A stretch of DNA of 64,000 bases, taken from positions 1,426,001 to 1,490,000 of the forward strand of contig NZ_JAAVJL010000001.1 of the NCBI RefSeq assembly GCF_012863495.1, read 5' to 3'. Position numbers and translations under genes: made by a program. Position 1 is the first letter of the stretch. Each line of letters begins with the position of its first letter. The notes beneath the pieces were generated by a model, which was given only the letters and a program-made list of their open reading frames with translations, did not search any database and was not told the origin of the DNA. This stretch comes from Pseudanabaena yagii GIHE-NHR1 (lineage in GTDB: Bacteria; Cyanobacteriota; Cyanobacteriia; Pseudanabaenales; Pseudanabaenaceae). Positions 1 through 64,000 of the stretch are shown in pieces.

Positions 1-875
1 CAGTGCGCCTGAGAGTTGTTGCTCCAAATCATTGGATCGTCAAATTTTGGGAATTTGTAAATCGTAAGGTTTGGGACAGAGCCGAATCATTGATTGTCCT
101 AAGTGAGCCAATGAAGCAGCTATTAGTGCAAAAAAACAAACATCTGGCGGACAAAATTCATGTGATTCATAGCTGGGCAGATCCGCAATTTATCAATCCG
201 ATCGCTAAGTTAGACAATTGGTTTTCCAATCAATATGGACTAACCGATAGTTTTGTCGTGCTGTATTCAGGTAACTTAGGTCGTTGTCATGATAGTCGGA
301 CAATTATCAAATGTATGCAATTGCTGAGCCATCGTGCTGATATTAAGTTTGTCTTTATCGGTAATGGGGTTGGCTCACAGATGATTGCCAAGGCGATCGC
401 CTCAGGAGAATTGCCAAATGTGCTGCAATTGCCTTATCAAGATCGAGAAGTTTTACCCTTTTCCTTAACCGCCTGTGATCTCTCTTTAGTCAGCATTTTG
501 CCGAATGTCGGTGACACGATCGCCCCATCGAAAATATATGGCATCTTAGCAGCAGGGCGACCTGTGGCGGTAATCTGTCCTCAGGATAATTATTTACGCG
601 AAATGGTTAGTCAAGGAGATTGTGGCAGTTGCTTTGATAATGGTGATGCACAGGGCTTAGCCGATTACATTCGTTTGCTTGCCGCCGATCCTCTTAGACA
701 AATAAAACTTGGCAAGAATGCCCGTAAATTACTGGAAATGCATTACACCATTGACCAAGCGATCCCTAAATATATTGAGGCTTTGGGGTTAAAAGAGCAA
801 AGTCGGTCATACCTTGAGCAAATTCATCAACTACACCAAAGCCAACCGAGTTTTTGTAAACACGAATATTTCTAG
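1..875 (+). CDS. Glycosyltransferase, WcaI/GT4-like, 5' truncated by window edge
   Basis: The reading frame is open to the left edge of the window, so this is the C-terminal ~290 residues of a larger protein; the N-terminal acceptor domain lies outside. Visible features fit the donor-binding Rossmann half of a GT-B glycosyltransferase: a VLYSGNLGR strand after the linker, FIGNGVG, and the nucleotide-sugar segment TIAPSKIYGILAAGRPV, whose Ser-Lys and small-residue pattern is typical of WcaI-like glycosyltransferases of exopolysaccharide or lipopolysaccharide synthesis. The substrate cannot be deduced. No co-directional gene follows; a repeat and a convergent yraN-type gene lie downstream. The GTG at position 3 is not the real start, because a complete enzyme of this family needs another ~100 residues upstream. 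Confidence 0.8.
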   Translation, partial: VRLRVVAPNHWIVKFWEFVNRKVWDRAESLIVLSEPMKQLLVQKNKHLADKIHVIHSWADPQFINPIAKLDNWFSNQYGLTDSFVVLYSGNLGRCHDSRTIIKCMQLLSHRADIKFVFIGNGVGSQMIAKAIASGELPNVLQLPYQDREVLPFSLTACDLSLVSILPNVGDTIAPSKIYGILAAGRPVAVICPQDNYLREMVSQGDCGSCFDNGDAQGLADYIRLLAADPLRQIKLGKNARKLLEMHYTIDQAIPKYIEALGLKEQSRSYLEQIHQLHQSQPSFCKHEYF

Positions 876-932
876 AAAGGATAGGGGGCGCTTCCCCCTA
901 TCCTTTGGCATTCATATACTTGGTACTCTTTG

Positions 933-1050
933 CCCTCACCCACTTCGACAGGCTCAGTGCATCGCCTAGCCCCTCTCCCGCAGGAGAAAGGGAACAAGAA
1001 AAAGCTCTTACTCCCCTTCTCCTGCGGGAGAAGGGGTTGGGGGATGAGGG
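933..1050. repeat. Dispersed palindromic repeat (CCCTCACCC ... GGATGAGGG family), copy 1
   Basis: Starts with CCCTCACCC and ends with GGGGGATGAGGGG. It contains the hairpin arms CCCTCTCCCGCAGGAG and CTCCTGCGGGAGAAGGGG. A closely similar copy lies at 46424-46546, and a diverged shorter one lies inside menE at 49708-49790. The small plus-strand ORF across this region is only repeat sequence. Confidence 0.85.
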
Positions 1051-1070
1051 GTGCTTAACGCCTATCCTTT

Positions 1071-1499
1071 TTAGAAGGTATCAGCAAGAAAGGCTTCCTC
1101 AATATAGGCTTGTAAAGAAAAGACTGATGTAATTTGCGTTGCTTCAGTCTCATGGACAGTTGCTCTTAGTTGGTGACGATCGCTATTTTGCCGACGTACC
1201 AGTGCCACATCAAAGCGACAATTCAGGTTTGCAAGCTCTGGGTACTGACTTAAAAATAGAGATGCAGCCTTAATTAGTTTGGCTTGTTTTTGGGGCGTAA
1301 TTGCCAGACTGCCATCGCTATCCCAGTTGCGATCGCTTCTAGTCTTAACCTCCACAAAAAGTAACCATTGATGATCCTTGGCGATGACATCCAACTCTCC
1401 CCACCGACAGCGCCATTGCGTCTCCAAAATTTGCCAACCATTGCTCCGCAAGAGTTGCGCCACTAAGATCTCGCCGCGATCACCTACTTGCTTAGTCAT
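1071..1499 (-). CDS. YraN/UPF0102 family nuclease-like protein
   Basis: About 142 residues. The sequence shows the family signature of the YraN/UPF0102 proteins with an endonuclease-like fold: GDRGE near the N-terminus, then [14 protein letters not shown] and FVEVKTRS. These match the E-(x)n-D-(x)n-ExK arrangement of PD-(D/E)xK nucleases. The molecular role of the family is not firmly known; DNA repair or a Holliday-junction-resolvase-like activity is the usual suggestion. The ATG at 1499 ([10 protein letters not shown]) is chosen over an upstream start at 1547 because family members begin just before GDRGE and an AGAAGG-like ribosome-binding site precedes it. It converges on the left-edge glycosyltransferase, with a palindromic repeat between them. 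Confidence 0.8.
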
Positions 1500-1598
1500 G
1501 CTGCCTTCTCTGCATATCCCTAGTCTATAAAATTGAGAACACCTCACTTTGGCGCAGTCCCGATTCGGTATTACAGCAATTTCCGATCAAACGAACCA

Positions 1599-1649
1599 CA
1601 AGAAAAATTTTGAAAGCCTTGCTTCGCAAGGCTTTCAAAATTTTTCTTG
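1599..1649. repeat. Perfect intergenic hairpin, 24-bp stem and TTC loop
   Basis: The arms 1599-1622 and 1626-1649 are perfect reverse complements around the loop TTC. The loop is flanked by GC on both sides. It lies between two divergent genes, so it is not in the usual position of a terminator. See the finding on 24-3-24 hairpins. Confidence 0.9.
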
Positions 1650-1707
1650 GTTTGGTTTTGAGCGCAAAGCGCTGTAAGTATATGGGCGCAATTAAATATA
1701 AAATCCC

Positions 1708-1746
1708 AAAACCTGTGGCGCACGCGCAGAGTGCGCCACAGGTTTT
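1708..1746. repeat. Intergenic hairpin with weaker outer inverted repeat
   Basis: The 16-bp arms AAAACCTGTGGCGCAC and GTGCGCCACAGGTTTT flank a 7-nt loop. Outside them, GGGCGCAATTAAA (from ~1684) and TTTAATTATGCCC (to ~1769) form an imperfect outer inverted repeat. The whole looks like a small MITE-like element. Confidence 0.7.
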
Positions 1747-1818
1747 AGCTCTGGTTTTTAATTATGCCCAGCTACTTACCCGCTTGTGATAGTCTCAATA
1801 ACATACGGAAATAAGATT

Positions 1819-2322
1819 ATGAAAATCGCAGCTCGGATCTTACGCAATTTTATCTTTAAAGCCATCAATATATTACTGTGCTTGGCTCTGATCGTGGTTG
1901 GTGCAAATCCTGCTAGTGCTGATGTATATGTCAAAGCCTTTTTGGAAGGAGCCGATTTTTCAGGGCGATCGCTCCAAGGTTATCAGTTTAATGAATCAGA
2001 TCTCAGGGATTCTTCATTTGTGAATGCTGATGCCCAAGGAGTAAGCTTTTTTGCCGCCAATATGAAAGAGTCGAACTTGACAGGTGCAAATCTCAGCAAT
2101 AGCACTCTTGATAATGCTCGTCTTGACAAGGCAAACTTGACCAATGTTGTACTGGAAGGTGCTTTTGCCTATGGTACTTCCTTTAATAATGTAATTATTG
2201 ATGGAGCTGACTTTACCGATGTGGATTTACGCCCCCCAGTACGCAAGAAGCTTTGTCAATTGGCAAAAGGACAAAATCCAAAGACCAAAAGACTAACCCG
2301 TGAAACCCTTGAATGTGAATAG
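1819..2322 (+). CDS. Secreted pentapeptide-repeat protein
   Basis: About 167 residues. A cleavable signal peptide is visible: basic MKIAARILRNF, a hydrophobic core with LLCLALIVVGA, then NPASA-D as a likely cleavage site. The mature part consists of pentapeptide repeats of the A(D/N)LxX type (GADFS, SDLRD, SNLTG, ANLSN, ARLDK, ANLTN, GADFT), which fold as a right-handed quadrilateral beta-helix. The C-terminal tail PVRKKLCQLAKGQNP with a second Cys near the end is a frequent ending of cyanobacterial lumenal or periplasmic members. The exact role is unknown. The start at 1819 is preferred over 1786 because it begins directly at the basic n-region of the signal peptide. Confidence 0.85.
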   Translation: MKIAARILRNFIFKAINILLCLALIVVGANPASADVYVKAFLEGADFSGRSLQGYQFNESDLRDSSFVNADAQGVSFFAANMKESNLTGANLSNSTLDNARLDKANLTNVVLEGAFAYGTSFNNVIIDGADFTDVDLRPPVRKKLCQLAKGQNPKTKRLTRETLECE

Positions 2323-2672
2323 ACGTAGATAGATTTATATATCTATTTGGGAAAAATAATGCCTGATAGTCTCCTGTCTACTCTATGCATAGAAAGTTCA
2401 TTAAATTAATAGATTTTAACTATTTGAGGGTTATTGAAAGTTATTTGTACTCTTTATAACCTTCAGAAGTTTCTGATGGTGAATTAGCCAGTAAGCAAAA
2501 TCACAATTAAGATTTTACTTGTATTAATTTATTCGGTTTTAGAGGTTATGATGCTCTGTGTGCATAGCATCACGATTTGGCAAATAGCCTTTAATGAACG
2601 GTTAGACTATTCAAAATACTTAAGGTTATTGTTGCTAGTATTTGTTCTCAGGATCGCTCTGCCTATCAGTAT
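2323..2672. other. Intergenic region without recognised feature
   Basis: 350 bases, AT-rich. No ORF with family features, no long hairpin and no tRNA were seen. It presumably holds the promoter of the phosphatase-WD40 gene, but I cannot place a convincing -35/-10 pair. Confidence 0.5.
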
Positions 2673-5600
2673 ATGCAGTTAAATGAAACTCCCAATGATC
2701 TATCAAGTGGCAGACTGCTCCAAAGAAGCTTGCTGCCACAGAGTCTGCCTTCTTACCCTGGGCTAGATATTGCTGCGGAGGTTTGGACAGCCGTAGATCT
2801 TGGTGGGGACTATTATCAGTTTTTAGAACAATCAGGAATATTAGCAGTAGCGATCGCCGACTCTTCAGGTAAGTCGGTCGCAGGAGCGATTCATGCTGCT
2901 TTATTTAAGGGACAGCTTGATGCTTATGCCCAGCAGGGGCGATTACAAAATCCTTCATCAGTACTGAATTCGTTAAATCAATTACTCTGTAAAAGTGGTA
3001 CTGATGACGCAGTAGCGCTATGTTATGGAGCGCTGGATTTTATTACCTATGAACTGCATTTAGGGAATGCAGGTATTCCTGGACCACTAATTTATCGCGC
3101 AAAAACTAACACTTGCGAAGAAGTCGTTAATCCTGCGATCGCTCTTGGTCGTTTTGATAGTGCTTCCTATCGCTCCACATCACGCGCCCTGAACGAAGGA
3201 GATATCGTTATCTTTTTTAGTGATGGTCTATTTGAAGCGGCTAATGCTCAAGGTCAGGAATTTGGCAGATCTCAGGGAGAAAATATTTCGCCACTACGTC
3301 AGACCGTAATTAACTTATCGCAACAATCAGCGAGCGAGATCTTGCATGGTTTAAAGCAAGCCCTTGATGTCTTTTCAGGATTAGATATCCCTGAAGATGA
3401 TGTATCTATAGTTGTGATCAAACTCAAGCAGAAAGTACATTTCTCAGAAATGCGGAATTGCCCATACCTTGAGGCTTTACAGGCGTGGGAGCGCTCCGAA
3501 GAAACCGATGAGTCTGCTTTATTAAGGGGGACTCGTCTGGCTGAGGCGATCGCTTGGGCAGATGGGCAGCCAGATCTCTCAAAAATTGATCGTAATTTTC
3601 TAGAAGCATCGCAAAGAATCAATGAGCGCGAACAGTTAATGGCGGCACGGGCTGCCGATGCCGATCGCCTTGAAAAGCTAAGTCAAGAACTCGAAAAAAG
3701 CCTAGATGCTGAGCGTCGTCAACGTGTAATTGCGGAGATGGGCGAAATCAATGAAAAAATCGTAGCGCTCACAATTTCTTCGGAAGCTCTCTATCTGTCT
3801 AACAATCATATTGAGGCGATGATTGCAGGCGTAATTGGTGGGGTACAGCTCAAGCGCCTCACCACCCAAGTTGATGAAAGTGCGCTCGAAAATCTGCGGG
3901 CAAATACTCAAATTCGCGCCATTACGGCTCTAGAGCAAGTTGTCTATGGGACCCATGAATATAATCGCCTCGAAGGACATGGATTCTGGGTTAACAAGGT
4001 TTGCTATTCCCGTGATGGTCAGTTTATTGGTTCAGCCAGTAGCGATCGCACCATTAAGATCTGGAATGTTGCAGGCGTATTATTACAAACCTTAGTGGGG
4101 CATACTAACTGGGTCACGAGTGTGGCTTTTAGTCCCGATGGCAACTTACTAGTGTCAGGTAGCCGTGACAATATGGTTAAGCTGTGGCAACGCAATCCTC
4201 AGACAGGTGAATTTGACCCACAGCCGATCGCAACTATGAAAGGACATGAAGGACCTGTGCTAGATGTCTGTTTCAGCCATGACGGCGAGATGATTGCTTC
4301 GGCTAGCGAAGATACGACCGTCAAGCTCTGGAAAAGTGATGGCACGGCAATTCGGACTTTACGCGGTGGTCACGATCGCTGGGTTACCTGTGTAGCATTT
4401 CATCCCAATAGCAAATCCCTCGTATCGGGCAGTGCCGATCGCAACCTGATTATTTGGAATACTATGGGCGTACCAATCAGGCATTTACGCGGGCATGATA
4501 GCTTTGTCGAAAGTGTTGCCTATGCGCCCAATGGTCTAGCGATCGTTTCTGGTAGTCGCGATCGCACCGTTAAAATGTGGGGTTCCGATGGCATTTTAAT
4601 TAAAACGTTTTATGGACATTCCGATAAAGTTTGGAGTGTAGCGTTTAGCAATGACAATCACACCATTGCTTCCAGTGGATTTGATCGCACTATTCGAGTT
4701 TGGGATATTGAACAAGGCTTACTCTACACCTTCCAAGGTCATGGTGATGTTGTGCATAGCATTGCCTTTAGTCCTGATGGAAAAACCCTCGCATCTGCTA
4801 GTAGGGATACAACGGTAAAACTTTGGGCAATTCGGGGTACGCCTTTACGCACTTTAATGGGACATACGGACGAAGTCTACTCGATCGTCGTTAGTCCCAA
4901 CTCCAAGTTTCTTGCCTCCGCTTGTAAGGATAAAACAGTCAATCTCTGGAATGCCAATGGCACATTAGAAGCTGTACTAGAAGGACATAACGATAAGGTC
5001 AATTGTGTTACTTTCAGTCCCGATAGCACCACTATTCTCACCGCAGGCGCAGATACCTCAATCAAACTTTGGCGGACGGATGGAACCCTGATTGATACGA
5101 TCAGCGCCCATCGTGCCGAAATCTATAGCGTTGTCTATCGCTGTGATGGTCAGGTTTTTGCCTCCTGTAGTGCAGATGGGACTGTGAGAGTATGGAGTGC
5201 TGATGGCAAATGGTTACAAACCCTCACAGGTCACGCCGCAGAAGTCTATAGCATTGCCTTTAGTCCTGACGGTAGTATGCTTGCCTCAGCCAGTAAAGAC
5301 AAACTGATCAATCTTTGGAGTTGGGATGGCACTCTTCTCAAAACCTTAGACGGACATAGCGCGGAAGTCTATACGGTTTGCTTTAATCCCAATGGCAAGA
5401 TGATTGCTAGCGGCAGTATGGATCAAAGTGTCAAACTATGGAGCATTGAAGGAGACTTAATTAAAACCCTCAATGGACATAGTGCTGAGGTAACTAGTGT
5501 CTGTTTCAGTCCCGATGGTAAGTCGATTGTTTCGGCAAGCGAAGACTCCACAATTCAGTTTTGGAGTGGTGATGGGACTCTATTACGCACCTTTAATGGT

Positions 5601-5840
5601 CATCAGGGACCTGTGCGAAGTGTATGCTTCAGTCCTAATGGCAAAATTTTAGTATCAACGGGTGAAGATCGCAAAATCATCATGTGGAATCTCGATCTGG
5701 AAAACCTATTGATGCGTGGTTGTCAGTGGCTACAAGAATATTTAAGAACGAATATTAACGTTTCCGAAGAGGATAAACGCACCTGTTTAGGTGGCTGTGC
5801 TTGGCTCTATAAATATCTCAAATCTACACCGCCATCTTAA
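2673..5840 (+). CDS. SpoIIE/PP2C-type Ser/Thr phosphatase fused to 14 WD40 repeats
   Basis: 1055 residues. Residues ~15-250 are an RsbU/SpoIIE-type PP2C domain with the expected metal-site motifs: DLGGDYYQF, IADSSGKSVAGA, FFSDGLFEAAN and EDDVSIVVIKL. Residues ~260-425 form a helical, probably coiled linker (INEREQLMAARAADADRLEK and following) of the kind normally found between a STAND ATPase and its WD40 domain. Residues ~427-1010 contain 14 WD40 repeats (GH...V.SVAFSPDG...SAS.D.T(V/I)KLW), enough for two seven-bladed propellers. The tail RGCQWLQEYL...NVSEEDKRTCLGG is also typical of STAND-WD40 proteins. The inferred role is a signalling phosphatase whose propellers bind a partner. There is no anti-sigma factor or kinase gene beside it. 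The ribosome-binding site before the ATG is weak. Confidence 0.9.
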   Translation: MQLNETPNDLSSGRLLQRSLLPQSLPSYPGLDIAAEVWTAVDLGGDYYQFLEQSGILAVAIADSSGKSVAGAIHAALFKGQLDAYAQQGRLQNPSSVLNSLNQLLCKSGTDDAVALCYGALDFITYELHLGNAGIPGPLIYRAKTNTCEEVVNPAIALGRFDSASYRSTSRALNEGDIVIFFSDGLFEAANAQGQEFGRSQGENISPLRQTVINLSQQSASEILHGLKQALDVFSGLDIPEDDVSIVVIKLKQKVHFSEMRNCPYLEALQAWERSEETDESALLRGTRLAEAIAWADGQPDLSKIDRNFLEASQRINEREQLMAARAADADRLEKLSQELEKSLDAERRQRVIAEMGEINEKIVALTISSEALYLSNNHIEAMIAGVIGGVQLKRLTTQVDESALENLRANTQIRAITALEQVVYGTHEYNRLEGHGFWVNKVCYSRDGQFIGSASSDRTIKIWNVAGVLLQTLVGHTNWVTSVAFSPDGNLLVSGSRDNMVKLWQRNPQTGEFDPQPIATMKGHEGPVLDVCFSHDGEMIASASEDTTVKLWKSDGTAIRTLRGGHDRWVTCVAFHPNSKSLVSGSADRNLIIWNTMGVPIRHLRGHDSFVESVAYAPNGLAIVSGSRDRTVKMWGSDGILIKTFYGHSDKVWSVAFSNDNHTIASSGFDRTIRVWDIEQGLLYTFQGHGDVVHSIAFSPDGKTLASASRDTTVKLWAIRGTPLRTLMGHTDEVYSIVVSPNSKFLASACKDKTVNLWNANGTLEAVLEGHNDKVNCVTFSPDSTTILTAGADTSIKLWRTDGTLIDTISAHRAEIYSVVYRCDGQVFASCSADGTVRVWSADGKWLQTLTGHAAEVYSIAFSPDGSMLASASKDKLINLWSWDGTLLKTLDGHSAEVYTVCFNPNGKMIASGSMDQSVKLWSIEGDLIKTLNGHSAEVTSVCFSPDGKSIVSASEDSTIQFWSGDGTLLRTFNGHQGPVRSVCFSPNGKILVSTGEDRKIIMWNLDLENLLMRGCQWLQEYLRTNINVSEEDKRTCLGGCAWLYKYLKSTPPS

Positions 5841-5842
5841 AA

Positions 5843-5893
5843 TCAATGTAGATATGTGTGCTGTGCAAAGCACAGCACACATATCTACATTGA
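5843..5893. repeat. Perfect intergenic hairpin, 24-bp stem and AAA loop
   Basis: The arms 5843-5866 and 5870-5893 are perfect reverse complements around AAA, with GC on both sides of the loop. It starts 2 nt after the WD40 gene stop and ends just before the devC start, so it could act as a terminator or processing site, but no T-run follows. Confidence 0.9.
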
Positions 5894-5909
5894 AATCACC
5901 TTAAAATTC

Positions 5910-7079
5910 ATGTTGGCGATTCCTTTAGCATGGCTGCAACTTACCTATCAAAAGGGGCGTTTAGCGATCGCCATCCTTGGCATCATGTTTGCGGTAATTT
6001 TGATTGCTATGCAACTTGGTTTTCAGGAAGCTCTATTTAAAAGCTCTATATTATTGCACCTGAATTTACGGAGCGACCTCATCCTGATTCACCCTAGCTC
6101 CAATAACTTGCTCAACCTGAAGCAGTTTTCGCGTCGTCGGCTCTATCAAGCTAATGGATTCGCAGGTGTCAAGTCCGTACACCCTGTATATATTGGCTTA
6201 GCACCTTGGAACTCCCCTGAACTTGGAGTCAAAGAAGATATTTTAGCGATCGGCGTTTCCCCACAGGCTAATCCCTTTTTGTTTCCCAATATCAAACCAG
6301 ACTTCGACAAAACCCAACTGCCTGATGTTGTTTTATTCGATCGCGGTTCGCGAGAAGACTTTTATGGTGCGGTAGCCTCGGAATATGAAATAGCGATCGC
6401 CAGAGGTAAAAGTCTTACTAAGGAAGTTGCAAACCGAGCCATTACCATCGGTGGGCTATTTAACATGGGAGTTTCCTTTGCTGCCAATGGTACGCTGATC
6501 ACCAGTGAACAGAACTTTTTGCGAATCTTTCCCGATCGCCTTGTCGGAAATATTAGCTTAGGGCTAGTGCAATTAGAACAAGGAGCCGATGCGATTGCTA
6601 TTCGAGATGCCATACGATCGCAATTAGATCAAGACGTAAAAGTATTGACTAAACAGGAATTCATTAACTTAGAGCTAAATTATTGGTCAGAAGCAACCCC
6701 CATCGGTTTCATCTTTGGCTTGGGTGTAGCTATGGGTTTTATCGTCGGAGTTGTGATTGTTTACCAAGTCCTATACAAAGATGTTTCTGATCACCTTGCA
6801 GAATATGCCACTCTCAAAGCAATGGGCTACAGCAACTTTTATCTGTTTAGTCTCGTGTTACAAGAGTCCTTACTTTTGGCTTTATGTGGCTTTCTGCCAG
6901 CTATATCAGTTTGTGCACTCCTCTATCACATTACTCAGAGTGCTACAGGTTTGTTGATGGAGTTAGGTAGCGATCGCATTTTGCAGTTATTTGTACTCAC
7001 TATTGCCATGTGTGCCATATCAGGAACATTATCCCTTCGCAAAGTCCAAAGGGCTGATCCTGCGGAAATATTTGACTGA
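5910..7079 (+). CDS. DevC-like ABC transporter permease (orphan)
   Basis: About 389 residues. DevC is the FtsX/MacB-type permease of DevBCA exporters, which in heterocyst-forming cyanobacteria export glycolipids with TolC. Visible features: N-terminal MLAIPLAWLQLTYQKGRLAIAILGIMFAVILIAMQ containing the first membrane helix, a long periplasmic loop (~45-260), and three C-terminal helices ending in LRKVQRADPAEIFD, the typical family C-terminus. The ATG at 5910 is chosen because the longer ORF from 5856 would translate the palindrome. No devB membrane-fusion gene or devA ATPase gene is adjacent, so it must work with subunits encoded elsewhere. It converges with tufA through a shared terminator. 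Confidence 0.85.
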   Translation: MLAIPLAWLQLTYQKGRLAIAILGIMFAVILIAMQLGFQEALFKSSILLHLNLRSDLILIHPSSNNLLNLKQFSRRRLYQANGFAGVKSVHPVYIGLAPWNSPELGVKEDILAIGVSPQANPFLFPNIKPDFDKTQLPDVVLFDRGSREDFYGAVASEYEIAIARGKSLTKEVANRAITIGGLFNMGVSFAANGTLITSEQNFLRIFPDRLVGNISLGLVQLEQGADAIAIRDAIRSQLDQDVKVLTKQEFINLELNYWSEATPIGFIFGLGVAMGFIVGVVIVYQVLYKDVSDHLAEYATLKAMGYSNFYLFSLVLQESLLLALCGFLPAISVCALLYHITQSATGLLMELGSDRILQLFVLTIAMCAISGTLSLRKVQRADPAEIFD

Positions 7080-7083
7080 AAAT

Positions 7084-7112
7084 AAAAAAGCCTCGCATTG
7101 CGAGGCTTTTTT
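7084..7112. terminator. Bidirectional terminator between devC-like gene and tufA
   Basis: The 13-bp stem AAAAAAGCCTCGC / GCGAGGCTTTTTT around ATT lies between convergent genes. The T-runs on each strand make it suitable as an intrinsic terminator in both directions. Confidence 0.9.
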
Positions 7113-7128
7113 GTTAGAAAATCTAGAA

Positions 7129-8361
7129 CTACTTCAAGATACTGGTAACAACGCCAGATCCAACGGTACGACCGCCTTCACGAATTGCGAAGCGCATTTC
7201 TTGTTCAATTGCGATCGGGTTGATCAACTCAACAGTTACCTTGATACGATCTCCAGGCATAACCATTTCCGCATCGCTACCATCATCGGCAGTAAAGCTA
7301 ACAATGGTTCCAGTTACGTCGGTTGTACGCACATAGAACTGAGGACGATAGCCAGGGAAGAAAGGAGTCTTACGACCGCCTTCTTTTTCGGTCAAAATGT
7401 ATACTTGACCTTCAAATTGAGTGTGAGGAGTGATGGACTTAGGCTTAGCCAAAACCATACCACGCTCGATATCGCTTTTTTGAATACCACGGAGCAAGAG
7501 ACCTGCGTTGTCTCCAGCAAGCCCTTCATCCAAGCTCTTCTTAAACATTTCAATACCAGTAACGGTAGTGGAACGAGTATCACCAAGTCCAACGAGTTCA
7601 ACAACATCGCCAACCTTGACAGTACCACGCTCAATACGACCAGTCGCAACAGTACCACGACCAGTAATAGAGAATACGTCTTCAACAGCCATCAAGAAGG
7701 GCTTATCAACTGCACGCTCAGGAGTAGGAATGTAGGAATCAACGGAATCCATCAAAGCCCAAATCTTGTCTACCCAAGGATTTTCCCCACGTTGGGTCTT
7801 AGGATTAGCAGTCATTTGCTCAACTGCTTTCAATGCAGAACCACGAGTGATGGGAATATTGTCACCATCAAAGTCATAGGAAGATAGCAATTCACGAACT
7901 TCGAGTTCAACGAGTTCAACGAGTTCGTCTTCACCTTCCATTTGGTCTTCTTTGTTCAAGAAAACTACTAGGTTAGGTACACCTACCTGACGAGCTAGCA
8001 AAATGTGCTCACGGGTTTGAGGCTCAGGACCATCAGCAGCAGATACGAGCAAAATAGCTCCGTCCATCTGTGCAGCACCAGTGATCATGTTCTTAACATA
8101 GTCAGCGTGGCCGGGACAGTCAACGTGTGCATAGTGGCGCTCAGTGGTTTGGTACTCAACGTGAGCAGTGTTAATGGTAATACCACGAGCTTTTTCTTCA
8201 GGAGCAGCATCAATTTGGTCGTATGCTTTTGCCGTTGCTTGTCCTGCTGCTGCAAGAGACATAGTGATTGCAGCGGTTAGAGTGGTCTTACCATGGTCAA
8301 CGTGACCGATAGTACCGATATTAACGTGGGGCTTGGTTCTTTCAAATTTAGCGCGTGCCAT
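7129..8361 (-). CDS. tufA: Translation elongation factor Tu
   Basis: 410 residues, the usual cyanobacterial length. EF-Tu is the GTPase that delivers aminoacyl-tRNA to the ribosome. The G motifs are present: GHVDHGKT (P-loop), RGITI (switch I), DCPGH (switch II), NKED and SALKA. Domains 2 and 3 follow with GRVATGR-like [11 protein letters not shown] and the C-terminal [11 protein letters not shown]. It is the last gene of the str operon. Two short hairpins fill the spacer between fusA and tufA. The long ORF on the opposite strand (6991-7887) is a shadow caused by the biased codon use of this highly expressed gene. Confidence 0.98.
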
Positions 8362-8393
8362 TTTTTCCTAATTATCCTTAACTTTGGTAATTG

Positions 8394-8447
8394 TTACTCT
8401 AGTTTATAGAGTATTTTGGGTATTTATTACTCTAGTTTATAGAGTAT
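8394..8447. repeat. Two direct copies of a short hairpin in the fusA-tufA spacer
   Basis: TTACTCTAGTTTATAGAGTA occurs at 8394-8413 and again at 8428-8447, a period of 34 bp. Each copy is itself an inverted repeat (TACTCTA / TAGAGTA). They lie in the 106-nt untranslated spacer between fusA and tufA and may be RNA-processing or pausing sites; this is inference. Confidence 0.8.
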
Positions 8448-8467
8448 CTGTAGAGTAATTTACAGGA

Positions 8468-10546
8468 CTACTCTTTGCCCTTGCTTTTCGCAATGATGGC
8501 TTCAGCAACGTTTCTAGGTACTTCTTCGTAATGGCTAAATTCCATTGAGAAGCTTGCTCTGCCTTGAGTTGCTGAGCGAAGGTCAGTAGAATAACCAAAC
8601 ATCTCAGACAAGGGAACTCTTGCTTCAACCCGTTTGCCAGATGGAGCGTCTTCCATACCAGCAATGTTGCCACGACGACGGCTGAGGTCTCCGATGACAT
8701 CACCCATGTAGTCTTCTGGTGTTTCTACTTCAACCTTCATCATTGGTTCAAGTAAAACAGGCTGAGCTTTCATTACAGCTTCCTTGATTGCCATCGAGCC
8801 AGCAATTTTGAAAGCCATTTCTGAAGAGTCCACATCATGGAAAGAACCATGGACGAGGGTTGCTCTAACATCAATGAGAGGATAACCTGCCAGAATACCT
8901 GATTCACAGGCTTCCTTCATGCCTTGTTCCGAAGGCTTGATGTATTCTTTAGGAATAACACCGCCGACGATTTTCGACACAAACTCAAATCCTGTACCTG
9001 GTTCAGCAGGTTCCAAATCGATCACAACGTGACCATATTGCCCCTTACCACCACTCTGACGCATGAACTTGCCTTCAACATTAGAGACAGTCTTGCGAAT
9101 AGTTTCACGGTAAGCAACCTGAGGTGCGCCAACGTTAGCTTCAACATTGAATTCCCGCTTCATCCGATCAACAAGAATTTCAAGGTGTAGCTCACCCATA
9201 CCAGAAATAATCGTTTGATTAGTTTCTGAATCTGTCATGACACGGAATGTAGGATCTTCTTCAGATAAAGATTGCAGAGCCTTGGATAATTTTTCCATAT
9301 CCTGCTTTGTCTTTGGCTCAACTGCAACAGAAATAACAGGCTCAGGAATAAATAGAGTCTCAAGAACAATCGGTGCGGTGTCATCACAAAGAGTGTCACC
9401 AGTAAAGGTGTCCTTGAGTCCTAATACAGCACCAAGATCCCCTGCTCTGAGCTCATCAACCTCTTGACGCTCATCAGCTTTCAGTACGATCAGTCGTGAG
9501 ATTCTTTCCTTCTTGTTTTTGCTGGAGTTGAGCGCATATGATCCCTTCTTCAGGACTCCAGAGTAAACACGCACGAAGGTAAGACGACCATAGGGGTCAG
9601 ACATGATCTTGAAAGCAAGTGCTGACATTGGGGCGTTATCATTAGATTCACGAATAGCCTCTTCACCATTAGGTAGTAAACCTTGAACAGGTTTAACATC
9701 ACTAGGCGAAGGTAGATAATCAATGACGGCATCTAGTAAAAGCTGTACGCCTTTATTTTTGAATGCCGAGCCACAGGTCATGGGTACAATTTTGCCGTTC
9801 AGAGTTCCCTTACGCAGTCCTGCTCTAACTTCATCTTCAGTGAGTTCCTCACCTTCAAGATATTTTTCCATCAGGACATCGTCAGAATCAGCTACCGATT
9901 CTAACAACTGGGCACGCCAATCGTTAACGAGATCAGTCATGTCAGCAGGAATATCTGTTTCTTCGATATCTTTGCCGATCTCATCTTTATAGATGTAGGC
10001 TTTCATTTTGACTAGGTCAATGATGCCTATCAGTTCTGCTTCACTACCAATAGGTAATTGGATAGGAACAGCATTAGAACCGAAGCGAGCCCGAATTTGT
10101 TCTCTTACTCGTAAGAAATTTGCCCCCATCCGATCCATCTTATTGACGAATACTAGGCGAGGTACTTTATAACGATCTGCTTGTCTCCATACAGTTTCGG
10201 ACTGGGGTTGCACACCACCGACGGCACAGAAAACAGCAACTACACCATCAAGTACACGCATAGAACGCTCTACTTCGATGGTGAAGTCTACGTGTCCAGG
10301 TGTGTCGATGATATTGATGCGGTGGTCTTTCCAGCTAGTACTAATAGCTGCTGCCGTAATGGTAATACCGCGTTCACGTTCTTGCGCCATCCAATCTGTC
10401 GTTGCGGTTCCATCATGAACTTCACCTATTTTGTGAACAACGCCAGAATAAAACAGAATGCGCTCTGTAGTTGTGGTTTTACCAGCGTCAATGTGCGCTG
10501 CAATACCTATATTGCGTACCTTATCTAAGGCAATAGAGCGTTCCAC
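8468..10546 (-). CDS. fusA: Translation elongation factor G
   Basis: 692 residues. EF-G is the GTPase that drives ribosomal translocation. The G-domain motifs are clear: [42 protein letters not shown] and GSAFKNKGV. Domains II-V follow, with GMGELHLEI and the domain IV loop region [11 protein letters not shown]. The GTG at 10546 is preceded at suitable spacing by GAGGAAA, supporting a GTG start. It sits between rpsG and tufA in the conserved str order. Confidence 0.98.
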
Positions 10547-10625
10547 AATAGTTTCCTCGTGTTTGTCAGGAATTTAGAATTTATGTTAAGAATAGTATAG
10601 CGAGGTAAGCTATGGCTCAAGAAAG

Positions 10626-11096
10626 TTAGTAGCGGTAATGGGCGAAAGCTTTGTTTGCTTCTGCCATTTTGTGAGTTTCTTCACGTTTACGGATGGTTTG
10701 ACCAGTTTCGTTTGCAGCATCCATCAGTTCGTTTGCTAACTTAGTGACCATACTGCGTCCAGCACGAGCACGAGAATATTGAACTAACCAACGAAGAGCT
10801 AGAGCAACACCGCGATCGGTACGGACTTCCATTGGTACTTGATAAGTTGCACCACCAACACGGCGAGCCTTTACTTCTACTAGTGGTGTGGCGTTACGAA
10901 TTGCGCGATCAAACACTTCTAGAGGTGGATTGCCTGTACGCTCGCCGATGGTGTCGAGAGCTTTGTAAACTATGTGGGAAGCCACGGAATGCTTGCCGCG
11001 TGACATAACACGACGGATAAGCATACTAATGAGGCGGCTGTTATAAACCGAATCAGGGGGAGTTATGCGCTTTGACGCTTTGGTTCTACGGGACAT
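10626..11096 (-). CDS. rpsG: 30S ribosomal protein S7
   Basis: 156 residues. S7 is a primary 16S rRNA-binding protein that nucleates the 30S head. The N-terminus [20 protein letters not shown] and the signatures [37 protein letters not shown] and the C-terminal [14 protein letters not shown] are those of bacterial and plastid S7. It lies 69 nt downstream of rpsL and 79 nt upstream of fusA in the str operon. Confidence 0.98.
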
Positions 11097-11165
11097 TACG
11101 GTACTAAATTCACCTTATAAAATGAATTGCTAATTTTACTAAATGACTTGCTTAATGCCTGACTT

Positions 11166-11579
11166 TTACTTTTTCTTCTTGCCAGTGCTTGCGGCTGGGG
11201 CTTGACCGGGCTTAGGTCGCTTCGCGCCATACTTGGAGCGTCCTTGCTTGCGATCCTTTACACCTGAAGTATCAAGAGTCCCACGGATAATGTGATAGCG
11301 TACACCTGGTAAATCTTTTACACGACCGCCTCTAATCATCACAACGGAGTGTTCTTGGAGGTTATGCCCAATTCCAGGGATGTATGCGGTGACTTCAAAT
11401 CCAGAAGTCAAGCGTACCCGTGCCACTTTTCTAAGTGCAGAGTTGGGCTTTTTGGGTGTTGTAGTGTAGACGCGCGTACATACTCCCCTGCGTTGAGGAC
11501 AGCTCTTGAGAGCAGGAGACTTTGTTTTTGTATTTATGGTTTGGCGCTCACTGCGGATGAGCTGTTGGATCGTGGGCAT
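11166..11579 (-). CDS. rpsL: 30S ribosomal protein S12
   Basis: 137 residues. S12 sits at the decoding centre. The start at 11579 gives the canonical [13 protein letters not shown]; a longer ORF from 11627 adds 16 residues with no counterpart in S12. The decoding-loop sequences [19 protein letters not shown] and [13 protein letters not shown] are intact, with no streptomycin-resistance change at the lysine of TPKKPNS. The C-terminus carries a short Lys/Ala-rich extension ending KKKK. It is the first gene of the str operon; the ~200-bp gap to tpiA should hold the operon promoter. Confidence 0.97.
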
Positions 11580-11777
11580 AAGTGATGATTTGGTATATCT
11601 GCGGCTGTGTATTCTAATCAACAGCACATAATTATAACAAAGTTGATCTCATAAAGTCAATTTTTATAACTTGATCAAATTTGTTACGGTTATGCAAGCT
11701 GTAGCAATCGCTGTATTTATGTTGGGTATATAGACAGCGAGTAAATTTTAAAGACGAAAAGTCAATCTGAATCGAGG

Positions 11778-12527
11778 TTAACGATAATTGACGATACGGG
11801 CGAAGCCTGCTGGGTCAAGACTGGCTCCACCAACTAACACACCATTAATTTCAGGTTGTGCCATAATCTCATCGATATTATCAGACTTAACTGAACCACC
11901 GTACTGAATTGTGATATCGCGATTACTTAACTTACTACGAATCAGTCCAATAACACGGTTAGCTTCAGTTGCCTCACAGGTGTCACCTGTACCGATCGCC
12001 CAAATTGGTTCGTAAGCGATGATCAAATTATTTTGGTCAACATCAACGAGATCGGCGGCAAGTTGCGAGAAAATCCAAGATTCAGTCTCATTGGCATCCC
12101 TTTGTTGTTTGCTTTCACCAACACAGAGGATGGGGGTTAAGCCATGAGCTTGTGCTGATTTAAGGCGTTTGTTCACGGTTTCATCAGTTTCACCAAAAAA
12201 CTGACGACGTTCGCTATGACCAATGATTACATATTTGATGCCAAGCTCGACTAGCATTGGCGCAGAAATTTCACCTGTAAATGCGCCATTTTCTGCCCAA
12301 TGGACATTTTGAGCACCAATACTTAAGTTATTTTGACCAAGTGATGGTACAAGGGTCTGAAGGATCGCGAGGTTGGTATAAGGCACGCAAATGAGGATTT
12401 GCTGATCAGCGATCGCCGCTTGGGATGCGGTGGCTTTAAGATGTGCGGGAAATTCTGAGAAAAATGCTTTGGCTTCGGACTGGGTTTTATACATTTTCCA
12501 GTTGCCAGCAATAACGATTTTAGGCAA
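11778..12527 (-). CDS. tpiA: Triosephosphate isomerase (TTG start)
   Basis: 249 residues, a full-length TIM barrel that interconverts glyceraldehyde-3-phosphate and dihydroxyacetone phosphate in glycolysis and the Calvin cycle. Catalytic residues are visible: Lys in GNWKMYK near residue 12, His in IIGHSERRQ and Glu in [12 protein letters not shown]. The phosphate loop GGSVKSDN and the final [10 protein letters not shown] are intact. The start is TTG at 12527. An in-frame stop lies a few codons upstream, and the next ATG falls inside the catalytic GNWKM motif, so TTG is the only sensible choice; an AGGGG stands ~12 nt upstream. Confidence 0.96.
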
Positions 12528-12650
12528 GGCTCGTTTACCCCTGAGTTAGGATTATGAAAATAATGAATTGTTGTTTATTTTACCGAAAGATGGATCATTC
12601 ATAGCAAAGCTGTCGCAATGCAATACGTTTGTTTTCCCCTTAAAAACTCA

Positions 12651-12680
12651 ATGAGTCTAGCAGAAGGCTGCTAGACTCAT
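12651..12680 (-). terminator. Hairpin and T-run at end of duplicated block, copy 1
   Basis: The 13-bp arms ATGAGTCTAGCAG / CTGCTAGACTCAT surround a 4-nt loop. On the minus strand the stem is followed by TGAG and then five T residues (12642-12646), which suggests an intrinsic terminator for minus-strand transcription. Confidence 0.7.
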
Positions 12681-12837
12681 GTCTTAAAATAATTCAATTA
12701 GTTATCTACTAGAGGTTTAACTGGACGTGTTAGGCATTGATTAACTGTACGCTGTAGCCCTTATTTTTAAGCTAAATCAGTTTGTCTCACTTGTTACAAT
12801 GCTAGGTCAAAACCTACAGATACATCGAACAAAAAAC

Positions 12838-12951
12838 TTAAGAGACCATAATCACAATACAGGCTATCGAAGCTATCAAAACTACACCGATCTTTAGAAT
12901 AAGCACTGCCCCGTAAAGATCGAGGAATCGCAGGGAGCAACAAAGCGTCAA
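12838..12951 (-). CDS. Candidate small hydrophobic peptide, copy 1 (TTG start, tentative)
   Basis: A 37-codon minus-strand frame ending in TAA. Its C-terminal half (YGAVLILKIGVVLIAS, then IACIVIMVS) would form one membrane helix. The second block has the same frame and the same stop with no indel. Against coding: all differences between the copies in this frame change the residue, though most keep it hydrophobic, and the start would have to be TTG about 27 nt after the GGAGGAG motif. In another frame more differences fall in third positions. It could be a type I toxin-like peptide, another small membrane protein, or an accident of a conserved RNA. Confidence 0.25.
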   Translation of the reverse strand: MTLCCSLRFLDLYGAVLILKIGVVLIASIACIVIMVS

Positions 12952-12965
12952 TCCGACTTTGACTT

Positions 12966-13079
12966 TTAACTCTTTCTATTTGCTTCTCCTCCTTTTTTAA
13001 TGAAAAGGTTGCTTTCGGAACTCAAGCTGGGTTTGCGTTTGGATTGAGTTGCTCTGTCTCTTGTGCCATGTATATACAT
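12966..13079 (-). CDS. Candidate small basic protein, copy 1 (tentative)
   Basis: A 37-codon frame starting with ATG: MYIHGTRDRATQSKRKPSLS and ending EANRKS. The other block encodes an aligned 35-codon frame starting MCIHSTRDKATQSKR and ending GSKRKS at the same stop codon. The copies differ by 6 nt of length within the frame, so the reading frame is kept despite indels. Against: no ribosome-binding site precedes the ATG, and the -10-like TATACAT overlaps its first codons, so the start and that promoter cannot both be right. The GGAGGAG near its 3' end could couple translation to the downstream frame. Confidence 0.3.
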   Translation of the reverse strand: MYIHGTRDRATQSKRKPSLSSESNLFIKKGGEANRKS

Positions 13080-13229
13080 TAACTTAGAGGGTGTTACTTG
13101 AAGCTATTTGTTTACATAAATTCACAAGTTTCTTGCCTGTATAAATACCTAATAAAAACACCTATAAAATGCCCAATTCATTGAGTATAAACACTTGTTT
13201 TATTGTGCATAATTTGTTCCAAAAACTCA

Positions 13230-13259
13230 ATGAGTCTAGCAGAAGGCTGCTAGACTCAT
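13230..13259 (-). terminator. Hairpin and T-run at end of duplicated block, copy 2
   Basis: Identical 13-bp stem to copy 1, 4-nt loop, followed on the minus strand by TGAGTTTTT (T-run at 13221-13225). Confidence 0.7.
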
Positions 13260-13417
13260 GTTTCAATATAATTCAATTAGTTGTCGTACTAGGAGTTTGC
13301 TAATGCGTGTTAGGTATTGATTAACTGTGCGCTGTAGCCCTTATTTCTTTTAACTACATAAGTTTGTCTCATTTACTCGTAGTACTAGGTTAAAACCTAA
13401 ACAAATACTAGAAAAAT

Positions 13418-13531
13418 TTAAGAGACCCTAATCACAATGTAGGCTATCGAAGCTATCAAAACTACACCGATCTTTGGAATAAGCACTGCCCCGTAAAGAT
13501 CGAAGAATCGTGGGGAGCAATAAAGCGTCAA
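13418..13531 (-). CDS. Candidate small hydrophobic peptide, copy 2 (TTG start, tentative)
   Basis: Counterpart of the frame at 12838-12951, same length and same stop. The predicted membrane segment is YGAVLIPKIGVVLIAS followed by IAYIVIRVS. Differences from copy 1 include Pro for Leu and Arg for Met, which is unfavourable for a strictly conserved peptide. Confidence 0.25.
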   Translation of the reverse strand: MTLYCSPRFFDLYGAVLIPKIGVVLIASIAYIVIRVS

Positions 13532-13544
13532 TCCGATTTGACTT

Positions 13545-13652
13545 TTAACTCTTTCTTTTGCTTCCTCCTCCTATTGAAAGCTTAATTTCAATATGTAAGC
13601 TGGAACTGCGTTTGGATTGAGTTGCTTTATCTCTTGTGCTATGTATACACAT
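13545..13652 (-). CDS. Candidate small basic protein, copy 2 (tentative)
   Basis: 35 codons from ATG: MCIHSTRDKATQSKRSSSLH to GGGSKRKS. It aligns with the 37-codon frame of copy 1; both end at the identical AGAAAGAGTTAA. There is no ribosome-binding site before the ATG. Confidence 0.3.
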   Translation of the reverse strand: MCIHSTRDKATQSKRSSSLHIEIKLSIGGGSKRKS

Positions 13653-13840
13653 TAACTCAAGTGGTATTGCAAGACACCTTTTGTTTACATAAATTCATAC
13701 GTTTCTCAAGTCTCAAAAAATTAGAAGGTAGAAGAATTGTGGAGATGTATTTCTAGCTTTTTGGTGCTGTTGTTTGCTGTTGGCATTTGTTAAGCTATGT
13801 ATACTGAATAACTTACCTAAACATCGCCAAGACTTTTACT

Positions 13841-15040
13841 ATGCTGCAACAGGCTTTCCGTTATACGACGACTTGGGTAGATACAGTTAACAAGGTCAAG
13901 GCTGAAGTATGGAATATTCTTGCGAAACCTTTGGCAACTCCTTTTTTTGAATGGGAATGGCTCTCGAATTTAGAAGCTTCAGGCTGTGCGATCGCGCAGC
14001 AGGGATGGCTACCGAGTCATTTATTGGTGTGGCAAGGGGATGTATTGGTGGCGGCTGCGCCTTTGTATATGAAGGGACATAGCCAAGGGGAGTTTGTCTT
14101 TGACCATCAGTGGGCGGATTTGTCCTATCGGTTAGGAATTGAGTATTATCCCAAATTATTAGGGATGGCTCCCTTTACGCCTGCGGTGGGCTATCGCTTT
14201 TTGGTACATCCTGATTTGAGCGATCGCCCTGATGAGTTATCTAAAATCTATGACTTGATGTTGGCGGAGATTGACAAACTTTGCGATCGCTACCAGATGT
14301 CGGGTTGTAACTTTCTTTATGTTGATCCTAGTTGGAAGCATGAGTTGGAGTCGCGAGGGTTTACGACTTGGATGCACCATAGTTATGTTTGGGAAAATCA
14401 AGAGTTTAAGGATTTTGATGATTACCTCAAAAATTTCAATGCGAATCAACGCCGCAATATTAAGCGCGAGCGCAAGTCGGTAGAAAGTACGGGGATCAAG
14501 ATGCGGGTATATACAGGTGAAGAGATTCCCCATTATTTCTATGGCTATATGTATGAGCTATATAACGATCATTGCAATAAATTCTGGGGTGGCAGTAAAT
14601 ATTTAAATCGCAAGTTTTTTGAACATTTAGCCCATAGTTTCCGAGATCGCCTTGTGTTTGTGGCTGGTGAAATCGAAGATTATCCGCAACCTGTGGGGAT
14701 GTCTTTTTGTATTCGCAAGGACGATCAGCTTTTTGGGCGCTATTGGGGATGTGTTCAGGAAATTGATTGTTTACATTTTAATGCTTGTTATTACAAGCCG
14801 ATTGAATGGGCAATTTCTCAAGGGATTAAACGCTTTGACCCGGGGGCAGGTGGACAACATAAAAAACGGCGTGGGTTTCCTGCCACACCAAATTACAGTT
14901 TGCATCGCTTTTATCGCGATCGGCTCAAGCAAATTCTGGTTCCCTACATCAATGAGGTCAATGCTTACGAAGCTAAACAAATTCAAGCGATTAACAACGA
15001 ACTACCGTTTGATTTTGCGCCACCTGATCTTCATGTTTAA
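13841..15040 (+). CDS. FemAB/GNAT-like acyltransferase family protein (DUF482/COG3146 type)
   Basis: 399 residues. It resembles the COG3146 family, predicted N-acyltransferases with a FemAB-like double GNAT fold sometimes described as linked to peptidoglycan. Recognisable parts are TPFFEWEWLSNLEASG near the N-terminus, the HLLVWQGDVLVAAAPLYMKGHS strand-turn region, and the C-terminal ISQGIKRFDPGAGGQHKKRRGFPATPNYSLH, which is highly characteristic. The reaction and substrate of the family are not established. No signal peptide is seen, so it is probably cytoplasmic. It is a single gene followed by a strong terminator. Confidence 0.8.
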   Translation: MLQQAFRYTTTWVDTVNKVKAEVWNILAKPLATPFFEWEWLSNLEASGCAIAQQGWLPSHLLVWQGDVLVAAAPLYMKGHSQGEFVFDHQWADLSYRLGIEYYPKLLGMAPFTPAVGYRFLVHPDLSDRPDELSKIYDLMLAEIDKLCDRYQMSGCNFLYVDPSWKHELESRGFTTWMHHSYVWENQEFKDFDDYLKNFNANQRRNIKRERKSVESTGIKMRVYTGEEIPHYFYGYMYELYNDHCNKFWGGSKYLNRKFFEHLAHSFRDRLVFVAGEIEDYPQPVGMSFCIRKDDQLFGRYWGCVQEIDCLHFNACYYKPIEWAISQGIKRFDPGAGGQHKKRRGFPATPNYSLHRFYRDRLKQILVPYINEVNAYEAKQIQAINNELPFDFAPPDLHV

Positions 15041-15073
15041 CAAAAGAGCCTCGCATAGCGAGGCTCTTTTGTT
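15039..15073. terminator. Bidirectional terminator between FemAB-like gene and xisI
   Basis: The 16-bp perfect stem AACAAAAGAGCCTCGC / GCGAGGCTCTTTTGTT around ATA lies between convergent genes. Its core is nearly the same as that of the tufA terminator. Confidence 0.9.
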
Positions 15074-15082
15074 AAACGGCAT

Positions 15083-15427
15083 TTAGGCGATCGCATATCC
15101 CGTATATTGTCTTAGATAAGCAGGTTGTAAGCCAATCACGATATCTTCTTTGGGTACTCCTTGAGCAACTAAAGCTTCAGCAATATCTATTTCTGTATTA
15201 TTGGCTTGAATCCAGATTTTTCCTGACTTAATGTCCAGATGCATCGAGCAGCCATAGATGCGTTTTTCTTGATCCCAACCAATTGCTAATACTTGATAAC
15301 GATCCTGCTCATTATCAAATAGAGTTTGCATTTCAATTTCGCCATGCGAGGGTTTATGAGATGCGTGTTGGCTAAGAATTCGTTTGATAATGGTGCGGTA
15401 GTTGTGGATTTTCTCTAGATTTTCCAT
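15083..15427 (-). CDS. XisI family protein (orphan)
   Basis: 114 residues, the full family length. XisI was named for its role with XisF and XisH in excision of the fdxN element in Anabaena heterocysts, but XisH/XisI pairs are widespread in cyanobacteria without such an element. Signature segments are MENLEKIHNYRTIIKRIL, DRYQVLAIGWDQEKRIYGC, KIWIQANNTEIDIAEALV and GVPKEDIVIGLQPAYLRQYT. No xisH gene is adjacent, although the two normally occur together, so it is probably a remnant or works with a distant XisH. Confidence 0.88.
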   Translation of the reverse strand: MENLEKIHNYRTIIKRILSQHASHKPSHGEIEMQTLFDNEQDRYQVLAIGWDQEKRIYGCSMHLDIKSGKIWIQANNTEIDIAEALVAQGVPKEDIVIGLQPAYLRQYTGYAIA

Positions 15428-15465
15428 GTGACGATCACCTCATTATTTACGTCATAAACAACAAT

Positions 15466-15499
15466 ACAAAAGAGACTCGCATAGCGAGTCTCTTTTTGT
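15466..15499 (-). terminator. Terminator of the folB-rnhA fusion gene
   Basis: The stem around ATA, with core AAGAGACTCGC / GCGAGTCTCTT, is followed on the minus strand by a T-rich stretch. It separates the fusion gene from xisI. Confidence 0.75.
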
Positions 15500-15500
15500 T

Positions 15501-16424
15501 TTAGGCATACTTGGCGGTGTAGCTGCGGGCGATCGCATCGCATCGCTCGTTATCAGGATCACCAGAATGACCTTCTACCCAATGCCATCGGATATTAGAA
15601 GTATTGAGGGGATCGAGTTGTTGCCAGTATTCTTGATTTTTGACAGGCTTATTATCTTTGGTTTTCCAGCCATTCTTTTTCCAGCCTTTAATCCATTTGG
15701 TAATGCCATCTAGGACATATTTGCTATCAGTGTAGAGATCGACAGGTGTGGATTGCTTGTGAGTAGCGAGAAACTCTAGCGCCGCGATCGCACCCTGTAA
15801 CTCCATCTGATTATTAGTGGTTTCACGCAGACCACCACCAAGCTCTTTAGTACTACCATCAGCAAAATGCACAACTACGCCCCAGCCCCCAGGTCCAGGA
15901 TTTTTAGAGCAGGCTCCATCGGTATGAATACTGATAATTTTGGATGGAGATGAATCATCTGGAGATTGGGGATTGGGGATTGGTAAAGTTTTGAGAGAGG
16001 GTTTAGGGGTTACATCTTGGGCTTTTGATGTCGTGATGGATTCCGTGGGATTTATGGATGCAAGTTGATCACGCGATCGCGTGATTTCAACAGCTACAGA
16101 ACCGAGAAAATCAGGGATTGGGGGATGTTTGATAATCTTGATCTCAGCTTGAGAGATTTTGGGATCTTCGAGGAGGCTATCGGCGATCGCGCCAGCGAGT
16201 CGCTCAATCAACTTGAATTTCTTGGTTTGAATCAGATTTTCAATTTTGCGAATGCAAGAAATATAGTTGACAGTATCTTCAAGTTCATCGCTATAGGTAG
16301 ACTTCTCAAAATCAACCCATAGAGTCGCATCAACCTCAAACCATTGCCCTAATACATTTTCTTCTGGCAGATACCCTATGTACCCGTATGCTTTTACGCC
16401 TTTTAAATAAATTTTGCTCGTCAT
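15501..16424 (-). CDS. Dihydroneopterin aldolase-ribonuclease HI fusion
   Basis: 307 residues from the ATG at 16424. Residues ~1-118 are FolB, which cleaves 7,8-dihydroneopterin in folate synthesis. The family residues are present: Glu in [10 protein letters not shown], Tyr in [13 protein letters not shown] and Lys in [11 protein letters not shown] ~45-residue Pro/Ser/Thr-rich linker follows. Residues ~162-307 are RNase HI, which removes RNA from RNA-DNA hybrids. The catalytic residues are visible: Asp in [14 protein letters not shown], Glu in [13 protein letters not shown], Asp in [12 protein letters not shown], and the final Asp in [20 protein letters not shown] is also intact. The start is chosen because FolB proteins begin with M-x-KI-x-L-x-G-x-x-x-Y-G. 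A longer TTG start at 16460 is less likely. The combination has no obvious biochemical logic. Confidence 0.93.
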
Positions 16425-16452
16425 GTATGTCAAATGTGGTGATTGATTTTTA

Positions 16453-16484
16453 GTTTTCAAGTGAACCTATGTTCATTTGAAAAC
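16453..16484. promoter_or_regulatory. Inverted repeat upstream of folB-rnhA
   Basis: GTTTTCAAGTGAAC / GTTCATTTGAAAAC around CTAT, one mismatch in 14 bp, starting 29 bp upstream of the start codon. It may be an operator or an RNA hairpin; which is unknown. Confidence 0.4.
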
Positions 16485-16600
16485 TGCGATAGCATTTGTC
16501 AGTCTAGTGAAGTACGGTTTTATTTCCTCGCCTTCAGCAAGAAAACAAAACTCTGTAACGCGCTTGATTGCAAAGAGCTATATACCAAGTTGAGGCTAGC

Positions 16601-18340
16601 CTAATTAACTTGGGAAATTACACGTATAATTTCTTGAATATTAACAGGCTTCCTGATGTAATCGTTCATGCCTGCTGCTAAACAGCTTTGTCGATCTGTA
16701 CCCGACGAACTTGCTGTAACTGCCACAATATGGGGCTGATTAGCGAGATTTTGCCGAATCCATTTCGTAGCAGTAATCCCATCCATCTCTGGCATTTGCA
16801 CATCCATGAGTACCATGTCATAGGTTTGAGCCTGCAAAGCTCGAATAGCTTCCAGTCCATTGTTCACTGTATCGATAATGTATCCAAACTTTTGCATAAT
16901 CAAGAAAATCAATCTTTGATTCATCGGATTGTCTTCAACTAGGAGAATGCGTAGCTGCGATTTATTCTCTGTTAGAGGATGATTAGCAAATAAGTCGATC
17001 GCTGCTGGGTGAATTGCTGGATTAGTTACTGTCGTTAATTCTCGATTGAGGACTGGTATAGAGATAGCGATCGTGAAATGAAAGATCGAACCTTGAGTAG
17101 ATGCACTAGGTTGCCAATTTAATGGTGGATTACCACCTACCTGCGTCAAGCTTTCTACCCAAATATTGCCACCCATTAATTCCACCAGATTTTTGCAAAT
17201 GGCTAGTCCTAGTCCTGTACCTCCATATTGACGACTAATGGAATTATCGGCTTGGGTAAAAGGATTGAACAACATCGCCATGCGATCGCTAGGAATGCCA
17301 ATACCTGTATCAGTAACTTGGAAATGTAAGAAGGTTTTGGTTTGGGGTTGGCAATCGCTTGGAATGTTTTGAGTTAAATAACTGGCATAAAGGCTGACAT
17401 TCCCTTGATTCGTAAATTTAATTGCATTGCCCACCAAATTAAGGAGGACTTGGCGTAAGCGATGCTCATCACCAATAATCGTGAGTGGTAAATGCGGCTG
17501 CATTCCATACTCCAAGTGAATATTCTTGGCAGAAGCAGATGGATAAAGAAGATCACAAACAAACTTTAAACTATCTTCCAATTTGAATTCGCGATTTTCA
17601 AGTTCTAATTTAGCAGATTCAATTTTAGAGAAGTCAAGAATATCATTAATGATACTTAAGAGAGAATTCGCACTGTCTTGAATGAGCTGCGTATAGTATT
17701 GCTGCTCTTTGCTTTGCCCTGTCATCATTAGCAATTGAGCCATCCCCAATACACAGTTCATAGGTGTACGGATTTCATGGCTCATATTGGCTAAAAAATC
17801 GCTTTTAGCTCTATTGGCTGACTCTGCAACTTCCTTGGCTTGAGCTAGTTCTCTTTCTATCTGTTGACGTTCTTGAATCTCTTGTTTGAGTTGTTCATTT
17901 TGTTGAGCAAGCAGCTTTTGTTGTTCTTTCAAACTATTTTTCTGCTGTAAAATCGTAAGTTGATTTTTAACACGGACAAGGATTTCCTCTACCTGAAAAG
18001 GTTTGGTGATATAGTCAACTCCCCCAACTTCAAAGGCTTTAACTTTGTCAAAGGTTTGATCAAGGGCACTTAAAAAGATAATGGGAATATCGGCAGATTG
18101 AGGTTGGGATTTCAGATGTTTACAGACTTCATAGCCGTTCATATCAGGCATCATGATATCTAAAAGAATAATCGAGGGAGGATTAATTTCTACTGCCTCG
18201 ATCGCTTGTCTACCACTCGTCACCCTACGCACTTTATAGCGTTGTTTCGACAAAATCTCTGATAATAGGCGCAAGTTTTCTGGGCGATCGTCAACAACGA
18301 GGATATCTGCTTGTAATATTTCTTCTGGTTTAGCTGTCAT
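16601..18340 (-). CDS. Hybrid sensor kinase: REC-HisKA-HATPase-REC
   Basis: About 579 residues. Order: REC (~10-130; [14 protein letters not shown], phospho-Asp in [13 protein letters not shown], Lys in ITKPF), coiled coil (~135-185), HisKA with phospho-His in [14 protein letters not shown], HATPase_c with N box [12 protein letters not shown] and DTGIGIP, then a second REC ([35 protein letters not shown]). There is no sensory or membrane domain; input presumably comes by phosphotransfer to the first REC. The ATG at 18340 overlaps the end of the upstream kinase gene by 11 nt, which suggests translational coupling and a shared relay. A TTG start at 18370 would lengthen the overlap. No DNA-binding output is present. 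Confidence 0.9.
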
Positions 18341-21300
18341 TGGTGCTGGGATTGATGAATGGTTTGACAAGACTGACGATTTGTTCGAGATGGAAGTTGT
18401 TGACGAAATCTTGGATGATACTTGCTATTGTAGGATGCCTGTCTTGTATTTGTTCTAATAGATGAGAAATTGCCTCTTCGTCTGCACCTCTAGCCGCAAG
18501 ATGTAGTTGTATGAGCCATGCCGTATCTAGCTGTGACAATTCCTGTTGAATAGATGGTTGAATGTCGCTTGGTGTTTGAGTGAGTATATCTACTTGTTGA
18601 TGGCGATCCGCATAGATATATTTCACCCCTAAATGTTCAGCAATCTTTTCAAAGATTAATTCCTCTCGCAATGGTTTACTTACAAAATCATCACAGCCCA
18701 ATTCCAAAACGACTGAGCGCTGTTTATCAAACACACTGGCTGTTAAGGCAATAATTTTGCAATTTGATCCAGTCGATTCGGCAGCCCGAATAGCACGGGT
18801 TGCTTCATAGCCATCCTTGACTGGCATCTGCATATCCATCCAAATGAGATGGGGTTGCCATGCTTGCCATACCTCGATCGCTTCTTGTCCATTTTCGGCT
18901 TCACGAATTTCAAAGCCCAAGGGGGAAAGGAGATTGGTCATCAGATGGCGACTTTCCCATTTATCATCGGCTAAGAGGATACGGTATTGAGGTTGGTTGG
19001 GGGCTAAGGCGATCGCACGGCGTTTGATCTGTGATGATGGGACATCACTGGCTTTTGCCATTTTTACCTCAATGTTAAAGTTGACGATTGTTCCCTGACC
19101 AAGGGTACTCCTAACATGAATATCTCCACCCATGAGCCTCACAAAGCGTCTACTAATGGGCATCCCTAATCCTGTCCCTTCTTGCGATCTGCGTCCTGTT
19201 TCCGTTTGTACAAAAGGTTCAAATAACTTCGTTAACTCTTCTGGAGCAATTCCTGGACCAGTATCGATTACTTCAAAGCAGAGACATTGATTGATGTCTG
19301 AGGATTGACCATCATCACTTTGTTGTTCTTGTGGAGGATTGTCAAGGTTTTGCCAATCTAGGGCTTTTGGGCAACCTCTAACTACTAGAATCACCTTGCC
19401 CTGATTGGTGAATTTAATCGCATTGCCCACCAGATTGATCAAGACTTGACGCAGTTTACTTTCATCGGTTTGGATATATTGTGGAACATCAGCGGTGCAA
19501 TCAAATACAAGTTGTAAATTTTTGGCTTTTGCCTTGAGGAGGAACATTTCCTTGAGGCTTTCTAATAGATTGTAAAGATTAAAATTGTTCGTGTTTAGCT
19601 CAATTAATCCTGCTTCGATTTTGGACATTTCTAATACATCATTGAGCAAGGTGAGCAAATGCTCACCACTACGGGCAATGATTTCTAGATGTTCTTTTTG
19701 ACTAGGCGTAAGGGATTCATCGCGAGATAGTACTTGGGTGAAGCCTAAAATGGAATTGAGCGGAGTGCGTAATTCATGGCTCATATGGGCGAGAAAATCG
19801 CCCTTAGCGCTATTTGCCGCGTCAGCATTTTCTTTAGCTTTTTTGAGTTGTTCTAGAAGTTCTGCTTGCTGCACAGCGACCCCTAGTTGATTGCCAACTT
19901 GGGTCAGCAAACTTAGCTCACTGGTTTCCCATTCTCGTTTGTCAGAATGTTGATAGGTAGCTAATAGTCCCCATAATTTATCGCCTACAAAGACAGGAAC
20001 CGTAATAAAGGCGCGAACCTGATAACTTTCAAGAATTTCGATATGGCAGTCAGTGAGATTGGCTGTGTAAATATCGCTGACTGCCCATGATTCGTGATTG
20101 CGGTAGCGACCACCCTGATGCTCTTGGAGATAGGTATCACACCAGACCTTAGCAGTTTGATGCAGCTGATCTAAGGGAAGCCATTCATCGGTTTTGGATT
20201 CGAAGACAAATTCGCCGCTCCAATCTTCAAAAAAGCGATACACAACTACGCGATCGCATTTCAAGTTTTGACAGACCTCTTGGGTAGTAGCTCTAAAGAT
20301 AGTGTCAATATCTAAGGTTTGCCGAATTCTTTCAATGACTCTCGCGAGGGCACGTTCCTGTTCAGCATCTCTGGCGAGTTTATCAGCGCGCTTTTGGAGT
20401 TCGATTTCTAATGTGGTTTGGAGGTCAGTGGAACGCTTTTGGACTTGCCCGAATAGTTCAGCCTGTTGAATGGCAACACCGAGTTGACTGGCGATTTGCA
20501 CTAAGAAATTCACTTCTGACTGTTGCCAATGCCGAATATCGTTACTTTGAAAGGCAGCTAGTAAGCCCCAAAGGTCTTTGCCTTTGTAGATGGCAATGAT
20601 GGCGTAGGCTCTTGCCTGATAGCGTTCTAATGCTTCTATATAGCAATCGGAAAAACCTGTTGCATAAATATCATCACGGACGCGGAACAGTTGACCGCTA
20701 TTAAAGTCACCTCCCTGAGTTTCCTGTAAATATGTATCCGTGTCGTTTGGTGTAGCTAAGGATTTAAGACTACATTCACTAATGTTGAAATTGAGTTCAG
20801 GATGTTCCACTTGAGATGTGACGAGGGAGACTAAGCCTTCTGCCATTGACTCGACGACAAACTCGCCACTCCAATCAGGGTGAAACTGATAAATGGTGAC
20901 GCGATCAGCTTTGAGCAGGTGGCGGACTTCTTCGGTGGTGGTGGTGAAAATGGTAGTGAGATCTAGCGATCGCCTGATTTTGTTGATAATGGCAGCGACT
21001 GCTTTCTCTCTTCCTACGGCTTGCTCAACGGCACGGGTGAGATCTTCAGACTGGGCTTGCAATTGGGCAACAAACTCAGCTTGCTTTAAGGCTACATCTA
21101 GATGGGTGGCAATTTGCTTAACAAAGTCAATTTCTGATTCTTGCCATTGCCTTGTCGTAGAGCATTGATGAATACATAACAAACCCCAGAGGCGATCGCT
21201 ATTGAGCAAAGGCACAACGAGATTCGCCCTAACCTGAAATCTCTCTAAAATTTGAATATGGCAACTGGGTAGCCCCTGTTGATAAATATCTGCACAAGCC

Positions 21301-21629
21301 CAGATCTTGCCTTGCTGATAATATTTGGCGTGATTTTCACCGAAGCAGTGATCGCTAATTTTTGCCGCTAAGGCGGAATCAAACTGAGGCAGCACTGACT
21401 CAGACACAAATTCACCACAGCTAAACTCAGCATTTTCATCAAAACGATACATCCCCACACGATCAGCATTTAATAGCTGGCGCACCTCGATCGCAGTTGA
21501 CTTAAAAATACTTTCTAGGTCAAGGGATTCACGGATTTTTGCAATCACACCAAACAATGCTTTTTGCTGAGCAGCTTGGGCATTATGTTGTTGATTAGAT
21601 GGATCAGACGGATCGGACGGATCGGACAT
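18330..21629 (-). CDS. Predicted cyanobacteriochrome hybrid histidine kinase: GAF-GAF-GAF-HisKA-HATPase-REC
   Basis: 1099 residues from the ATG at 21629; numbering below counts from a start six codons earlier. GAF1 (~30-190) has both cysteines of DXCF cyanobacteriochromes: C101 in SDHCFGE and C129 in [20 protein letters not shown]. The spacing is 28 residues, as I recall for the two chromophore cysteines of TePixJ. GAF2 (~220-400) has CY instead of CH. GAF3 (~435-600) has CH ([17 protein letters not shown]) but no DXCF cysteine. HisKA follows ([14 protein letters not shown], His ~624), then HATPase_c ([22 protein letters not shown]), REC ([24 protein letters not shown]), and a ~90-residue C-terminal helical region. 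The predicted role is a soluble light sensor passing phosphate to its own REC and probably to the overlapping downstream kinase. The N-terminus has a short SDP repeat. Confidence 0.88.
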
Positions 21630-21777
21630 TTCTAGCAAAATCCCCAAATTAATTTATTTTTAGATCGCAAACATCAAAAGTATGCGATTGATATTGCTGA
21701 TCCCCCGCTTACCTTTTTGCCTAGTTGTAAGTAATTATGCCCGTTGCTGAACTCATAAGTAAAGTTGCTTAAAATAT

Positions 21778-22617
21778 TTACAGAGGAGGCATCTCTAAAG
21801 CGATCGCGCCTAATTTTCCCTTGCGAAAATCATACAAAATCAATCGTGCGACTTTATCGAGATCTCCTTGAAATTTATTTAAAGTCGCAACTTGGTGAAT
21901 ATATTCAATCCCTGAAGTTGAGTTAGCTGGGTCAATTTCATAGCGACTCTTTAAATTGACATTTAGCTGAAGTAATAAATCTACCGCCTCGGCAGCCACC
22001 AACACATTGTCATAGGCAGCCTGCCCAATATCATCACAAATCGCCAATTTCAATGCAGCATCTTGATCGTGGAGTAAAGGCGGAATTACCCCCGGGGTAT
22101 CGAGTAGCTCAATTTGATCGGAAATCCTGATCCAGCGTAATTGGCGCGTTACCCCCGGTTTATTGGCACTTGCTACAACTTTTTTCTTAAGTAAACGGTT
22201 GATCAATGCTGATTTACCCACATTGGGAAAGCCCACCACTACCGCCCTCACAGGACGGGGTAACATCCCGCGACCGCGCCGCCGTTCATTAACCTTTTCC
22301 CCAGCTACTTGAGCCGCCTTCAGCAAATCCACCATCCCTTTACCTGCTTGGGCATCGGTGAAATATGCCATGCGCTCCTGCTCGGTGAACCAGCGTGTCC
22401 ATTGCGATTTTGCCGTTGAGGAGATGGCATCAATGCGATTACACACGAGAATATGCGATTTTCCTTCTACCCATTTTTCAATTTTGGGATGCCTACTAGA
22501 CATCAAAATGCGCGAATCACGCACTTCAATGACCACATCAACCAATTTCAGTTGTTCTAATAACTGTTTTTCTGCTTTGGCGATATGTCCGGGATACCAC
22601 TGAATTGGGCTTGCCAT
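21778..22617 (-). CDS. ylqF: Ribosome biogenesis GTPase YlqF/RbgA
   Basis: 279 residues. YlqF is a circularly permuted GTPase that helps late 50S subunit assembly. The permuted order is visible: the G4-like motif LVCNRIDA comes before the P-loop GFPNVGKSALINRLL and switch II LLDTPGV. The N-terminal IQWYPGHIAKAEKQL and the following VVIEVRDSRIL are strongly conserved in the family. The C-terminal ~80 residues form the family's RNA-binding helical domain. It is transcribed alone and diverges from the psb32-like gene. Confidence 0.93.
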   Translation of the reverse strand: MASPIQWYPGHIAKAEKQLLEQLKLVDVVIEVRDSRILMSSRHPKIEKWVEGKSHILVCNRIDAISSTAKSQWTRWFTEQERMAYFTDAQAGKGMVDLLKAAQVAGEKVNERRRGRGMLPRPVRAVVVGFPNVGKSALINRLLKKKVVASANKPGVTRQLRWIRISDQIELLDTPGVIPPLLHDQDAALKLAICDDIGQAAYDNVLVAAEAVDLLLQLNVNLKSRYEIDPANSTSGIEYIHQVATLNKFQGDLDKVARLILYDFRKGKLGAIALEMPPL

Positions 22618-22716
22618 AGGAAATAATACGGAGAAGGAGTATTTTTAACTATATACTCTTGTTAAGATATTAAGAAATATTAAGATCCGCCTTTAGTTTC
22701 ACTTTTAATAAAAATC

Positions 22717-23565
22717 ATGATTCAGCCCACGCCATTAAAATTTATGCCGAGATTTATGCAGAAATTGACGCGGAAACTTGGCGCGATCGCGATCGCCATA
22801 ATTCTGCCCTTAGCCCTTATTTTTAGTCATGTTCCTGCGGCTCATGCCTATGACGCACCAGAGCTTTTACCAGAAAAATATACGAATGTGATCGATCTCG
22901 GTCGCTTTTTGACTGACTCGGAAGAATTGGCGCTCGATCAAAAACTAACCAAATTTGAAGAATTAACAGGCTGGAAATTACGAGTCCTCACCCAAGTCGA
23001 TCGCACCCCCGGTCGTGCCGTAAAAGATTTCTGGGGACTTGACGATCGCAGTGTGATGCTGGTTGCGGACTCTCGCGGTCGTAATTTATTAAATTTCAGT
23101 GTTGGCGATGAGGTTTATCCCTTGCTATCGCGAGGCTTTTGGATCGAGTTGCAATCGCGCTACGGCAATCAATTCTATGTGCGCGAACAGGGTTACGATC
23201 AATCAATTTTGTCATCCATTGATGCCATCACCACCTGTTTAGAACAGGATGGCTGTGCGGTCGTTCCCGGAATTCCCCAAGAGCAATGGATTCTCACCTT
23301 GATTACTTCCATCGTTGGCGGCGTGGTTTTTGGCTTTGCAGGACATCCTCGTAAGGAAGGCGAAATCTTTGCTTGGAAATGGGCGCTCATTTTCACACCA
23401 CTATGGGGAATGTTGTTTATCTCCTTTGGTTTAGGTCCCGTCCTCACTCGCACGAATGAATGGGTTCCGATTGTTCGCAATGTCGCTGGTTTTGTCGGTG
23501 GTGCAGTGATTGCCTATTTGATTCCTTCGCCAAAACGCGCCACACCATCCCCTGAAGCACGGTAA
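22717..23565 (+). CDS. psb32: TPM-domain thylakoid protein, Psb32/TLP18.3-like
   Basis: 282 residues. An N-terminal signal peptide is present (basic stretch MQKLTRKLG, hydrophobic IAIAIILPLALIFSH, cleavage near AHA-YDAP). The mature part is a TPM domain: ELLPEKYTNVIDLGRFLT, GWKLRVLTQVDRTPGRAVKDFW and LLNFSVGDEVYPLL. The segment CLEQDGCAVVPGIPQEQW is typical of cyanobacterial Psb32. One or two membrane helices follow in the C-terminal third. Psb32 and plant TLP18.3 take part in photosystem II repair on the lumenal side. Three Met codons lie within 16 residues, so the exact start is uncertain. The symbol is assigned by resemblance only. Confidence 0.72.
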   Translation: MIQPTPLKFMPRFMQKLTRKLGAIAIAIILPLALIFSHVPAAHAYDAPELLPEKYTNVIDLGRFLTDSEELALDQKLTKFEELTGWKLRVLTQVDRTPGRAVKDFWGLDDRSVMLVADSRGRNLLNFSVGDEVYPLLSRGFWIELQSRYGNQFYVREQGYDQSILSSIDAITTCLEQDGCAVVPGIPQEQWILTLITSIVGGVVFGFAGHPRKEGEIFAWKWALIFTPLWGMLFISFGLGPVLTRTNEWVPIVRNVAGFVGGAVIAYLIPSPKRATPSPEAR

Positions 23566-23572
23566 AATCATG

Positions 23573-23589
23573 GGGGTGCGGTGCACCCC
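23573..23589. terminator. Short hairpin between psb32-like gene and spp
   Basis: GGGGTGC / GCACCCC around GGT lies between two convergent genes. It may stop transcription from one or both sides; no clear T-run is present. Confidence 0.5.
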
Positions 23590-23620
23590 TTCTACTTCTT
23601 CATGCTATTCATGGAATTCA

Positions 23621-24355
23621 TTACCAATTAAAGTGTTTTAAGCCTTCCATAATGCCTTGAGCGTAATTACTCTTAGCAAAATAGCGATCGCTCGATGGAT
23701 TTTGGTAATGCCAATCGCGTAATTCCAAATGAGCATTACCAACGATAATTCCTTTAACTTGATTAATCGCAAATAGGGAAATGTCATTGCCCGAATCGCC
23801 ACAAACGAGGGTTTGACTAGGTTCAATTTGCCACTTTTTACTTAAGAAGGAGACAGCTTTGCCTTTATCGACATCCTTCGGCAAAATGTCCAAATCTTTG
23901 CCACCGCTATAAATTACGGTCGCATTTTGGGAAATGAGAACAGTTTTTAGCAGGGGAATAATCTCATCCGCTAGCTCTTGGGAAAGGAAGTAACTAATTT
24001 TAAATGGACGTTGTTCAGATTCAGGTTGAGGAATTAAATCCTCAAATTGAGAAGCAATCTCGCAGACTAAATCACGATTCCAACCTTGACTAATAAGAGT
24101 TGCCCAATCATGATCAGGATTCAGGATGTGATCATAGATTTCTGTACCAACGGCAGTAATAAGTGCATCGGGAGGAAGTAGATTTTCGGCGATCGCTAAT
24201 TGATGGTATAGGGTCAGCGATCGTCCTGTTGCGTAGACGATTTTAGTACCTTGATTTTGACGATAATCGCTGAGTTGATGATTGAGTTCCCTTAGCGCCT
24301 CCTTATCACCAACAAGGGTATTATCCAAATCAGTTACAAATATAGCGAGAGACAT
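23621..24355 (-). CDS. Sucrose-phosphate phosphatase-like HAD hydrolase
   Basis: About 244 residues. It belongs to the S6PP branch of the HAD superfamily, which dephosphorylates sucrose-6-phosphate in the last step of sucrose synthesis. Motifs: nucleophile and acid Asp pair in IFVTDLDNTLVG, motif II YATGRSL, Lys in DKGKAV, and motif IV LVCGDSGNDISLF. The cap segment with ALITAVGTEIYDH, SYFLSQEL and SGGKDLDILPKDVDKG matches SPP enzymes. The ATG at 24355 starts directly before the first strand; an upstream start would add 12 unrelated residues. It diverges from two glycosyltransferase genes, one of which looks like a minimal sucrose-phosphate synthase. Confidence 0.85.
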   Translation of the reverse strand: MSLAIFVTDLDNTLVGDKEALRELNHQLSDYRQNQGTKIVYATGRSLTLYHQLAIAENLLPPDALITAVGTEIYDHILNPDHDWATLISQGWNRDLVCEIASQFEDLIPQPESEQRPFKISYFLSQELADEIIPLLKTVLISQNATVIYSGGKDLDILPKDVDKGKAVSFLSKKWQIEPSQTLVCGDSGNDISLFAINQVKGIIVGNAHLELRDWHYQNPSSDRYFAKSNYAQGIMEGLKHFNW

Positions 24356-24619
24356 TAGATGAGAAGATGGCAAATTTTTATTTCTTAGCAAGATATTAAA
24401 AGGAATTTCTGTTTCTACTTATACATTTTACTCCCAAACGAAGAGGGGTTTACCGTACTAATGGAAGTGAGGATAACCCTATTGACCATCAATAGAAGAG
24501 TTCTCTAAATTCTGTTTTAGAGTTGTTTAGATTTTCTTAACAGTTCCTGACTGTAAGCATCCATTTTTTTCTTGTTTAAATCCGATCTATTTATAGAGTC
24601 CGATCTAAGGAGGTTAATT

Positions 24620-25696
24620 ATGCGGATTGCTCAGGTCGCCCCACTTTGGGAAAGAGTACCACCACCAGCCTACGGTGGTATTGAACTGGTAGTGGGATTG
24701 CTGACCGATGAACTGGTGCGGCGCGGACATGAGGTGACATTGTTTGCATCAGGTGATTCGATCACTTTAGCAAAATTAGATTCCGTCCATCCGCGATCGC
24801 TACGGCTCGACCCCGATGTTAAGGAATATGGGGTCTACGAAATGCTCCAACTGAGCCGTGTATATGAACGTGCTGAAGAATTTGACATCATTCATTCCCA
24901 TATGGGTTGTGCGGCTTTGCCCTATGCAGGTTTAGTCAAAACCCCGACCGTCCATACCTTGCATGGCATCTTTACGCCTGATAATGAGAAAATCTTTACC
25001 CATGCTCAAAAACAACCCTATGTCAGCATTTCAGACACACAAAGGGAACCTCGATTAGGACTGAATTATGTAGCGACAGTTTATAACGGAATTGATGTAG
25101 ATAGCCATCATTTCTACGCCCAACCTGAAGAACCTCCCTACTTAGCATTTTTAGGTCGGATGTCTCCTGAGAAAGGACCACATCTAGCGATCGCGATCGC
25201 TAAAGCCGCAGGTTGGAAGTTAAAGATGGCAGGCAAAGTGGATGTCGTCGATCGCGCCTACTTTGAGAGAGAAGTCCAACCCTTAATTGATGGGAAGCAA
25301 ATTGAATATTTGGGTGAAGCCGACCATGCCATGAAAAATGCCCTCATGGGTGGAGCCGTGGCAACCCTATTCCCGATTACTTGGCGCGAACCCTTTGGAT
25401 TAGTCATGGTCGAATCAATGGCAGCAGGAACTCCTGTGATTGCGATGCGCCTTGGTTCTACTTCTGAAGTAGTTGCTCATGGTATAAGCGGATTCCTTTG
25501 TAACACCGTGGAGGAATGTGTCGCCGCCATTCCTAAAGCAGCAGAACTTGATCGTCAAGCCTGCCGTAACCATGTGAAGACATATTTCAGCGCTCAACGT
25601 ATGACAGATGGTTATGAAGCGGTCTATCAAAAGATTCTCGGTGAGCGATTCTCACGAAATGGTCATTCCAAACGGGCTGTGAGTTTAGTTTCTTAA
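24620..25696 (+). CDS. GT4 family glycosyltransferase
   Basis: 358 residues. The ATG at 24620 is preceded at good spacing by AAGGAGG, so the ribosome-binding site decides the start over an upstream ATG at 24572. GT-B features: N-terminal MRIAQVAPLWERVPPPAYGG with the glycine-rich acceptor loop, FDIIHSHMG, and PTVHTLHG. The donor domain has YLAFLGRMSPEKGPHLAI and the E-x7-E type sequence REPFGLVMVESMAAGTPV. The sugar and acceptor are unknown. It is 16 nt from the next glycosyltransferase gene and probably forms an operon with it. Confidence 0.85.
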   Translation: MRIAQVAPLWERVPPPAYGGIELVVGLLTDELVRRGHEVTLFASGDSITLAKLDSVHPRSLRLDPDVKEYGVYEMLQLSRVYERAEEFDIIHSHMGCAALPYAGLVKTPTVHTLHGIFTPDNEKIFTHAQKQPYVSISDTQREPRLGLNYVATVYNGIDVDSHHFYAQPEEPPYLAFLGRMSPEKGPHLAIAIAKAAGWKLKMAGKVDVVDRAYFEREVQPLIDGKQIEYLGEADHAMKNALMGGAVATLFPITWREPFGLVMVESMAAGTPVIAMRLGSTSEVVAHGISGFLCNTVEECVAAIPKAAELDRQACRNHVKTYFSAQRMTDGYEAVYQKILGERFSRNGHSKRAVSLVS

Positions 25697-25712
25697 TCCC
25701 AGAGGTAAAAAT

Positions 25713-27197
25713 ATGTCCCTTTCACCATTAATTTCCCCATTAAATAGCAGTCCAAATAGTCTCAATTCAGGATTTATTTCAATTCCTAGTGCCACCACGA
25801 CTATCCCCCTTTCTCGAAATTCCATTAGCAATACCAAACCATTCCCAAAGTCTCTTAAAACTACCCATCGACCATCGACCCATCGCCAAGCGATCGCCTT
25901 AATTTCCGATCATGGTGATCCTGCGGCAGTCATTGGGAAAGAAGAAGCAGGTGGTCAAAATGTCTATGTAAGGCAAGTGGGAGAGGCGCTCGCCAAATTA
26001 GGCTGGCAAGTGGATTTATTTACCCGCAAGCGTCATCCCGATGAGCCGATGATCGTCCAGCATTCGCCCCATTGCCGCACGATTCGATTGAAGGCAGGAG
26101 CAGAAACCCATATTCCTCGCGATCGCCTCTTTCCAGAAATGCCTGCTTTTGTGGAAGCCTTCTTGAAATTTCAAGCGAAGGAAGGGACAAATTATCCATT
26201 AATCCATACGAATTATTGGATGTCGGCGTGGGTCGGCTTGCAACTAAAGCAAAGGATGAATGTGCAGTTAGTGCATACCTACCATTCCCTTGGGGCGGTG
26301 AAATATCAGTCCGTGAGCGATCGCCCAGCGATCGCTGATACCCGTCTGGCAATTGAACGCCAAATTTTGGAGCAGGGAGATTGTGTGGTGGCAACGAGTC
26401 CACAAGAAGTGGAACATTTGCGATCGCTAGTATCTTCAAAAGGAATGATTGAAGTGATTCCCTGTGGTACGGACATTCAAACCTTTCACCTGATGCCAAA
26501 GGAGGAAGCAAGAGCAAAATTAGGCTTACCTCATGATGAACAGGTGGTTCTATACGTTGGTCGTTTCGATCCGCGTAAGGGGATTGAAACTTTGGTGAGG
26601 GCTTTTGCTCAGTTAAAGGAAAGTGATAACTCTCAGAAGTTGCGACTGTTGATTGTCGGTGGTAGCGATCCTGATGCAGTCGATGGTCAGGAGCGATCGC
26701 GCATTGAGGCTTTAGTGCGTGATTGTGGCTTAGGGGCTGTTACTCAATTTGTCGGGCAGGTGGGACACGATCGCCTACCTCTGTACTATACGGCGGCGGA
26801 TGTTTGCGTGATTCCTAGCCATTATGAACCGTTTGGTTTAGTGGCGATCGAGGCGATGGCTTGCGGTACGCCCGTTGTCGCTTCGGATGTGGGCGGTTTG
26901 AAATTTACAGTGGTGCAGGGAGAGACGGGCTGGCTAGTGCCACCCCAAAATGTGGGAGCCTTTGCGGAGGCGATTTCCTTCGCTCTCAATGATCCCCTTG
27001 CGGTCACGAAAATGCGCGAGCAAGCATCCTTGCGCGTACAGCAAAACTTTAGTTGGAATGGTGTTGCCATTCAGTTGAGCGATCTCTATCGCCGCCTGTT
27101 AGCGCGATCGCTATCCCACAAGTCCTTTATGCCTTCTTCTCCATTTATTCCTGCACCAGCTTCTCTCGCTGTAGCGGAAATGGCTAAAGCATCATAA
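25713..27197 (+). CDS. GT4 glycosyltransferase, probable minimal sucrose-phosphate synthase
   Basis: 494 residues. An extra ~60-residue Ser/Thr/Pro-rich N-terminus precedes the catalytic part. The catalytic domain starts at AIALISDHGDPAAVIGKEEAGGQNVYV, whose GGQNVYV loop is shared by sucrose synthases, sucrose-phosphate synthases and MshA. Then come YPLIHTNYWMSAWVG, VHTYHSLGAVKYQS, VLYVGRFDPRKGIETL and the E-x7-E motif YEPFGLVAIEAMACGTPV. Enzymes of this type in filamentous cyanobacteria act as sucrose-phosphate synthases lacking the fused phosphatase domain. The divergent phosphatase gene next door fits this. Another retaining glucosyltransferase activity remains possible. Confidence 0.7.
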   Translation: MSLSPLISPLNSSPNSLNSGFISIPSATTTIPLSRNSISNTKPFPKSLKTTHRPSTHRQAIALISDHGDPAAVIGKEEAGGQNVYVRQVGEALAKLGWQVDLFTRKRHPDEPMIVQHSPHCRTIRLKAGAETHIPRDRLFPEMPAFVEAFLKFQAKEGTNYPLIHTNYWMSAWVGLQLKQRMNVQLVHTYHSLGAVKYQSVSDRPAIADTRLAIERQILEQGDCVVATSPQEVEHLRSLVSSKGMIEVIPCGTDIQTFHLMPKEEARAKLGLPHDEQVVLYVGRFDPRKGIETLVRAFAQLKESDNSQKLRLLIVGGSDPDAVDGQERSRIEALVRDCGLGAVTQFVGQVGHDRLPLYYTAADVCVIPSHYEPFGLVAIEAMACGTPVVASDVGGLKFTVVQGETGWLVPPQNVGAFAEAISFALNDPLAVTKMREQASLRVQQNFSWNGVAIQLSDLYRRLLARSLSHKSFMPSSPFIPAPASLAVAEMAKAS

Positions 27198-27203
27198 TCC
27201 ATC

Positions 27204-27238
27204 TCATAAATTGCCGCGCAAAGCGCGGCAATTTATGA
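27204..27238. repeat. Perfect intergenic hairpin, 16-bp stem and AAA loop
   Basis: TCATAAATTGCCGCGC / GCGCGGCAATTTATGA around AAA. It lies 6 nt after the SPS-like stop and may terminate that operon. Confidence 0.85.
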
Positions 27239-27267
27239 ACTAAAATTTACTTCGGGGAATTTATTTT

Positions 27268-29523
27268 GTGTCAGATGTAATAGAACTGCAAGGGCGATAT
27301 TTTGTCCCCGCCGATCGCTTGCCAATTCCTGAATGGGGATGTGTCCTTAGCGATCGCTTGCAACCGACCTTAACCCTTAAGGATGACGACCTATTTCTGA
27401 TTACCGACATCCTTGGCAATATTTCAGGCTGCATTACCGATGGGGCGATCGCTAGTTTGGGATTGTTTTGTCGAGATACCCGTTTCTTGAGTCGTTTAGA
27501 ACTGCAAATTGAAGGGCGATCTCCAATTTTATTGAGTAGTAGCGCTCAAAAGGGATTTGCCCTTTCTATCCTATGTGCAAATCCGCGCATTGATGATCGG
27601 ATTCCTGCGGAAACTATCGGGATTCAACGGGAAATTGCGCTGAATGGAGGCTTATTTGAAGAAATTACGCTGACCAATTATGGTACTGAAGCAATTACAT
27701 TTCAATTAAGTCTCAGCTTTGATGCCGATTTTGTTGATTTATTTGATGTGCGGGGCTTTGAGCGCAAACAGCGCGGCACAATTCTCCGTCAAATAGAATC
27801 AAATTCTCTCGATTCCCACAATTCCTATCAACTGCCGCAACATTGCCACGAATTGACAATGGCATATCAAGGACTTGATGGTGCATTAATGGAATCCCAT
27901 ATTCAATTTATGCATCGCCTTCCTGATTACCTGTCAGGCTATACATCGGTTTGGAATATCGCTCTTGCTCCCCATGAAACAGTGCGTTTGGGATATCGCC
28001 TACAAATGCTGATGAATCATCAGCCCGTTTCTAACGTTCATGCGCCGATGACCTTGTTGCAAGCTAAGGCTGCCGAATTGATCGAAGAACAGGAATGGCG
28101 ATCGGCTATTACCCAAATCCGTACCAATAATCGCACCTTTAACCAAATTATCGAACGCGCTGAACATGATATCTATCTATTGCGCCAGAGCTTTGGCGAG
28201 CGCAAAGTTCTCTCCGCAGGAGTTCCTTGGTTTGCCACCCTCTTTGGGCGTGATGCCATCATTTCGGCGGCTCAGACCTTAATTCTCGATCCTGCGATCG
28301 CTCGCGATACGCTGCATATTTTGGCAGAGTATCAGGGCAAGATTGATGATCAGTGGCGAGAGGAAGAAGAAGGGAAAATTCTTCATGAAATGCGATTTGG
28401 AGAGATGGCAAGATGTCAAGAAATTCCCCATACACCCTACTATGGCACGATTGATGCTACTCCACTTTGGCTAATGCTCTATGCTGAATACTTCGCATGG
28501 ACGCAGGATTTCGATACCCTCGATCGCCTATGGGACAATGCGATCGCCGCCATGGAATGGATCGATCGCAATATGCGTGAGACGGGCTATCTCCGCTACC
28601 ATCGCCAATCCCAAAGAGGTTTGCAAAATCAAGGTTGGAAGGACTCAGGCAATTGCATCGTTGATCGACATGGCAAACTCGCGCAGGGTGCGATCGCCCT
28701 GTGTGAAGTGCAAGGCTATGTCTACGCTGCAAAAATCCGCTTGAGCGAACTTGCCATCTTGAAAAAGCGCCACGACTTAAGCGATCGCTGGCAAAAGGAC
28801 GCTCGCGATCTGCAAATGCGCTTTAATCGTGACTTTTGGTTGCCCGATCTCGACTATTGCGCCCTTGCCCTTGATGGCGAAGGGAAACCCGTAGATAGCA
28901 TCACCTCTAACCCCGGTCATTGCCTCAACCTCGGCATTTTCACCCCCGAAAAAGCCCGTAGTGTTGCCGAACGTCTTCGCGCTCCCGATCTCTTTAACGG
29001 TTGGGGAATTCGCACCCTTAGTAATCAATCTCCCGCCTATAATCCAATGGGTTATCACGTTGGTTCCGTCTGGCCGCACGACAATAGCTTAATTGCCCAA
29101 GGCTTGCGATCGCTAGGACTAATTGATCAAGCTCTCGAAGTTGCCCAAGGCATCTTTGCTATGACGGCTCACCAGCCCTATCAGCGTCCACCTGAGCTAT
29201 TTTGTGGCTATGAACGGACAGGCGATCGCGAACCTGTGCAATATCCTGTGGCTTGTTCCCCACAAGCATGGGCATCTGGCACAATTTTCCAATTGCTGCA
29301 CATGATGATTAATCTAGTTCCCAATGCTCCCGAAAATCATCTACGCATCATCGATCCCGCCCTCCCCGCATCCATCGACTATCTATCCCTCAAAAATTTG
29401 CGAATAGGTTCCACATGGCTCGATCTCGAATTTGTCCGTCAAAATTCCACCTCCACGATAGGAACTACTGCTTGCCGCGTCACCGATAAGCGAGGCAATC
29501 TGCGCGTAGTCATTGAAGCATAA
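27268..29523 (+). CDS. Amylo-alpha-1,6-glucosidase (COG3408, GDE family)
   Basis: 751 residues with a GTG start at 27268, preceded by GGGGAA at a somewhat long spacing. Residues ~20-280 are a beta-rich N-terminal domain of the bacterial glycogen-debranching type (SLGLFCRDTRFLSRLELQ, then EEITLTNYGTE). Residues ~300-740 form the (alpha/alpha)6 barrel with AGVPWFATLFGRDAIISA, YYGTIDATPLWLMLYAEY, NQGWKDSGNCIVDRHG, VQGYVYAAKIRLSELA and YHVGSVWPHDNSLIAQGL. These motifs are shared with debranching amylo-1,6-glucosidases, although the true substrate of many cyanobacterial members is unknown. Its place after the SPS-like gene suggests a role in sucrose or alpha-glucan turnover. Confidence 0.87.
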   Translation: MSDVIELQGRYFVPADRLPIPEWGCVLSDRLQPTLTLKDDDLFLITDILGNISGCITDGAIASLGLFCRDTRFLSRLELQIEGRSPILLSSSAQKGFALSILCANPRIDDRIPAETIGIQREIALNGGLFEEITLTNYGTEAITFQLSLSFDADFVDLFDVRGFERKQRGTILRQIESNSLDSHNSYQLPQHCHELTMAYQGLDGALMESHIQFMHRLPDYLSGYTSVWNIALAPHETVRLGYRLQMLMNHQPVSNVHAPMTLLQAKAAELIEEQEWRSAITQIRTNNRTFNQIIERAEHDIYLLRQSFGERKVLSAGVPWFATLFGRDAIISAAQTLILDPAIARDTLHILAEYQGKIDDQWREEEEGKILHEMRFGEMARCQEIPHTPYYGTIDATPLWLMLYAEYFAWTQDFDTLDRLWDNAIAAMEWIDRNMRETGYLRYHRQSQRGLQNQGWKDSGNCIVDRHGKLAQGAIALCEVQGYVYAAKIRLSELAILKKRHDLSDRWQKDARDLQMRFNRDFWLPDLDYCALALDGEGKPVDSITSNPGHCLNLGIFTPEKARSVAERLRAPDLFNGWGIRTLSNQSPAYNPMGYHVGSVWPHDNSLIAQGLRSLGLIDQALEVAQGIFAMTAHQPYQRPPELFCGYERTGDREPVQYPVACSPQAWASGTIFQLLHMMINLVPNAPENHLRIIDPALPASIDYLSLKNLRIGSTWLDLEFVRQNSTSTIGTTACRVTDKRGNLRVVIEA

Positions 29524-29536
29524 ATATATCTGCTAG

Positions 29537-29573
29537 AAAAGGAGTGGCGGCGCGATGCGCCGCCACTCCTTTT
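29537..29573. terminator. Perfect hairpin between convergent genes, 17-bp stem
   Basis: AAAAGGAGTGGCGGCGC / GCGCCGCCACTCCTTTT around GAT. Short A/T runs at the base on both strands suit a bidirectional terminator. Confidence 0.85.
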
Positions 29574-29586
29574 GATCGATACAAGC

Positions 29587-30555
29587 TTATGCTAGTTCAA
29601 AACTAAATCTGGAAAAATCGCGATTTACTGACTGAAACTTGGTCTTGACACCACTGCGGCGAATACCTCCATCATGAATATCAAACCCCACAATCTCACC
29701 CTCTAACTCAGGAATTACGCGACAGGCATATAGACCATATTTTTCAGGCATCAATACATGGGGTCTACCTTGCAATTGCTGAAAATCCGATCCCGTAAAT
29801 CCCTGTAACCCACCAGCCTGCCTAGTCACCGCCGAAAAATCATTCTTTGCCCATGAAGAAAAGACTAGTTCATATTTACCTTGGGAATCAAGGTACAGTT
29901 GGGGCACTTCCATTTCTGAATAACAACAGGGCTTGAGGATCGGATCGAGGTATTCCCATTCTCCTTTCGAGAAATTATTTTCTTTGAGTTTAAGTAAACC
30001 CACAACCCCATTACGACCGATTGGATCATCCGTTGACTTGGCAGAGAGTAACATATACACCTGTCCTTGATCTTGAAATAAAAACGGATCGCGCCAAGCA
30101 TGGGGAGAAAGATCGCCAAGGGAGCTTTTAATTTGGTAACAATACTCAGGGCGAATCCGAATTGAGGACATCTGCCAGCGATCGCTCCAAATATTATCGG
30201 TATAGGCAACCCCAATATTTTGGGTCATACCATCGTCCTGTTCACGGTTGCGCGAGGTATAAAACAATAAAAATCCATTCTTGATCTTGATGACATCACC
30301 ACTCCAAATAGAAGTATTTGCCCAATGGTGCTTCGGTGGCTTCAAAATATCGAATTCTTTCTCGTCGCCCCACTCCATCCGCAAGAAATCAGAGGTAACA
30401 GCATGACCAACACAAGCTGCATGATGATGTTTCTCAGAAGGTACTAGAATCTCATCAGCGTTGAGATAAAACACATGATATAGAGCCGTCTCAGGCTCAA
30501 AGTAATACCAAAAATCCCAAACATATCGATAGGGATGTCTCATGCTTGGAAACAT
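29587..30555 (-). CDS. GH32/GH43-like five-bladed beta-propeller protein, possible fructosidase
   Basis: 322 residues, with no signal peptide, so presumably cytoplasmic. Motifs of the GH32/GH68/GH43 superfamily are visible: RYVWDFWYYF near residue 14 (position of the catalytic Asp), SIWSGDVIKIKNGFLLFYTSR, the strongly diagnostic HAWRDPFLF (RDP motif) near residue 155, and SEMEVPQLYLD near 222 (likely general acid Glu). A link to sucrose or fructan hydrolysis is plausible because the neighbouring cluster handles sucrose, but invertase activity cannot be read from sequence alone; GH32 enzymes normally have WMNDPNG at the first motif and this one does not. It converges with the amylo-glucosidase gene. 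Confidence 0.7.
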   Translation of the reverse strand: MFPSMRHPYRYVWDFWYYFEPETALYHVFYLNADEILVPSEKHHHAACVGHAVTSDFLRMEWGDEKEFDILKPPKHHWANTSIWSGDVIKIKNGFLLFYTSRNREQDDGMTQNIGVAYTDNIWSDRWQMSSIRIRPEYCYQIKSSLGDLSPHAWRDPFLFQDQGQVYMLLSAKSTDDPIGRNGVVGLLKLKENNFSKGEWEYLDPILKPCCYSEMEVPQLYLDSQGKYELVFSSWAKNDFSAVTRQAGGLQGFTGSDFQQLQGRPHVLMPEKYGLYACRVIPELEGEIVGFDIHDGGIRRSGVKTKFQSVNRDFSRFSFELA

Positions 30556-30693
30556 AATGCCTATAGATTTAAAGGACTTAACAAATCTATATGATTTTAA
30601 CGCGAGTTCATCCGAGCTTAATAAGCAGTTCAGCTTAAGATGTTACAAATAACCCACGGACGTTAACTTTCACGATTTTACTGCTAAGCCATA

Positions 30694-32178
30694 ATGCCGC
30701 GTATTCCTCAATTAACCTACGATCGCGGGACGCTCATCCTTCATCCACCACCTAAGGGCAAAGCATGGATTGAGTTTGCCACATGGGACGATCGCATTGA
30801 GAAATTTCGCATCCCTGCATACCACTACCGCGAATTAATCTTGACCTTGCGATCAGAGGGAATTGCGATCGAGGATAAATCACGGAAATATAGCGAGATT
30901 AACCTGACTGCTCATACCCAAATGGAACCATATCCCCATCAGAGTCAGGCTTTAGCCGCATGGCAGCGGGTGGGGAAACAAGGGGTAGTCGTTTTGCCTA
31001 CTGCCGCAGGTAAGACCTATTTAGCGCAGTTAGCCATGCAAGCAACTAACCGCAGTACCTTGATCGTCGTGCCAACCCTAGATTTGATGCATCAGTGGTA
31101 CGCGCATTTATTGGCGGCTTTTCCTGATGTAGAGATTGGACTATTGGGCGGCGGCTCACGCGATCGCACCGCGATTTTAGTTGCTACCTACGACAGTGCT
31201 GCCATTCAAGCGGAAGCTCTAGGCAATCTCTACGGCTTACTCATATTTGATGAATGTCATCATTTACCGACGGATTTCTTTCGGGTGATTGCTGAATATG
31301 CGATCGCCCCCTATCGACTGGGCTTAACCGCCACTCCTGAACGTAGCGATGGCAAACACGCAGATTTAGAACTGCTCATTGGCGAAGAAGTTTATCGCAA
31401 ATCTGCCGAAGAACTTTCAGGGCAAGCCCTTGCGGAACACAAAATTGTGCAGATCAAAGTTTCTCTCTCTGCTCAAGAGCGCGATCGCTACGATGCCCTA
31501 ATTAAAACCCGTAATCAATTTCTCAAAGAAGCCAAAATTTCCCTTGGTAGTTTAGAAGGCTGGCAAAGATTTGTGCAAGCCAGTGCGCGATCGCAGGCAG
31601 GTCGTCGCGCCATGCTTGCCCATCGGGAATCAAAGGAATTATCACTCGGTACAGAGGCAAAATTGCGAGTTCTCGCTGATCTACTAGCGCAGCACTTTCC
31701 TGAGCGCATTTTAATTTTTACCAATGACAACGCTACGGTTTATCGCATTTCTAAAGATTTGTTAATTCCTGCGCTCACCCACCAAACTCCTGTCAAAGAA
31801 CGCCATGAAATCCTGACTTACTTTCGCGAAGGTAAATATAAAACCCTCGTTACTTCCCATGTGCTAAACGAAGGTGTCGATGTGCCCGATGCTCGGATTG
31901 CCATCCTCCTATCAGGTACAGGTTCTGCCCGTGAATATATTCAACGCTTAGGAAGGGTACTCAGACGCGGTAGTGAAGCTAATAAACAAGCAATTCTCTA
32001 TGAAGTTGTGACTGAAGATACCAGTGAAGAAAGAACCTCTGAACGTCGGAGGGGCATTGAGCGATCGCGCCCAGAGCCACAGTCAGACAAGGTAATTCAG
32101 ATAGGAATTCACTATGGTAAAGACATGCAAAAAACGCAGCCGATCGCTGCTGAAGAACCTAGAGATTACACTCCTTAG
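30694..32178 (+). CDS. XPB/Ssl2-like superfamily II DNA helicase
   Basis: 494 residues. The N-terminal ~75 residues (LTYDRGTLILHPPP, EFATWDDRIEKFRIPAYHY) match the DNA-damage-recognition-like domain of archaeal and bacterial XPB. Helicase lobe 1: Q-like PYPHQSQALAAW, Walker A LPTAAGKTYLA, DEAH-type motif FDECHH, motif III LGLTATPERSDG. Lobe 2: ILIFTNDNATVYRIS, VTSHVLNEGVDVPDA and QRLGRVLRRGSE. XPB helicases unwind DNA in repair, often with the nuclease Bax1; no Bax1 (DUF790) gene is adjacent here. The last codons, RDYTP and the stop, are supplied by the outer inverted repeat of a MITE-like element. Confidence 0.88.
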   Translation: MPRIPQLTYDRGTLILHPPPKGKAWIEFATWDDRIEKFRIPAYHYRELILTLRSEGIAIEDKSRKYSEINLTAHTQMEPYPHQSQALAAWQRVGKQGVVVLPTAAGKTYLAQLAMQATNRSTLIVVPTLDLMHQWYAHLLAAFPDVEIGLLGGGSRDRTAILVATYDSAAIQAEALGNLYGLLIFDECHHLPTDFFRVIAEYAIAPYRLGLTATPERSDGKHADLELLIGEEVYRKSAEELSGQALAEHKIVQIKVSLSAQERDRYDALIKTRNQFLKEAKISLGSLEGWQRFVQASARSQAGRRAMLAHRESKELSLGTEAKLRVLADLLAQHFPERILIFTNDNATVYRISKDLLIPALTHQTPVKERHEILTYFREGKYKTLVTSHVLNEGVDVPDARIAILLSGTGSAREYIQRLGRVLRRGSEANKQAILYEVVTEDTSEERTSERRRGIERSRPEPQSDKVIQIGIHYGKDMQKTQPIAAEEPRDYTP

Positions 32179-32308
32179 GGACTTGCTATTAATTAAAGTA
32201 CCTGTGGCTTCGACTTCGCTCAGCCAACGTTAGCTGAGCGAAATCGAAGCTAGATAACTTTGGTGTGACATTTTTTATCCGCAAGTCTCTTAGTTAAGGA
32301 GTGTAATC
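32164..32308. mobile_element. MITE-like element overlapping the end of the helicase gene, copy 1
   Basis: Outer inverted repeats GATTACACTCCTTA (32164-32177) and TAAGGAGTGTAATC (32295-32308) enclose a second pair, GGGACTTGC and GCAAGTCTC. The inside carries a central hairpin, CTTCGACTTCGCTCAGC (32208-32224) / GCTGAGCGAAATCGAAG (32233-32249). A second copy of the inner part is at 37393-37497. No transposase gene is present. Confidence 0.75.
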
Positions 32309-32491
32309 ACCTACGGTGCGAAGACCCACACATGATGAAAAACCTCTACTTTTGAAAGATATACATTTTTTGACGTAAGAAGCCAGAAAAGATCGTTTAA
32401 AATAAGTTATGCCAATTCCTGAAATTGTAAATTCATTTTTGGGAATCAGTATTTAGAAAGCGATCAAGCGATCATTAATTTAGTGGTAGCT

Positions 32492-33670
32492 ATGGAACTT
32501 GCAGCCTATATCTATGATGCGTGGGCTTATGAACAGGCTCAATTAGAATCTTCAGATGCAGATCTGCTGACTTGTAATGCAACGGACAATCCTAAATCTC
32601 AGGTAGAGCAACCTGTCTGGAATTTAGCGATGAAGAGGTGGCGTTCGTATGTGCTATCAGCGATCGCTATTACAGGAATGAATAGCTTGAACTTAAGTTT
32701 CAGTCAGACTGCTGAAGCGAGACGATACCTTGAGCCATCGGTAAATACGGCTCCATGGTGTGAAAATTTATATCTTTGCAATACTAGCTATGTCTTAGAG
32801 GTACAGACATTATTAGCTCAACAGGGGTTTGCTGTCGGTGAAATTGATGGCGTTTATGGCAGGCAAACCAAGAGAGCAGTAATTGCCTTTCAAAAATCCC
32901 AAGGAAATTTGTTAATTGACGGTATCCCTGGAGCAAAAACTCTAGCTTTGCTGAGAAATGCGGCTAAAGACGGTTCTAGAAGTTATGTATCACCTAGTCC
33001 AAAATCTACGGGGCGAGATCCGATTGATAGCGCAATAGTAATTACGCGCCCTAATCCTCAACTTATAGGTTTTTCTGAAGGCTCAGAGATTGGTAACTTG
33101 CAGATTTTACTCAAACAGAGGGGCTTTTATCAGGGCGTAATTGACGGGCAACAGGGGCAGTCTACTACTGATGCAATCTGGAAAGCACAAAGAGCCTATG
33201 GTTTACCCCTAGATGGATTTGCAGGTCCTTTGACAATTCGGGCTTTGCTAGCTGGCGGTACTAATGTTCCCCTTTCTCTACCTGCTTTTAGCCCCACACC
33301 CATAGGAAAAGCGAGTAAAGAGATTTGGGAAATTCAAGGTTTACTGCAAAAGCGTGGTTTTTATGACGGAGAACTTAACGGGCAATATGACCTGCGTACT
33401 AGAAACAGCATTGTTGATGCTCAAAATGCCTATGGACAAAAAACTACAGGAGACATAAGTCCAGAATTAGTTGCATCCCTCAACGGACAAACGATTGAAA
33501 CCACGAGCAATGTTCAAGCCTCTCAAAATGTCCAAACTGCACCAAGCTCTACCAATACTAACGATATTCGACCTAGCCCTAATGTTCCATCAAGGAGTGA
33601 TTCTCAAGTGCCGCCAACTTCTAGCCAAAACTTACCTACGCCAACTTCACAAAATACAAATTCATCCTAA
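32492..33670 (+). CDS. Peptidoglycan-binding domain protein with three PG_binding_1 repeats
   Basis: 392 residues from the ATG at 32492 (MELAAYIYDAWAYEQAQ), chosen because the downstream paralogue starts MELLAYIQEEF at the same place. A hydrophobic segment (~50-75, VLSAIAITGMNSLNLSFS) followed by QTAEA acts as a membrane anchor or internal signal. Three PG_binding_1 domains follow (~105-155, 200-250, 280-330), each with VQ.LL...GF..G.IDG.YG..T...I...Q motifs. The last ~60 residues are Ser/Pro/Thr-rich and probably disordered. It likely attaches to the cell wall; no catalytic domain is present. It probably shares function with the paralogue 100 nt downstream. Confidence 0.85.
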   Translation: MELAAYIYDAWAYEQAQLESSDADLLTCNATDNPKSQVEQPVWNLAMKRWRSYVLSAIAITGMNSLNLSFSQTAEARRYLEPSVNTAPWCENLYLCNTSYVLEVQTLLAQQGFAVGEIDGVYGRQTKRAVIAFQKSQGNLLIDGIPGAKTLALLRNAAKDGSRSYVSPSPKSTGRDPIDSAIVITRPNPQLIGFSEGSEIGNLQILLKQRGFYQGVIDGQQGQSTTDAIWKAQRAYGLPLDGFAGPLTIRALLAGGTNVPLSLPAFSPTPIGKASKEIWEIQGLLQKRGFYDGELNGQYDLRTRNSIVDAQNAYGQKTTGDISPELVASLNGQTIETTSNVQASQNVQTAPSSTNTNDIRPSPNVPSRSDSQVPPTSSQNLPTPTSQNTNSS

Positions 33671-33769
33671 CTAGAAACTTTTCGGAACATCGAACCATCT
33701 AAGCAATCTCAAAACATCTGCTTAAAGCTTTCTCATTAATCCCTCTCAATAATTCAATAAGGTCTAATT

Positions 33770-35644
33770 ATGGAACTCCTAGCTTATATTCAAGAAGAAT
33801 TTGTCTGTGATGATCAAGCGATCGCTACAGCCGACAATATTTCTACAAATGCCAATATGGAAACTACTTTTCAAACTTGGCTCAAAAAGTTAACGACTAA
33901 ATCCGCCAAACTAAGCTTGAATGTAATTCTTGCCAGTACCACACTCCTTATTGGATTAGGCTCGACTCTAACAGCGATCGCTGAAGTTACACCATCGTCA
34001 GATGTGAAGTACGTCCAATCATTACTAGCTAAAAATGGTTTTGATCCAGGAGCGATCGATGGTGTTGCTGGGTCATCTACTAAAAATGCCATCATCCGTG
34101 CTCAACAGTCCCTCGGACTAGCTCCCGATGGTGTGGCAGGTAGCCGCACGATCGCTGCGCTTGAAAATGGTGCACCTGTTGCCAAAGTGGAGGCAAAAGC
34201 TAGTGAAAGTGATACGACTAGCGCCTCAGTTCCTAGTTCATCGGTGATGAATCTTCAGAAGTTACTCGCAGATCGTGGTTTTTACAATGGTGCAGTCGAT
34301 GGCATCATGGGCAACCAAACCCGTAATGCTATCATTGCGGCTCAAAAAGCCTATAATCTTACCCCCGATGGTGTGGCAGGTCCTCAAACCCTCGCAGCGC
34401 TAGAGTCCGATGGTAGCAAAACAGCAACTATTGCTATTAGTACTAGTAATACCTCTACGACTAAAAGTACTGAAGTTGCCAATTTACAAGAGCTACTCAG
34501 CAAGCGTGGTTTTTACAATGGTGCAGTCGATGGCATCATGGGCAATCAGACCCGTAGCGCCATCATTGCGGCTCAGAAAAATTATGGCTTAACCGCCGAT
34601 GGCATTGCTGGCTCTAAGACTATTGCGGCTTTGGAGTCAGGAAGTAGTAAGGTCAATATTGCGGCTAAAAATACCACCACTACCACAGAATCTAAAGATG
34701 CGGTAAAAGCTAGTGATAGCAATGTTGCCTCAGTACAACAGTTGCTTGCCAAACGTGGTTTTTATAATGGTGCGATCGACGGTATCAAGGGCAATCAAAC
34801 TAAAGCAGCAATAATTGCTGCTCAAAATGCCTATGGCTTGACTCCTGATGGGATTGCAGGTGCTCAAACCGTAGCGGCTTTACAGAAAGATGCACCGACA
34901 TCCTCTACCGCAACTAAAGCAACCGCTCCAACCAACCAAGCAGCTAAGTCAAGTGCGACAACAGATGAGAATGTTGCTAATTTACAAAATCTGCTCACCG
35001 ATCGCGGATTTTACTCAGGACCAATCACAGGTTTTCTCGGTCCTCGGACTAAAGCCGCCATCATCTCTGCCCAGAAAGCCTATGGCTTAACTCCTGATGG
35101 GGTTGCAGGTGCACAGACCATTGCCGCATTAGAATCAGGTGCTCCTCGCCAACAGCAGATTACTGTAAATAACACCCCCACTGTACGGGTACAACCACAA
35201 GTAGTCACCCCACAAGCTACGCCTCAGCCTCAGTTACAGCCCAAGATTCAAGTACAGCCTCAGGCTCCACAGGTACAACCGCAAGCGAAGGCAACTCAAC
35301 CTGCAACTCAAGCTACACCTCAAGCCCAAGTTACACCTCAAGCTACTGCCCAACCTCAAGCAACGGTTAAACCTCAAGTTCAGCCTACTCCCGCCACCCC
35401 AATCGCAACTGCAACTGCAACGCCACAGGCAAGTGCCAGTAATGCTCAGATTGTTGAGTTGCAGAACCTATTGGCTAAGCGCGGTTTCTATAATGGCAAG
35501 GCTGATGGTGTCTTAACGGCTGAAACTCGCAATGCGATCGTCAGGGCGCAAAATTTTTACACGATTACACCTGCCGATGGCTCACCAAGCAATAAACTGA
35601 TTGATAGTCTTAGTAAAGATACATTCATTTCTGAAGGCAATTAA
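33770..35644 (+). CDS. Peptidoglycan-binding protein with six PG_binding_1 repeats and a PQ-rich linker
   Basis: 624 residues. N-terminus MELLAYIQEEFVCDDQ, then a membrane segment (~45-70). Six PG_binding_1 domains: five in tandem (about 80-132, 160-212, 232-285, 320-372 and 402-455), then a Pro/Gln/Thr-rich linker (~460-560) and a sixth at ~568-615. Repeats two and three share a nearly identical DNA stretch (34273-34315 and 34504-34546), pointing to recent duplication or gene conversion. The binding domains recognise peptidoglycan, but no hydrolase domain is visible, so the protein is probably structural. The next gene starts 5 nt after its stop. Confidence 0.88.
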   Translation: MELLAYIQEEFVCDDQAIATADNISTNANMETTFQTWLKKLTTKSAKLSLNVILASTTLLIGLGSTLTAIAEVTPSSDVKYVQSLLAKNGFDPGAIDGVAGSSTKNAIIRAQQSLGLAPDGVAGSRTIAALENGAPVAKVEAKASESDTTSASVPSSSVMNLQKLLADRGFYNGAVDGIMGNQTRNAIIAAQKAYNLTPDGVAGPQTLAALESDGSKTATIAISTSNTSTTKSTEVANLQELLSKRGFYNGAVDGIMGNQTRSAIIAAQKNYGLTADGIAGSKTIAALESGSSKVNIAAKNTTTTTESKDAVKASDSNVASVQQLLAKRGFYNGAIDGIKGNQTKAAIIAAQNAYGLTPDGIAGAQTVAALQKDAPTSSTATKATAPTNQAAKSSATTDENVANLQNLLTDRGFYSGPITGFLGPRTKAAIISAQKAYGLTPDGVAGAQTIAALESGAPRQQQITVNNTPTVRVQPQVVTPQATPQPQLQPKIQVQPQAPQVQPQAKATQPATQATPQAQVTPQATAQPQATVKPQVQPTPATPIATATATPQASASNAQIVELQNLLAKRGFYNGKADGVLTAETRNAIVRAQNFYTITPADGSPSNKLIDSLSKDTFISEGN

Positions 35645-35649
35645 GTCAG

Positions 35650-36450
35650 ATGCGGTTCCGTAATCTTGCGATTAACTTGAGTGCGATCGCCTTTTTTGCT
35701 GCGATCGCACTCAGCTTGCAATTTCCTAAGTTAAATCAACGCTTAACTGGACAGACCCTAGAAGAAACTCGTAAGGGGGTCAGAGAAGAAGAAGCTCGGC
35801 TGAAGGTAATTCGGCAGCTACCTTCCCGTGGTTTTGGCTTTAACAACATGATTGCCAACTTTACCTTTTTACAATTTCTGCAATACTTTGGCGACGATAT
35901 TTCCAGAAATAAATTTCAAACTGGATATAGTCTCAGTCCACGCTATTTTGAAAATATCATCGAGCGCGACCCTCGCTTCTTGAGTAGCTATCTATATATG
36001 TCAGCTAGCGTATCAATGTTTGCAGGAGCACCGAGAGATGCCATCAATATTTATGAAAAAGGATTGCGATCGCTTAATCCCGATATCCAACCCACTGCCT
36101 ATACTATTTGGCGATATAAAGCCACTGATCATCTATTATTTCTCGGCGATGCCAAAGGTGCGAGAGAGTCATATCTCAAAGCGTCTGAATGGGCTGATCG
36201 TGTTAGTCCAACTGCAAAAACCTTTGAAGATCCTAAGCTAGCAGCAGATCTATCTCGTCAATCAGCAAAGTGGTTAGAAGAGGATCGGGATCTCACCAAA
36301 GCACAGGTAGGAGCTTGGTCTCTAGTTTTACAAAATGCTGTAGATAAGAAAACAGTACAAATTGTTGCTCAAGAGGTAGAGAAGCTGGGCATGAAAATCG
36401 AAATTCAAAATGACAGACTAGTTATTGTCCCAAAAAATTCCTCTAAATAA
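35650..36450 (+). CDS. Conserved membrane-anchored helical (TPR-like) protein
   Basis: 266 residues. It starts with a signal anchor (NLAINLSAIAFFAAIALSL). Then follow a charged stretch (LEETRKGVREEEARLKVIRQ) and a helical region whose pairs of helices resemble TPRs (SPRYFENIIERDPRFLSSYL, SVSMFAGAPRDAINIYEKGL, HLLFLGDAKGARESYLKASEWA). The C-terminal ~50 residues contain QVEKLG-type helices and the strand-like DRLVIVPKN. I know no function for it; homologous-looking proteins are seen in cyanobacteria. It is 5 nt after the peptidoglycan-binding gene, so an envelope role shared with it is likely. Confidence 0.75.
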   Translation: MRFRNLAINLSAIAFFAAIALSLQFPKLNQRLTGQTLEETRKGVREEEARLKVIRQLPSRGFGFNNMIANFTFLQFLQYFGDDISRNKFQTGYSLSPRYFENIIERDPRFLSSYLYMSASVSMFAGAPRDAINIYEKGLRSLNPDIQPTAYTIWRYKATDHLLFLGDAKGARESYLKASEWADRVSPTAKTFEDPKLAADLSRQSAKWLEEDRDLTKAQVGAWSLVLQNAVDKKTVQIVAQEVEKLGMKIEIQNDRLVIVPKNSSK

Positions 36451-36480
36451 GAAAGGGGTGCAAAGCACCCCTTTCTTATT
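36446..36480. terminator. Perfect bidirectional hairpin, 16-bp stem and AAA loop
   Basis: AATAAGAAAGGGGTGC / GCACCCCTTTCTTATT around AAA lies between convergent genes and overlaps the plus-strand stop codon. Confidence 0.85.
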
Positions 36481-36886
36481 AATTAGCTTGTAGCCATTTT
36501 TGGGCAGTTAAGCGTTGAATCACACCAAATACGAGCAAATCGAGAGGAGCTTTACGTTCATCGATCAAAAATGGTTCGATGGTGCTTGGCGATCGCCCTG
36601 CATCGGCACAGGAAAAAGCCTTCTGTGCATTGATATCTGACTTAGAAAAATAAACTGTAAATTGACGTAAACCCTGTGCCCATAAGCCACGTACTTGAGA
36701 ATTACTAAATTCTAATTGCAGGTCACTCACACCCTGCTTACCAAAGGCTTTGGTCAAAGCTGGTAGGTAATGGGTGTTAATAAATTCATCAAATGGCAAA
36801 TCTTCGATCGCAGGGGGCTTCTCGGCTTTAGGTTTCGCCGCAGGTTTTGCCTTAGGTTCTTCAGAGGTTGGTGCAGTTTCAGACAT
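36479..36886 (-). CDS. DUF2996 family protein
   Basis: 135 residues. An Ala/Lys/Pro-rich N-terminus (~1-25) is followed by a domain starting LPFDEFINTHYLPAL, with VSDLQLEFSNSQVRGLWAQG and FTVYFSKSDINAQKAFSCAD. This is the DUF2996 pattern, which is confined to cyanobacteria and plastid-bearing organisms. Function unknown. It lies 38 nt downstream of ndhM on the same strand and is probably cotranscribed with it, which hints at, but does not prove, a link to the NDH-1 complex. Confidence 0.8.
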   Translation of the reverse strand: MSETAPTSEEPKAKPAAKPKAEKPPAIEDLPFDEFINTHYLPALTKAFGKQGVSDLQLEFSNSQVRGLWAQGLRQFTVYFSKSDINAQKAFSCADAGRSPSTIEPFLIDERKAPLDLLVFGVIQRLTAQKWLQAN

Positions 36887-36924
36887 AGGTTTTTGAAATA
36901 TTGCTAAATAATTACTAAAGAAAT

Positions 36925-37275
36925 TTATTGAGCTTCCGTATTGACGATTTGGGGTAAACCCATACTGTAGTTGAGCGAGCGATGATTGAGATTGTAGGTA
37001 ACTTCGCCCTGTTGCAATAGCGATCGCACAAAATGCTCTAAATCTGATCCAATGCGGCGTAGGTTGTAATCAGTAAGATCAGCACCTTTATAGTCCGCCA
37101 CAAGCTCATCAAACTTGCGATATACCTTTTGGATAGCGCCATCTGTCCAGTTCAGTTCATTGTCTGGATCAACATCTAGGGTCAATGTATTTTCACTATC
37201 GATGAGTTCATCGTTGTCCTGATCCACGATGGCTGCATAAATCTGAATGTGACGAGTTGTAGATTTGAGCGGCAT
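36925..37275 (-). CDS. ndhM: NAD(P)H-quinone oxidoreductase subunit M
   Basis: 116 residues, full length. NdhM is a cyanobacteria- and plastid-specific subunit of the peripheral arm of NDH-1, which takes part in respiration and cyclic electron flow at the thylakoid. The family signature is clear: MPLKSTTRHIQIYAAIV, LTLDVDPDNELNW, KVYRKFDELVADYKG and LTDYNLRRIGSDLEHFVRSL, ending NYSMGLPQIV. It has no membrane segment, as expected. A MITE-like repeat lies between it and the sigma factor gene upstream. Confidence 0.95.
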   Translation of the reverse strand: MPLKSTTRHIQIYAAIVDQDNDELIDSENTLTLDVDPDNELNWTDGAIQKVYRKFDELVADYKGADLTDYNLRRIGSDLEHFVRSLLQQGEVTYNLNHRSLNYSMGLPQIVNTEAQ

Positions 37276-37392
37276 AGAGGTTGATGGGTTTAATTGAGTT
37301 GTTTGAAATATCTAAGAACTAACTTTAGATTATTGCAAACTTTGAAGGGTTACTAACCAAACAATTTCTCTATATATAGCAATGCAAACTTT

Positions 37393-37497
37393 AGGGACTT
37401 GCTATTAATTAAAGTACCTGTGGCTTCGACTCCGCTCAGCCAACGTTAGCTGAGCGAAGTCGAAGCTAGATAACTTTGGCGTTATCCGCAAGAGCCT
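37393..37497. mobile_element. MITE-like element, copy 2
   Basis: AGGGACTTGCTATTAATTAA and the following ~85 bp match the inside of the element at 32164-32308. The central hairpin is CTTCGACTCCGCTCAGC (37424-37440) / GCTGAGCGAAGTCGAAG (37449-37465), in which the two arms pair perfectly. The outer GATTACACTCCTTA repeat is absent. Confidence 0.75.
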
Positions 37498-37523
37498 TAC
37501 CTAGTTCATAGCGTGTTGCCGCG

Positions 37524-37597
37524 AATTAAAGGAAAGCTCGGCTTTGCCGAACTTTCCTTTAATTAAAAAGAGGAGGTGCTTTGCACCTCCTCTTTTT
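37524..37597. terminator. Two consecutive hairpins downstream of sigma factor gene
   Basis: The first (37524-37564) has arms AATTAAAGGAAAGCTCGGC and GCCGAACTTTCCTTTAATT with one G-T pair. The second (37565-37597) has AAAAAGAGGAGGTGC / GCACCTCCTCTTTTT around TTT and reaches the sigma factor stop codon. The second is a good minus-strand terminator. Confidence 0.8.
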
Positions 37598-38606
37598 AAC
37601 TAGCTAGATATTCCTGCATTCTGGCTTTGCGCTTGCGAAGATAATCCATCGCTTGACGTTCTAATTGCCTTACTTGCTCACGACTTAAATCCATGCGTTT
37701 ACTGATGCTCGCTAGAGACATTTCCTGTCCATCATCTAAGCCATAACGTAAAATCATAACTTGACGTTGCTTTTCAGGTAATTCCTTGAGCAAGCTCTGA
37801 ATATCTGTACGCAGAGACTCGCGCTCAACGTAAATATCAGGCGATCGCCCTGTATCTTCGAGGAGTTCCGCAAGTTCTGTATCCTGATTATCGCCAATGC
37901 GTAGATCAAGGGAAATTGGTTGACGCGATAGCGATAAACACTCGCGTACCTGTTCAGTTTTGATATTTAGTTCATAGGCGATTTCGGCGACCGTAGCTAC
38001 TCGACCGAGATCTTGCGATAACTGACGTTGAGCCTTTTTGATTTTATTGAGCTTTTCGGTAATGTGAACTGGCAAGCGGATCGTTCTCGCTTGTTGAGCG
38101 ATCGCTCTGGTAATTGCCTGACGAATCCACCAATAGGCATAGGTCGAGAACTTAAACCCCTTAGTGGGGTCAAACTTATCTACGGCACGTTCTAAGCCTA
38201 GAGTTCCTTCCTGTACTAAGTCCAGAAGTTCTAAATTACGTTTTTGATATTTCTTCGCCACAGAAACAACCAAGCGAAGGTTTGCTTCGATCATTTTGCG
38301 CTTAGCTCTAGTGCCAAGGCGAATATTGCTATGCAAAACTGCTGGCTCTAAGCCCACAGCTTCAGCCCACTCTTGCTCAGTTGGTAAGCGATCGCTATTT
38401 TGGGCAAGTTTTTCCTGCGCCTCAAACAGCACCATCATCTGCTGCACTTGCTTGCCATAGATAATCTCCTCTTCATTACTAAGTAGAGGGATTTTTCCGA
38501 TTTCGTGCAAATACGTGCGAACCATGTCAGCAGACAGACCGACCTGCTTGTTAGCTTGCCTATCCACTGGATGTGATGTGGGTTGGGTCAATGGTTCTTC
38601 AGACAT
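37596..38606 (-). CDS. Group 2 sigma-70 factor (RpoD/SigA family)
   Basis: 336 residues. Region 1.2 is VRTYLHEIGKIPLLSNEEEI. Region 2 has RKMIEANLRLVVSVAKKYQ, LELLDLVQEGTLGLERAVDKF and the -10-binding FKFSTYAYWWIRQAITRAI. Region 3 follows (RTIRLPVHITEKLNKIKKAQ), and region 4 carries the -35-reading helix DLSREQVRQLERQAMDYLRK. The length and lack of an extended N-terminus fit the non-essential group 2 sigma factors (SigB-SigE) that cyanobacteria use under stress, dark or nitrogen limitation; which one cannot be said. AGGAG stands 4-5 nt before the ATG. Confidence 0.9.
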   Translation of the reverse strand: MSEEPLTQPTSHPVDRQANKQVGLSADMVRTYLHEIGKIPLLSNEEEIIYGKQVQQMMVLFEAQEKLAQNSDRLPTEQEWAEAVGLEPAVLHSNIRLGTRAKRKMIEANLRLVVSVAKKYQKRNLELLDLVQEGTLGLERAVDKFDPTKGFKFSTYAYWWIRQAITRAIAQQARTIRLPVHITEKLNKIKKAQRQLSQDLGRVATVAEIAYELNIKTEQVRECLSLSRQPISLDLRIGDNQDTELAELLEDTGRSPDIYVERESLRTDIQSLLKELPEKQRQVMILRYGLDDGQEMSLASISKRMDLSREQVRQLERQAMDYLRKRKARMQEYLAS

Positions 38607-38994
38607 ATCGCTCCTAATGTTTTAAACTAAGCGTTTTCCAAGAGTGCTTCTCCAAGACCAGAAGGCTGAGACCAAAAAGACTTATTCAGACTTAAATAAC
38701 TAAACTTATAGATTTCAGGCTAATGAGCTTGACAGCTAATAATCACAATCTTTAAGTTTTATAAAGTTACAGTGCTAATCTATCATTAGGAATAAGACTG
38801 TTTTGTACAATTAAGGGTTAACCTTTTTGTCTTTTGCGTCTGGAGTTACATATTATTACAAACCAACTAAAAAAGTCAAAGGGCGGCTATCACTATCTAT
38901 CTAAGGATTTGAGCGATTTTGACTAGGTATTTACACTCATTGATCTCACCTTTACTTAACGATGCTGAGTACATTCATCTGAAATATTAGGAAT

Positions 38995-39186
38995 GTGATT
39001 AAAAGCCTTAATCTGCAAAGACTGCTACAAGCTAATAAATGCTTCTTAGGAGTAGCGGATAATAATAGAGTTACGTATGTAACTACTAGTTTGGACTTGT
39101 CCGCTATACAAAAAGATCAGTTAATTAACAATCAACGCAAAAATCAAAAAATCAATATAGTTGTCGAAGACTTATGGTTTCGATAA
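38995..39186 (+). CDS. Small hypothetical ORF (doubtful)
   Basis: 63 codons from GTG, with peptide features MIKSLNLQRLLQANK and KINIVVEDLWFR. The AGGA is too close to the start to be a good ribosome-binding site, and no family is recognised. It may be chance, or the tail of a decayed gene. Confidence 0.2.
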   Translation: MIKSLNLQRLLQANKCFLGVADNNRVTYVTTSLDLSAIQKDQLINNQRKNQKINIVVEDLWFR

Positions 39187-39461
39187 AGGATTAGCTGAAG
39201 CTTAAGTGAGACTACTGATAAACAAAGAAATAATTTCTGTTAAAGCAGAATATACATAAGTCCGAAACAATCTATATGTAACTTTGGGAATAACTATTGG
39301 CAAATAATGGGAAACCGAGCTACTGACTGCCAGACTAGAAAAGACGAAAGCTGGAATGCCTAGGTTCCCCCATAATCTTACCTATGGGCTTACCTATAAA
39401 TCTTTGCTGATATTAATTTAAAGAATAAAAATCTACAGTAATTATTCCCTGTAATCGAAGT

Positions 39462-39502
39462 TAATCATCTTTAATTTTGTTTAAGAAAATTAAAGATGAT
39501 TA
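39462..39502. repeat. Perfect 17-bp AT-rich hairpin
   Basis: TAATCATCTTTAATTTT / AAAATTAAAGATGATTA around a 7-nt loop, in the middle of the long intergenic region. It may be a terminator of an unannotated transcript. Confidence 0.65.
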
Positions 39503-40011
39503 CTCCCTTGTATATCTGTATAGAACCTTACCCTTTGGAGACACCTCGAATATGCAATTGTTGCAAATGCTTCATTTTTGTGACGACATAGTTTGATAAC
39601 CTTGATAACAGCAGGGAAATGATAGAATGTGATCGCTCTTTTGGGTGAAGTCAAACATCAAAAGAAATGATTTAGCCCTAATTTGTTGGGATGCTACTAA
39701 ATAAATTAGATTTGATGTAACTTGTTTGATAAAGAATTCTGTAATGATCTAGTCTCGGGGCAATGGAAAGTTAAATTGTGATCGACGCTATTTGCTTCTT
39801 TTGTTTCGTTTGGATTCTCTAGGCTCGAATTAGCTCGTAAAATATAAATATTTTTCAAGTATTTTTGTAACTAGGGAACTTGTTAGCCTTGCTTATCGTA
39901 TTAGAAACATACATTAACCATAGTCTAGGTAGAGTGGGTGAATTAATGTTGTCCGCTGCTGAGATCTGGGAAATATACTAGCAAATATAACTGAATAGGA
40001 AGATTACACCA

Positions 40012-40914
40012 ATGATTTTGACTAGGATTGCAACTAAAAACTCAAACATAAAGGCGATAACTTTAAGCGCAATCTGTCTCGGTACAGTCTGTCTAACTTC
40101 TGTCGCTAGTTCCCTAAGCTTCGTTCCTGAAGCCTTTGCTCAATATGGTCTAGGTCTACCGAAATCATCAGGTGTTGGTGGGGCTACTCGGAGTCCAGAG
40201 AACCCTACAATTATTCTGCTGGTTCCAAAAGATGGGGCAAAAACTCTATCTGCTCGCCCTACATTCTTCTTGTCTATCAATCCTCCAGAGGTTAAGCCTG
40301 AGCAATCCACAACAGCCACTTCAACTAAAAAAATTAGTGAGCGTAAAAATACACCCATAACTTTTACATTTCTATTGCGTGATGGTAATGAATCATCATC
40401 AAAACCTATTTTTACAACCGAAGTTAAAGCCGACAAGTTTGGGCTATACAAGTTTACCTTGCCAGAAAATGCACCTGCCCTAGCTAAGAAAAAAGAACAG
40501 CGTTGGCAGATCCGTTATAACAATGGGGCATCTAACACCTATGCGGTTATTCGTCTTGAGTCTGATGATAATGTGACAAAAGCGATCGCTTCTGCCAAGA
40601 GTGATTTAGAAAAAGCAAGAATCTATGCCAAAAATTTCTATTGGTATGATGCGATCGAGGCATATGACAGTTGGCTATCCAAAAAGCCTAAGGATGATAA
40701 AGCTATCCTTGAGCGCAGCCAGCTCTTTAAAGCAGGGCTGGAAAAACACTTAGCATTTATAACTGTGAAGACAGATGCGAGAGGTAACACCATCAAGGAT
40801 CAGCAAGGTGTTGCCATTGAAGAATTCAGACAAACCGAATATGACCAATTCCTCAATAAATTAGATAAAAGTATTGCTACATCAATAGCATTGGAACCTA
40901 AAAAATTTAATTAA
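40012..40914 (+). CDS. DUF928 family secreted protein
   Basis: 300 residues. A signal peptide is visible (LSAICLGTVCLTSVASSLS, cleavage near AFA-QYGLG). The mature part has TRSPENPTIILLVPKDGAKTLSARPTFF near the N-terminus and a beta-rich domain (FLLRDGNESSSKPIF, KFTLPENAPAL, QRWQIRYN), the DUF928 pattern found in cyanobacteria. After ~190 the helical segment SDLEKARIYAKNFYWYDAIEAYDSWL is also typical. The function is unknown; location is periplasm or cell surface. AGGAAG precedes the ATG at good spacing. Confidence 0.85.
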   Translation: MILTRIATKNSNIKAITLSAICLGTVCLTSVASSLSFVPEAFAQYGLGLPKSSGVGGATRSPENPTIILLVPKDGAKTLSARPTFFLSINPPEVKPEQSTTATSTKKISERKNTPITFTFLLRDGNESSSKPIFTTEVKADKFGLYKFTLPENAPALAKKKEQRWQIRYNNGASNTYAVIRLESDDNVTKAIASAKSDLEKARIYAKNFYWYDAIEAYDSWLSKKPKDDKAILERSQLFKAGLEKHLAFITVKTDARGNTIKDQQGVAIEEFRQTEYDQFLNKLDKSIATSIALEPKKFN

Positions 40915-40940
40915 CGCGAGTTCGGAATAATTTGAACCAA

Positions 40941-41026
40941 GCTTTGAGAAAGGGTTTACTGCCTAAACCCTTTCTCAAAGCTCAAAAGTAAAAGCCTTGC
41001 TAAGCAAAGCTTTTACTTTTGAGCTT
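40941..41026. repeat. Two overlapping intergenic hairpins sharing one arm region
   Basis: Hairpin 1: GCTTTGAGAAAGGGTTTA (40941-40958) / TAAACCCTTTCTCAAAGC (40964-40981). Hairpin 2: AAGCTCAAAAGTAAAAGC (40978-40995) / GCTTTTACTTTTGAGCTT (41009-41026). They overlap by 4 nt. The loop of the second contains CTTGCTAAGCAA, resembling the sequence at ~45725. Confidence 0.8.
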
Positions 41027-41072
41027 TTAAAATTCGCCAACCTAACCCGAACTGACGTTAATTATGCCTAGC

Positions 41073-41188
41073 TATAGCTATAGTCACCTGTATCAGGACA
41101 AATCAAAAACCAAATAGTGTAAGGCGGCGCTTCGCGCCGCCTTACACTATTTGGTTTTTATGTCCTAACAAGAATGGCGACAGCTATA
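41073..41188. mobile_element. MITE-like element with a 26-bp central hairpin
   Basis: The ends TATAGCTATAGTC and GGCGACAGCTATA are imperfect inverted repeats, continuing with AGGACA / TGTCCT. The centre (41105-41159) is a perfect 26-bp stem around TTC, with GGCGGCGC next to the loop. The end sequence resembles those of IS630-type elements, but this assignment is from memory. Confidence 0.6.
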
Positions 41189-41285
41189 CTTAACCAGAAG
41201 TTTCATATCTACAGAGCTAATCAAAATGATATGATGTCCCAAAAGTCTCGATATTTAAGGTTGTTGAGATCGTTAGGGCAAAGCT

Positions 41286-41606
41286 ATGGCAGATAATTCA
41301 GGTAATTTTTGGGGAGGTTTTCTCTTCGGTGCTGCTATTGGCGGCGCAGTTGGCGCATTAGTGGCTCTTAAGCTCACTGAACCAGAAGATGAGACTATTG
41401 ATCGCCAATCAGAAGGTGATCCACTCCTTGATAAGCCTCAGACTTCTAATGAATTTGCGCGTCGTAACCTCGAAAAGAAAATTGCCCAACTTAATGCTGC
41501 GATCGATTCGGTCAGCCAAGAGCTGGCGATGACCGAGGGCAAGAATGGTCGTAAGCAAACATCCGTTGAGTCTTTACGTGATTTGAATGTTGATGATAAA
41601 CAGTAA
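41286..41606 (+). CDS. Small YtxH-like conserved protein
   Basis: 106 residues. The N-terminal MADNSGNFWGGFLFGAAIGGAVGALVAL is a glycine-rich membrane helix of the YtxH type. The remainder is charged and helical (NEFARRNLEKKIAQLNAAID, then SQELAM) and could form a short coiled coil. Proteins like this are common in cyanobacteria, and no function is known. A terminator-like hairpin follows directly. Confidence 0.7.
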   Translation: MADNSGNFWGGFLFGAAIGGAVGALVALKLTEPEDETIDRQSEGDPLLDKPQTSNEFARRNLEKKIAQLNAAIDSVSQELAMTEGKNGRKQTSVESLRDLNVDDKQ

Positions 41607-41608
41607 AT

Positions 41609-41647
41609 AAATAAGAGGTGTAAGACTCCGCCGTACACCTCTTATTT
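41609..41647. terminator. Hairpin downstream of YtxH-like gene
   Basis: AAATAAGAGGTGTA / TACACCTCTTATTT with an 11-nt loop, followed by a short T-rich stretch. Confidence 0.7.
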
Positions 41648-41767
41648 TATTTAGTACAAGTGATTTTTATTTAGTACAAGTGATAACAAAAACCTCAGAG
41701 CTTGACTGTATTCATTAGAATAATGTTAGCTACTTTCTTTAACTATTCTCTAACCTAACAAACTCCT

Positions 41768-42046
41768 ATGCCATCTCTTATTATTGTTGATACAGTCGGT
41801 AAGTTTCTGCAAATCTATTCGATTCTCCTCATTATTCGCATTTTACTGACTTGGTTCCCTAACGTTGATTGGTACAAGCAGCCTTTTGCTACCCTCAGTC
41901 AAGTAACTGACCCTTATTTGAACTTATTTCGTTCCATCATTCCTCCTCTCGGTGGCATGGACTTCTCGCCAATACTTGCCTTTTTAGCGCTCAACCTCAT
42001 GCAAAATGCTCTTGGTCTGATTGCCAGAAACGCGATGGGCTTTTAA
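41768..42046 (+). CDS. YggT family membrane protein
   Basis: 92 residues, the size of a single YggT module. Two membrane helices are visible (FLQIYSILLIIRILLTWF and the C-terminal ILAFLALNLMQNALGLI), separated by the conserved segment WYKQPFATLSQVTDPYLNLFRSIIPPLGGMDFSP. In cyanobacteria and plastids YggT/YCF19 proteins have been linked to membrane organisation and chloroplast division, but no precise role is settled. It lies 51 nt upstream of fabI. Confidence 0.88.
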   Translation: MPSLIIVDTVGKFLQIYSILLIIRILLTWFPNVDWYKQPFATLSQVTDPYLNLFRSIIPPLGGMDFSPILAFLALNLMQNALGLIARNAMGF

Positions 42047-42097
42047 GGTAAGCTTGAATTAAAGCTTATTTATGCTGGTTCACGTTAGGAAACATAC

Positions 42098-42883
42098 ATG
42101 ACGGGTTTGTTAGATTTGAGCGGGAAAACTGCTCTTGTGACTGGGATTGCCAACAATCGCTCGATCGCTTGGGGTATCGCCCAAAAGTTACATCAGGCTG
42201 GCGCAAAGCTAGGTATAACTTACTTACCAGATGATCGCGATCGCAACAAAGGTAAAGTTGCTGAGTTGACCGATCCTTTGACACCAGATTTTTTATTGCC
42301 TTGCAATGTTCAGGATGATGCACAGGTTGATACGCTCTTTGCTTCAGTAGCAGAGAAATGGGAAAAGATCGATATTTTGGTGCATTGTCTCGCCTTTGCG
42401 AACAAAGAAGACTTGTCTGGCAATTTTACAGATATTTCCCGCGCAGGTTTTCAACTAGCTATGGATGTGAGTGCTTACTCATTGATCCACCTATGTCGTG
42501 CAGCAAAGCCCCTCATGAAAGATGGTGGTAGTGTTATCACACTGACCTATATCGGTGGGGCTAAAGTTGTACCTAATTACAATGTTATGGGGGCAGCAAA
42601 GGCAGCCTTAGAAATGAATGTCCGTTATTTGGCTTCTGATTTAGGTCCTAATAACATCCGTGTTAATGCAATTTCCGCTGGGCCAATTCGGACTCTTGCT
42701 TCGGCTGCGATCGGTGACTTCCACAAAATGTTGCACCATTACGAAGAAACTGCACCTTTGCGCCGTTTAGTGACTCCTGAAGATGTTGGTAATGTAGCAA
42801 CTTTCTTAGGTAGCGATCTGTCTAGTGCCGTAACTGGGCAAATTATTTATGTAGATTCTGGCTATGAAGTCATGGGCGCTTAG
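42098..42883 (+). CDS. fabI: Enoyl-[acyl-carrier-protein] reductase (NADH)
   Basis: 261 residues. FabI is the short-chain dehydrogenase that reduces enoyl-ACP in the last step of each fatty-acid elongation cycle. The FabI-specific cofactor motif GIANNRSIAWGIAQ follows SGKTALVT. Next come HCLAFANKEDLSGNF, TYIGGAKVVPNYNVMGAAKA with the catalytic Tyr-x6-Lys, and GPIRTLASAAIGDFHKML with the substrate-loop region. AGGAAA lies ~6 nt before the ATG. Confidence 0.96.
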   Translation: MTGLLDLSGKTALVTGIANNRSIAWGIAQKLHQAGAKLGITYLPDDRDRNKGKVAELTDPLTPDFLLPCNVQDDAQVDTLFASVAEKWEKIDILVHCLAFANKEDLSGNFTDISRAGFQLAMDVSAYSLIHLCRAAKPLMKDGGSVITLTYIGGAKVVPNYNVMGAAKAALEMNVRYLASDLGPNNIRVNAISAGPIRTLASAAIGDFHKMLHHYEETAPLRRLVTPEDVGNVATFLGSDLSSAVTGQIIYVDSGYEVMGA

Positions 42884-42920
42884 TTTCTTTGACTAGCCTA
42901 GAATATCTACCTTGAATTTG

Positions 42921-42950
42921 TAGTGCAGGCATCTTGCCTGCATCACTTTT
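42921..42950 (+). terminator. Terminator of fabI
   Basis: GTGCAGGCA / TGCCTGCATCAC around TCT followed by TTTT; a good intrinsic terminator on the plus strand. Confidence 0.75.
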
Positions 42951-43015
42951 AATAGTTTTAGGCAAAAAGTGCCTATGCTCAGGTTCTTACAAGATTCAGT
43001 CTTAAAAAAATTCCC

Positions 43016-43699
43016 ATGCAAACGGATATCTTCAAAGAGCTATTTCCACTATTTGATGCCGCTAGTGTCGAGACTTTGGAATGGCTCCTCGCAGAAGCAG
43101 TAGAACGAGATTATCCTGCGGGACGAGCCGTGCTGATGGAGGATGCTTGGGGCAATGCTGTCTATTTCATCCTCTCTGGTTGGGTAAAAGTTAGATTTGT
43201 TCGCAGTCAGGATGCTGCAACTCTGGCTGTGCTGGCTCAGGGCGATTTCTTTGGGGAAATGGCAATCCTTGACGAGTCTCCGCGTTCTACTGATGTGGTT
43301 GCTTTTACACCAGTGCGTGTGCTTACGGTTCCTGCTCAAAAGTTTATTCAGTTTTTGTTTAAAGATCCGCAACTCCACCATCGCATGTTGCAACTAATGG
43401 TGAGACGGTTACGCAAAACTAACCAGAGGACACAGTTACGTCAGCAAGTGCCTGCGGTAAGAATTGCCTCAGTTTTGACGGGCTTAGGAGAATCCTACGG
43501 CAATAAAACTGAGGCGGGGGTGGAAATCTTTAATTTACCTGTTTCAGATATTGCGGATCTCTCAGAAGTTAATCCTGAGGATACTAATAAAGTTTTAGAA
43601 AAGCTCAAAGATAAGGGGTGGATTGCTGTTGATTCTAAACGGCAAGTAATGACGATCGCCAATGAAAGGCAAATGGCACAGCTAGCAACATTTCGTTAA
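43016..43699 (+). CDS. Crp/Fnr family transcription regulator
   Basis: 227 residues. The N-terminal cyclic-nucleotide-binding domain (~15-130) includes GNAVYFILSGWVKVRF and the phosphate-binding cassette GDFFGEMAILDESPRSTDV; its Glu and Arg-Ser pair is compatible with cAMP binding. A dimerisation helix follows (HRMLQLMVRRLRKTNQRTQ), then a winged helix (IFNLPVSDIADLSEVNPEDTNKVLEKLKDKGWI). The recognition helix differs from NtcA and from classical Crp. Targets are unknown. It is a monocistronic gene ending in a hairpin shared with the convergent oxidoreductase gene. Confidence 0.88.
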   Translation: MQTDIFKELFPLFDAASVETLEWLLAEAVERDYPAGRAVLMEDAWGNAVYFILSGWVKVRFVRSQDAATLAVLAQGDFFGEMAILDESPRSTDVVAFTPVRVLTVPAQKFIQFLFKDPQLHHRMLQLMVRRLRKTNQRTQLRQQVPAVRIASVLTGLGESYGNKTEAGVEIFNLPVSDIADLSEVNPEDTNKVLEKLKDKGWIAVDSKRQVMTIANERQMAQLATFR

Positions 43700-43730
43700 A
43701 AAGCAAAGGGCTAAGCCCCCTTGCTTTTTA
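43697..43730. terminator. Bidirectional hairpin between crp-like and oxidoreductase genes
   Basis: TAAAAAGCAAAGGGCT and GCCCCCTTGCTTTTTA pair at 14 of 16 positions. Runs of T at the base on both strands fit termination of two convergent genes. Confidence 0.75.
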
Positions 43731-44729
43731 GATTGTGAGTACAAGTTTTCCTGTTATGGAGCCTGTTTCTAATAATTGGTGAGCTTTGGTAGCATCGGCA
43801 AGCTGAAATACTTCACTAACATGGATTTTGAGTTTGCCTGAGTCAAATAATTGGGCACATTCAGTGAGAATGTTCGATTGATGAACTTGCAGATCAACTC
43901 GTCCAAGCAACATGGGTGTCAACATTAGCTCGAAACTAAAGCGAAGATTGCGAGTACGGGCAACTTTCCAGCTTATATCGGCGGGTGGTTCCAGAATGGT
44001 AATGATATCGCCATATACCTGCACCGCAGGAAAGGTTTGCTCGATTAATTTACCACCGACAGTATCAAAGGCAAGGCTGACACCTTCGCCATTTGTCCAT
44101 GCGATCGCCGCTTCAACAAAATCAGTTTGCTTATAGGCGATCGCTAAATCTGCCCCTACCCCCCTCACAAATCTTGCTTTAGCTTCAGAGCCAATCGTGG
44201 TCGCGACCTTAGCACCTCTAAGCTTAGCTAGTTGGATCGCAACATGCCCCACGCCACCTGCTCCTGCATGGATCAGGACATGGGCACTTGCTGATGCGTC
44301 GAGCCTACCGCGATCGTATAAAGCTTCCCATGCGGTGAGTAAAACTAGTGGGGCAGCCGCAGCTTCTTCAAAGCTGAGGGATTGAGGTTTATGGGCGGCG
44401 AATTTTTCATCAATAGTAGTTAATTCTGCATAATTACCCTGATGTGATCCTAAACCACCGTTACAGAAGTAAACCGCGTCACCAACTTTAAATTTGGTAA
44501 CATCTGCACCGATCGCTTCGACAATCCCTGCACCATCACAGCCAAGAATTGATGGCAAGCGATCGGGCTGAAATGTGCCACGACTACGCAGTTTGGTATC
44601 AATGGGGTTAATACCTGCGGCTCTGAGGCGCACCAGAATTTCAGTAGGCGATTGAATTGTGGGTTCATTTACATCAGCAAGTTGCAACACGTTGGGCGCA
44701 CCTGCTGCGGTCATCAAAATGGCTTTCAT
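43728..44729 (-). CDS. Quinone oxidoreductase-like protein (MDR superfamily, zinc-free)
   Basis: 333 residues. Medium-chain dehydrogenase/reductase fold: N-terminal GroES-like domain (VRLRAAGINPIDTKLRSRG, ILGCDGAGIVEAIG) and a Rossmann domain with VLIHAGAGGVGHVAIQLAKL. The Cys/His zinc ligands of alcohol dehydrogenases are not visible, so it belongs to the quinone oxidoreductase branch that uses NADPH. The C-terminal AHQLLETGSITGKLVLTI is typical. The physiological substrate is unknown. It was probably transcribed from a promoter just beyond the palindrome at 44751. Confidence 0.88.
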   Translation of the reverse strand: MKAILMTAAGAPNVLQLADVNEPTIQSPTEILVRLRAAGINPIDTKLRSRGTFQPDRLPSILGCDGAGIVEAIGADVTKFKVGDAVYFCNGGLGSHQGNYAELTTIDEKFAAHKPQSLSFEEAAAAPLVLLTAWEALYDRGRLDASASAHVLIHAGAGGVGHVAIQLAKLRGAKVATTIGSEAKARFVRGVGADLAIAYKQTDFVEAAIAWTNGEGVSLAFDTVGGKLIEQTFPAVQVYGDIITILEPPADISWKVARTRNLRFSFELMLTPMLLGRVDLQVHQSNILTECAQLFDSGKLKIHVSEVFQLADATKAHQLLETGSITGKLVLTI

Positions 44730-44750
44730 TGCTATTTACGGAGTAATTTT

Positions 44751-44801
44751 ATAGTTCTATCAAATAGTCTGTGCTTCGCACAGACTATTTGATAGAACTA
44801 T
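44751..44801. repeat. Perfect intergenic hairpin, 24-bp stem and TTC loop
   Basis: The arms 44751-44774 and 44778-44801 are perfect reverse complements around TTC, flanked by GC. It lies between two minus-strand genes. Same dimensions as the hairpins at 1599, 5843 and 45745. Confidence 0.9.
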
Positions 44802-44846
44802 CATTGATTTTTAGAATGTGTTGTCAGAAAGATGATTGAAAGGCGA

Positions 44847-45419
44847 TTAATTGTTGGGTTTAGCACTAGGTGAAGGTGGTTGACGTATAGCATTGTTATC
44901 ACCTGTGCGAGGGGCACTCTGAACTGAGCGGGTTTGCCAATCCCCAAAGAAGCGATTCATCGCAGTAAACCCTAGGACTGCCGCACCACTCATGATTATT
45001 AACAAAACAATGATAGTTGTCCAAGTCTCGACCATTTCAGAGATGCCATAGCGAGTGCGATAGGGATCGATCTTGCACTGATTATCGCGATCGCGGGCAA
45101 TGATGGGGCGACGAAACCGTAAGCGATGATCGTCTAGCTTTTCTAACAAAATCCAACCTGCTTGAGCTTCTTCAGCACAAACTCGGTTCAATACTTTGCG
45201 ACTGCGGAAACCACCGCTACTAGTACGCAAGATTTTAAATTCCCAGCCCTTAGGCTGATCGCTAGACGTATTGGACTCATAGCGAGTGAGGTTTTCTTCT
45301 TCCACTTCTTCCCGCCGCTTATTACCTTGTTTTGCTCGAAATATTCTGTCGATAATCACGGACTGAATCCCAACATCGAGAATTATAGTACTTATGATGA
45401 TTGCGTTGATGGTCAGCAT
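44847..45419 (-). CDS. Hypothetical membrane protein with two predicted helices
   Basis: 190 residues. Helix 1 is at the N-terminus (LTINAIIISTIILDVGIQSVI) and helix 2 near residue 135-155 (TTIIVLLIIMSGAAVLGFTA). Between them lies a basic, soluble-looking domain with WEFKILRTSSGGFRSRKVLN, CAEEAQAGWILLEKLDDHRLRFRRP and CKIDPYRTRYG. The pattern of a short strand, EEA-x-AGW-x-LLEKLDD-x-RLRF-(K/R)R is one I associate with small conserved cyanobacterial proteins, but I cannot name a family. The C-terminus is Pro/Asn-rich. The function is unknown. Confidence 0.65.
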   Translation of the reverse strand: MLTINAIIISTIILDVGIQSVIIDRIFRAKQGNKRREEVEEENLTRYESNTSSDQPKGWEFKILRTSSGGFRSRKVLNRVCAEEAQAGWILLEKLDDHRLRFRRPIIARDRDNQCKIDPYRTRYGISEMVETWTTIIVLLIIMSGAAVLGFTAMNRFFGDWQTRSVQSAPRTGDNNAIRQPPSPSAKPNN

Positions 45420-45635
45420 ATGTGCTTGACGAGTACTTGAGATGGCATGATTTTAGTACTTAGGATTAGCGGTGTGAGACAGCCAATCCTAACAAAATGT
45501 TAATGCCTTAGCTGAGACTATGCTGATTTTGCGTTAATAAATCATGGTGACACCGAGTTACAACATTGTGTCTTGATGGTCTGCAAAAGTATACATGTAG
45601 TCGTAGGATATTGCACTCAAGATATTGTCGTTAAT

Positions 45636-45669
45636 TAAGTAGCTGGTCACAATTGTGACCAGCTACTTA
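45636..45669. repeat. Perfect loopless palindrome, 17 bp per arm
   Basis: TAAGTAGCTGGTCACAA followed directly by its reverse complement TTGTGACCAGCTACTTA. It could be a dimeric-protein binding site or a hairpin; no gene starts nearby. Confidence 0.85.
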
Positions 45670-45744
45670 TTGTTACGTCAGTTCGAGTTAAGCTTACAAA
45701 TTTTATAAGCCCGAAATCAAAAGCCTTGCTAAGTAAGGAAAGAT

Positions 45745-45795
45745 GGTAATGCTAAGGATGGGCGGCGCGAAGCGCCGCCCATCCTTAGCATTACC
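45745..45795. repeat. Perfect intergenic hairpin, 24-bp stem and GAA loop
   Basis: The arms 45745-45768 and 45772-45795 are perfect reverse complements, with GGGCGGCGC beside the GAA loop. Same 24-3-24 geometry as three other hairpins in the window. Confidence 0.9.
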
Positions 45796-45926
45796 TAGGA
45801 CTACCCAAAAAAGTCTTTCAAATGTTAAACGAAGTGCTGCAAAGAACATGGCACTTATTTAGGACTACCAAAAACTGCTATATGATAAATACTTAAAAAT
45901 AAGCCATAAGCTTTTGATAAACCTCT

Positions 45927-46388
45927 ATGAATTCTATTGTCTTGATGGCAGAAGTGCTAACTGATCCAGAACTGCGCCGTACTCCTGATAACCAAAGTTC
46001 GATCGCCTCATTTCTTGTCCAGTTTACAGGCGGACGTGCCGAAGAAGCCCCTTATCGTATCAAAGTTGTGGGCTGGAATAATTTGGCGGACGAGATTATG
46101 GAGAAATATCATAAAGGCGATCAAGTTGTCGTAGAAGGTCGCCTCCGCCTTGATACAGTCGATCGCGGTACTTACAAAGAAAAACGCACTGAATTGGTTG
46201 CCCAACGAGTTCATAGCTTTGGATCTGGCAGCACGGCAAGTATAGCCGCTACACCAACTGCTGTACCTGCGCGTAGTCCTAGAGCAAATCCATCTACAGC
46301 GCCTAGTGCTGCTGTGCCGACATCAAGCTATGTGCCTGTAGCATCTCCCGTAACCGATGCGCCTGACTATGACGATATTCCATTTTAA
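45927..46388 (+). CDS. ssb: Single-stranded DNA-binding protein
   Basis: 153 residues. The OB-fold is at residues 1-100: MNSIVLMAEVLTDPELRRTP, IASFLVQFTGGRAEEAPYRI, KVVGWNNLADEIMEKYHKGD, QVVVEGRLRLDTVDRG. It is followed by a Ser/Pro/Ala-rich flexible linker and the acidic tip DYDDIPF, through which SSB binds partner proteins. The length and tip fit a functional replication/repair SSB. There is no obvious ribosome-binding site before the ATG, as for several genes in this genome. A MITE-like element starts 10 nt after the stop. Confidence 0.92.
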   Translation: MNSIVLMAEVLTDPELRRTPDNQSSIASFLVQFTGGRAEEAPYRIKVVGWNNLADEIMEKYHKGDQVVVEGRLRLDTVDRGTYKEKRTELVAQRVHSFGSGSTASIAATPTAVPARSPRANPSTAPSAAVPTSSYVPVASPVTDAPDYDDIPF

Positions 46389-46397
46389 ATAAAATAA

Positions 46398-46562
46398 CTG
46401 GTGTTACGTGGAAGGTTGTAAAGCCCTCACCCACTTCGGCATGCTCAGTGCATCGCCTAGCCCCTCTCCCGCAGGAGAGGGGAACAAGAAAATAATATGG
46501 GTTTTACTCCCCTTCTCCTGCGGGAGAAGGGGTTGGGGGATGAGGGTTCCACACAACATCAG
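46398..46562. mobile_element. Element A: 165 bp with terminal repeats CTGGTGTTACGTGGAA
   Basis: Left end CTGGTGTTACGTGGAA (46398-46413), right end TTCCACACAACATCAG (46547-46562). The interior is the CCCTCACCC repeat (46424-46546), similar to 933-1050. The same termini with an unrelated interior occur at 55566-55732. Confidence 0.75.
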
Positions 46563-46596
46563 TAAAATAAATAGGGGGCGCAAAAGCGCCCTCTAT

Positions 46597-46914
46597 TTAT
46601 TTAAGAGGCGTTATCCTCTCTAAAACTTGCTCCGCAGATAAAAGCCTTGAAATGCGTACCTGTGCGATCGCAACCTTACTGCCATCATTACTCACAACGC
46701 GATCGCGATTATTCGATAAATCCTCGGGGATCGCCTCTACCGCTTGGATTGACTCTTCAACTTTATAGAGAACCATTTCTTCTCTATCGTCAACCAAATA
46801 AACCCCGATGGGAATTATGATCGGTCTCCGTCGCCAAGCCATTTCGTTCCATAAGCCCGAGACATCCCATACTCTCCGCACCCGCCAACCTTGAGCCAGA
46901 AAAAAGTACTTCAT
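46597..46914 (-). CDS. Conserved hypothetical protein
   Basis: About 105 residues from the Met at 46914 (MKYFFLAQGWRVRRVWDVSG). A longer start at 46953 would read into the palindrome at 46929-46961, so it is rejected. The sequence has mixed strands and helices: MAWRRRPIIIPIGVYLVDDREEMVLYKVE, then a variable acidic part, and VAIAQVRISRLLSAEQVLER at the end. No family name comes to mind; it appears soluble. It is followed upstream by tRNA-Thr, with the palindrome between them. Confidence 0.6.
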   Translation of the reverse strand: MKYFFLAQGWRVRRVWDVSGLWNEMAWRRRPIIIPIGVYLVDDREEMVLYKVEESIQAVEAIPEDLSNNRDRVVSNDGSKVAIAQVRISRLLSAEQVLERITPLK

Positions 46915-46928
46915 AATTAAGCCAGCTA

Positions 46929-46961
46929 TAGAATAATTGGCGCAAAGCGCCAATTATTCTA
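46929..46961. repeat. Perfect hairpin, 15-bp stem and AAA loop
   Basis: TAGAATAATTGGCGC / GCGCCAATTATTCTA around AAA. It lies between tRNA-Thr and the hypothetical gene and may terminate tRNA transcription. Confidence 0.85.
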
Positions 46962-46971
46962 ATGTTATAAG

Positions 46972-47043
46972 AGCCGATGATGAGATTTGAACTCACGGCC
47001 TGCTGATTACGAATCAGCTGCACTACCCCTGTGCTACATCGGC
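46972..47043 (-). tRNA. tRNA-Thr (anticodon CGU)
   Basis: 72 nt on the minus strand. The acceptor stem is GCCGATG / CATCGGC with discriminator T; D-arm GCAC...GTGC; anticodon arm GCTGA-TTCGTAA-TCAGC with anticodon CGT, reading ACG; T-arm GTGAG-TTCAAAT-CTCAT. All stems pair. CCA is not encoded. Confidence 0.95.
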
Positions 47044-47121
47044 AAGTCAAACACAAATTTTTTGCGAAAGCTATTATAGCATCATCGCACATTTTATAAA
47101 ATCTAGAAAAACTTACAGACT

Positions 47122-48810
47122 ATGGGATTTGTCTTAGGTAAATTGGGGTTAGGCTTGCGTCGTATTGTCACCATCGGTTCCTTAAGTATGGGCATCGCGA
47201 TCGCCTGTACTAATATTTTAGCGAAACCAGCCCATAGTGCTGAACAAATCCGCTTTTGGTATCCCCCTGCTGGCGAATTTACCATTTACATCAACGATTT
47301 AGAGCAATTTGCTAAGCAAGGAAAATTGAGTAAGCGCTTAGAGTTCTATCTCGGACGCTTATCCTCGGAACAACAAAATCAACTGCGCGAAACCCTAGCA
47401 ACTCGTTACAACATCAGTCATGTCACGGCGGCTCAGTTTGCCTATTCGCCTATTGGTGAGATCTTGATGCGGCGACTGGGGAGGATTTTGCAGATCACTC
47501 CCCAAGAGAATGGATTTTCAGCGCTCCGAGCAGCTCTGATTCTCTCAGCTCAAAGTGATGAAGGGCTAACTATTCTCAATGTCCTACAAAGATATCCCGT
47601 ACCGATTATTTATCTAGATCTGCCGCGAGGTTTGCAAGCTTATGCGGAAGTTTCACAATTGCTTTACAAAAAGGAACAGGCGATCGCTGCCATCGAAAAA
47701 CAAGCGATCGCTGAATCAAGCCTTAATCCTACTGAAAATAAGTCTCTAGATATTACTAAACCCGATCTGCGCGTGATGGGCAATGTGCAATGGACAAAGG
47801 AAAAATTTACCTATTTACAACGCGATCGCAATGTCAGGATTTCAGCAGATCTATATTTACCCAAGGACTTAACCAAACCTGCACCATTAATTGTGATCTC
47901 CCACGGACTCGCCTCTAATCCTGATACTTTTCAATATCTATCCCAACATCTCGCTTCCTACGGATTTGCCGTCGCAGCACTAGAACACCCGAAAACAGGT
48001 AGTCGTGACTTTGCGGCTTTTCTCTCTGGATTGAGTAAGGCTCCACAGGCTGAAGAAGCAATTCAACGACCTCTTGATGTGAAATATTTATTAGATGAAC
48101 TAGAACAGAAGGTTAAAACTGAGCCAATCTGGCGAGATCGCTTGAATCTTGAACAGGTTGGGTTAATTGGACATTCCCTTGGCGGTTATACAGTTTTAGC
48201 CTTAGGAGGTGCTCAACTAAACTTCAATCAAATTAATCAAGAATGCAGTACCCCTGAACCAAATATCTCTTCATTTAATGTTGCCAAAATTTTGCAATGC
48301 CGCTTTAGCTCCTTAGACACCAATAATACTAATCTCAGCGATCGCCGTATCAAAGCAGTTTTAGCCCTAAACCCTCTTGGTGGAAGCACTTTATTAGGTA
48401 AAGAGGGAATGCAAAATATCAAGATTCCCGTTGCCATTTTTGCTAGTGGTGAGGATATATTTACCCCTGCGGTTCCTGAACAGTTTTTCCCCTTTGTATG
48501 GCTCACGAATCCCCATAAATATTTAGTAACTTTCCCTAAGGGAACGCATTTTTCATTTTTAGAAAGAAGCGATCGCGGGGTGCTGATTGTCCCAGAAAGT
48601 GTAGTAGGTGAGAAGTCAGAATTTACTCATCCCTATACCAAAGCCTTAAGTCTTGCCTTTTTTCAAACCTATCTCAATCAACGTCCCGAATTTACTAGTT
48701 ATTTAACTAATAACTATATCCAAGCGATCGCCTCGCCAAGATTTCCTGCTTCGTTAACTACCAATTTTTCAGAATCACAACTCTTGCAATCCCTAGATTT
48801 AAAACCCTAG
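47122..48810 (+). CDS. DUF1400 and alpha/beta-hydrolase domain protein
   Basis: 562 residues. A signal peptide is present (SLSMGIAIACTNILAKPAHSA). Residues ~40-190 are the cyanobacterial DUF1400 domain (EQIRFWYPPAGEFTIYINDL, LEFYLGRLS). Residues ~220-540 are an alpha/beta hydrolase with the oxyanion strand PLIVISHGLASNPDTFQYLS, nucleophile motif VGLIGHSLGGYTVLALGG, an acid near ASGEDIFTPAVPEQ, and a catalytic His in FPKGTHFSFL. The domain pair resembles predicted dienelactone hydrolases or PAF-acetylhydrolases. It is likely a periplasmic esterase; the substrate is unknown. Confidence 0.88.
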   Translation: MGFVLGKLGLGLRRIVTIGSLSMGIAIACTNILAKPAHSAEQIRFWYPPAGEFTIYINDLEQFAKQGKLSKRLEFYLGRLSSEQQNQLRETLATRYNISHVTAAQFAYSPIGEILMRRLGRILQITPQENGFSALRAALILSAQSDEGLTILNVLQRYPVPIIYLDLPRGLQAYAEVSQLLYKKEQAIAAIEKQAIAESSLNPTENKSLDITKPDLRVMGNVQWTKEKFTYLQRDRNVRISADLYLPKDLTKPAPLIVISHGLASNPDTFQYLSQHLASYGFAVAALEHPKTGSRDFAAFLSGLSKAPQAEEAIQRPLDVKYLLDELEQKVKTEPIWRDRLNLEQVGLIGHSLGGYTVLALGGAQLNFNQINQECSTPEPNISSFNVAKILQCRFSSLDTNNTNLSDRRIKAVLALNPLGGSTLLGKEGMQNIKIPVAIFASGEDIFTPAVPEQFFPFVWLTNPHKYLVTFPKGTHFSFLERSDRGVLIVPESVVGEKSEFTHPYTKALSLAFFQTYLNQRPEFTSYLTNNYIQAIASPRFPASLTTNFSESQLLQSLDLKP

Positions 48811-48848
48811 ATTTAAAATAATGGCGATGCTTTGCACCATCTCCAATT

Positions 48849-49217
48849 TTATTTCTGCAAACGCTTGAGTTCATCCTGTAGAGCTTGAACTTTGCTTTTT
48901 AGCTGATCTACATCATTCACTGTTTGATTAGAGCTACCATCCTCTTCATCATCAATGGAAATAGTGCGGGGTTCGTCTTTGCCTGTAGGATTTGGAGAGC
49001 TTTCACTGATTGGTTTTTGAGAGTTTTTGACAAGGTCATCTACAAATTTTCTAGCTTCCTCAGTGGTCATTTCACCTCTTTCCACTAATTCATCAGCCAG
49101 TTTACTAGCTTGAGTGCGGAGTTCATTGAGAGTCTCGCCTGCTTTTTCACCTGCGACCGTCGCCAAGCCTAGACCTAGATAAAATGCTTTTTGGACGATG
49201 CCACCAAATGGATTCAT
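48849..49217 (-). CDS. Phasin-like coiled-coil protein
   Basis: About 122 residues. It starts MNPFGGIVQKAFYLGLGLATVAGEKAGETLNELRT and continues with VERGEMTTEEARKFVDDLVK, a pattern seen in phasin-like, polyhydroxyalkanoate-granule-associated proteins. It ends in a short coiled coil (VDQLKSKVQALQDELKRL). The start is decided by the ribosome-binding site: AGGAG is only 2 nt from the ATG at 49223 but 8 nt from the ATG at 49217. A granule-binding role is an inference. It is divergent from menE. Confidence 0.72.
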   Translation of the reverse strand: MNPFGGIVQKAFYLGLGLATVAGEKAGETLNELRTQASKLADELVERGEMTTEEARKFVDDLVKNSQKPISESSPNPTGKDEPRTISIDDEEDGSSNQTVNDVDQLKSKVQALQDELKRLQK

Positions 49218-49312
49218 TGCCATTACTCCTAATGTAATAAATTTAGTATGGGTAGTACAAAACACCACTCATCCTTGAATTCATTACATTATATCGTGAT
49301 CAATCTGAAATC

Positions 49313-50878
49313 ATGCAATTTCCCAATTGGCTATCGCAAAGAGCTATTCAAAAAAAAGAAGCGATCGCACTTATCTTCAAGTCTCCTAATCATCCAATAG
49401 CACATTGGACATATGCCCAATTGGAAACTGAAGTTAATCGTTGGGTAGAGCATTTACAATGCTTGGGGATAAAATCAGGCGATCGCGTTGGTTTGTTACT
49501 AACTAATCAGCCCCAATACATCATTTTGGTTCATGGGTTGGTGAAATGTGAAGCCGTAGCTGTTTTTTTAAATATTCGCCTTACGGTTGATGAATTACGT
49601 TGGCAATTAGAAGATAGTCAGACTAAATATCTTATTTGTGATGAATTTACTCAGTTAATAGCTCATGATTTGGGAAGTAATATAGAGAACTTAATAGTTG
49701 AGAATTGCCCTCACCCCCTAGCCCCCTCTCCCGATGGGAGAGGGGGGGCAGGAAGATTTTCTCGCTCTGAGCGAAGGTTGGGGGTAGATGGCTTACTTAA
49801 CTTAGAGGATATACAGGGGATTTTCTATACTTCGGGAACAACTGGAAAACCCAAAGCAGTTCCCTTAACCTATAGTAATCATTTTTATAGTGCGATCGCT
49901 TCAACTTTAAATCTAGGCACTTATGAAGATGACAACTGGTTACTATGTATGCCTCTATTTCATGTGGGGGGACTAGCGATCGCATGGCGGAGTGTGATTA
50001 ATGGAACTGCGATTACACTGTTACCGAAGTTTGAAGAGCAGGAAGTACTAGAAGCGATCGCTAATGAAAAAGTGACGATCATTTCCCTTGTGCCGACCAT
50101 GCTGACTCGCTTATTAAAGCATCCCCACTGGCAAAATCTTCAAAATCCACGTGCAATTCTCTTGGGTGGCGCACCTGCTAGTAAGGAATTAATTGAGCAA
50201 TGTCTGCAATTAAATTTACCGATTATGCCCACCTATGGCATGACAGAAACGGCTTCTCAAGTTACGACATTGTTACCTCATGAGGTCGCTCTCAAACAAG
50301 GTTCTTCGGGTTTACCTCTATTCGGCAATCGATTTCGCATAGTAAATTTAGATGATCCTCAACAAGAAGTTCCCATTGGTGAAGTTGGGCAAATCCTTGT
50401 TCAAGGAGCAAGTGTGATGAATGGCTATCTCCATCAGTTAGAGAATAATGCGGTTAAGAATGGTTGGCTATATACAGGGGATCTTGGTTATTGCGATCGC
50501 GATGGCTATCTCTATGTGGTCAGTCGTCGCTCCGACTTGATTATCAGTGGTGGTGAAAATATTTATCCTACGGAAATCGAATCAATTTTGTTAGAACATC
50601 CTGCAATTTTAGAAGTTTGTGTGGTGGGCATTAGCGATCGCGAATGGGGCGAGGTCGTGGCAGCAGTAATGGTGACTAGAGAAGAGTTATCACTGGATGA
50701 TGTCAGAAGCTTTTGTGAACAAAGATCGCTAGCTCGATATAAATTGCCAAAATCTATTCATATTTGGGAATCTTTGCCAAAAACAGCTTCGGGCAAGCTA
50801 TTACGCCAAAAGATTCGCGAACATTTAGATTGTAGTGTTGATATTCCCGCCGAAGGTGGGAATACCAACACTGTATAA
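49313..50878 (+). CDS. menE: 2-succinylbenzoate-CoA ligase with in-frame repeat insertion
   Basis: 521 residues. MenE activates o-succinylbenzoate with CoA in phylloquinone synthesis, needed for photosystem I. ANL-superfamily motifs are in order: IFYTSGTTGKPKAVPLTYSN (P-loop), PTYGMTETASQV, GWLYTGDLGYCDRDGYLYVV, RRSDLIISGGENIYPTEIES, and the catalytic Lys in LPKTASGKLLRQ. Similarity to MenE is strong through the whole length. Residues ~133-160 (CPHPLAPSPDGRGG and following) are a translated copy of the CCCTCACCC palindromic repeat, which lengthens the protein by ~28 residues without a frameshift. The insertion lies before the P-loop, probably in a surface loop, so activity is likely kept. Confidence 0.88.
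   Translation: MQFPNWLSQRAIQKKEAIALIFKSPNHPIAHWTYAQLETEVNRWVEHLQCLGIKSGDRVGLLLTNQPQYIILVHGLVKCEAVAVFLNIRLTVDELRWQLEDSQTKYLICDEFTQLIAHDLGSNIENLIVENCPHPLAPSPDGRGGAGRFSRSERRLGVDGLLNLEDIQGIFYTSGTTGKPKAVPLTYSNHFYSAIASTLNLGTYEDDNWLLCMPLFHVGGLAIAWRSVINGTAITLLPKFEEQEVLEAIANEKVTIISLVPTMLTRLLKHPHWQNLQNPRAILLGGAPASKELIEQCLQLNLPIMPTYGMTETASQVTTLLPHEVALKQGSSGLPLFGNRFRIVNLDDPQQEVPIGEVGQILVQGASVMNGYLHQLENNAVKNGWLYTGDLGYCDRDGYLYVVSRRSDLIISGGENIYPTEIESILLEHPAILEVCVVGISDREWGEVVAAVMVTREELSLDDVRSFCEQRSLARYKLPKSIHIWESLPKTASGKLLRQKIREHLDCSVDIPAEGGNTNTV
49708..49790. repeat. Dispersed palindromic repeat inserted in frame in menE
   Basis: It begins CCCTCACCCCCTAGCCCCC, with hairpin GCCCCCTCTCCC / GGGAGAGGGGG around GAT, and ends near GTTGGGGGTAG. 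It belongs to the family at 933-1050 and 46424-46546, but the middle differs. Length is close to 84 nt, a multiple of three. Confidence 0.8.
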
Positions 50879-50936
50879 CTGCTGAGGGGATTAGTTACAA
50901 TTAGAGGTAGCTGTATTATGGATAAAAATCATACCC

Positions 50937-51383
50937 ATGACATTATGGAAAATTAAGCTGCTCTACGATGGCGCTTGCCCACTCTGTGTGCGCGAAGTCA
51001 ACTTCTTAAAGCGTAAAGATAGCGATCGCGGTTTGATTAAATTTGTGGATATCGCCGCCGATGACTATGACCCCAAGGACAATGCAGGTATCGACTTCGA
51101 GACCGCTATGGGTCGCATCCATGCCATATTACCCAATGGGGAAATTATCCAAAATGTGGAAGTATTTCGCCAAACCTATGACATTCTCGGCATTGGTTGG
51201 ATTTATGCGATTACCAAGTTGCCATTAGTCGGATGGTTTGCCGATACACTTTATGGAATTTGGGCGGACTATCGACTCTTGCTGACAGGTCGTGCTGATT
51301 TGAAAACCGTTGTCGCGGAACGTGAGCAACGCCTCAAAGCTTGTGAAGAACGTTGTGCGATCAGTAATAGGGAAACATCATGA
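50937..51383 (+). CDS. DCC-family thiol-disulfide oxidoreductase-like protein (DUF393)
   Basis: 148 residues. The name-giving DxxCxxC motif is near the N-terminus (LLYDGACPLCVREVNFLK), followed by the conserved RIHAILPNGEIIQNVEVFRQTY and GIWADYRLLLTGR. The fold is thioredoxin-like, and the two cysteines suggest redox activity, although no member I know of has a settled substrate. An unusual extra CEERC motif is present close to the C-terminus. Its last codons overlap the start of the TspO gene (ATGA), so they are cotranscribed. Confidence 0.87.
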   Translation: MTLWKIKLLYDGACPLCVREVNFLKRKDSDRGLIKFVDIAADDYDPKDNAGIDFETAMGRIHAILPNGEIIQNVEVFRQTYDILGIGWIYAITKLPLVGWFADTLYGIWADYRLLLTGRADLKTVVAEREQRLKACEERCAISNRETS

Positions 51384-51853
51384 TTATTGCTTGGTTCGCG
51401 ATCGCGGTCATCTGCTTTGTAATTGGCTTTGCCCTAAACAAACTCTTTCCTGCGGACTACAAATGGTTTATGCGCTTACGTCGTCCTCGATGGTTGACCT
51501 TCGAGGGTGCAATTCCTTTTATTTGGATCTCGATTTTTATTTGCGGAATTACCTCTGCGGCTTTCCTCTGGCAAGCACAACCAGCGACCGTTAACACATG
51601 GTTGCTTATGGTTAGCTATGGCATTGTCGAGATTGCGATTTTAGCCTATACCCCAGTAATGACCCGTTTACGAAATGTAAGGGTTGGCGCGATCGTGGGG
51701 GCGATCGGTTTTATATTGGGAGTGATTTTAACGGCTCAGGTTTGGCAAGTTTCCAGCTTGGCAGGATGGCTCCTTGTGCCATATTTGCTATGGAGTCCTG
51801 TGGGTACTTATGTAACATGGGTGATGGCAAGACTTAACCCACCCGAAATTTAG
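51380..51853 (+). CDS. TspO/MBR-like membrane protein
   Basis: 157 residues, five predicted membrane helices. It fits the TspO/MBR size, and WFMRLRRPRWLTFEGAIPFIWI corresponds to the family's loop before helix 2 (P-x-W-x-P/F in classical members). TspO proteins bind tetrapyrroles and cholesterol and modulate stress responses. This one is diverged, since classical WxPP motifs are not exact. The ATG overlaps the stop of the DCC gene. Confidence 0.75.
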   Translation: MIIAWFAIAVICFVIGFALNKLFPADYKWFMRLRRPRWLTFEGAIPFIWISIFICGITSAAFLWQAQPATVNTWLLMVSYGIVEIAILAYTPVMTRLRNVRVGAIVGAIGFILGVILTAQVWQVSSLAGWLLVPYLLWSPVGTYVTWVMARLNPPEI

Positions 51854-51923
51854 ATTAAATAGGCTTCATTCATCCAAAATAATCCAACTAGTCGTATATA
51901 CATAAACAGGTGAAAATCTCAGC

Positions 51924-52934
51924 ATGACAGTTAAGCATTTAAAAATTCTGCATCAACATAATGCAGACATAAAGCAAACCTTTGAGAAGGATGGGCATGA
52001 TGTTATTCAAGGATTAAGTGGAACTCCGAAAACCCTTCCTCCTAAATACTTCTATGACGATCGCGGCTCGGAACTATTTGAGCAAATTTGCGAACTTCCC
52101 GAATATTATCCAACCCGTACCGAAGCATGGATATTAAATAAATATGCTGATGAAATCGCTGATATTACAGGTTCCTGTGAATTAGTGGAATTAGGTAGCG
52201 GGAGTTCTACCAAAACCCATTATTTACTAAGTGCCTATCAAAAAGTGGCGAATTCCCTAACAGAAGCCATACCAGATGCCTTTAGTTATATTCCCATTGA
52301 TGTCAGTGGCGGTATTCTCAAAACGACAGTATTACATTTACAGGAAAAATATCCCGATCTCAACCTTGAGGGATTAATCGGCACATACGACGAAGCTTTG
52401 CTTTATCTTGGTAAAAATCACTCGCGATCGCGGATGATTTTCTTTTTAGGTAGTTCCATTGGCAACTTTAACGAAGCAGAATCAAATGAATTCTTAAATA
52501 AAGTTTCCCATGCGTTAACGCAAGGTGATTATTTTCTATTAGGGATTGATTTGCAAAAGCCCAAAGATATTCTCGAAGCTGCTTATAACGATAGTCAGGA
52601 AGTAACGGCTGCTTTTAATTTGAATATGCTTGCCCATTTGAATTGGCGCTTTCAAGGCAATTTTGATTTAAGTCTATTTAAGCATCAAGCCATTTACAAC
52701 GAAATAGATCATCAAATTGAAATGTATCTGCACGCGCAAGTAGAACATCAAGCATCATTAGATATTCTCGATCTCAAGGTGCAGTTTCAATCAGGTGAAA
52801 GCATTCTCACGGAGATTTCGCGCAAATTTGACTTAGAGAAAGTGCAAGCACAATTGCGATCGCAGGGTTTAGAAACCGTCAAAATCTGGACAGATCCTCA
52901 ACAATGGTTTGGTCTAATCCTGTGTCAGGTTTAA
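51924..52934 (+). CDS. egtD: L-histidine N-alpha-methyltransferase
   Basis: 336 residues, full length. EgtD adds three methyl groups to histidine to give hercynine, the first step of ergothioneine synthesis. Motifs: LPPKYFYDDRGSELFEQICELPEYYPTRTE, SAM-binding VELGSGSSTKTHYLL, YIPIDVSGG, and FFLGSSIGNFNEAE. The C-terminal EISRKFDLEKVQAQLRSQGL is also conserved. egtB, which acts next, lies 1.2 kb downstream on the same strand, separated by an acyltransferase gene. AGGTGA lies about 10 nt before the ATG. Confidence 0.94.
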   Translation: MTVKHLKILHQHNADIKQTFEKDGHDVIQGLSGTPKTLPPKYFYDDRGSELFEQICELPEYYPTRTEAWILNKYADEIADITGSCELVELGSGSSTKTHYLLSAYQKVANSLTEAIPDAFSYIPIDVSGGILKTTVLHLQEKYPDLNLEGLIGTYDEALLYLGKNHSRSRMIFFLGSSIGNFNEAESNEFLNKVSHALTQGDYFLLGIDLQKPKDILEAAYNDSQEVTAAFNLNMLAHLNWRFQGNFDLSLFKHQAIYNEIDHQIEMYLHAQVEHQASLDILDLKVQFQSGESILTEISRKFDLEKVQAQLRSQGLETVKIWTDPQQWFGLILCQV

Positions 52935-53031
52935 ACCCGCAGAATCAACATTTCAGCTAATTATTGTATAGTTATATCAGGAAAAATTTCGATATTTAAT
53001 GCTTAGGCTACTTACACAGAAGGAGTCTTAA

Positions 53032-54090
53032 TTGAGAAACGAAAAAATAGACTTGCTCCGTTTTATTGGTTTATCAATGATCATTCTTGCTCATTCAGAG
53101 CCAAATCAACTGATTTTTCAGTTGCGAAATTTTGATGTGCCTCTAATAGTTCTATTATCAGGCGCATCTTTTGGATTGTCTTTTAAAAGCGAACCTTATA
53201 TTCAATATGTATGGAAGCGGATAAAAAGACTATTATTTCCAACATGGATATTTTTAACAATTTATTTTATTTGTATAAAACTTAATCCATCATTATTAGA
53301 TATTGATATTAATAACCTCGATGTGCTATTTAGCACATATTTCTTAATAAATGGTAGTTTTTACACTTGGATAATTAGAGTATTTTTACTAGTTGCACTA
53401 ATTGCACCATTTATTTATCAATGGCATCTCAATATTAAGAAAGATAACTATTATCTAACTTTTTTATTTTTGATATTGCTGGGATATGAAATTATCAAAA
53501 TTTTTACATCCATATACTTAACTGGAGATGTAGGTAAAATCATAAATTTTTATGTTGTTCCTTATCTGTTTTACATAATTCCTTATTCCGTAATTTTTGC
53601 TTTAGGATTAAGGATCAATTCTATGAAATCTAAAAGTAATTATGTAGTTTTGGCTTTTTCATTTATTGTTTTCTGTGGATTTTTGCTATTTTTTGGAATT
53701 AAAGAACATACATTTATCCCCACCCAAACCTATAAATATCCTCCATCTATCTATTACTTTTCTTATGCTGTATTTATTTCCATGATTCTTTGGATATCTA
53801 GTCATAGGATTTGGACATATATTTCTCAATATCTATTATTGAAGCAGTTTATTTTATTTTTTGCTCGTAATACTCTGTGGATCTACCTGTGGCATATACC
53901 AATAATAGGAATTTTGGGAAGTCATATGTTAAAGAATTTACATTTACACTTTTTGATTAAGTACTTTTCTATTTATGTTATTGCAGTAACCATAACTTTT
54001 ATTCAAGTTTGGTTTATTCAATCTTTTGTTCTACCCAAGATTAATAACATTCAGATGCAAAAAAATATTAAGACTATATTTACTGGCTAA
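53032..54090 (+). CDS. Acyltransferase 3 family membrane protein (TTG start)
   Basis: 352 residues, about ten predicted membrane helices. The family mark is the N-terminal RNEKIDLLRFIGLSMIILAH-S with conserved Arg and His-like positions. Later come LLFPTWIFLTIYFICI and TLWIYLWHIPIIGIL. Family members move acetyl or other acyl groups to surface sugars. The start is TTG at 53032, preceded by AAGGAG at ideal spacing. The gene is clearly more AT-rich than its neighbours and has almost no HIP1 sites, which suggests recent acquisition. It splits the egtD-egtB pair. A link to ergothioneine is not expected. Confidence 0.82.
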   Translation: MRNEKIDLLRFIGLSMIILAHSEPNQLIFQLRNFDVPLIVLLSGASFGLSFKSEPYIQYVWKRIKRLLFPTWIFLTIYFICIKLNPSLLDIDINNLDVLFSTYFLINGSFYTWIIRVFLLVALIAPFIYQWHLNIKKDNYYLTFLFLILLGYEIIKIFTSIYLTGDVGKIINFYVVPYLFYIIPYSVIFALGLRINSMKSKSNYVVLAFSFIVFCGFLLFFGIKEHTFIPTQTYKYPPSIYYFSYAVFISMILWISSHRIWTYISQYLLLKQFILFFARNTLWIYLWHIPIIGILGSHMLKNLHLHFLIKYFSIYVIAVTITFIQVWFIQSFVLPKINNIQMQKNIKTIFTG

Positions 54091-54129
54091 CACATAATTT
54101 TAAATCAACATCTAGATAGCTAAAACAAT

Positions 54130-55449
54130 ATGAAACCTCCCAATTTACATGATTGCGATCGCCAAGATATTCTTGCCTATTGTCAACAGGCTTGGCAAAT
54201 CGAAGACCAATTGCTGAAAAGTTTAATTAATCCCGAAACTTTCTATCTCAATCCCGACCCTTTACGCAATTTATTGATCTTCTATTTAGGACATTCGGCA
54301 GTCTTTTACATCAACAAACTAGTCCGAGTTGGCTTAATTAACGAACGGATCAATCCACATTTTGAAAGCCTCTTTGAAATTGGAGTCGATCCCGAAAAGC
54401 CTGATGAAATTGAGAGTATTTTCGATAATTTGCGGCAAGCGGATGTGATAGAAGTATGGGCATATCGTCAGCAGGTCTATGACAGGATCAGCGATTTGAT
54501 CAATCATGTAGCGATCGCTTTGCCCATTAATCAAGAGCATCCGCTTTGGGCGCTAATGATGGCGATCGAACATCAGTATATTCATATTGAGACCTCATCA
54601 ATGTTGATTCGCCAATTACCTGTGGATAAGCTGCAACGTCCTCAAGGTTGGGAATATGCGCCAGCGAATGGCTATACCAGACCAAACGAGATGATCGAAA
54701 TTGCAGGAGGAACGGTGCGCTTCGGTAAGCCCCAAGACTCCAATATCTATGGCTGGGATATTGAATATGGCGATCGCACTGTCGATGTGGCAACTTTTCA
54801 AGCGAGTAAATACCTAATTACCAACGCCGAATTTCTCGAATTCGTCAAAGATGGCGGCTATGAAAATCAAGACTATTGGCATAAGTCAGCGTGGGATTGG
54901 AAAGTGCAGCATAATGTCAAACATCCTAAATTCTGGATTCCTGACGCTGATAGCTACAAATATCGCGCTATGTTTAATGAAATCGCGATGCCTTTTGATT
55001 TTCCTGTGGAGGTAAATCATCACGAAGCGATCGCCTATTGTCGCTGGAAAGGAAACAATACTCGCCTCATGACTGAAGCTGAATATCATCTCGCAACTTA
55101 TGGTATGGGGCTAAGCTCATCACAGGCTGAGGATAATTCTAGATTTAATCTCAACTTAAAATTCGCTTCACCTAGTCCTGTGGGCTATCTCGAATCAGCA
55201 AAAAGTCCATCGGGTCTCTATGATCTGCGGGGTAATGTTTGGGAATGGCTAAACGATCATTTAACACCTCTCAATGGATATCAACCCCATTACCTCTATG
55301 AAAACTATTCTGCACCATATTTCGATAATAAGCATAATATGATGGCTGGTGGCTCATGGATTACCAGTGGAACCGAAGCCTATCCCTATTATCGCAACTG
55401 GTTCCGTCCAAACTTCTACCAACATGCAGGTTTTAGAATTGCTAAGTAG
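54130..55449 (+). CDS. egtB: Hercynine oxygenase / ergothioneine sulfoxide synthase
   Basis: 439 residues. EgtB is a non-haem iron enzyme that couples hercynine to a thiol (cysteine or gamma-glutamylcysteine) and oxidises the product. The N-terminal DinB-like domain provides the iron ligands: His in YLGHSAVFYINK and the HxxxHxE motif AIEHQYIHIET. The C-terminal formylglycine-generating-enzyme-like domain has GTVRFGKPQ, YLITNAEFLEFVKDGGYE, CRWKGNNTRLMTEAEYHLA and DLRGNVWEW, and ends FYQHAGFRIAK. No egtC or egtE is nearby. Confidence 0.93.
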   Translation: MKPPNLHDCDRQDILAYCQQAWQIEDQLLKSLINPETFYLNPDPLRNLLIFYLGHSAVFYINKLVRVGLINERINPHFESLFEIGVDPEKPDEIESIFDNLRQADVIEVWAYRQQVYDRISDLINHVAIALPINQEHPLWALMMAIEHQYIHIETSSMLIRQLPVDKLQRPQGWEYAPANGYTRPNEMIEIAGGTVRFGKPQDSNIYGWDIEYGDRTVDVATFQASKYLITNAEFLEFVKDGGYENQDYWHKSAWDWKVQHNVKHPKFWIPDADSYKYRAMFNEIAMPFDFPVEVNHHEAIAYCRWKGNNTRLMTEAEYHLATYGMGLSSSQAEDNSRFNLNLKFASPSPVGYLESAKSPSGLYDLRGNVWEWLNDHLTPLNGYQPHYLYENYSAPYFDNKHNMMAGGSWITSGTEAYPYYRNWFRPNFYQHAGFRIAK

Positions 55450-55459
55450 CTCAAGGTAT

Positions 55460-55524
55460 AAACCCAAACCCAAATAGCTGTTTCGCTCGCATAGCGGACG
55501 AAACAGCTATTTGGGTTTGGGTTT
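55460..55524. terminator. Long hairpin downstream of egtB, 26-bp stem
   Basis: Arms AAACCCAAACCC...TTTCG (55460-55485) and CGAAACAGC...GGGTTT (55499-55524) are perfect complements. The 13-nt loop is itself partly self-complementary. TTTT follows, so plus-strand termination is plausible. Confidence 0.85.
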
Positions 55525-55565
55525 TACTTATGTTTAACCACTTACAAACATTTCTAAATAGGTAA

Positions 55566-55732
55566 CTGATGTTACGTGGAAGTAATTCCTGCGATGTTGA
55601 AGGATCGGGGCTGGCACGGAGGCACAGCCCCTACCCAAAATTTAAATTATTTAGGTAGGGGCAAATCCCCCCGTGGTTGCCCTGCTGTGCTAGCAGCAAG
55701 AAATTCATACCCTGAGTTCCACGTAACACCAG
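55566..55732. mobile_element. Element B: 167 bp with terminal repeats CTGATGTTACGTGGAA
   Basis: Left end CTGATGTTACGTGGAA (55566-55581), right end TTCCACGTAACACCAG (55717-55732). Interior with GGGGCTG...CCCCTACC and GGTAGGGGC palindromes, unlike element A. Its right end nearly reaches the stop codon of the kinase gene. Confidence 0.75.
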
Positions 55733-55736
55733 CTAT

Positions 55737-56876
55737 TTAGAGGATACTAGTAGTCAAGGGTAATTCAATGTTAATCGTAGTCCCTTGACCATAGCTACTA
55801 GAAATTGAGAATTTCCCTTGATAGATTTCCACGATTTTCTTGGCTATTTTTAATCCTAGTCCGATTCCTTGCTGCTCGTAATATCTGCGCTCAAATTGAA
55901 TAAAAGCACCAATTCTATTGATTTGATCTTCTGTCATTCCCCGTCCTTGATCAGAAATAGATAGATGTAACACATCATCTTTTGCCCAACTTGCTACTTT
56001 AATTGGAGTACCAGATTTAGAAAATTTACACGCATTTTCTATTAATTCATTGATCATAGATACAAAATCTTTTTCATTCATAGAAATATTTATATCTTCA
56101 AGATCTAAAACTAAATCGTTTAAGCGATTATTAGCCTTTATTGCACAAGCATTTTCAATGAGAATCATTGTAGGTAGGTCTAGATAATATGTATTTCTAC
56201 TCTCATCAATTTTAGGATTAATAGCAAATATCTCTAATTTTGTATATTCCATGAACTTCTTAGTCAATTTTTCTAGCCTTTGAATAGAATGCTTGGCTAG
56301 ACTTAACCATTCATGGATTTCCTCAGATTCCATATTTTGATGGTCATTTATGACCATCTCTATTGCTCCAAATACTCCATTAAGAGGTGTATTTAGTTCA
56401 TGGGGAAGCGAGGAAGATAAATTCCCACATAATTCATCCATATTATTTTGGAGAACATGAATTGTATTTTCTTGTAACTTCGATAGCGCTTTTATTTGAT
56501 CGTATTGTTGTTTAATCCGCAACATGGACTTAACTCTTGCGCCAAGCTCAATGCGATCGACGGGCTTGCTGATAAAGTCATCTGCTCCTGATTCTAAGCA
56601 GAGGGCAATATCTTTCTTGGCGGTGAGAGATGTGACCATGATAATCGGCACATGTTTCCATGCATCCATTGATTTGAGGCGACGGCATACTTCCATCCCA
56701 TCCATTTTGGGCATCATCACATCGAGTAAAATTACATCAGGTTGATAATACTCAAGGTTATCAAGTGCATCTTGACCACTAGTTGCATAATCTAATTTAT
56801 AGGTTTGATTAGATAGCAGGGTTTGGATAACATCAAAATTATAGGTTTCATCATCAATGACTAAAATAGAAGACAT
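55737..56876 (-). CDS. Response regulator-histidine kinase (REC-HisKA-HATPase)
   Basis: 379 residues. Residues 1-120 are REC (ILVIDDETYNFDVIQ, phospho-Asp in VILLDVMMPKMDGM, ISKPVD). After a helix comes a HisKA-like region with the H-box LPHELNTPLNGVFGAIEMV, and then HATPase_c (NELIENACKFSKSG, ISDQGRGM, QGIGLGLKIAKKIVE). An N-terminal receiver before the kinase suggests that it is switched by phosphotransfer. It starts 2 nt after the stop of the large CBS kinase, so the two are cotranscribed and coupled. Confidence 0.9.
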   Translation of the reverse strand: MSSILVIDDETYNFDVIQTLLSNQTYKLDYATSGQDALDNLEYYQPDVILLDVMMPKMDGMEVCRRLKSMDAWKHVPIIMVTSLTAKKDIALCLESGADDFISKPVDRIELGARVKSMLRIKQQYDQIKALSKLQENTIHVLQNNMDELCGNLSSSLPHELNTPLNGVFGAIEMVINDHQNMESEEIHEWLSLAKHSIQRLEKLTKKFMEYTKLEIFAINPKIDESRNTYYLDLPTMILIENACAIKANNRLNDLVLDLEDINISMNEKDFVSMINELIENACKFSKSGTPIKVASWAKDDVLHLSISDQGRGMTEDQINRIGAFIQFERRYYEQQGIGLGLKIAKKIVEIYQGKFSISSSYGQGTTINIELPLTTSIL

Positions 56877-56878
56877 AC

Positions 56879-59800
56879 TTATTTTTTGAACTCCTTCTTC
56901 ACTAGAAATTGCTGAATTGTTCTTTCTAATTTCTTTATTTTAACTGGTTTGGCTAAATATTCATTAGCCCCTGCGGCTAGGCAACGATCGCGATCGCCTG
57001 TCATCACCAAGGCAGTTAAGGCAACGATCGGGGTATTTAGTAAATCGGGGTCGGAGCGGATTTGTTTAATTGCCTCGATGCCATCCACCTTAGGCATTTG
57101 AATATCCATCAAAATGAGGTCTGGACGATGAGTTTTGGCATAATCAATGGCTTCCTGCCCATCCTTGGCTACTAAGAAATGATAACCCTTCGTTTCAAAG
57201 CATTGAGAAAACATACTGATATTTGCGGCGTTATCTTCTGCCAAGAGAATGAGAGAATTTTGAATCGTACTCATATCAATGGCAAAGGCATCAATATCAG
57301 CTTGATCATCTTGTTTATCGTCAATGATCGCGCAGAAGTGGGTATAGGGAAGATCGATGGTAAAGCAACTGCCGACATCAATTTCACTAGTGAGACCGAC
57401 GACACCGCCATGCATCTCGACAATGCGTTTAACTAGAGCAAGTCCTAGCCCTGTTCCATTGTATTCACGGTTGAGCGCACTATCGATTTGAATAAATGGC
57501 TGAAAGAGCTTATGGATATTTTCAGGTAGGATGCCGATACCCGTATCAATTACAGCGATATGTAAATATTGCCGTAATTCCAAACTATCTGTATCTGAAC
57601 TCTCTAAATGCTTGAGAGAGGCTTCTAGGGTGATATGTCCCCCTTCTGGTGTAAATTTGACAGCATTATTTAATAAATTAATTAGGACTTGGCGAATGCG
57701 GCGTTCATCAACCAATATATTCGGCAGGTTATATTGCAATTGGAAGTCCAGTTGAATATTTTTTTGTAATGCCTGTTGATTGACAAAAGCCAGACTGGTC
57801 TGACAGAGATGATTGACAGGGATAGAAGTGAGATCTAATTCAAGTTGTCCAGCTTCAATTTTGGCGAGGTCGAGAATATCGTCAATTAATTCCAGCAGAT
57901 GAGCGCCACTACTCTCAATGATCTGCAATGCATTAACTTGTTTTTCATTAACTTCCCCAAAAAACTGTTCCTTAAGCCCATCGGTCATGCCCAAGATGGC
58001 ATTGAGTGGTGTGCGGAGTTCATGGCTCATATTGGCGAGGAACTCATCTTTGAGGCGCGTGACACGGGCGAGTTCTTGGTTGGTTTCCTTGAGTTCTTTG
58101 GTGCGTTGTTCAACCTTTGATTCGAGGTCTTGGTTGAGTTGATGTAGCTCTCTCTCTGCTTGTTTACGATCGCTAATATCGCGGATCATAAATAAGACTT
58201 CATCATCACCATATTTAATCACGCGGACTTCTTCATCTTGGAGGCGATCGCGGACTTGGATTTGCTGCTCATAAATTTGCAACTCCCCCGTATCTAAGGC
58301 TTTTTGTAAGTAATGTAACTGTTGCCTAGCGATTTCTGGGGGCAATACGTCATTGATTGCCATTCCCGATATATCAATGTTACGACCGAGAATGCCAAAG
58401 TCTTGATATGGGGTCACATAACCGCGATAATGCCCGTCAGCACCAACCCGCACCATAATGTCTGGAATAGTAGCTAAAATCGCATGGCTTTGAGCTTCGC
58501 TTTGGCGCAGGCGCATTTCCGCTAACTGGCACTCATTGAGCCGCTCTTGTAATTTTTGATTGGTGTCAACCTGATGCAGAGCGATCGCTAAATGTACTGA
58601 CAAAGACTGTAGCAACTCAATTTCTTCCTCCTGCCAATCTCGCGCCTTACTACTTTCAGTGACATTGAGAAATCCCCATAATTCATCGGCATATAAAATC
58701 GGTACTAAGATCTGAGCGCAGATCTTCAGTTTAGAGAGAATGTTTTGCTGATAGGCGGACATGGTACTGGTGTGGATATCGCCAACAGCGCAACGCGAGT
58801 AATAGGTATCACATCCTACATAAAGTTGATTGGTGTTAATTCCAGTAACCACCTGTCCCAAGGCTGATAGCGGTGAGTCCGTAGATTCCGCAACAATCGT
58901 ATTTTGGGCATTCTCTTCAATCTTGATGATGTTAACGCGATCGCATTTTAAAATTTGACGCACACGCTCCACAGTTGTATTGAGAATAGTCTGTAGGCTG
59001 AACGAAGAACGAATTTGAATAGATAGCTCAGCTAATACTCTTTCCTGCTTTACTTTTTCCTCAAGGGCAAAGGTACGCGCCGCAACCTCTTGTTCTAGTT
59101 CCAAATTACGATTGGTAAGTAGTTGCATCTTCTCCGATTCAAGCTGCAATACCTTCTTCTCTAAAATCTCTGCTTGCTTGTGCAGTTCTAAGGGATTAAG
59201 AACTTGCAACAGGCTACTACGGGTAATAATTCCTATTAATTTCCCCTGCTCATCGGTTACAGCTAGTCGATGGATCAGATTTTCCTCCATCTTGCAATAG
59301 ACTGCCCACAACGACTCCTCATGACTAACGGTCACTATTGGTGTACCCATGACTGCCTTGGCTAGATAGCTCTCTAAGTTCAAACCTAGTCCCTGCAATT
59401 GCACAATATCGCGCTCGGTGATAATTCCTACAGGGATCTGCATTTGTTCTTCTGGTCGCACAATCAGCACAGAGCTAACGTGATGCTCAAACATCAGTTG
59501 CGTAATTGTCAGGATCGAGCTATCAGCTTCTGCACAAATAACCCTGCGGGTCATAACTTCTGCCACTGTGCGCGATCGCAAAATATCTTCAGGGCTAGCA
59601 GTTTGCCTGAGACTCTCATGGGTTAACAGTCCGACCAAATGGTTGTGAGCATCTAAAATCGGTATATGGCGAATGTGATACTTTTGGAGTAAATTCACCA
59701 CAAAAAACAAGTCGGGGAAATTAGATTCATTGAGAGTGATGACGGGATAGGTCATGACATCCCGCACTAGCAAATTATCCAAAGAAAGCTTTTGGGCGGT

Positions 59801-60064
59801 CAATTTCACGATATCTCTCTCGGTGATGATGCCGACGACTTTCTCTTCTCTCACGACTAATACACAGCTCGATCTCGCTTCTAGCTGCATAGCTTCTACT
59901 TGACCTGTCATATTTCTAGTGGTGTCACAGGCAGATCGCATTGTACTCATCATGCTAATCGCCACAGTTACCTTGGTCTCTGGGGAAACCGTTAATGGGT
60001 CACAGATAATGGCAGAATTTAACGATCTTAATTCTGCCTGAGCAAAAGACGTACTACTAAGCAT
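56879..60064 (-). CDS. Hybrid histidine kinase with four CBS domains: CBSx4-GAF-PAS-HisKA-HATPase-REC
   Basis: 1061 residues. Four CBS motifs form two Bateman modules at ~20-150 (VGIITERDIVKL, VGLLTHESL) and ~165-295 (VGIITERDIVQL, IGIITRSSLL); such modules often bind adenine nucleotides. A helix is followed by GAF (~350-505; CDRVNIIKIEE, LWGFLNVTES), which has no CH cysteine motif and so probably binds no bilin. Next are PAS (~525-640), HisKA ([15 protein letters not shown]), HATPase_c (LLNNAVKFTPEGG, DTGIGILPEN) and REC (LILLAEDNAANIS, LILMDIQMPKVDG, YLAKPVK). It is predicted to be a soluble sensor integrating energy state and another signal. It heads a two-gene operon. Confidence 0.9.
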   Translation of the reverse strand: MLSSTSFAQAELRSLNSAIICDPLTVSPETKVTVAISMMSTMRSACDTTRNMTGQVEAMQLEARSSCVLVVREEKVVGIITERDIVKLTAQKLSLDNLLVRDVMTYPVITLNESNFPDLFFVVNLLQKYHIRHIPILDAHNHLVGLLTHESLRQTASPEDILRSRTVAEVMTRRVICAEADSSILTITQLMFEHHVSSVLIVRPEEQMQIPVGIITERDIVQLQGLGLNLESYLAKAVMGTPIVTVSHEESLWAVYCKMEENLIHRLAVTDEQGKLIGIITRSSLLQVLNPLELHKQAEILEKKVLQLESEKMQLLTNRNLELEQEVAARTFALEEKVKQERVLAELSIQIRSSFSLQTILNTTVERVRQILKCDRVNIIKIEENAQNTIVAESTDSPLSALGQVVTGINTNQLYVGCDTYYSRCAVGDIHTSTMSAYQQNILSKLKICAQILVPILYADELWGFLNVTESSKARDWQEEEIELLQSLSVHLAIALHQVDTNQKLQERLNECQLAEMRLRQSEAQSHAILATIPDIMVRVGADGHYRGYVTPYQDFGILGRNIDISGMAINDVLPPEIARQQLHYLQKALDTGELQIYEQQIQVRDRLQDEEVRVIKYGDDEVLFMIRDISDRKQAERELHQLNQDLESKVEQRTKELKETNQELARVTRLKDEFLANMSHELRTPLNAILGMTDGLKEQFFGEVNEKQVNALQIIESSGAHLLELIDDILDLAKIEAGQLELDLTSIPVNHLCQTSLAFVNQQALQKNIQLDFQLQYNLPNILVDERRIRQVLINLLNNAVKFTPEGGHITLEASLKHLESSDTDSLELRQYLHIAVIDTGIGILPENIHKLFQPFIQIDSALNREYNGTGLGLALVKRIVEMHGGVVGLTSEIDVGSCFTIDLPYTHFCAIIDDKQDDQADIDAFAIDMSTIQNSLILLAEDNAANISMFSQCFETKGYHFLVAKDGQEAIDYAKTHRPDLILMDIQMPKVDGIEAIKQIRSDPDLLNTPIVALTALVMTGDRDRCLAAGANEYLAKPVKIKKLERTIQQFLVKKEFKK

Positions 60065-60279
60065 TAGATTTGTGATGACAGCCTTAAAGGTGAGAGAATA
60101 GTCAAGGATTCCTATATTTCGGTCAAAATGCTACTTAACACGCTCAAATATTCATTGAAATAATCTAGACATCTAGGATTAGGTAGTTTGAAATCCCCCA
60201 TTGCTTTGAATATTACCCTTAGTATTGGAATATACTTTAAGTATAAAGAGATTATTAAATTCTAAAGGGATTTTTAATA

Positions 60280-60780
60280 ATGTATTCGTATCCTCAACGA
60301 ATTGAACCGCAAGCTGGGCAGGAATCTGTCTGGGATTATCCTCGTCCTGCGATCTGGGAAGATACTGATAAGCATATTCGTATAATTTGTAATGGAGTTG
60401 TCTTAGCCGAAACGCAACGGGCTAAGCGTGTGCTCGAAACGAGTCATCCGCCTTGCTACTACATTCCAATGGAAGATATTAAGATGGAATATCTAGTCGA
60501 AACTTCGCGCCGTACTCGCTGTGAATGGAAGGGAGTTAGTCAATATTATGATGTTGCGATCGCAGATAAATACATCCAAAATGCTGCATGGCGATATTCT
60601 ATCCCTACGCCCAATTTTGTAGAGATTCAAGATTCTCTAAGCTTCTATGGTAGTTTGATGGATGCTTGCTATGTCAATGATGAGCTTATCACACCGCAAT
60701 CAGGTGATTTTTACGGCGGCTGGATTACTTCCGATATTGTGGGTCCTTTTAAAGGCGAAGTCGGGACTTGGGGTTGGTAG
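60280..60780 (+). CDS. DUF427 family protein
   Basis: 166 residues. The core fits DUF427: PRPAIWEDTDKHIRIICNGVVLAETQRAKRVLETSHPPCYYIPMEDIKM, then CEWKGVSQYYDVAI and AAWRYSIPTP. DUF427 proteins are small beta-rich proteins of unsettled function. The extra C-terminal ~45 residues (DACYVNDELITPQSGDFYGG, then WITSDIVGPFKGE) are common in cyanobacterial members. AAGGGA precedes the ATG at good spacing. It stands alone; the repeat array starts just downstream. Confidence 0.85.
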   Translation: MYSYPQRIEPQAGQESVWDYPRPAIWEDTDKHIRIICNGVVLAETQRAKRVLETSHPPCYYIPMEDIKMEYLVETSRRTRCEWKGVSQYYDVAIADKYIQNAAWRYSIPTPNFVEIQDSLSFYGSLMDACYVNDELITPQSGDFYGGWITSDIVGPFKGEVGTWGW

Positions 60781-60790
60781 TTTTCTATAA

Positions 60791-61450
60791 ATTTTGCGAT
60801 CGCCTTAATTTGGCAATACTTTGCCCTAACCTCACAACGCAGGGACAAGCGATCGCTGAAGGCACAGATTTAGATCTCCGACTTTTTTTGTGAATTTACA
60901 AATTGTCTTTGCTTGCATAGAAAAAGTCGGAGATCTGGGAATTTGCAGGTTTCTTTTTAATTTGGGAATGCTATGCCCAATACCTCACAACGCAGGGACA
61001 AGCGATCGCTGAAATCACAGAGCGCATAGGATTTATAGAAATGCAGGAAATGTAGGGCATAGCATTCCCACAGAAATTTATAAATTTTCAGGTCGTCTTA
61101 ATTTGGGAATGCTATGCCCAAAATCTCACAACGCAGGGACAATTTATCTGTGAAGGCATAGAGGCATAGGATTTATAGAAATGTAGGAATTGTAGGGGCA
61201 AAGCATTCCCGCAGAAATTTATAAATTTTCAGGTCGCCTTATTCGGGAATGCTTTGCCCAAAACCTCACAACGCAGGGACAATTTATCTGTGAAAGCACA
61301 GAGCGCATAGAATTGATAGAAATGTAGGGGCATAGCATTCCCGCAGAAATTTATAAATTTACAGATCGCCTAAATTTGGGAATGCTATGCCCTAAACCTC
61401 GCAACGCAGGGACAATTTATCTGTGAAGGCATAGAGGGCAAAGCATTTGC
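60791..61450. repeat. Array of five ~133-152-bp direct repeats with internal inverted repeats
   Basis: Units start near 60809, 60961, 61102, 61242 and 61375. Each holds GGGAATGCTATGCCC, CTCACAACGCAGGGACA, then GGCATAGCATTCCC, and ends near AAATTTATAAATTT and a CAGRTCGCC-like sequence. The two outer motifs of a unit are reverse complements, so each unit can form a large hairpin. Unit 1 carries an extra inverted repeat, GATCTCCGACTTTTT (60873-60887) / AAAAAGTCGGAGATC (60921-60935). A further partial motif (GCAAATGCTATGCCC, ~61486) overlaps the end of the NACHT gene. Confidence 0.85.
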
Positions 61451-61492
61451 AGATCGATATGGTTGTGGGTCTTAAAAATTGTGGCGCAAATG

Positions 61493-64000
61493 CTATGCCC
61501 CTACGGGATTCTCACTCAATTTTGCTAATTCCTTTTTCGCAAATTCCTTTAACTTTTCATCAGGATCGCTGTTAGAGACTGTCTTCAATAACTCCAATGT
61601 TTGAGGTTTGTCGCTGTAATGTTTGAGGATTGCTTCTAGTGCAGTTTGACGAGGATTAGTTTGGTCATCTTTTTCACGTTTAAAGGGATCGTGGATAGCG
61701 CGATCGCATAAAAAATCAAATGTTTGTGGGTGATCTTTCCAGCCTTTGGCAATCTCTTGTACCGCCGCCCTTCGCACATATTCATTCTGATCATTAAGAG
61801 CGCGATCTTTTAGCCAAGGAAGGTTATCAGAGTCATCTTTCCAGCCTTTGGCAATCTCTATTACTGCTACCATTCGCACAAACCAACTCTCATTGTTAAG
61901 AGCGCAGTCTTTTAGCCAAGGAAGGGTTTCAGTGTCTTCTTTCCAGCCTTGGGCAATCTCTTCTAGTGCTGAAATAGGTATAAAAAATCGTGATTCAAAC
62001 TTAAGACATCTTTTCAACCAAGTTAATATCCCAGAGCTATCTTGCCAATTGCTTACAATGTTGTTTATGAGTCTCCTTGCTAATTCAAGATTAAACTCAT
62101 AAGGACTTTCTTGTTCGGCTTCATGTTGTAAAGTTTTTAGTAATTTACTCGATGTAGGAGTAATCAAGTTTCTATTTCTCACCTCTACAAAGCAATCTGC
62201 CGCTAATAATAGATTTGATAGTCCTTCTTTTTTAAGTTTACCTTCATCTAGATACGCACTTTTATCAACTTTCTGCTCCAAAAGAAAATCAATAATATCC
62301 GCAACAAATCTAGGTTCGATCATCCCAGAAATTAGCCGTAAAACCTCATGCCATGACTCATCTTGCCAATGCTTACCAAACACATCATTGATTAACTGCT
62401 CAATCGTCAGCGTCTGCGACTCCTTAAACTGCCAAACAAACTCCCACGCACAAAAATATTCCAAAAAAGTGCGATGCACAAAACCATAGGAATCTCCACC
62501 CAGATCGCAGAGGATGAAATTGCGCGTGCGAAGTTGACCAATCATGATACGGGCAATTTCCCTTGGCTTCTCCACCTCAATCGTCCTCAGATAATCCGTC
62601 AAAATGCCCTCCAACTGCGCCGCACTAATCAAATTCCCCGCCAAACCCTTCGCACTCGACTGCATATGATAGGCAACCTTCCGCAACATCGCCTGCTTAT
62701 CGCGATAGTCAATCGTTTTCGGATCAATCCGTCGATCCTCCACTAGCGCCCGTTCCACATCCCACTGATGCAACAACACCCTAGAAGATTGGTTATACAG
62801 TTCAGGACGATCCCTCGGTAACTCCTGATTACGATTAAGAATCGCCATCATCGTTAATAACAAAGGATTTCCCGCCAACTCCTTAATCGATCGCGACTCC
62901 CTAATCGCCTTCTGCAACCGTTCCCGTTTGCGATCCTTATCCGCACCCTCCGCAAAATTCAGATCATGCCAACGCACCACAAAATCCTGCATCTGCTCAT
63001 CATTCAACTCTTGCAGCATAAAGTGCTGAAACCCCGCATCCCTCAACCGTTGTGCCTTATAACCCAACCACCGCGAAGTCGCGATCGATCTCACCGCAGG
63101 ATACTCATTCGTAAAGCGATGGATATCCGTCACCACCTCATCGCGCAACGCAGGATCGAACACCTCATCAATCCCATCAAAAAGGGCAATGACATCACCA
63201 TTCTTCAGCTTTTCATGCAAATCCTGCTGATTCAGCCGACAGGTAATATTCCCACCATGAATAAACGAAACAATATCCTTACATTTTCCTGCTTGCTTAT
63301 CACGGGCATAAGTCCGCAACTCCAACAAAAGCGGCAATGGATACAAAGGTAAATCTCGCACAGGTCGCTCTGCCCAAATCAGCGCTAAATATTGCAACAG
63401 CGTCGATTTTCCTGAACCAGGGTCGCCCAAGATTACCGCATACTTAGCAACCCCATCCTTCGCCAACTCCTGCGGATCGCCCAAAACCTCAAATACCCCC
63501 CGAATCGGTTGCTCGACATAGCGCTTGCGATGATTTTCTAACTCCGCTTCGGCAAGTTCCAACGCATCCAACTGTCCACTCTCCTGCAACAGCCGCGATC
63601 GATCCTTTGGCAACTCATACACCTGCGGAATAAACTCCTGACATTCCCGCAAATTCTGCGGAATAAAGATCTTCCACAGCTTCAACTCGTTGTAATAAAC
63701 CCCAGTCGTATCCAGAGATTCCAGCTTTAAGTTGCCATACTGTTCCCGCAAACCCTCTGCATACTTCTCCAAATCAAAAGCTGGCGCAATTCCTACCGCT
63801 TCTTGCACAGCATCGGCGATTTTATCTAAGGTCTGCACCTCAAAAATCGGACGCAACTTATCCGAATTCTGGACAATCTTCTTCACGGCTCGGATGTAGG
63901 ACTTACTCAAAAAGTCCCAATTCATATCCTCTGGCAAAAGTGGTGAATTCAACTCTGTCCAAACTCTCACCAATAGTGCCGTATTGATCGCCTTACATTC
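61493..64000 (-). CDS. NACHT-domain NTPase with C-terminal HEAT-like repeats, 5' truncated by window edge
   Basis: At least 835 codons; the frame is open to the right edge, so the true N-terminus, possibly an effector domain, lies outside. The Met at 63973 would be an internal TTG. The NTPase core (residues from that Met) starts at ~180: Walker A VILGDPGSGKSTLLQYLAL, Walker B VIALFDGIDEVFDP, sensor region VRSIATSRWLGY, and NPLLLTMMAILN. A helical region follows with FVHRTFLEYFCAWEFV. The C-terminal ~200 residues hold HEAT-like repeats of ~35 residues (WLKDRALNDQNEYVRRAAVQ, EIAKGWKDD). Bacterial NACHT (NLR-related) proteins include phage-defence systems. The last codons, PVGA and stop, coincide with the neighbouring repeat motif. 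Confidence 0.88.
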   Translation of the reverse strand, partial: ECKAINTALLVRVWTELNSPLLPEDMNWDFLSKSYIRAVKKIVQNSDKLRPIFEVQTLDKIADAVQEAVGIAPAFDLEKYAEGLREQYGNLKLESLDTTGVYYNELKLWKIFIPQNLRECQEFIPQVYELPKDRSRLLQESGQLDALELAEAELENHRKRYVEQPIRGVFEVLGDPQELAKDGVAKYAVILGDPGSGKSTLLQYLALIWAERPVRDLPLYPLPLLLELRTYARDKQAGKCKDIVSFIHGGNITCRLNQQDLHEKLKNGDVIALFDGIDEVFDPALRDEVVTDIHRFTNEYPAVRSIATSRWLGYKAQRLRDAGFQHFMLQELNDEQMQDFVVRWHDLNFAEGADKDRKRERLQKAIRESRSIKELAGNPLLLTMMAILNRNQELPRDRPELYNQSSRVLLHQWDVERALVEDRRIDPKTIDYRDKQAMLRKVAYHMQSSAKGLAGNLISAAQLEGILTDYLRTIEVEKPREIARIMIGQLRTRNFILCDLGGDSYGFVHRTFLEYFCAWEFVWQFKESQTLTIEQLINDVFGKHWQDESWHEVLRLISGMIEPRFVADIIDFLLEQKVDKSAYLDEGKLKKEGLSNLLLAADCFVEVRNRNLITPTSSKLLKTLQHEAEQESPYEFNLELARRLINNIVSNWQDSSGILTWLKRCLKFESRFFIPISALEEIAQGWKEDTETLPWLKDCALNNESWFVRMVAVIEIAKGWKDDSDNLPWLKDRALNDQNEYVRRAAVQEIAKGWKDHPQTFDFLCDRAIHDPFKREKDDQTNPRQTALEAILKHYSDKPQTLELLKTVSNSDPDEKLKEFAKKELAKLSENPVGA

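Follow-up and report, generated by a model that had tools for sequence, protein, structure and literature searches.

The window, by which is meant the whole stretch of 64,000 nucleotides analysed from Pseudanabaena yagii GIHE-NHR1, contains an open reading frame whose product is assigned to MenE by a profile search, with 430.9 bits against TIGR01923 (cut-off 330.15) and a match of 256.4 bits to the AMP-binding family PF00501. The gene is that of an enzyme for vitamin K1 (phylloquinone). The best solved relatives of the protein are the 2-succinylbenzoate-CoA ligases 5x8f and 5buq, and the alignment with them has a 16-residue gap at a palindromic element that is carried within the gene (Table 1). 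HIP1 sites (GCGATCGC) and the gene content fit a cyanobacterial host.

Table 1. Features of the menE locus and further full copies of the element in the window.
Feature	Position	Strand	Basis
menE, o-succinylbenzoate-CoA ligase, 521 aa	49313..50878	+	ORF list, TIGR01923, PF00501
In-frame palindromic element of the CCCTCACCC family, 84 nt, predicted to encode (C)PHPLAPSPDGRGGAGRFSRSERRLGVDG	49708..49791	+	sequence, covariance model
Element hairpin 1, perfect 11-bp arms (49722-49732 / 49736-49746), 3-nt loop	49722..49746	.	sequence
Element hairpin 2, degenerate (perfect in the G022 orthologue)	49760..49777	.	by eye
Decayed right end of the element (family consensus GGGGCTAGGGGTGAGGG)	49776..49791	.	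consensus, covariance model
Codons of the MenE nucleotide-binding loop, YTSGTTGKPK, 34 nt downstream of the element	49826..49855	+	sequence
Intergenic full copy, 24-nt second repeat nested after CCCTCACCC	933..1050	.	sequence, covariance model
Intergenic full copy, same nested 24-nt repeat as 933-1050	46424..46546	.	sequence, covariance model

The element in menE is a worn copy of its family, since it scores 27.9 bits (E 1.6e-4 for the window) with a covariance model trained on 13 other copies of the host genome, menE being excluded, against 108 bits for the genome's best copies. Its 84 nucleotides are the length of 28 codons and touch codons 132-160, and the peptide given in Table 1 is what the open frame would encode. 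An earlier note on this DNA had placed the repeat in frame ahead of the nucleotide-binding loop of MenE, and both points hold; only the right-hand limit, noted as 49790, was one base short. Exact CCCTCACCC cores occur three times in the window against an expected 0.18, and a count of three was reached in none of 100 shuffles. The RNA fold of the menE copy has a z of -2.34, with 3 of 200 shuffles equally good, and in an Rfam search over 46000-50900 only a tRNA reached the gathering score.

The number of residues that the element contributes to the protein is smaller than its length suggests. From the YLxxD strand to GTTG there are 73 residues in this MenE against 59-63 in the seven nearest proteins that are not carriers, giving a net lengthening of about 10-14 residues and not the 28 or so proposed in the earlier note. 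In the other six non-carriers the same linker measures 45, 66, 71, 71, 86 and 93 residues, and its length thus varies with or without the repeat. Unrelated loops of equal length in related proteins had been named in advance as evidence against an insertion; evidence of this kind exists in part, with unrelated linkers at that place, those of the seven near relatives being shorter and those of the others ranging from 45 to 93 residues. Alignment with related MenE proteins had been proposed as a way to fix the boundaries of the insertion, and it reveals no visible target duplication at menE, the loops of the non-carriers aligning too poorly to fix either those boundaries or the pre-insertion site. 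In an AlphaFold model of MenE (mean pLDDT 72.4, from an alignment of 23 rows) the pLDDT is below 50 at residues 136-190, a dip that includes the conserved loop, and residues 132-163 have no secondary structure. The model is weak around the linker, and all that is drawn from it is that it agrees with a flexible loop.

The linker was read in 24 genomes of the genus, G004 and G006 having no close match to menE (G and L numbers are used here as handles for genomes and loci). By eye, an element lies at the same site in seven genomes including the host, is decayed in four and is not recognisable in 11, and another palindrome is found in the remaining two. These two linkers, in G018 (L017) and G024 (L023), hold unrelated perfect palindromes with arms of 16 and 25 bases (by eye). 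The carriers have MenE proteins 73-94% identical to that of the host; the element takes a one-hairpin form in G013 and is expanded in tandem in G012. The best menE tree, calculated with the loop removed, needs two changes to account for the carriers, and a single carrier clade gives a p value of 0.417 in the AU test, so that one origin is not rejected.

Full copies of the family consist of two hairpins in inverted order between the ends CCCTCACCCCC and GGGGGTGAGGG, which form terminal inverted repeats as expected of a MITE, and are mostly 87-109 nt long without a nested repeat; one-hairpin forms of 51 nt also occur. The inverted order of the two hairpin units and the spacer between them are the layout of a REPIN, and a palindromic repeat of about 50-150 nt in many copies per genome is also what is expected of an RPE-like element. 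A GTAG or CGTC tag is absent from both ends of the family consensus. The two intergenic copies of the window are without a long spanning open reading frame. Both of them, like L047 and L060, carry a 24-nt second repeat (about ACTTCGACAGGCTCAGTGCATCG), nested at the same point beside the CCCTCACCC end. Several intergenic copies that are much alike (L047, L051, L054, L056, L057 and L060) sit within a larger inverted repeat, about TTACGTGGAA...TTCCACGTAA, and these too are without a long spanning frame.

Across the host genome the covariance model returned 83 rows, which reduce to 51 places after the strands are merged. With the six weakest (E 0.004-0.009) left out, 45 places were sorted by their ends into 35 members of the CCCTCACCC family and 10 copies from sister families, most of them of CTAAGCCCCC types. 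At least 36 family copies are therefore recognised, made up of these 35 and the menE copy, which is absent from the model's rows; the figure is a lower bound because 150 of 1481 candidates were scored, and it excludes a partial copy (L041) that came from a pattern search alone. Three of the 36 are the right halves of copies split by an insertion sequence. An insertion sequence with the same 376-codon reading frame lies in the 3' arm of hairpin 1 within three copies (L037, L042 and L052, with the right halves L087, L089 and L090). The family is present in all 26 genomes of the genus, the best 150 of 667 to 1935 candidates having been scored per genome, in five of nine genomes of the same taxonomic family outside the genus (E 1e-5) and in 35 of 194 genomes sampled across the phylum, the genus included (E 1e-8 and stricter filters). 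The host genome holds three Y1-transposase genes (PF01797), none of which has CCCTCA/TGAGGG within about 1.2 kb, and no autonomous partner or moving enzyme was found beside the repeat among them.

Twelve of the 36 recognised copies, menE included, lie in frame in long open reading frames of 469-1133 codons (measured from stop to stop, some being clipped at the end of the locus). The hosts are a DUF559 protein on a small contig, an nSTAND1-TPR protein, RqcH/NFACT, HsdR, CobB, CobN, a UvrD-like helicase, an nSTAND1-WD40 protein, an N6 methylase, RecJ, Mfd and MenE; two further copies that touch an N-terminus are not counted among them. For nine of the 12, a protein-family match spans the element or flanks it on both sides, and in the nSTAND1-TPR protein there is a family match on one side and a TPR match below the cut-off on the other. 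The DUF559 and N6-methylase proteins, which have matches upstream only, are the weakest cases because the element follows the sole domain and is itself followed by tails of just 58 and 72 codons, respectively. The earlier note had concluded from menE that the repeat moves or is copied into genes. The presence of the family inside many genes bears this out, but the menE copy by itself shows no recent movement, being recognisable in seven and decayed in four more of the 24 genomes. Beyond the genus's own family, 20 copies were sampled among the top-scoring rows of seven genomes, and eight of them lie in a reading frame that extends on both sides for 40 codons or more; similar frames of one genome account for three of these eight, and like frames of another for two. 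The three copies in G180 (L259, L260 and L261) occupy an equal position in three similar reading frames.

The same sites are also occupied in close relatives. The flanks of 11 in-frame sites were searched in four relatives and 31 stretches of nine genes were read, the DUF559 and N6-methylase sites lying outside this comparison. For every one of the nine genes, one or more of the relatives carry the element at the corresponding position; for hsdR this is a single relative, with a flank that is 98% identical. The 31 sites comprise 26 with the CCCTCACCC family, some of them decayed, two with another palindrome family (cobN and RqcH of G022), one with only 24 nt (the uvrD-like gene of G023) and two that are interrupted, namely recJ of G021 and G023, where the site is broken by 1.6-2.2 kb containing other reading frames. 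At these breaks (L146 in G021, L147 in G023) the C-terminal half of recJ runs on in frame from a new N-terminal part, and one of the frames in the interruption is, we presume, Uma2-like.

Three of these sites, here termed slots, were followed over the whole genus by seeking CobN, the UvrD-like helicase and CobB in 26 genomes. This gave 75 loci, of which 73 were readable, cobN of G009 and cobB of G013 being dropped as no read-through was possible, and the 73 slots contain no stop in 2271 codons. The cobN slot (n=24; families by eye) holds the CCCTCACCC family in 11 genomes, a GAGATCCCCCC/TTTATAAGGGGG family in eight, a GATCCCCCTCAATCCCCC family in three and two further hairpins in one genome each; a rough count gives eight changes of slot family on a poorly resolved cobN tree with 15 of 21 inner branches open. 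The cobN slots of G001 (L170) and G002 (L169) are an identical 114 nt in two species. Since the MenE proteins of G001 and G000 have an identity of only about 60%, a transfer of cobN together with its element is indicated.

The cobB slot (n=24) retains the CCCTCACCC family in 22 genomes, shortened or decayed in part of them, with another palindrome in G011 and none recognisable in G001. The uvrD-like slot (n=25; families by eye) is filled in 10 genomes, reduced to a short piece in nine and occupied by other letters in six. Short pieces match both ends of the element joined together in G013 (17/18), G006 (16/18) and G014 (15/21), with none of 5000 shuffles as good. The match is less sure in G008, G010 and G017 (p 0.001-0.002) and in G023 and G025 (p 0.035), and three outgroup rows give p 0.07-0.25; three rows exceed the length limit of this test, including G016, in which the whole left end is retained (by eye). 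The pieces of G008, G010 and G017 may be pre-insertion sequence. In G017 and G020 the flanks agree at 867 of 900 bases and the slots differ by 81 nt, which implies that gain or loss can be recent. Neither at menE nor at the uvrD-like slots is a target duplication seen, and no clean empty site came to light.

Whether the element is conserved as protein or as DNA was judged from fourfold sites whose first two bases match, compared between slot and flanks in pairs of genomes. In menE, the fourfold identity is 221/248 = 0.89 in the slot against 0.62 in the flanks and is higher in the slot in 21 of 21 pairs among the seven carriers. The corresponding values are 0.83 and 0.59 for cobN (36 of 36 pairs), 0.71 and 0.47 for the uvrD-like gene (35 of 39) and 0.71 and 0.51 for cobB (128 of 147). 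Pairs with flanks at least 97% identical in amino acids were omitted (6 of 45 for the uvrD-like gene, 1 of 153 for cobB), as were the near-identical G025 rows and the shortened cobB slots; pairs share branches and the counts are not independent, and they do not rest on MAFFT alignments, which lose the hairpin register. The amino acids follow the reverse course: identity in menE is 0.66 in the element against 0.81 in the flanks (lower in 17 of 21 pairs), and between slot and flanks it is 0.74 and 0.94 in cobN, 0.66 and 0.89 in the uvrD-like gene and 0.51 and 0.90 in cobB, so that pooled identity is lower in the slot in all four genes. The slots are richer in C and G than the flanks, and the identity expected at saturation from slot composition is 0.60 for menE (flanks 0.30), 0.46 for cobN, 0.50 for the uvrD-like gene and 0.45 for cobB (flanks 0.27-0.30). 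After correction for composition, the slot still retains a larger fraction of the remaining range than the flanks do, in four of four genes. Silent sites that are more alike together with amino acids that are less alike indicate that the sequence of the element is kept or renewed as DNA. The pattern points the opposite way from selection on the peptide, and in none of the four genes are amino acids kept beyond what the silent sites predict, as they would be in a domesticated segment.

Some of the change within the slots is matched between hairpin arms. In cobB of G019 both arms are altered, C to A with G to T, and the change in the 3' arm costs a Gly to Trp replacement if G020 represents the older state; separate matched changes are found in cobB of G015. 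Broken arms also exist, for example in hairpin 1 of cobB in G003, G014 and G015. A permutation of arm pairing equalled the observed pairing in 0 of 2000 trials in four of six sets and in 17 and 20 of 2000 in the cobN sets; the test favours the observed arms because its register was set by the observed pairing, and it is not relied on.

The reading preferred here, with a probability of roughly 0.75, is that a REPIN-like small palindromic element, readable in frame at many sites, is ancestral in the MenE linker, inherited there and renewed as DNA. It builds on what is seen across the genus: elements residing in frame, sites held in common, turnover of their content, remnants left in some of the genomes and silent sites that are alike. 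An ancestor of the species group would have gained the element, by transposition or template copying, in the flexible linker that leads from the N-terminal part to the nucleotide-binding loop. The linker would have tolerated the element, which was then, probably after a single event, inherited with the gene. Such sites behave as slots, in which relatives retain an element at its codon position whilst its sequence, length, reading frame and even family change. Loss may proceed by in-frame deletion between the palindrome ends, leaving short remnants, and one hairpin arm may be corrected from the other. Renewal from other copies, through conversion or a repeated insertion into that tolerant linker, is the most likely cause of the similarity as DNA. 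A bolder and more tentative extension, which we would put at somewhat under even odds, treats the slots as inherited landing places in core genes where several palindrome families swap as DNA, their arms mutually corrected and the peptide a mere passenger, in what would be a concerted evolution of selfish coding palindromes.

Other explanations must be set beside this. Separate insertions, lineage by lineage, into the same few tolerant linkers, with the older copies never renewed, would produce the differing families at one cobN slot and, in menE, the other palindromes that G018 and G024 have in the linker, but spacer and flank letters are common to species groups, as in cobB (by eye), and such a history appears rather doubtful. 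Selection on a hairpin structure in mRNA or DNA, for instance for pausing, protection or binding, draws support from the many arms that are still complementary, from the matched arm changes of cobB and from the RNA fold of the menE copy. Such selection would also give silent-site similarity, and the tests used here do not separate it from renewal. The genes nevertheless stay open in relatives without the element or with unrelated linkers, and hairpin 2 of menE is degenerate; hairpin selection is considered unlikely.

The earlier note had called the repeat domesticated, a term that would mean that MenE recruited the peptide and retained it for a function. The persistence of the element at its site in species with MenE proteins as little as 73% identical could be read in this way, and menE does stay open, which agrees with the view that the repeat is tolerated. 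The silent-site and amino-acid identities given above run against a retained function, as do the four decayed relatives, the tandem expansion, the one-hairpin version and, with the weight that a weak model allows, the low pLDDT and lack of secondary structure in the AlphaFold prediction; domestication is accordingly regarded as very improbable. For a chance run of C/G-rich coding sequence or an assembly error only the low complexity of the arms could be cited, and with the excess of exact cores in the window and the same copy present in orthologues from other assemblies, the relatives refute it and practically nothing is left of this possibility.

The best-known protein-coding palindromes are those of Rickettsia and Wolbachia, and reports from elsewhere are scattered. 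In this cyanobacterial genus they are a permanent presence, in genes for repair, cobalamin and quinone. Its filled, decayed and shortened sites, together with those that have a different filling, form a natural series with which the frame-preserving entry and exit of repeats, and their upkeep by conversion as against hairpin selection, become testable. There is also a warning for annotation, as low-complexity peptides such as LTPSPSPxGEG can stem from DNA elements rather than from protein domains.

The element can be compared with several known systems. Wolbachia reportedly has similar in-frame protein-coding palindromes. In Nostoc, Elhai et al. are said to have described in 2008 small dispersed repeats of 21-27 nt that are very small, mobile and sometimes nested; the CCCTCACCC family, at 51-109 nt, is larger than this, and the comparison is by description only. 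Among the matches listed in a search of open-licence papers by title and the start of the abstract, there were no published in-frame cyanobacterial palindromes or such repeats of Pseudanabaena. In-frame coding palindromes are thus a known kind of element, and the literature searched yielded no match for the genus-wide cyanobacterial slots, for the swapping of families or for the silent-site pattern.

Intrastrand triplex motifs, which are abundant in cyanobacteria, are alike by description only, as G/C-rich repeats of cyanobacterial genomes that can fold as a single strand (PMC4666352). Enterobacterial MITEs such as ERIC and YPAL are small inverted-repeat elements that form in-frame fusions with conserved genes; the CCCTCACCC family differs from them in sequence and host, and shared slots are unmentioned for ERIC and YPAL in the part of the source consulted (PMC2229807). 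REPINs, or REP doublets, which are associated with RAYT transposases, share the two hairpin units in inverted order, the variable spacer and the many copies (PMC3116915); unlike them, the family here has no Y1-transposase gene flanked by the repeat in the host genome, and a third of its recognised copies (12/36) lie within reading frames. Many intragenic REPs occur in repair genes, including that of the UvrD/REP helicase, one recB site is shared by two Xanthomonas, and GTAG REPs are also found in cyanobacteria (PMC3733652). These GTAG/CGTC REPs resemble the present family in their in-frame inserts of 20-30 residues and their repair-gene hosts (PMC3733652), whereas here there is no end tag, ten genes share sites with relatives, four were tracked over the genus and families turn over.

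The Rickettsia palindromic elements (Ogata et al. 2000, 2002) lie in frame in 19 Rickettsia reading frames, and one host, a guanylate kinase, stays active (PMC2229807). The likeness extends to a length of about 100 nt, a presence both within and between genes, in-frame insertion in conserved proteins and apparent tolerance (PMC2229807, PMC6649704); on the present side, in-frame insertion in conserved protein genes is seen in the 12 host genes and in the 73 slots free of stops. The comparison is by description only, and the system described here differs in its phylum, in its conserved genus-wide slots and in its family exchange. The Rickettsia elements lose their repeat identity over time (PMC6649704), whereas the CCCTCACCC family as a group loses identity less than the silent sites of its hosts.
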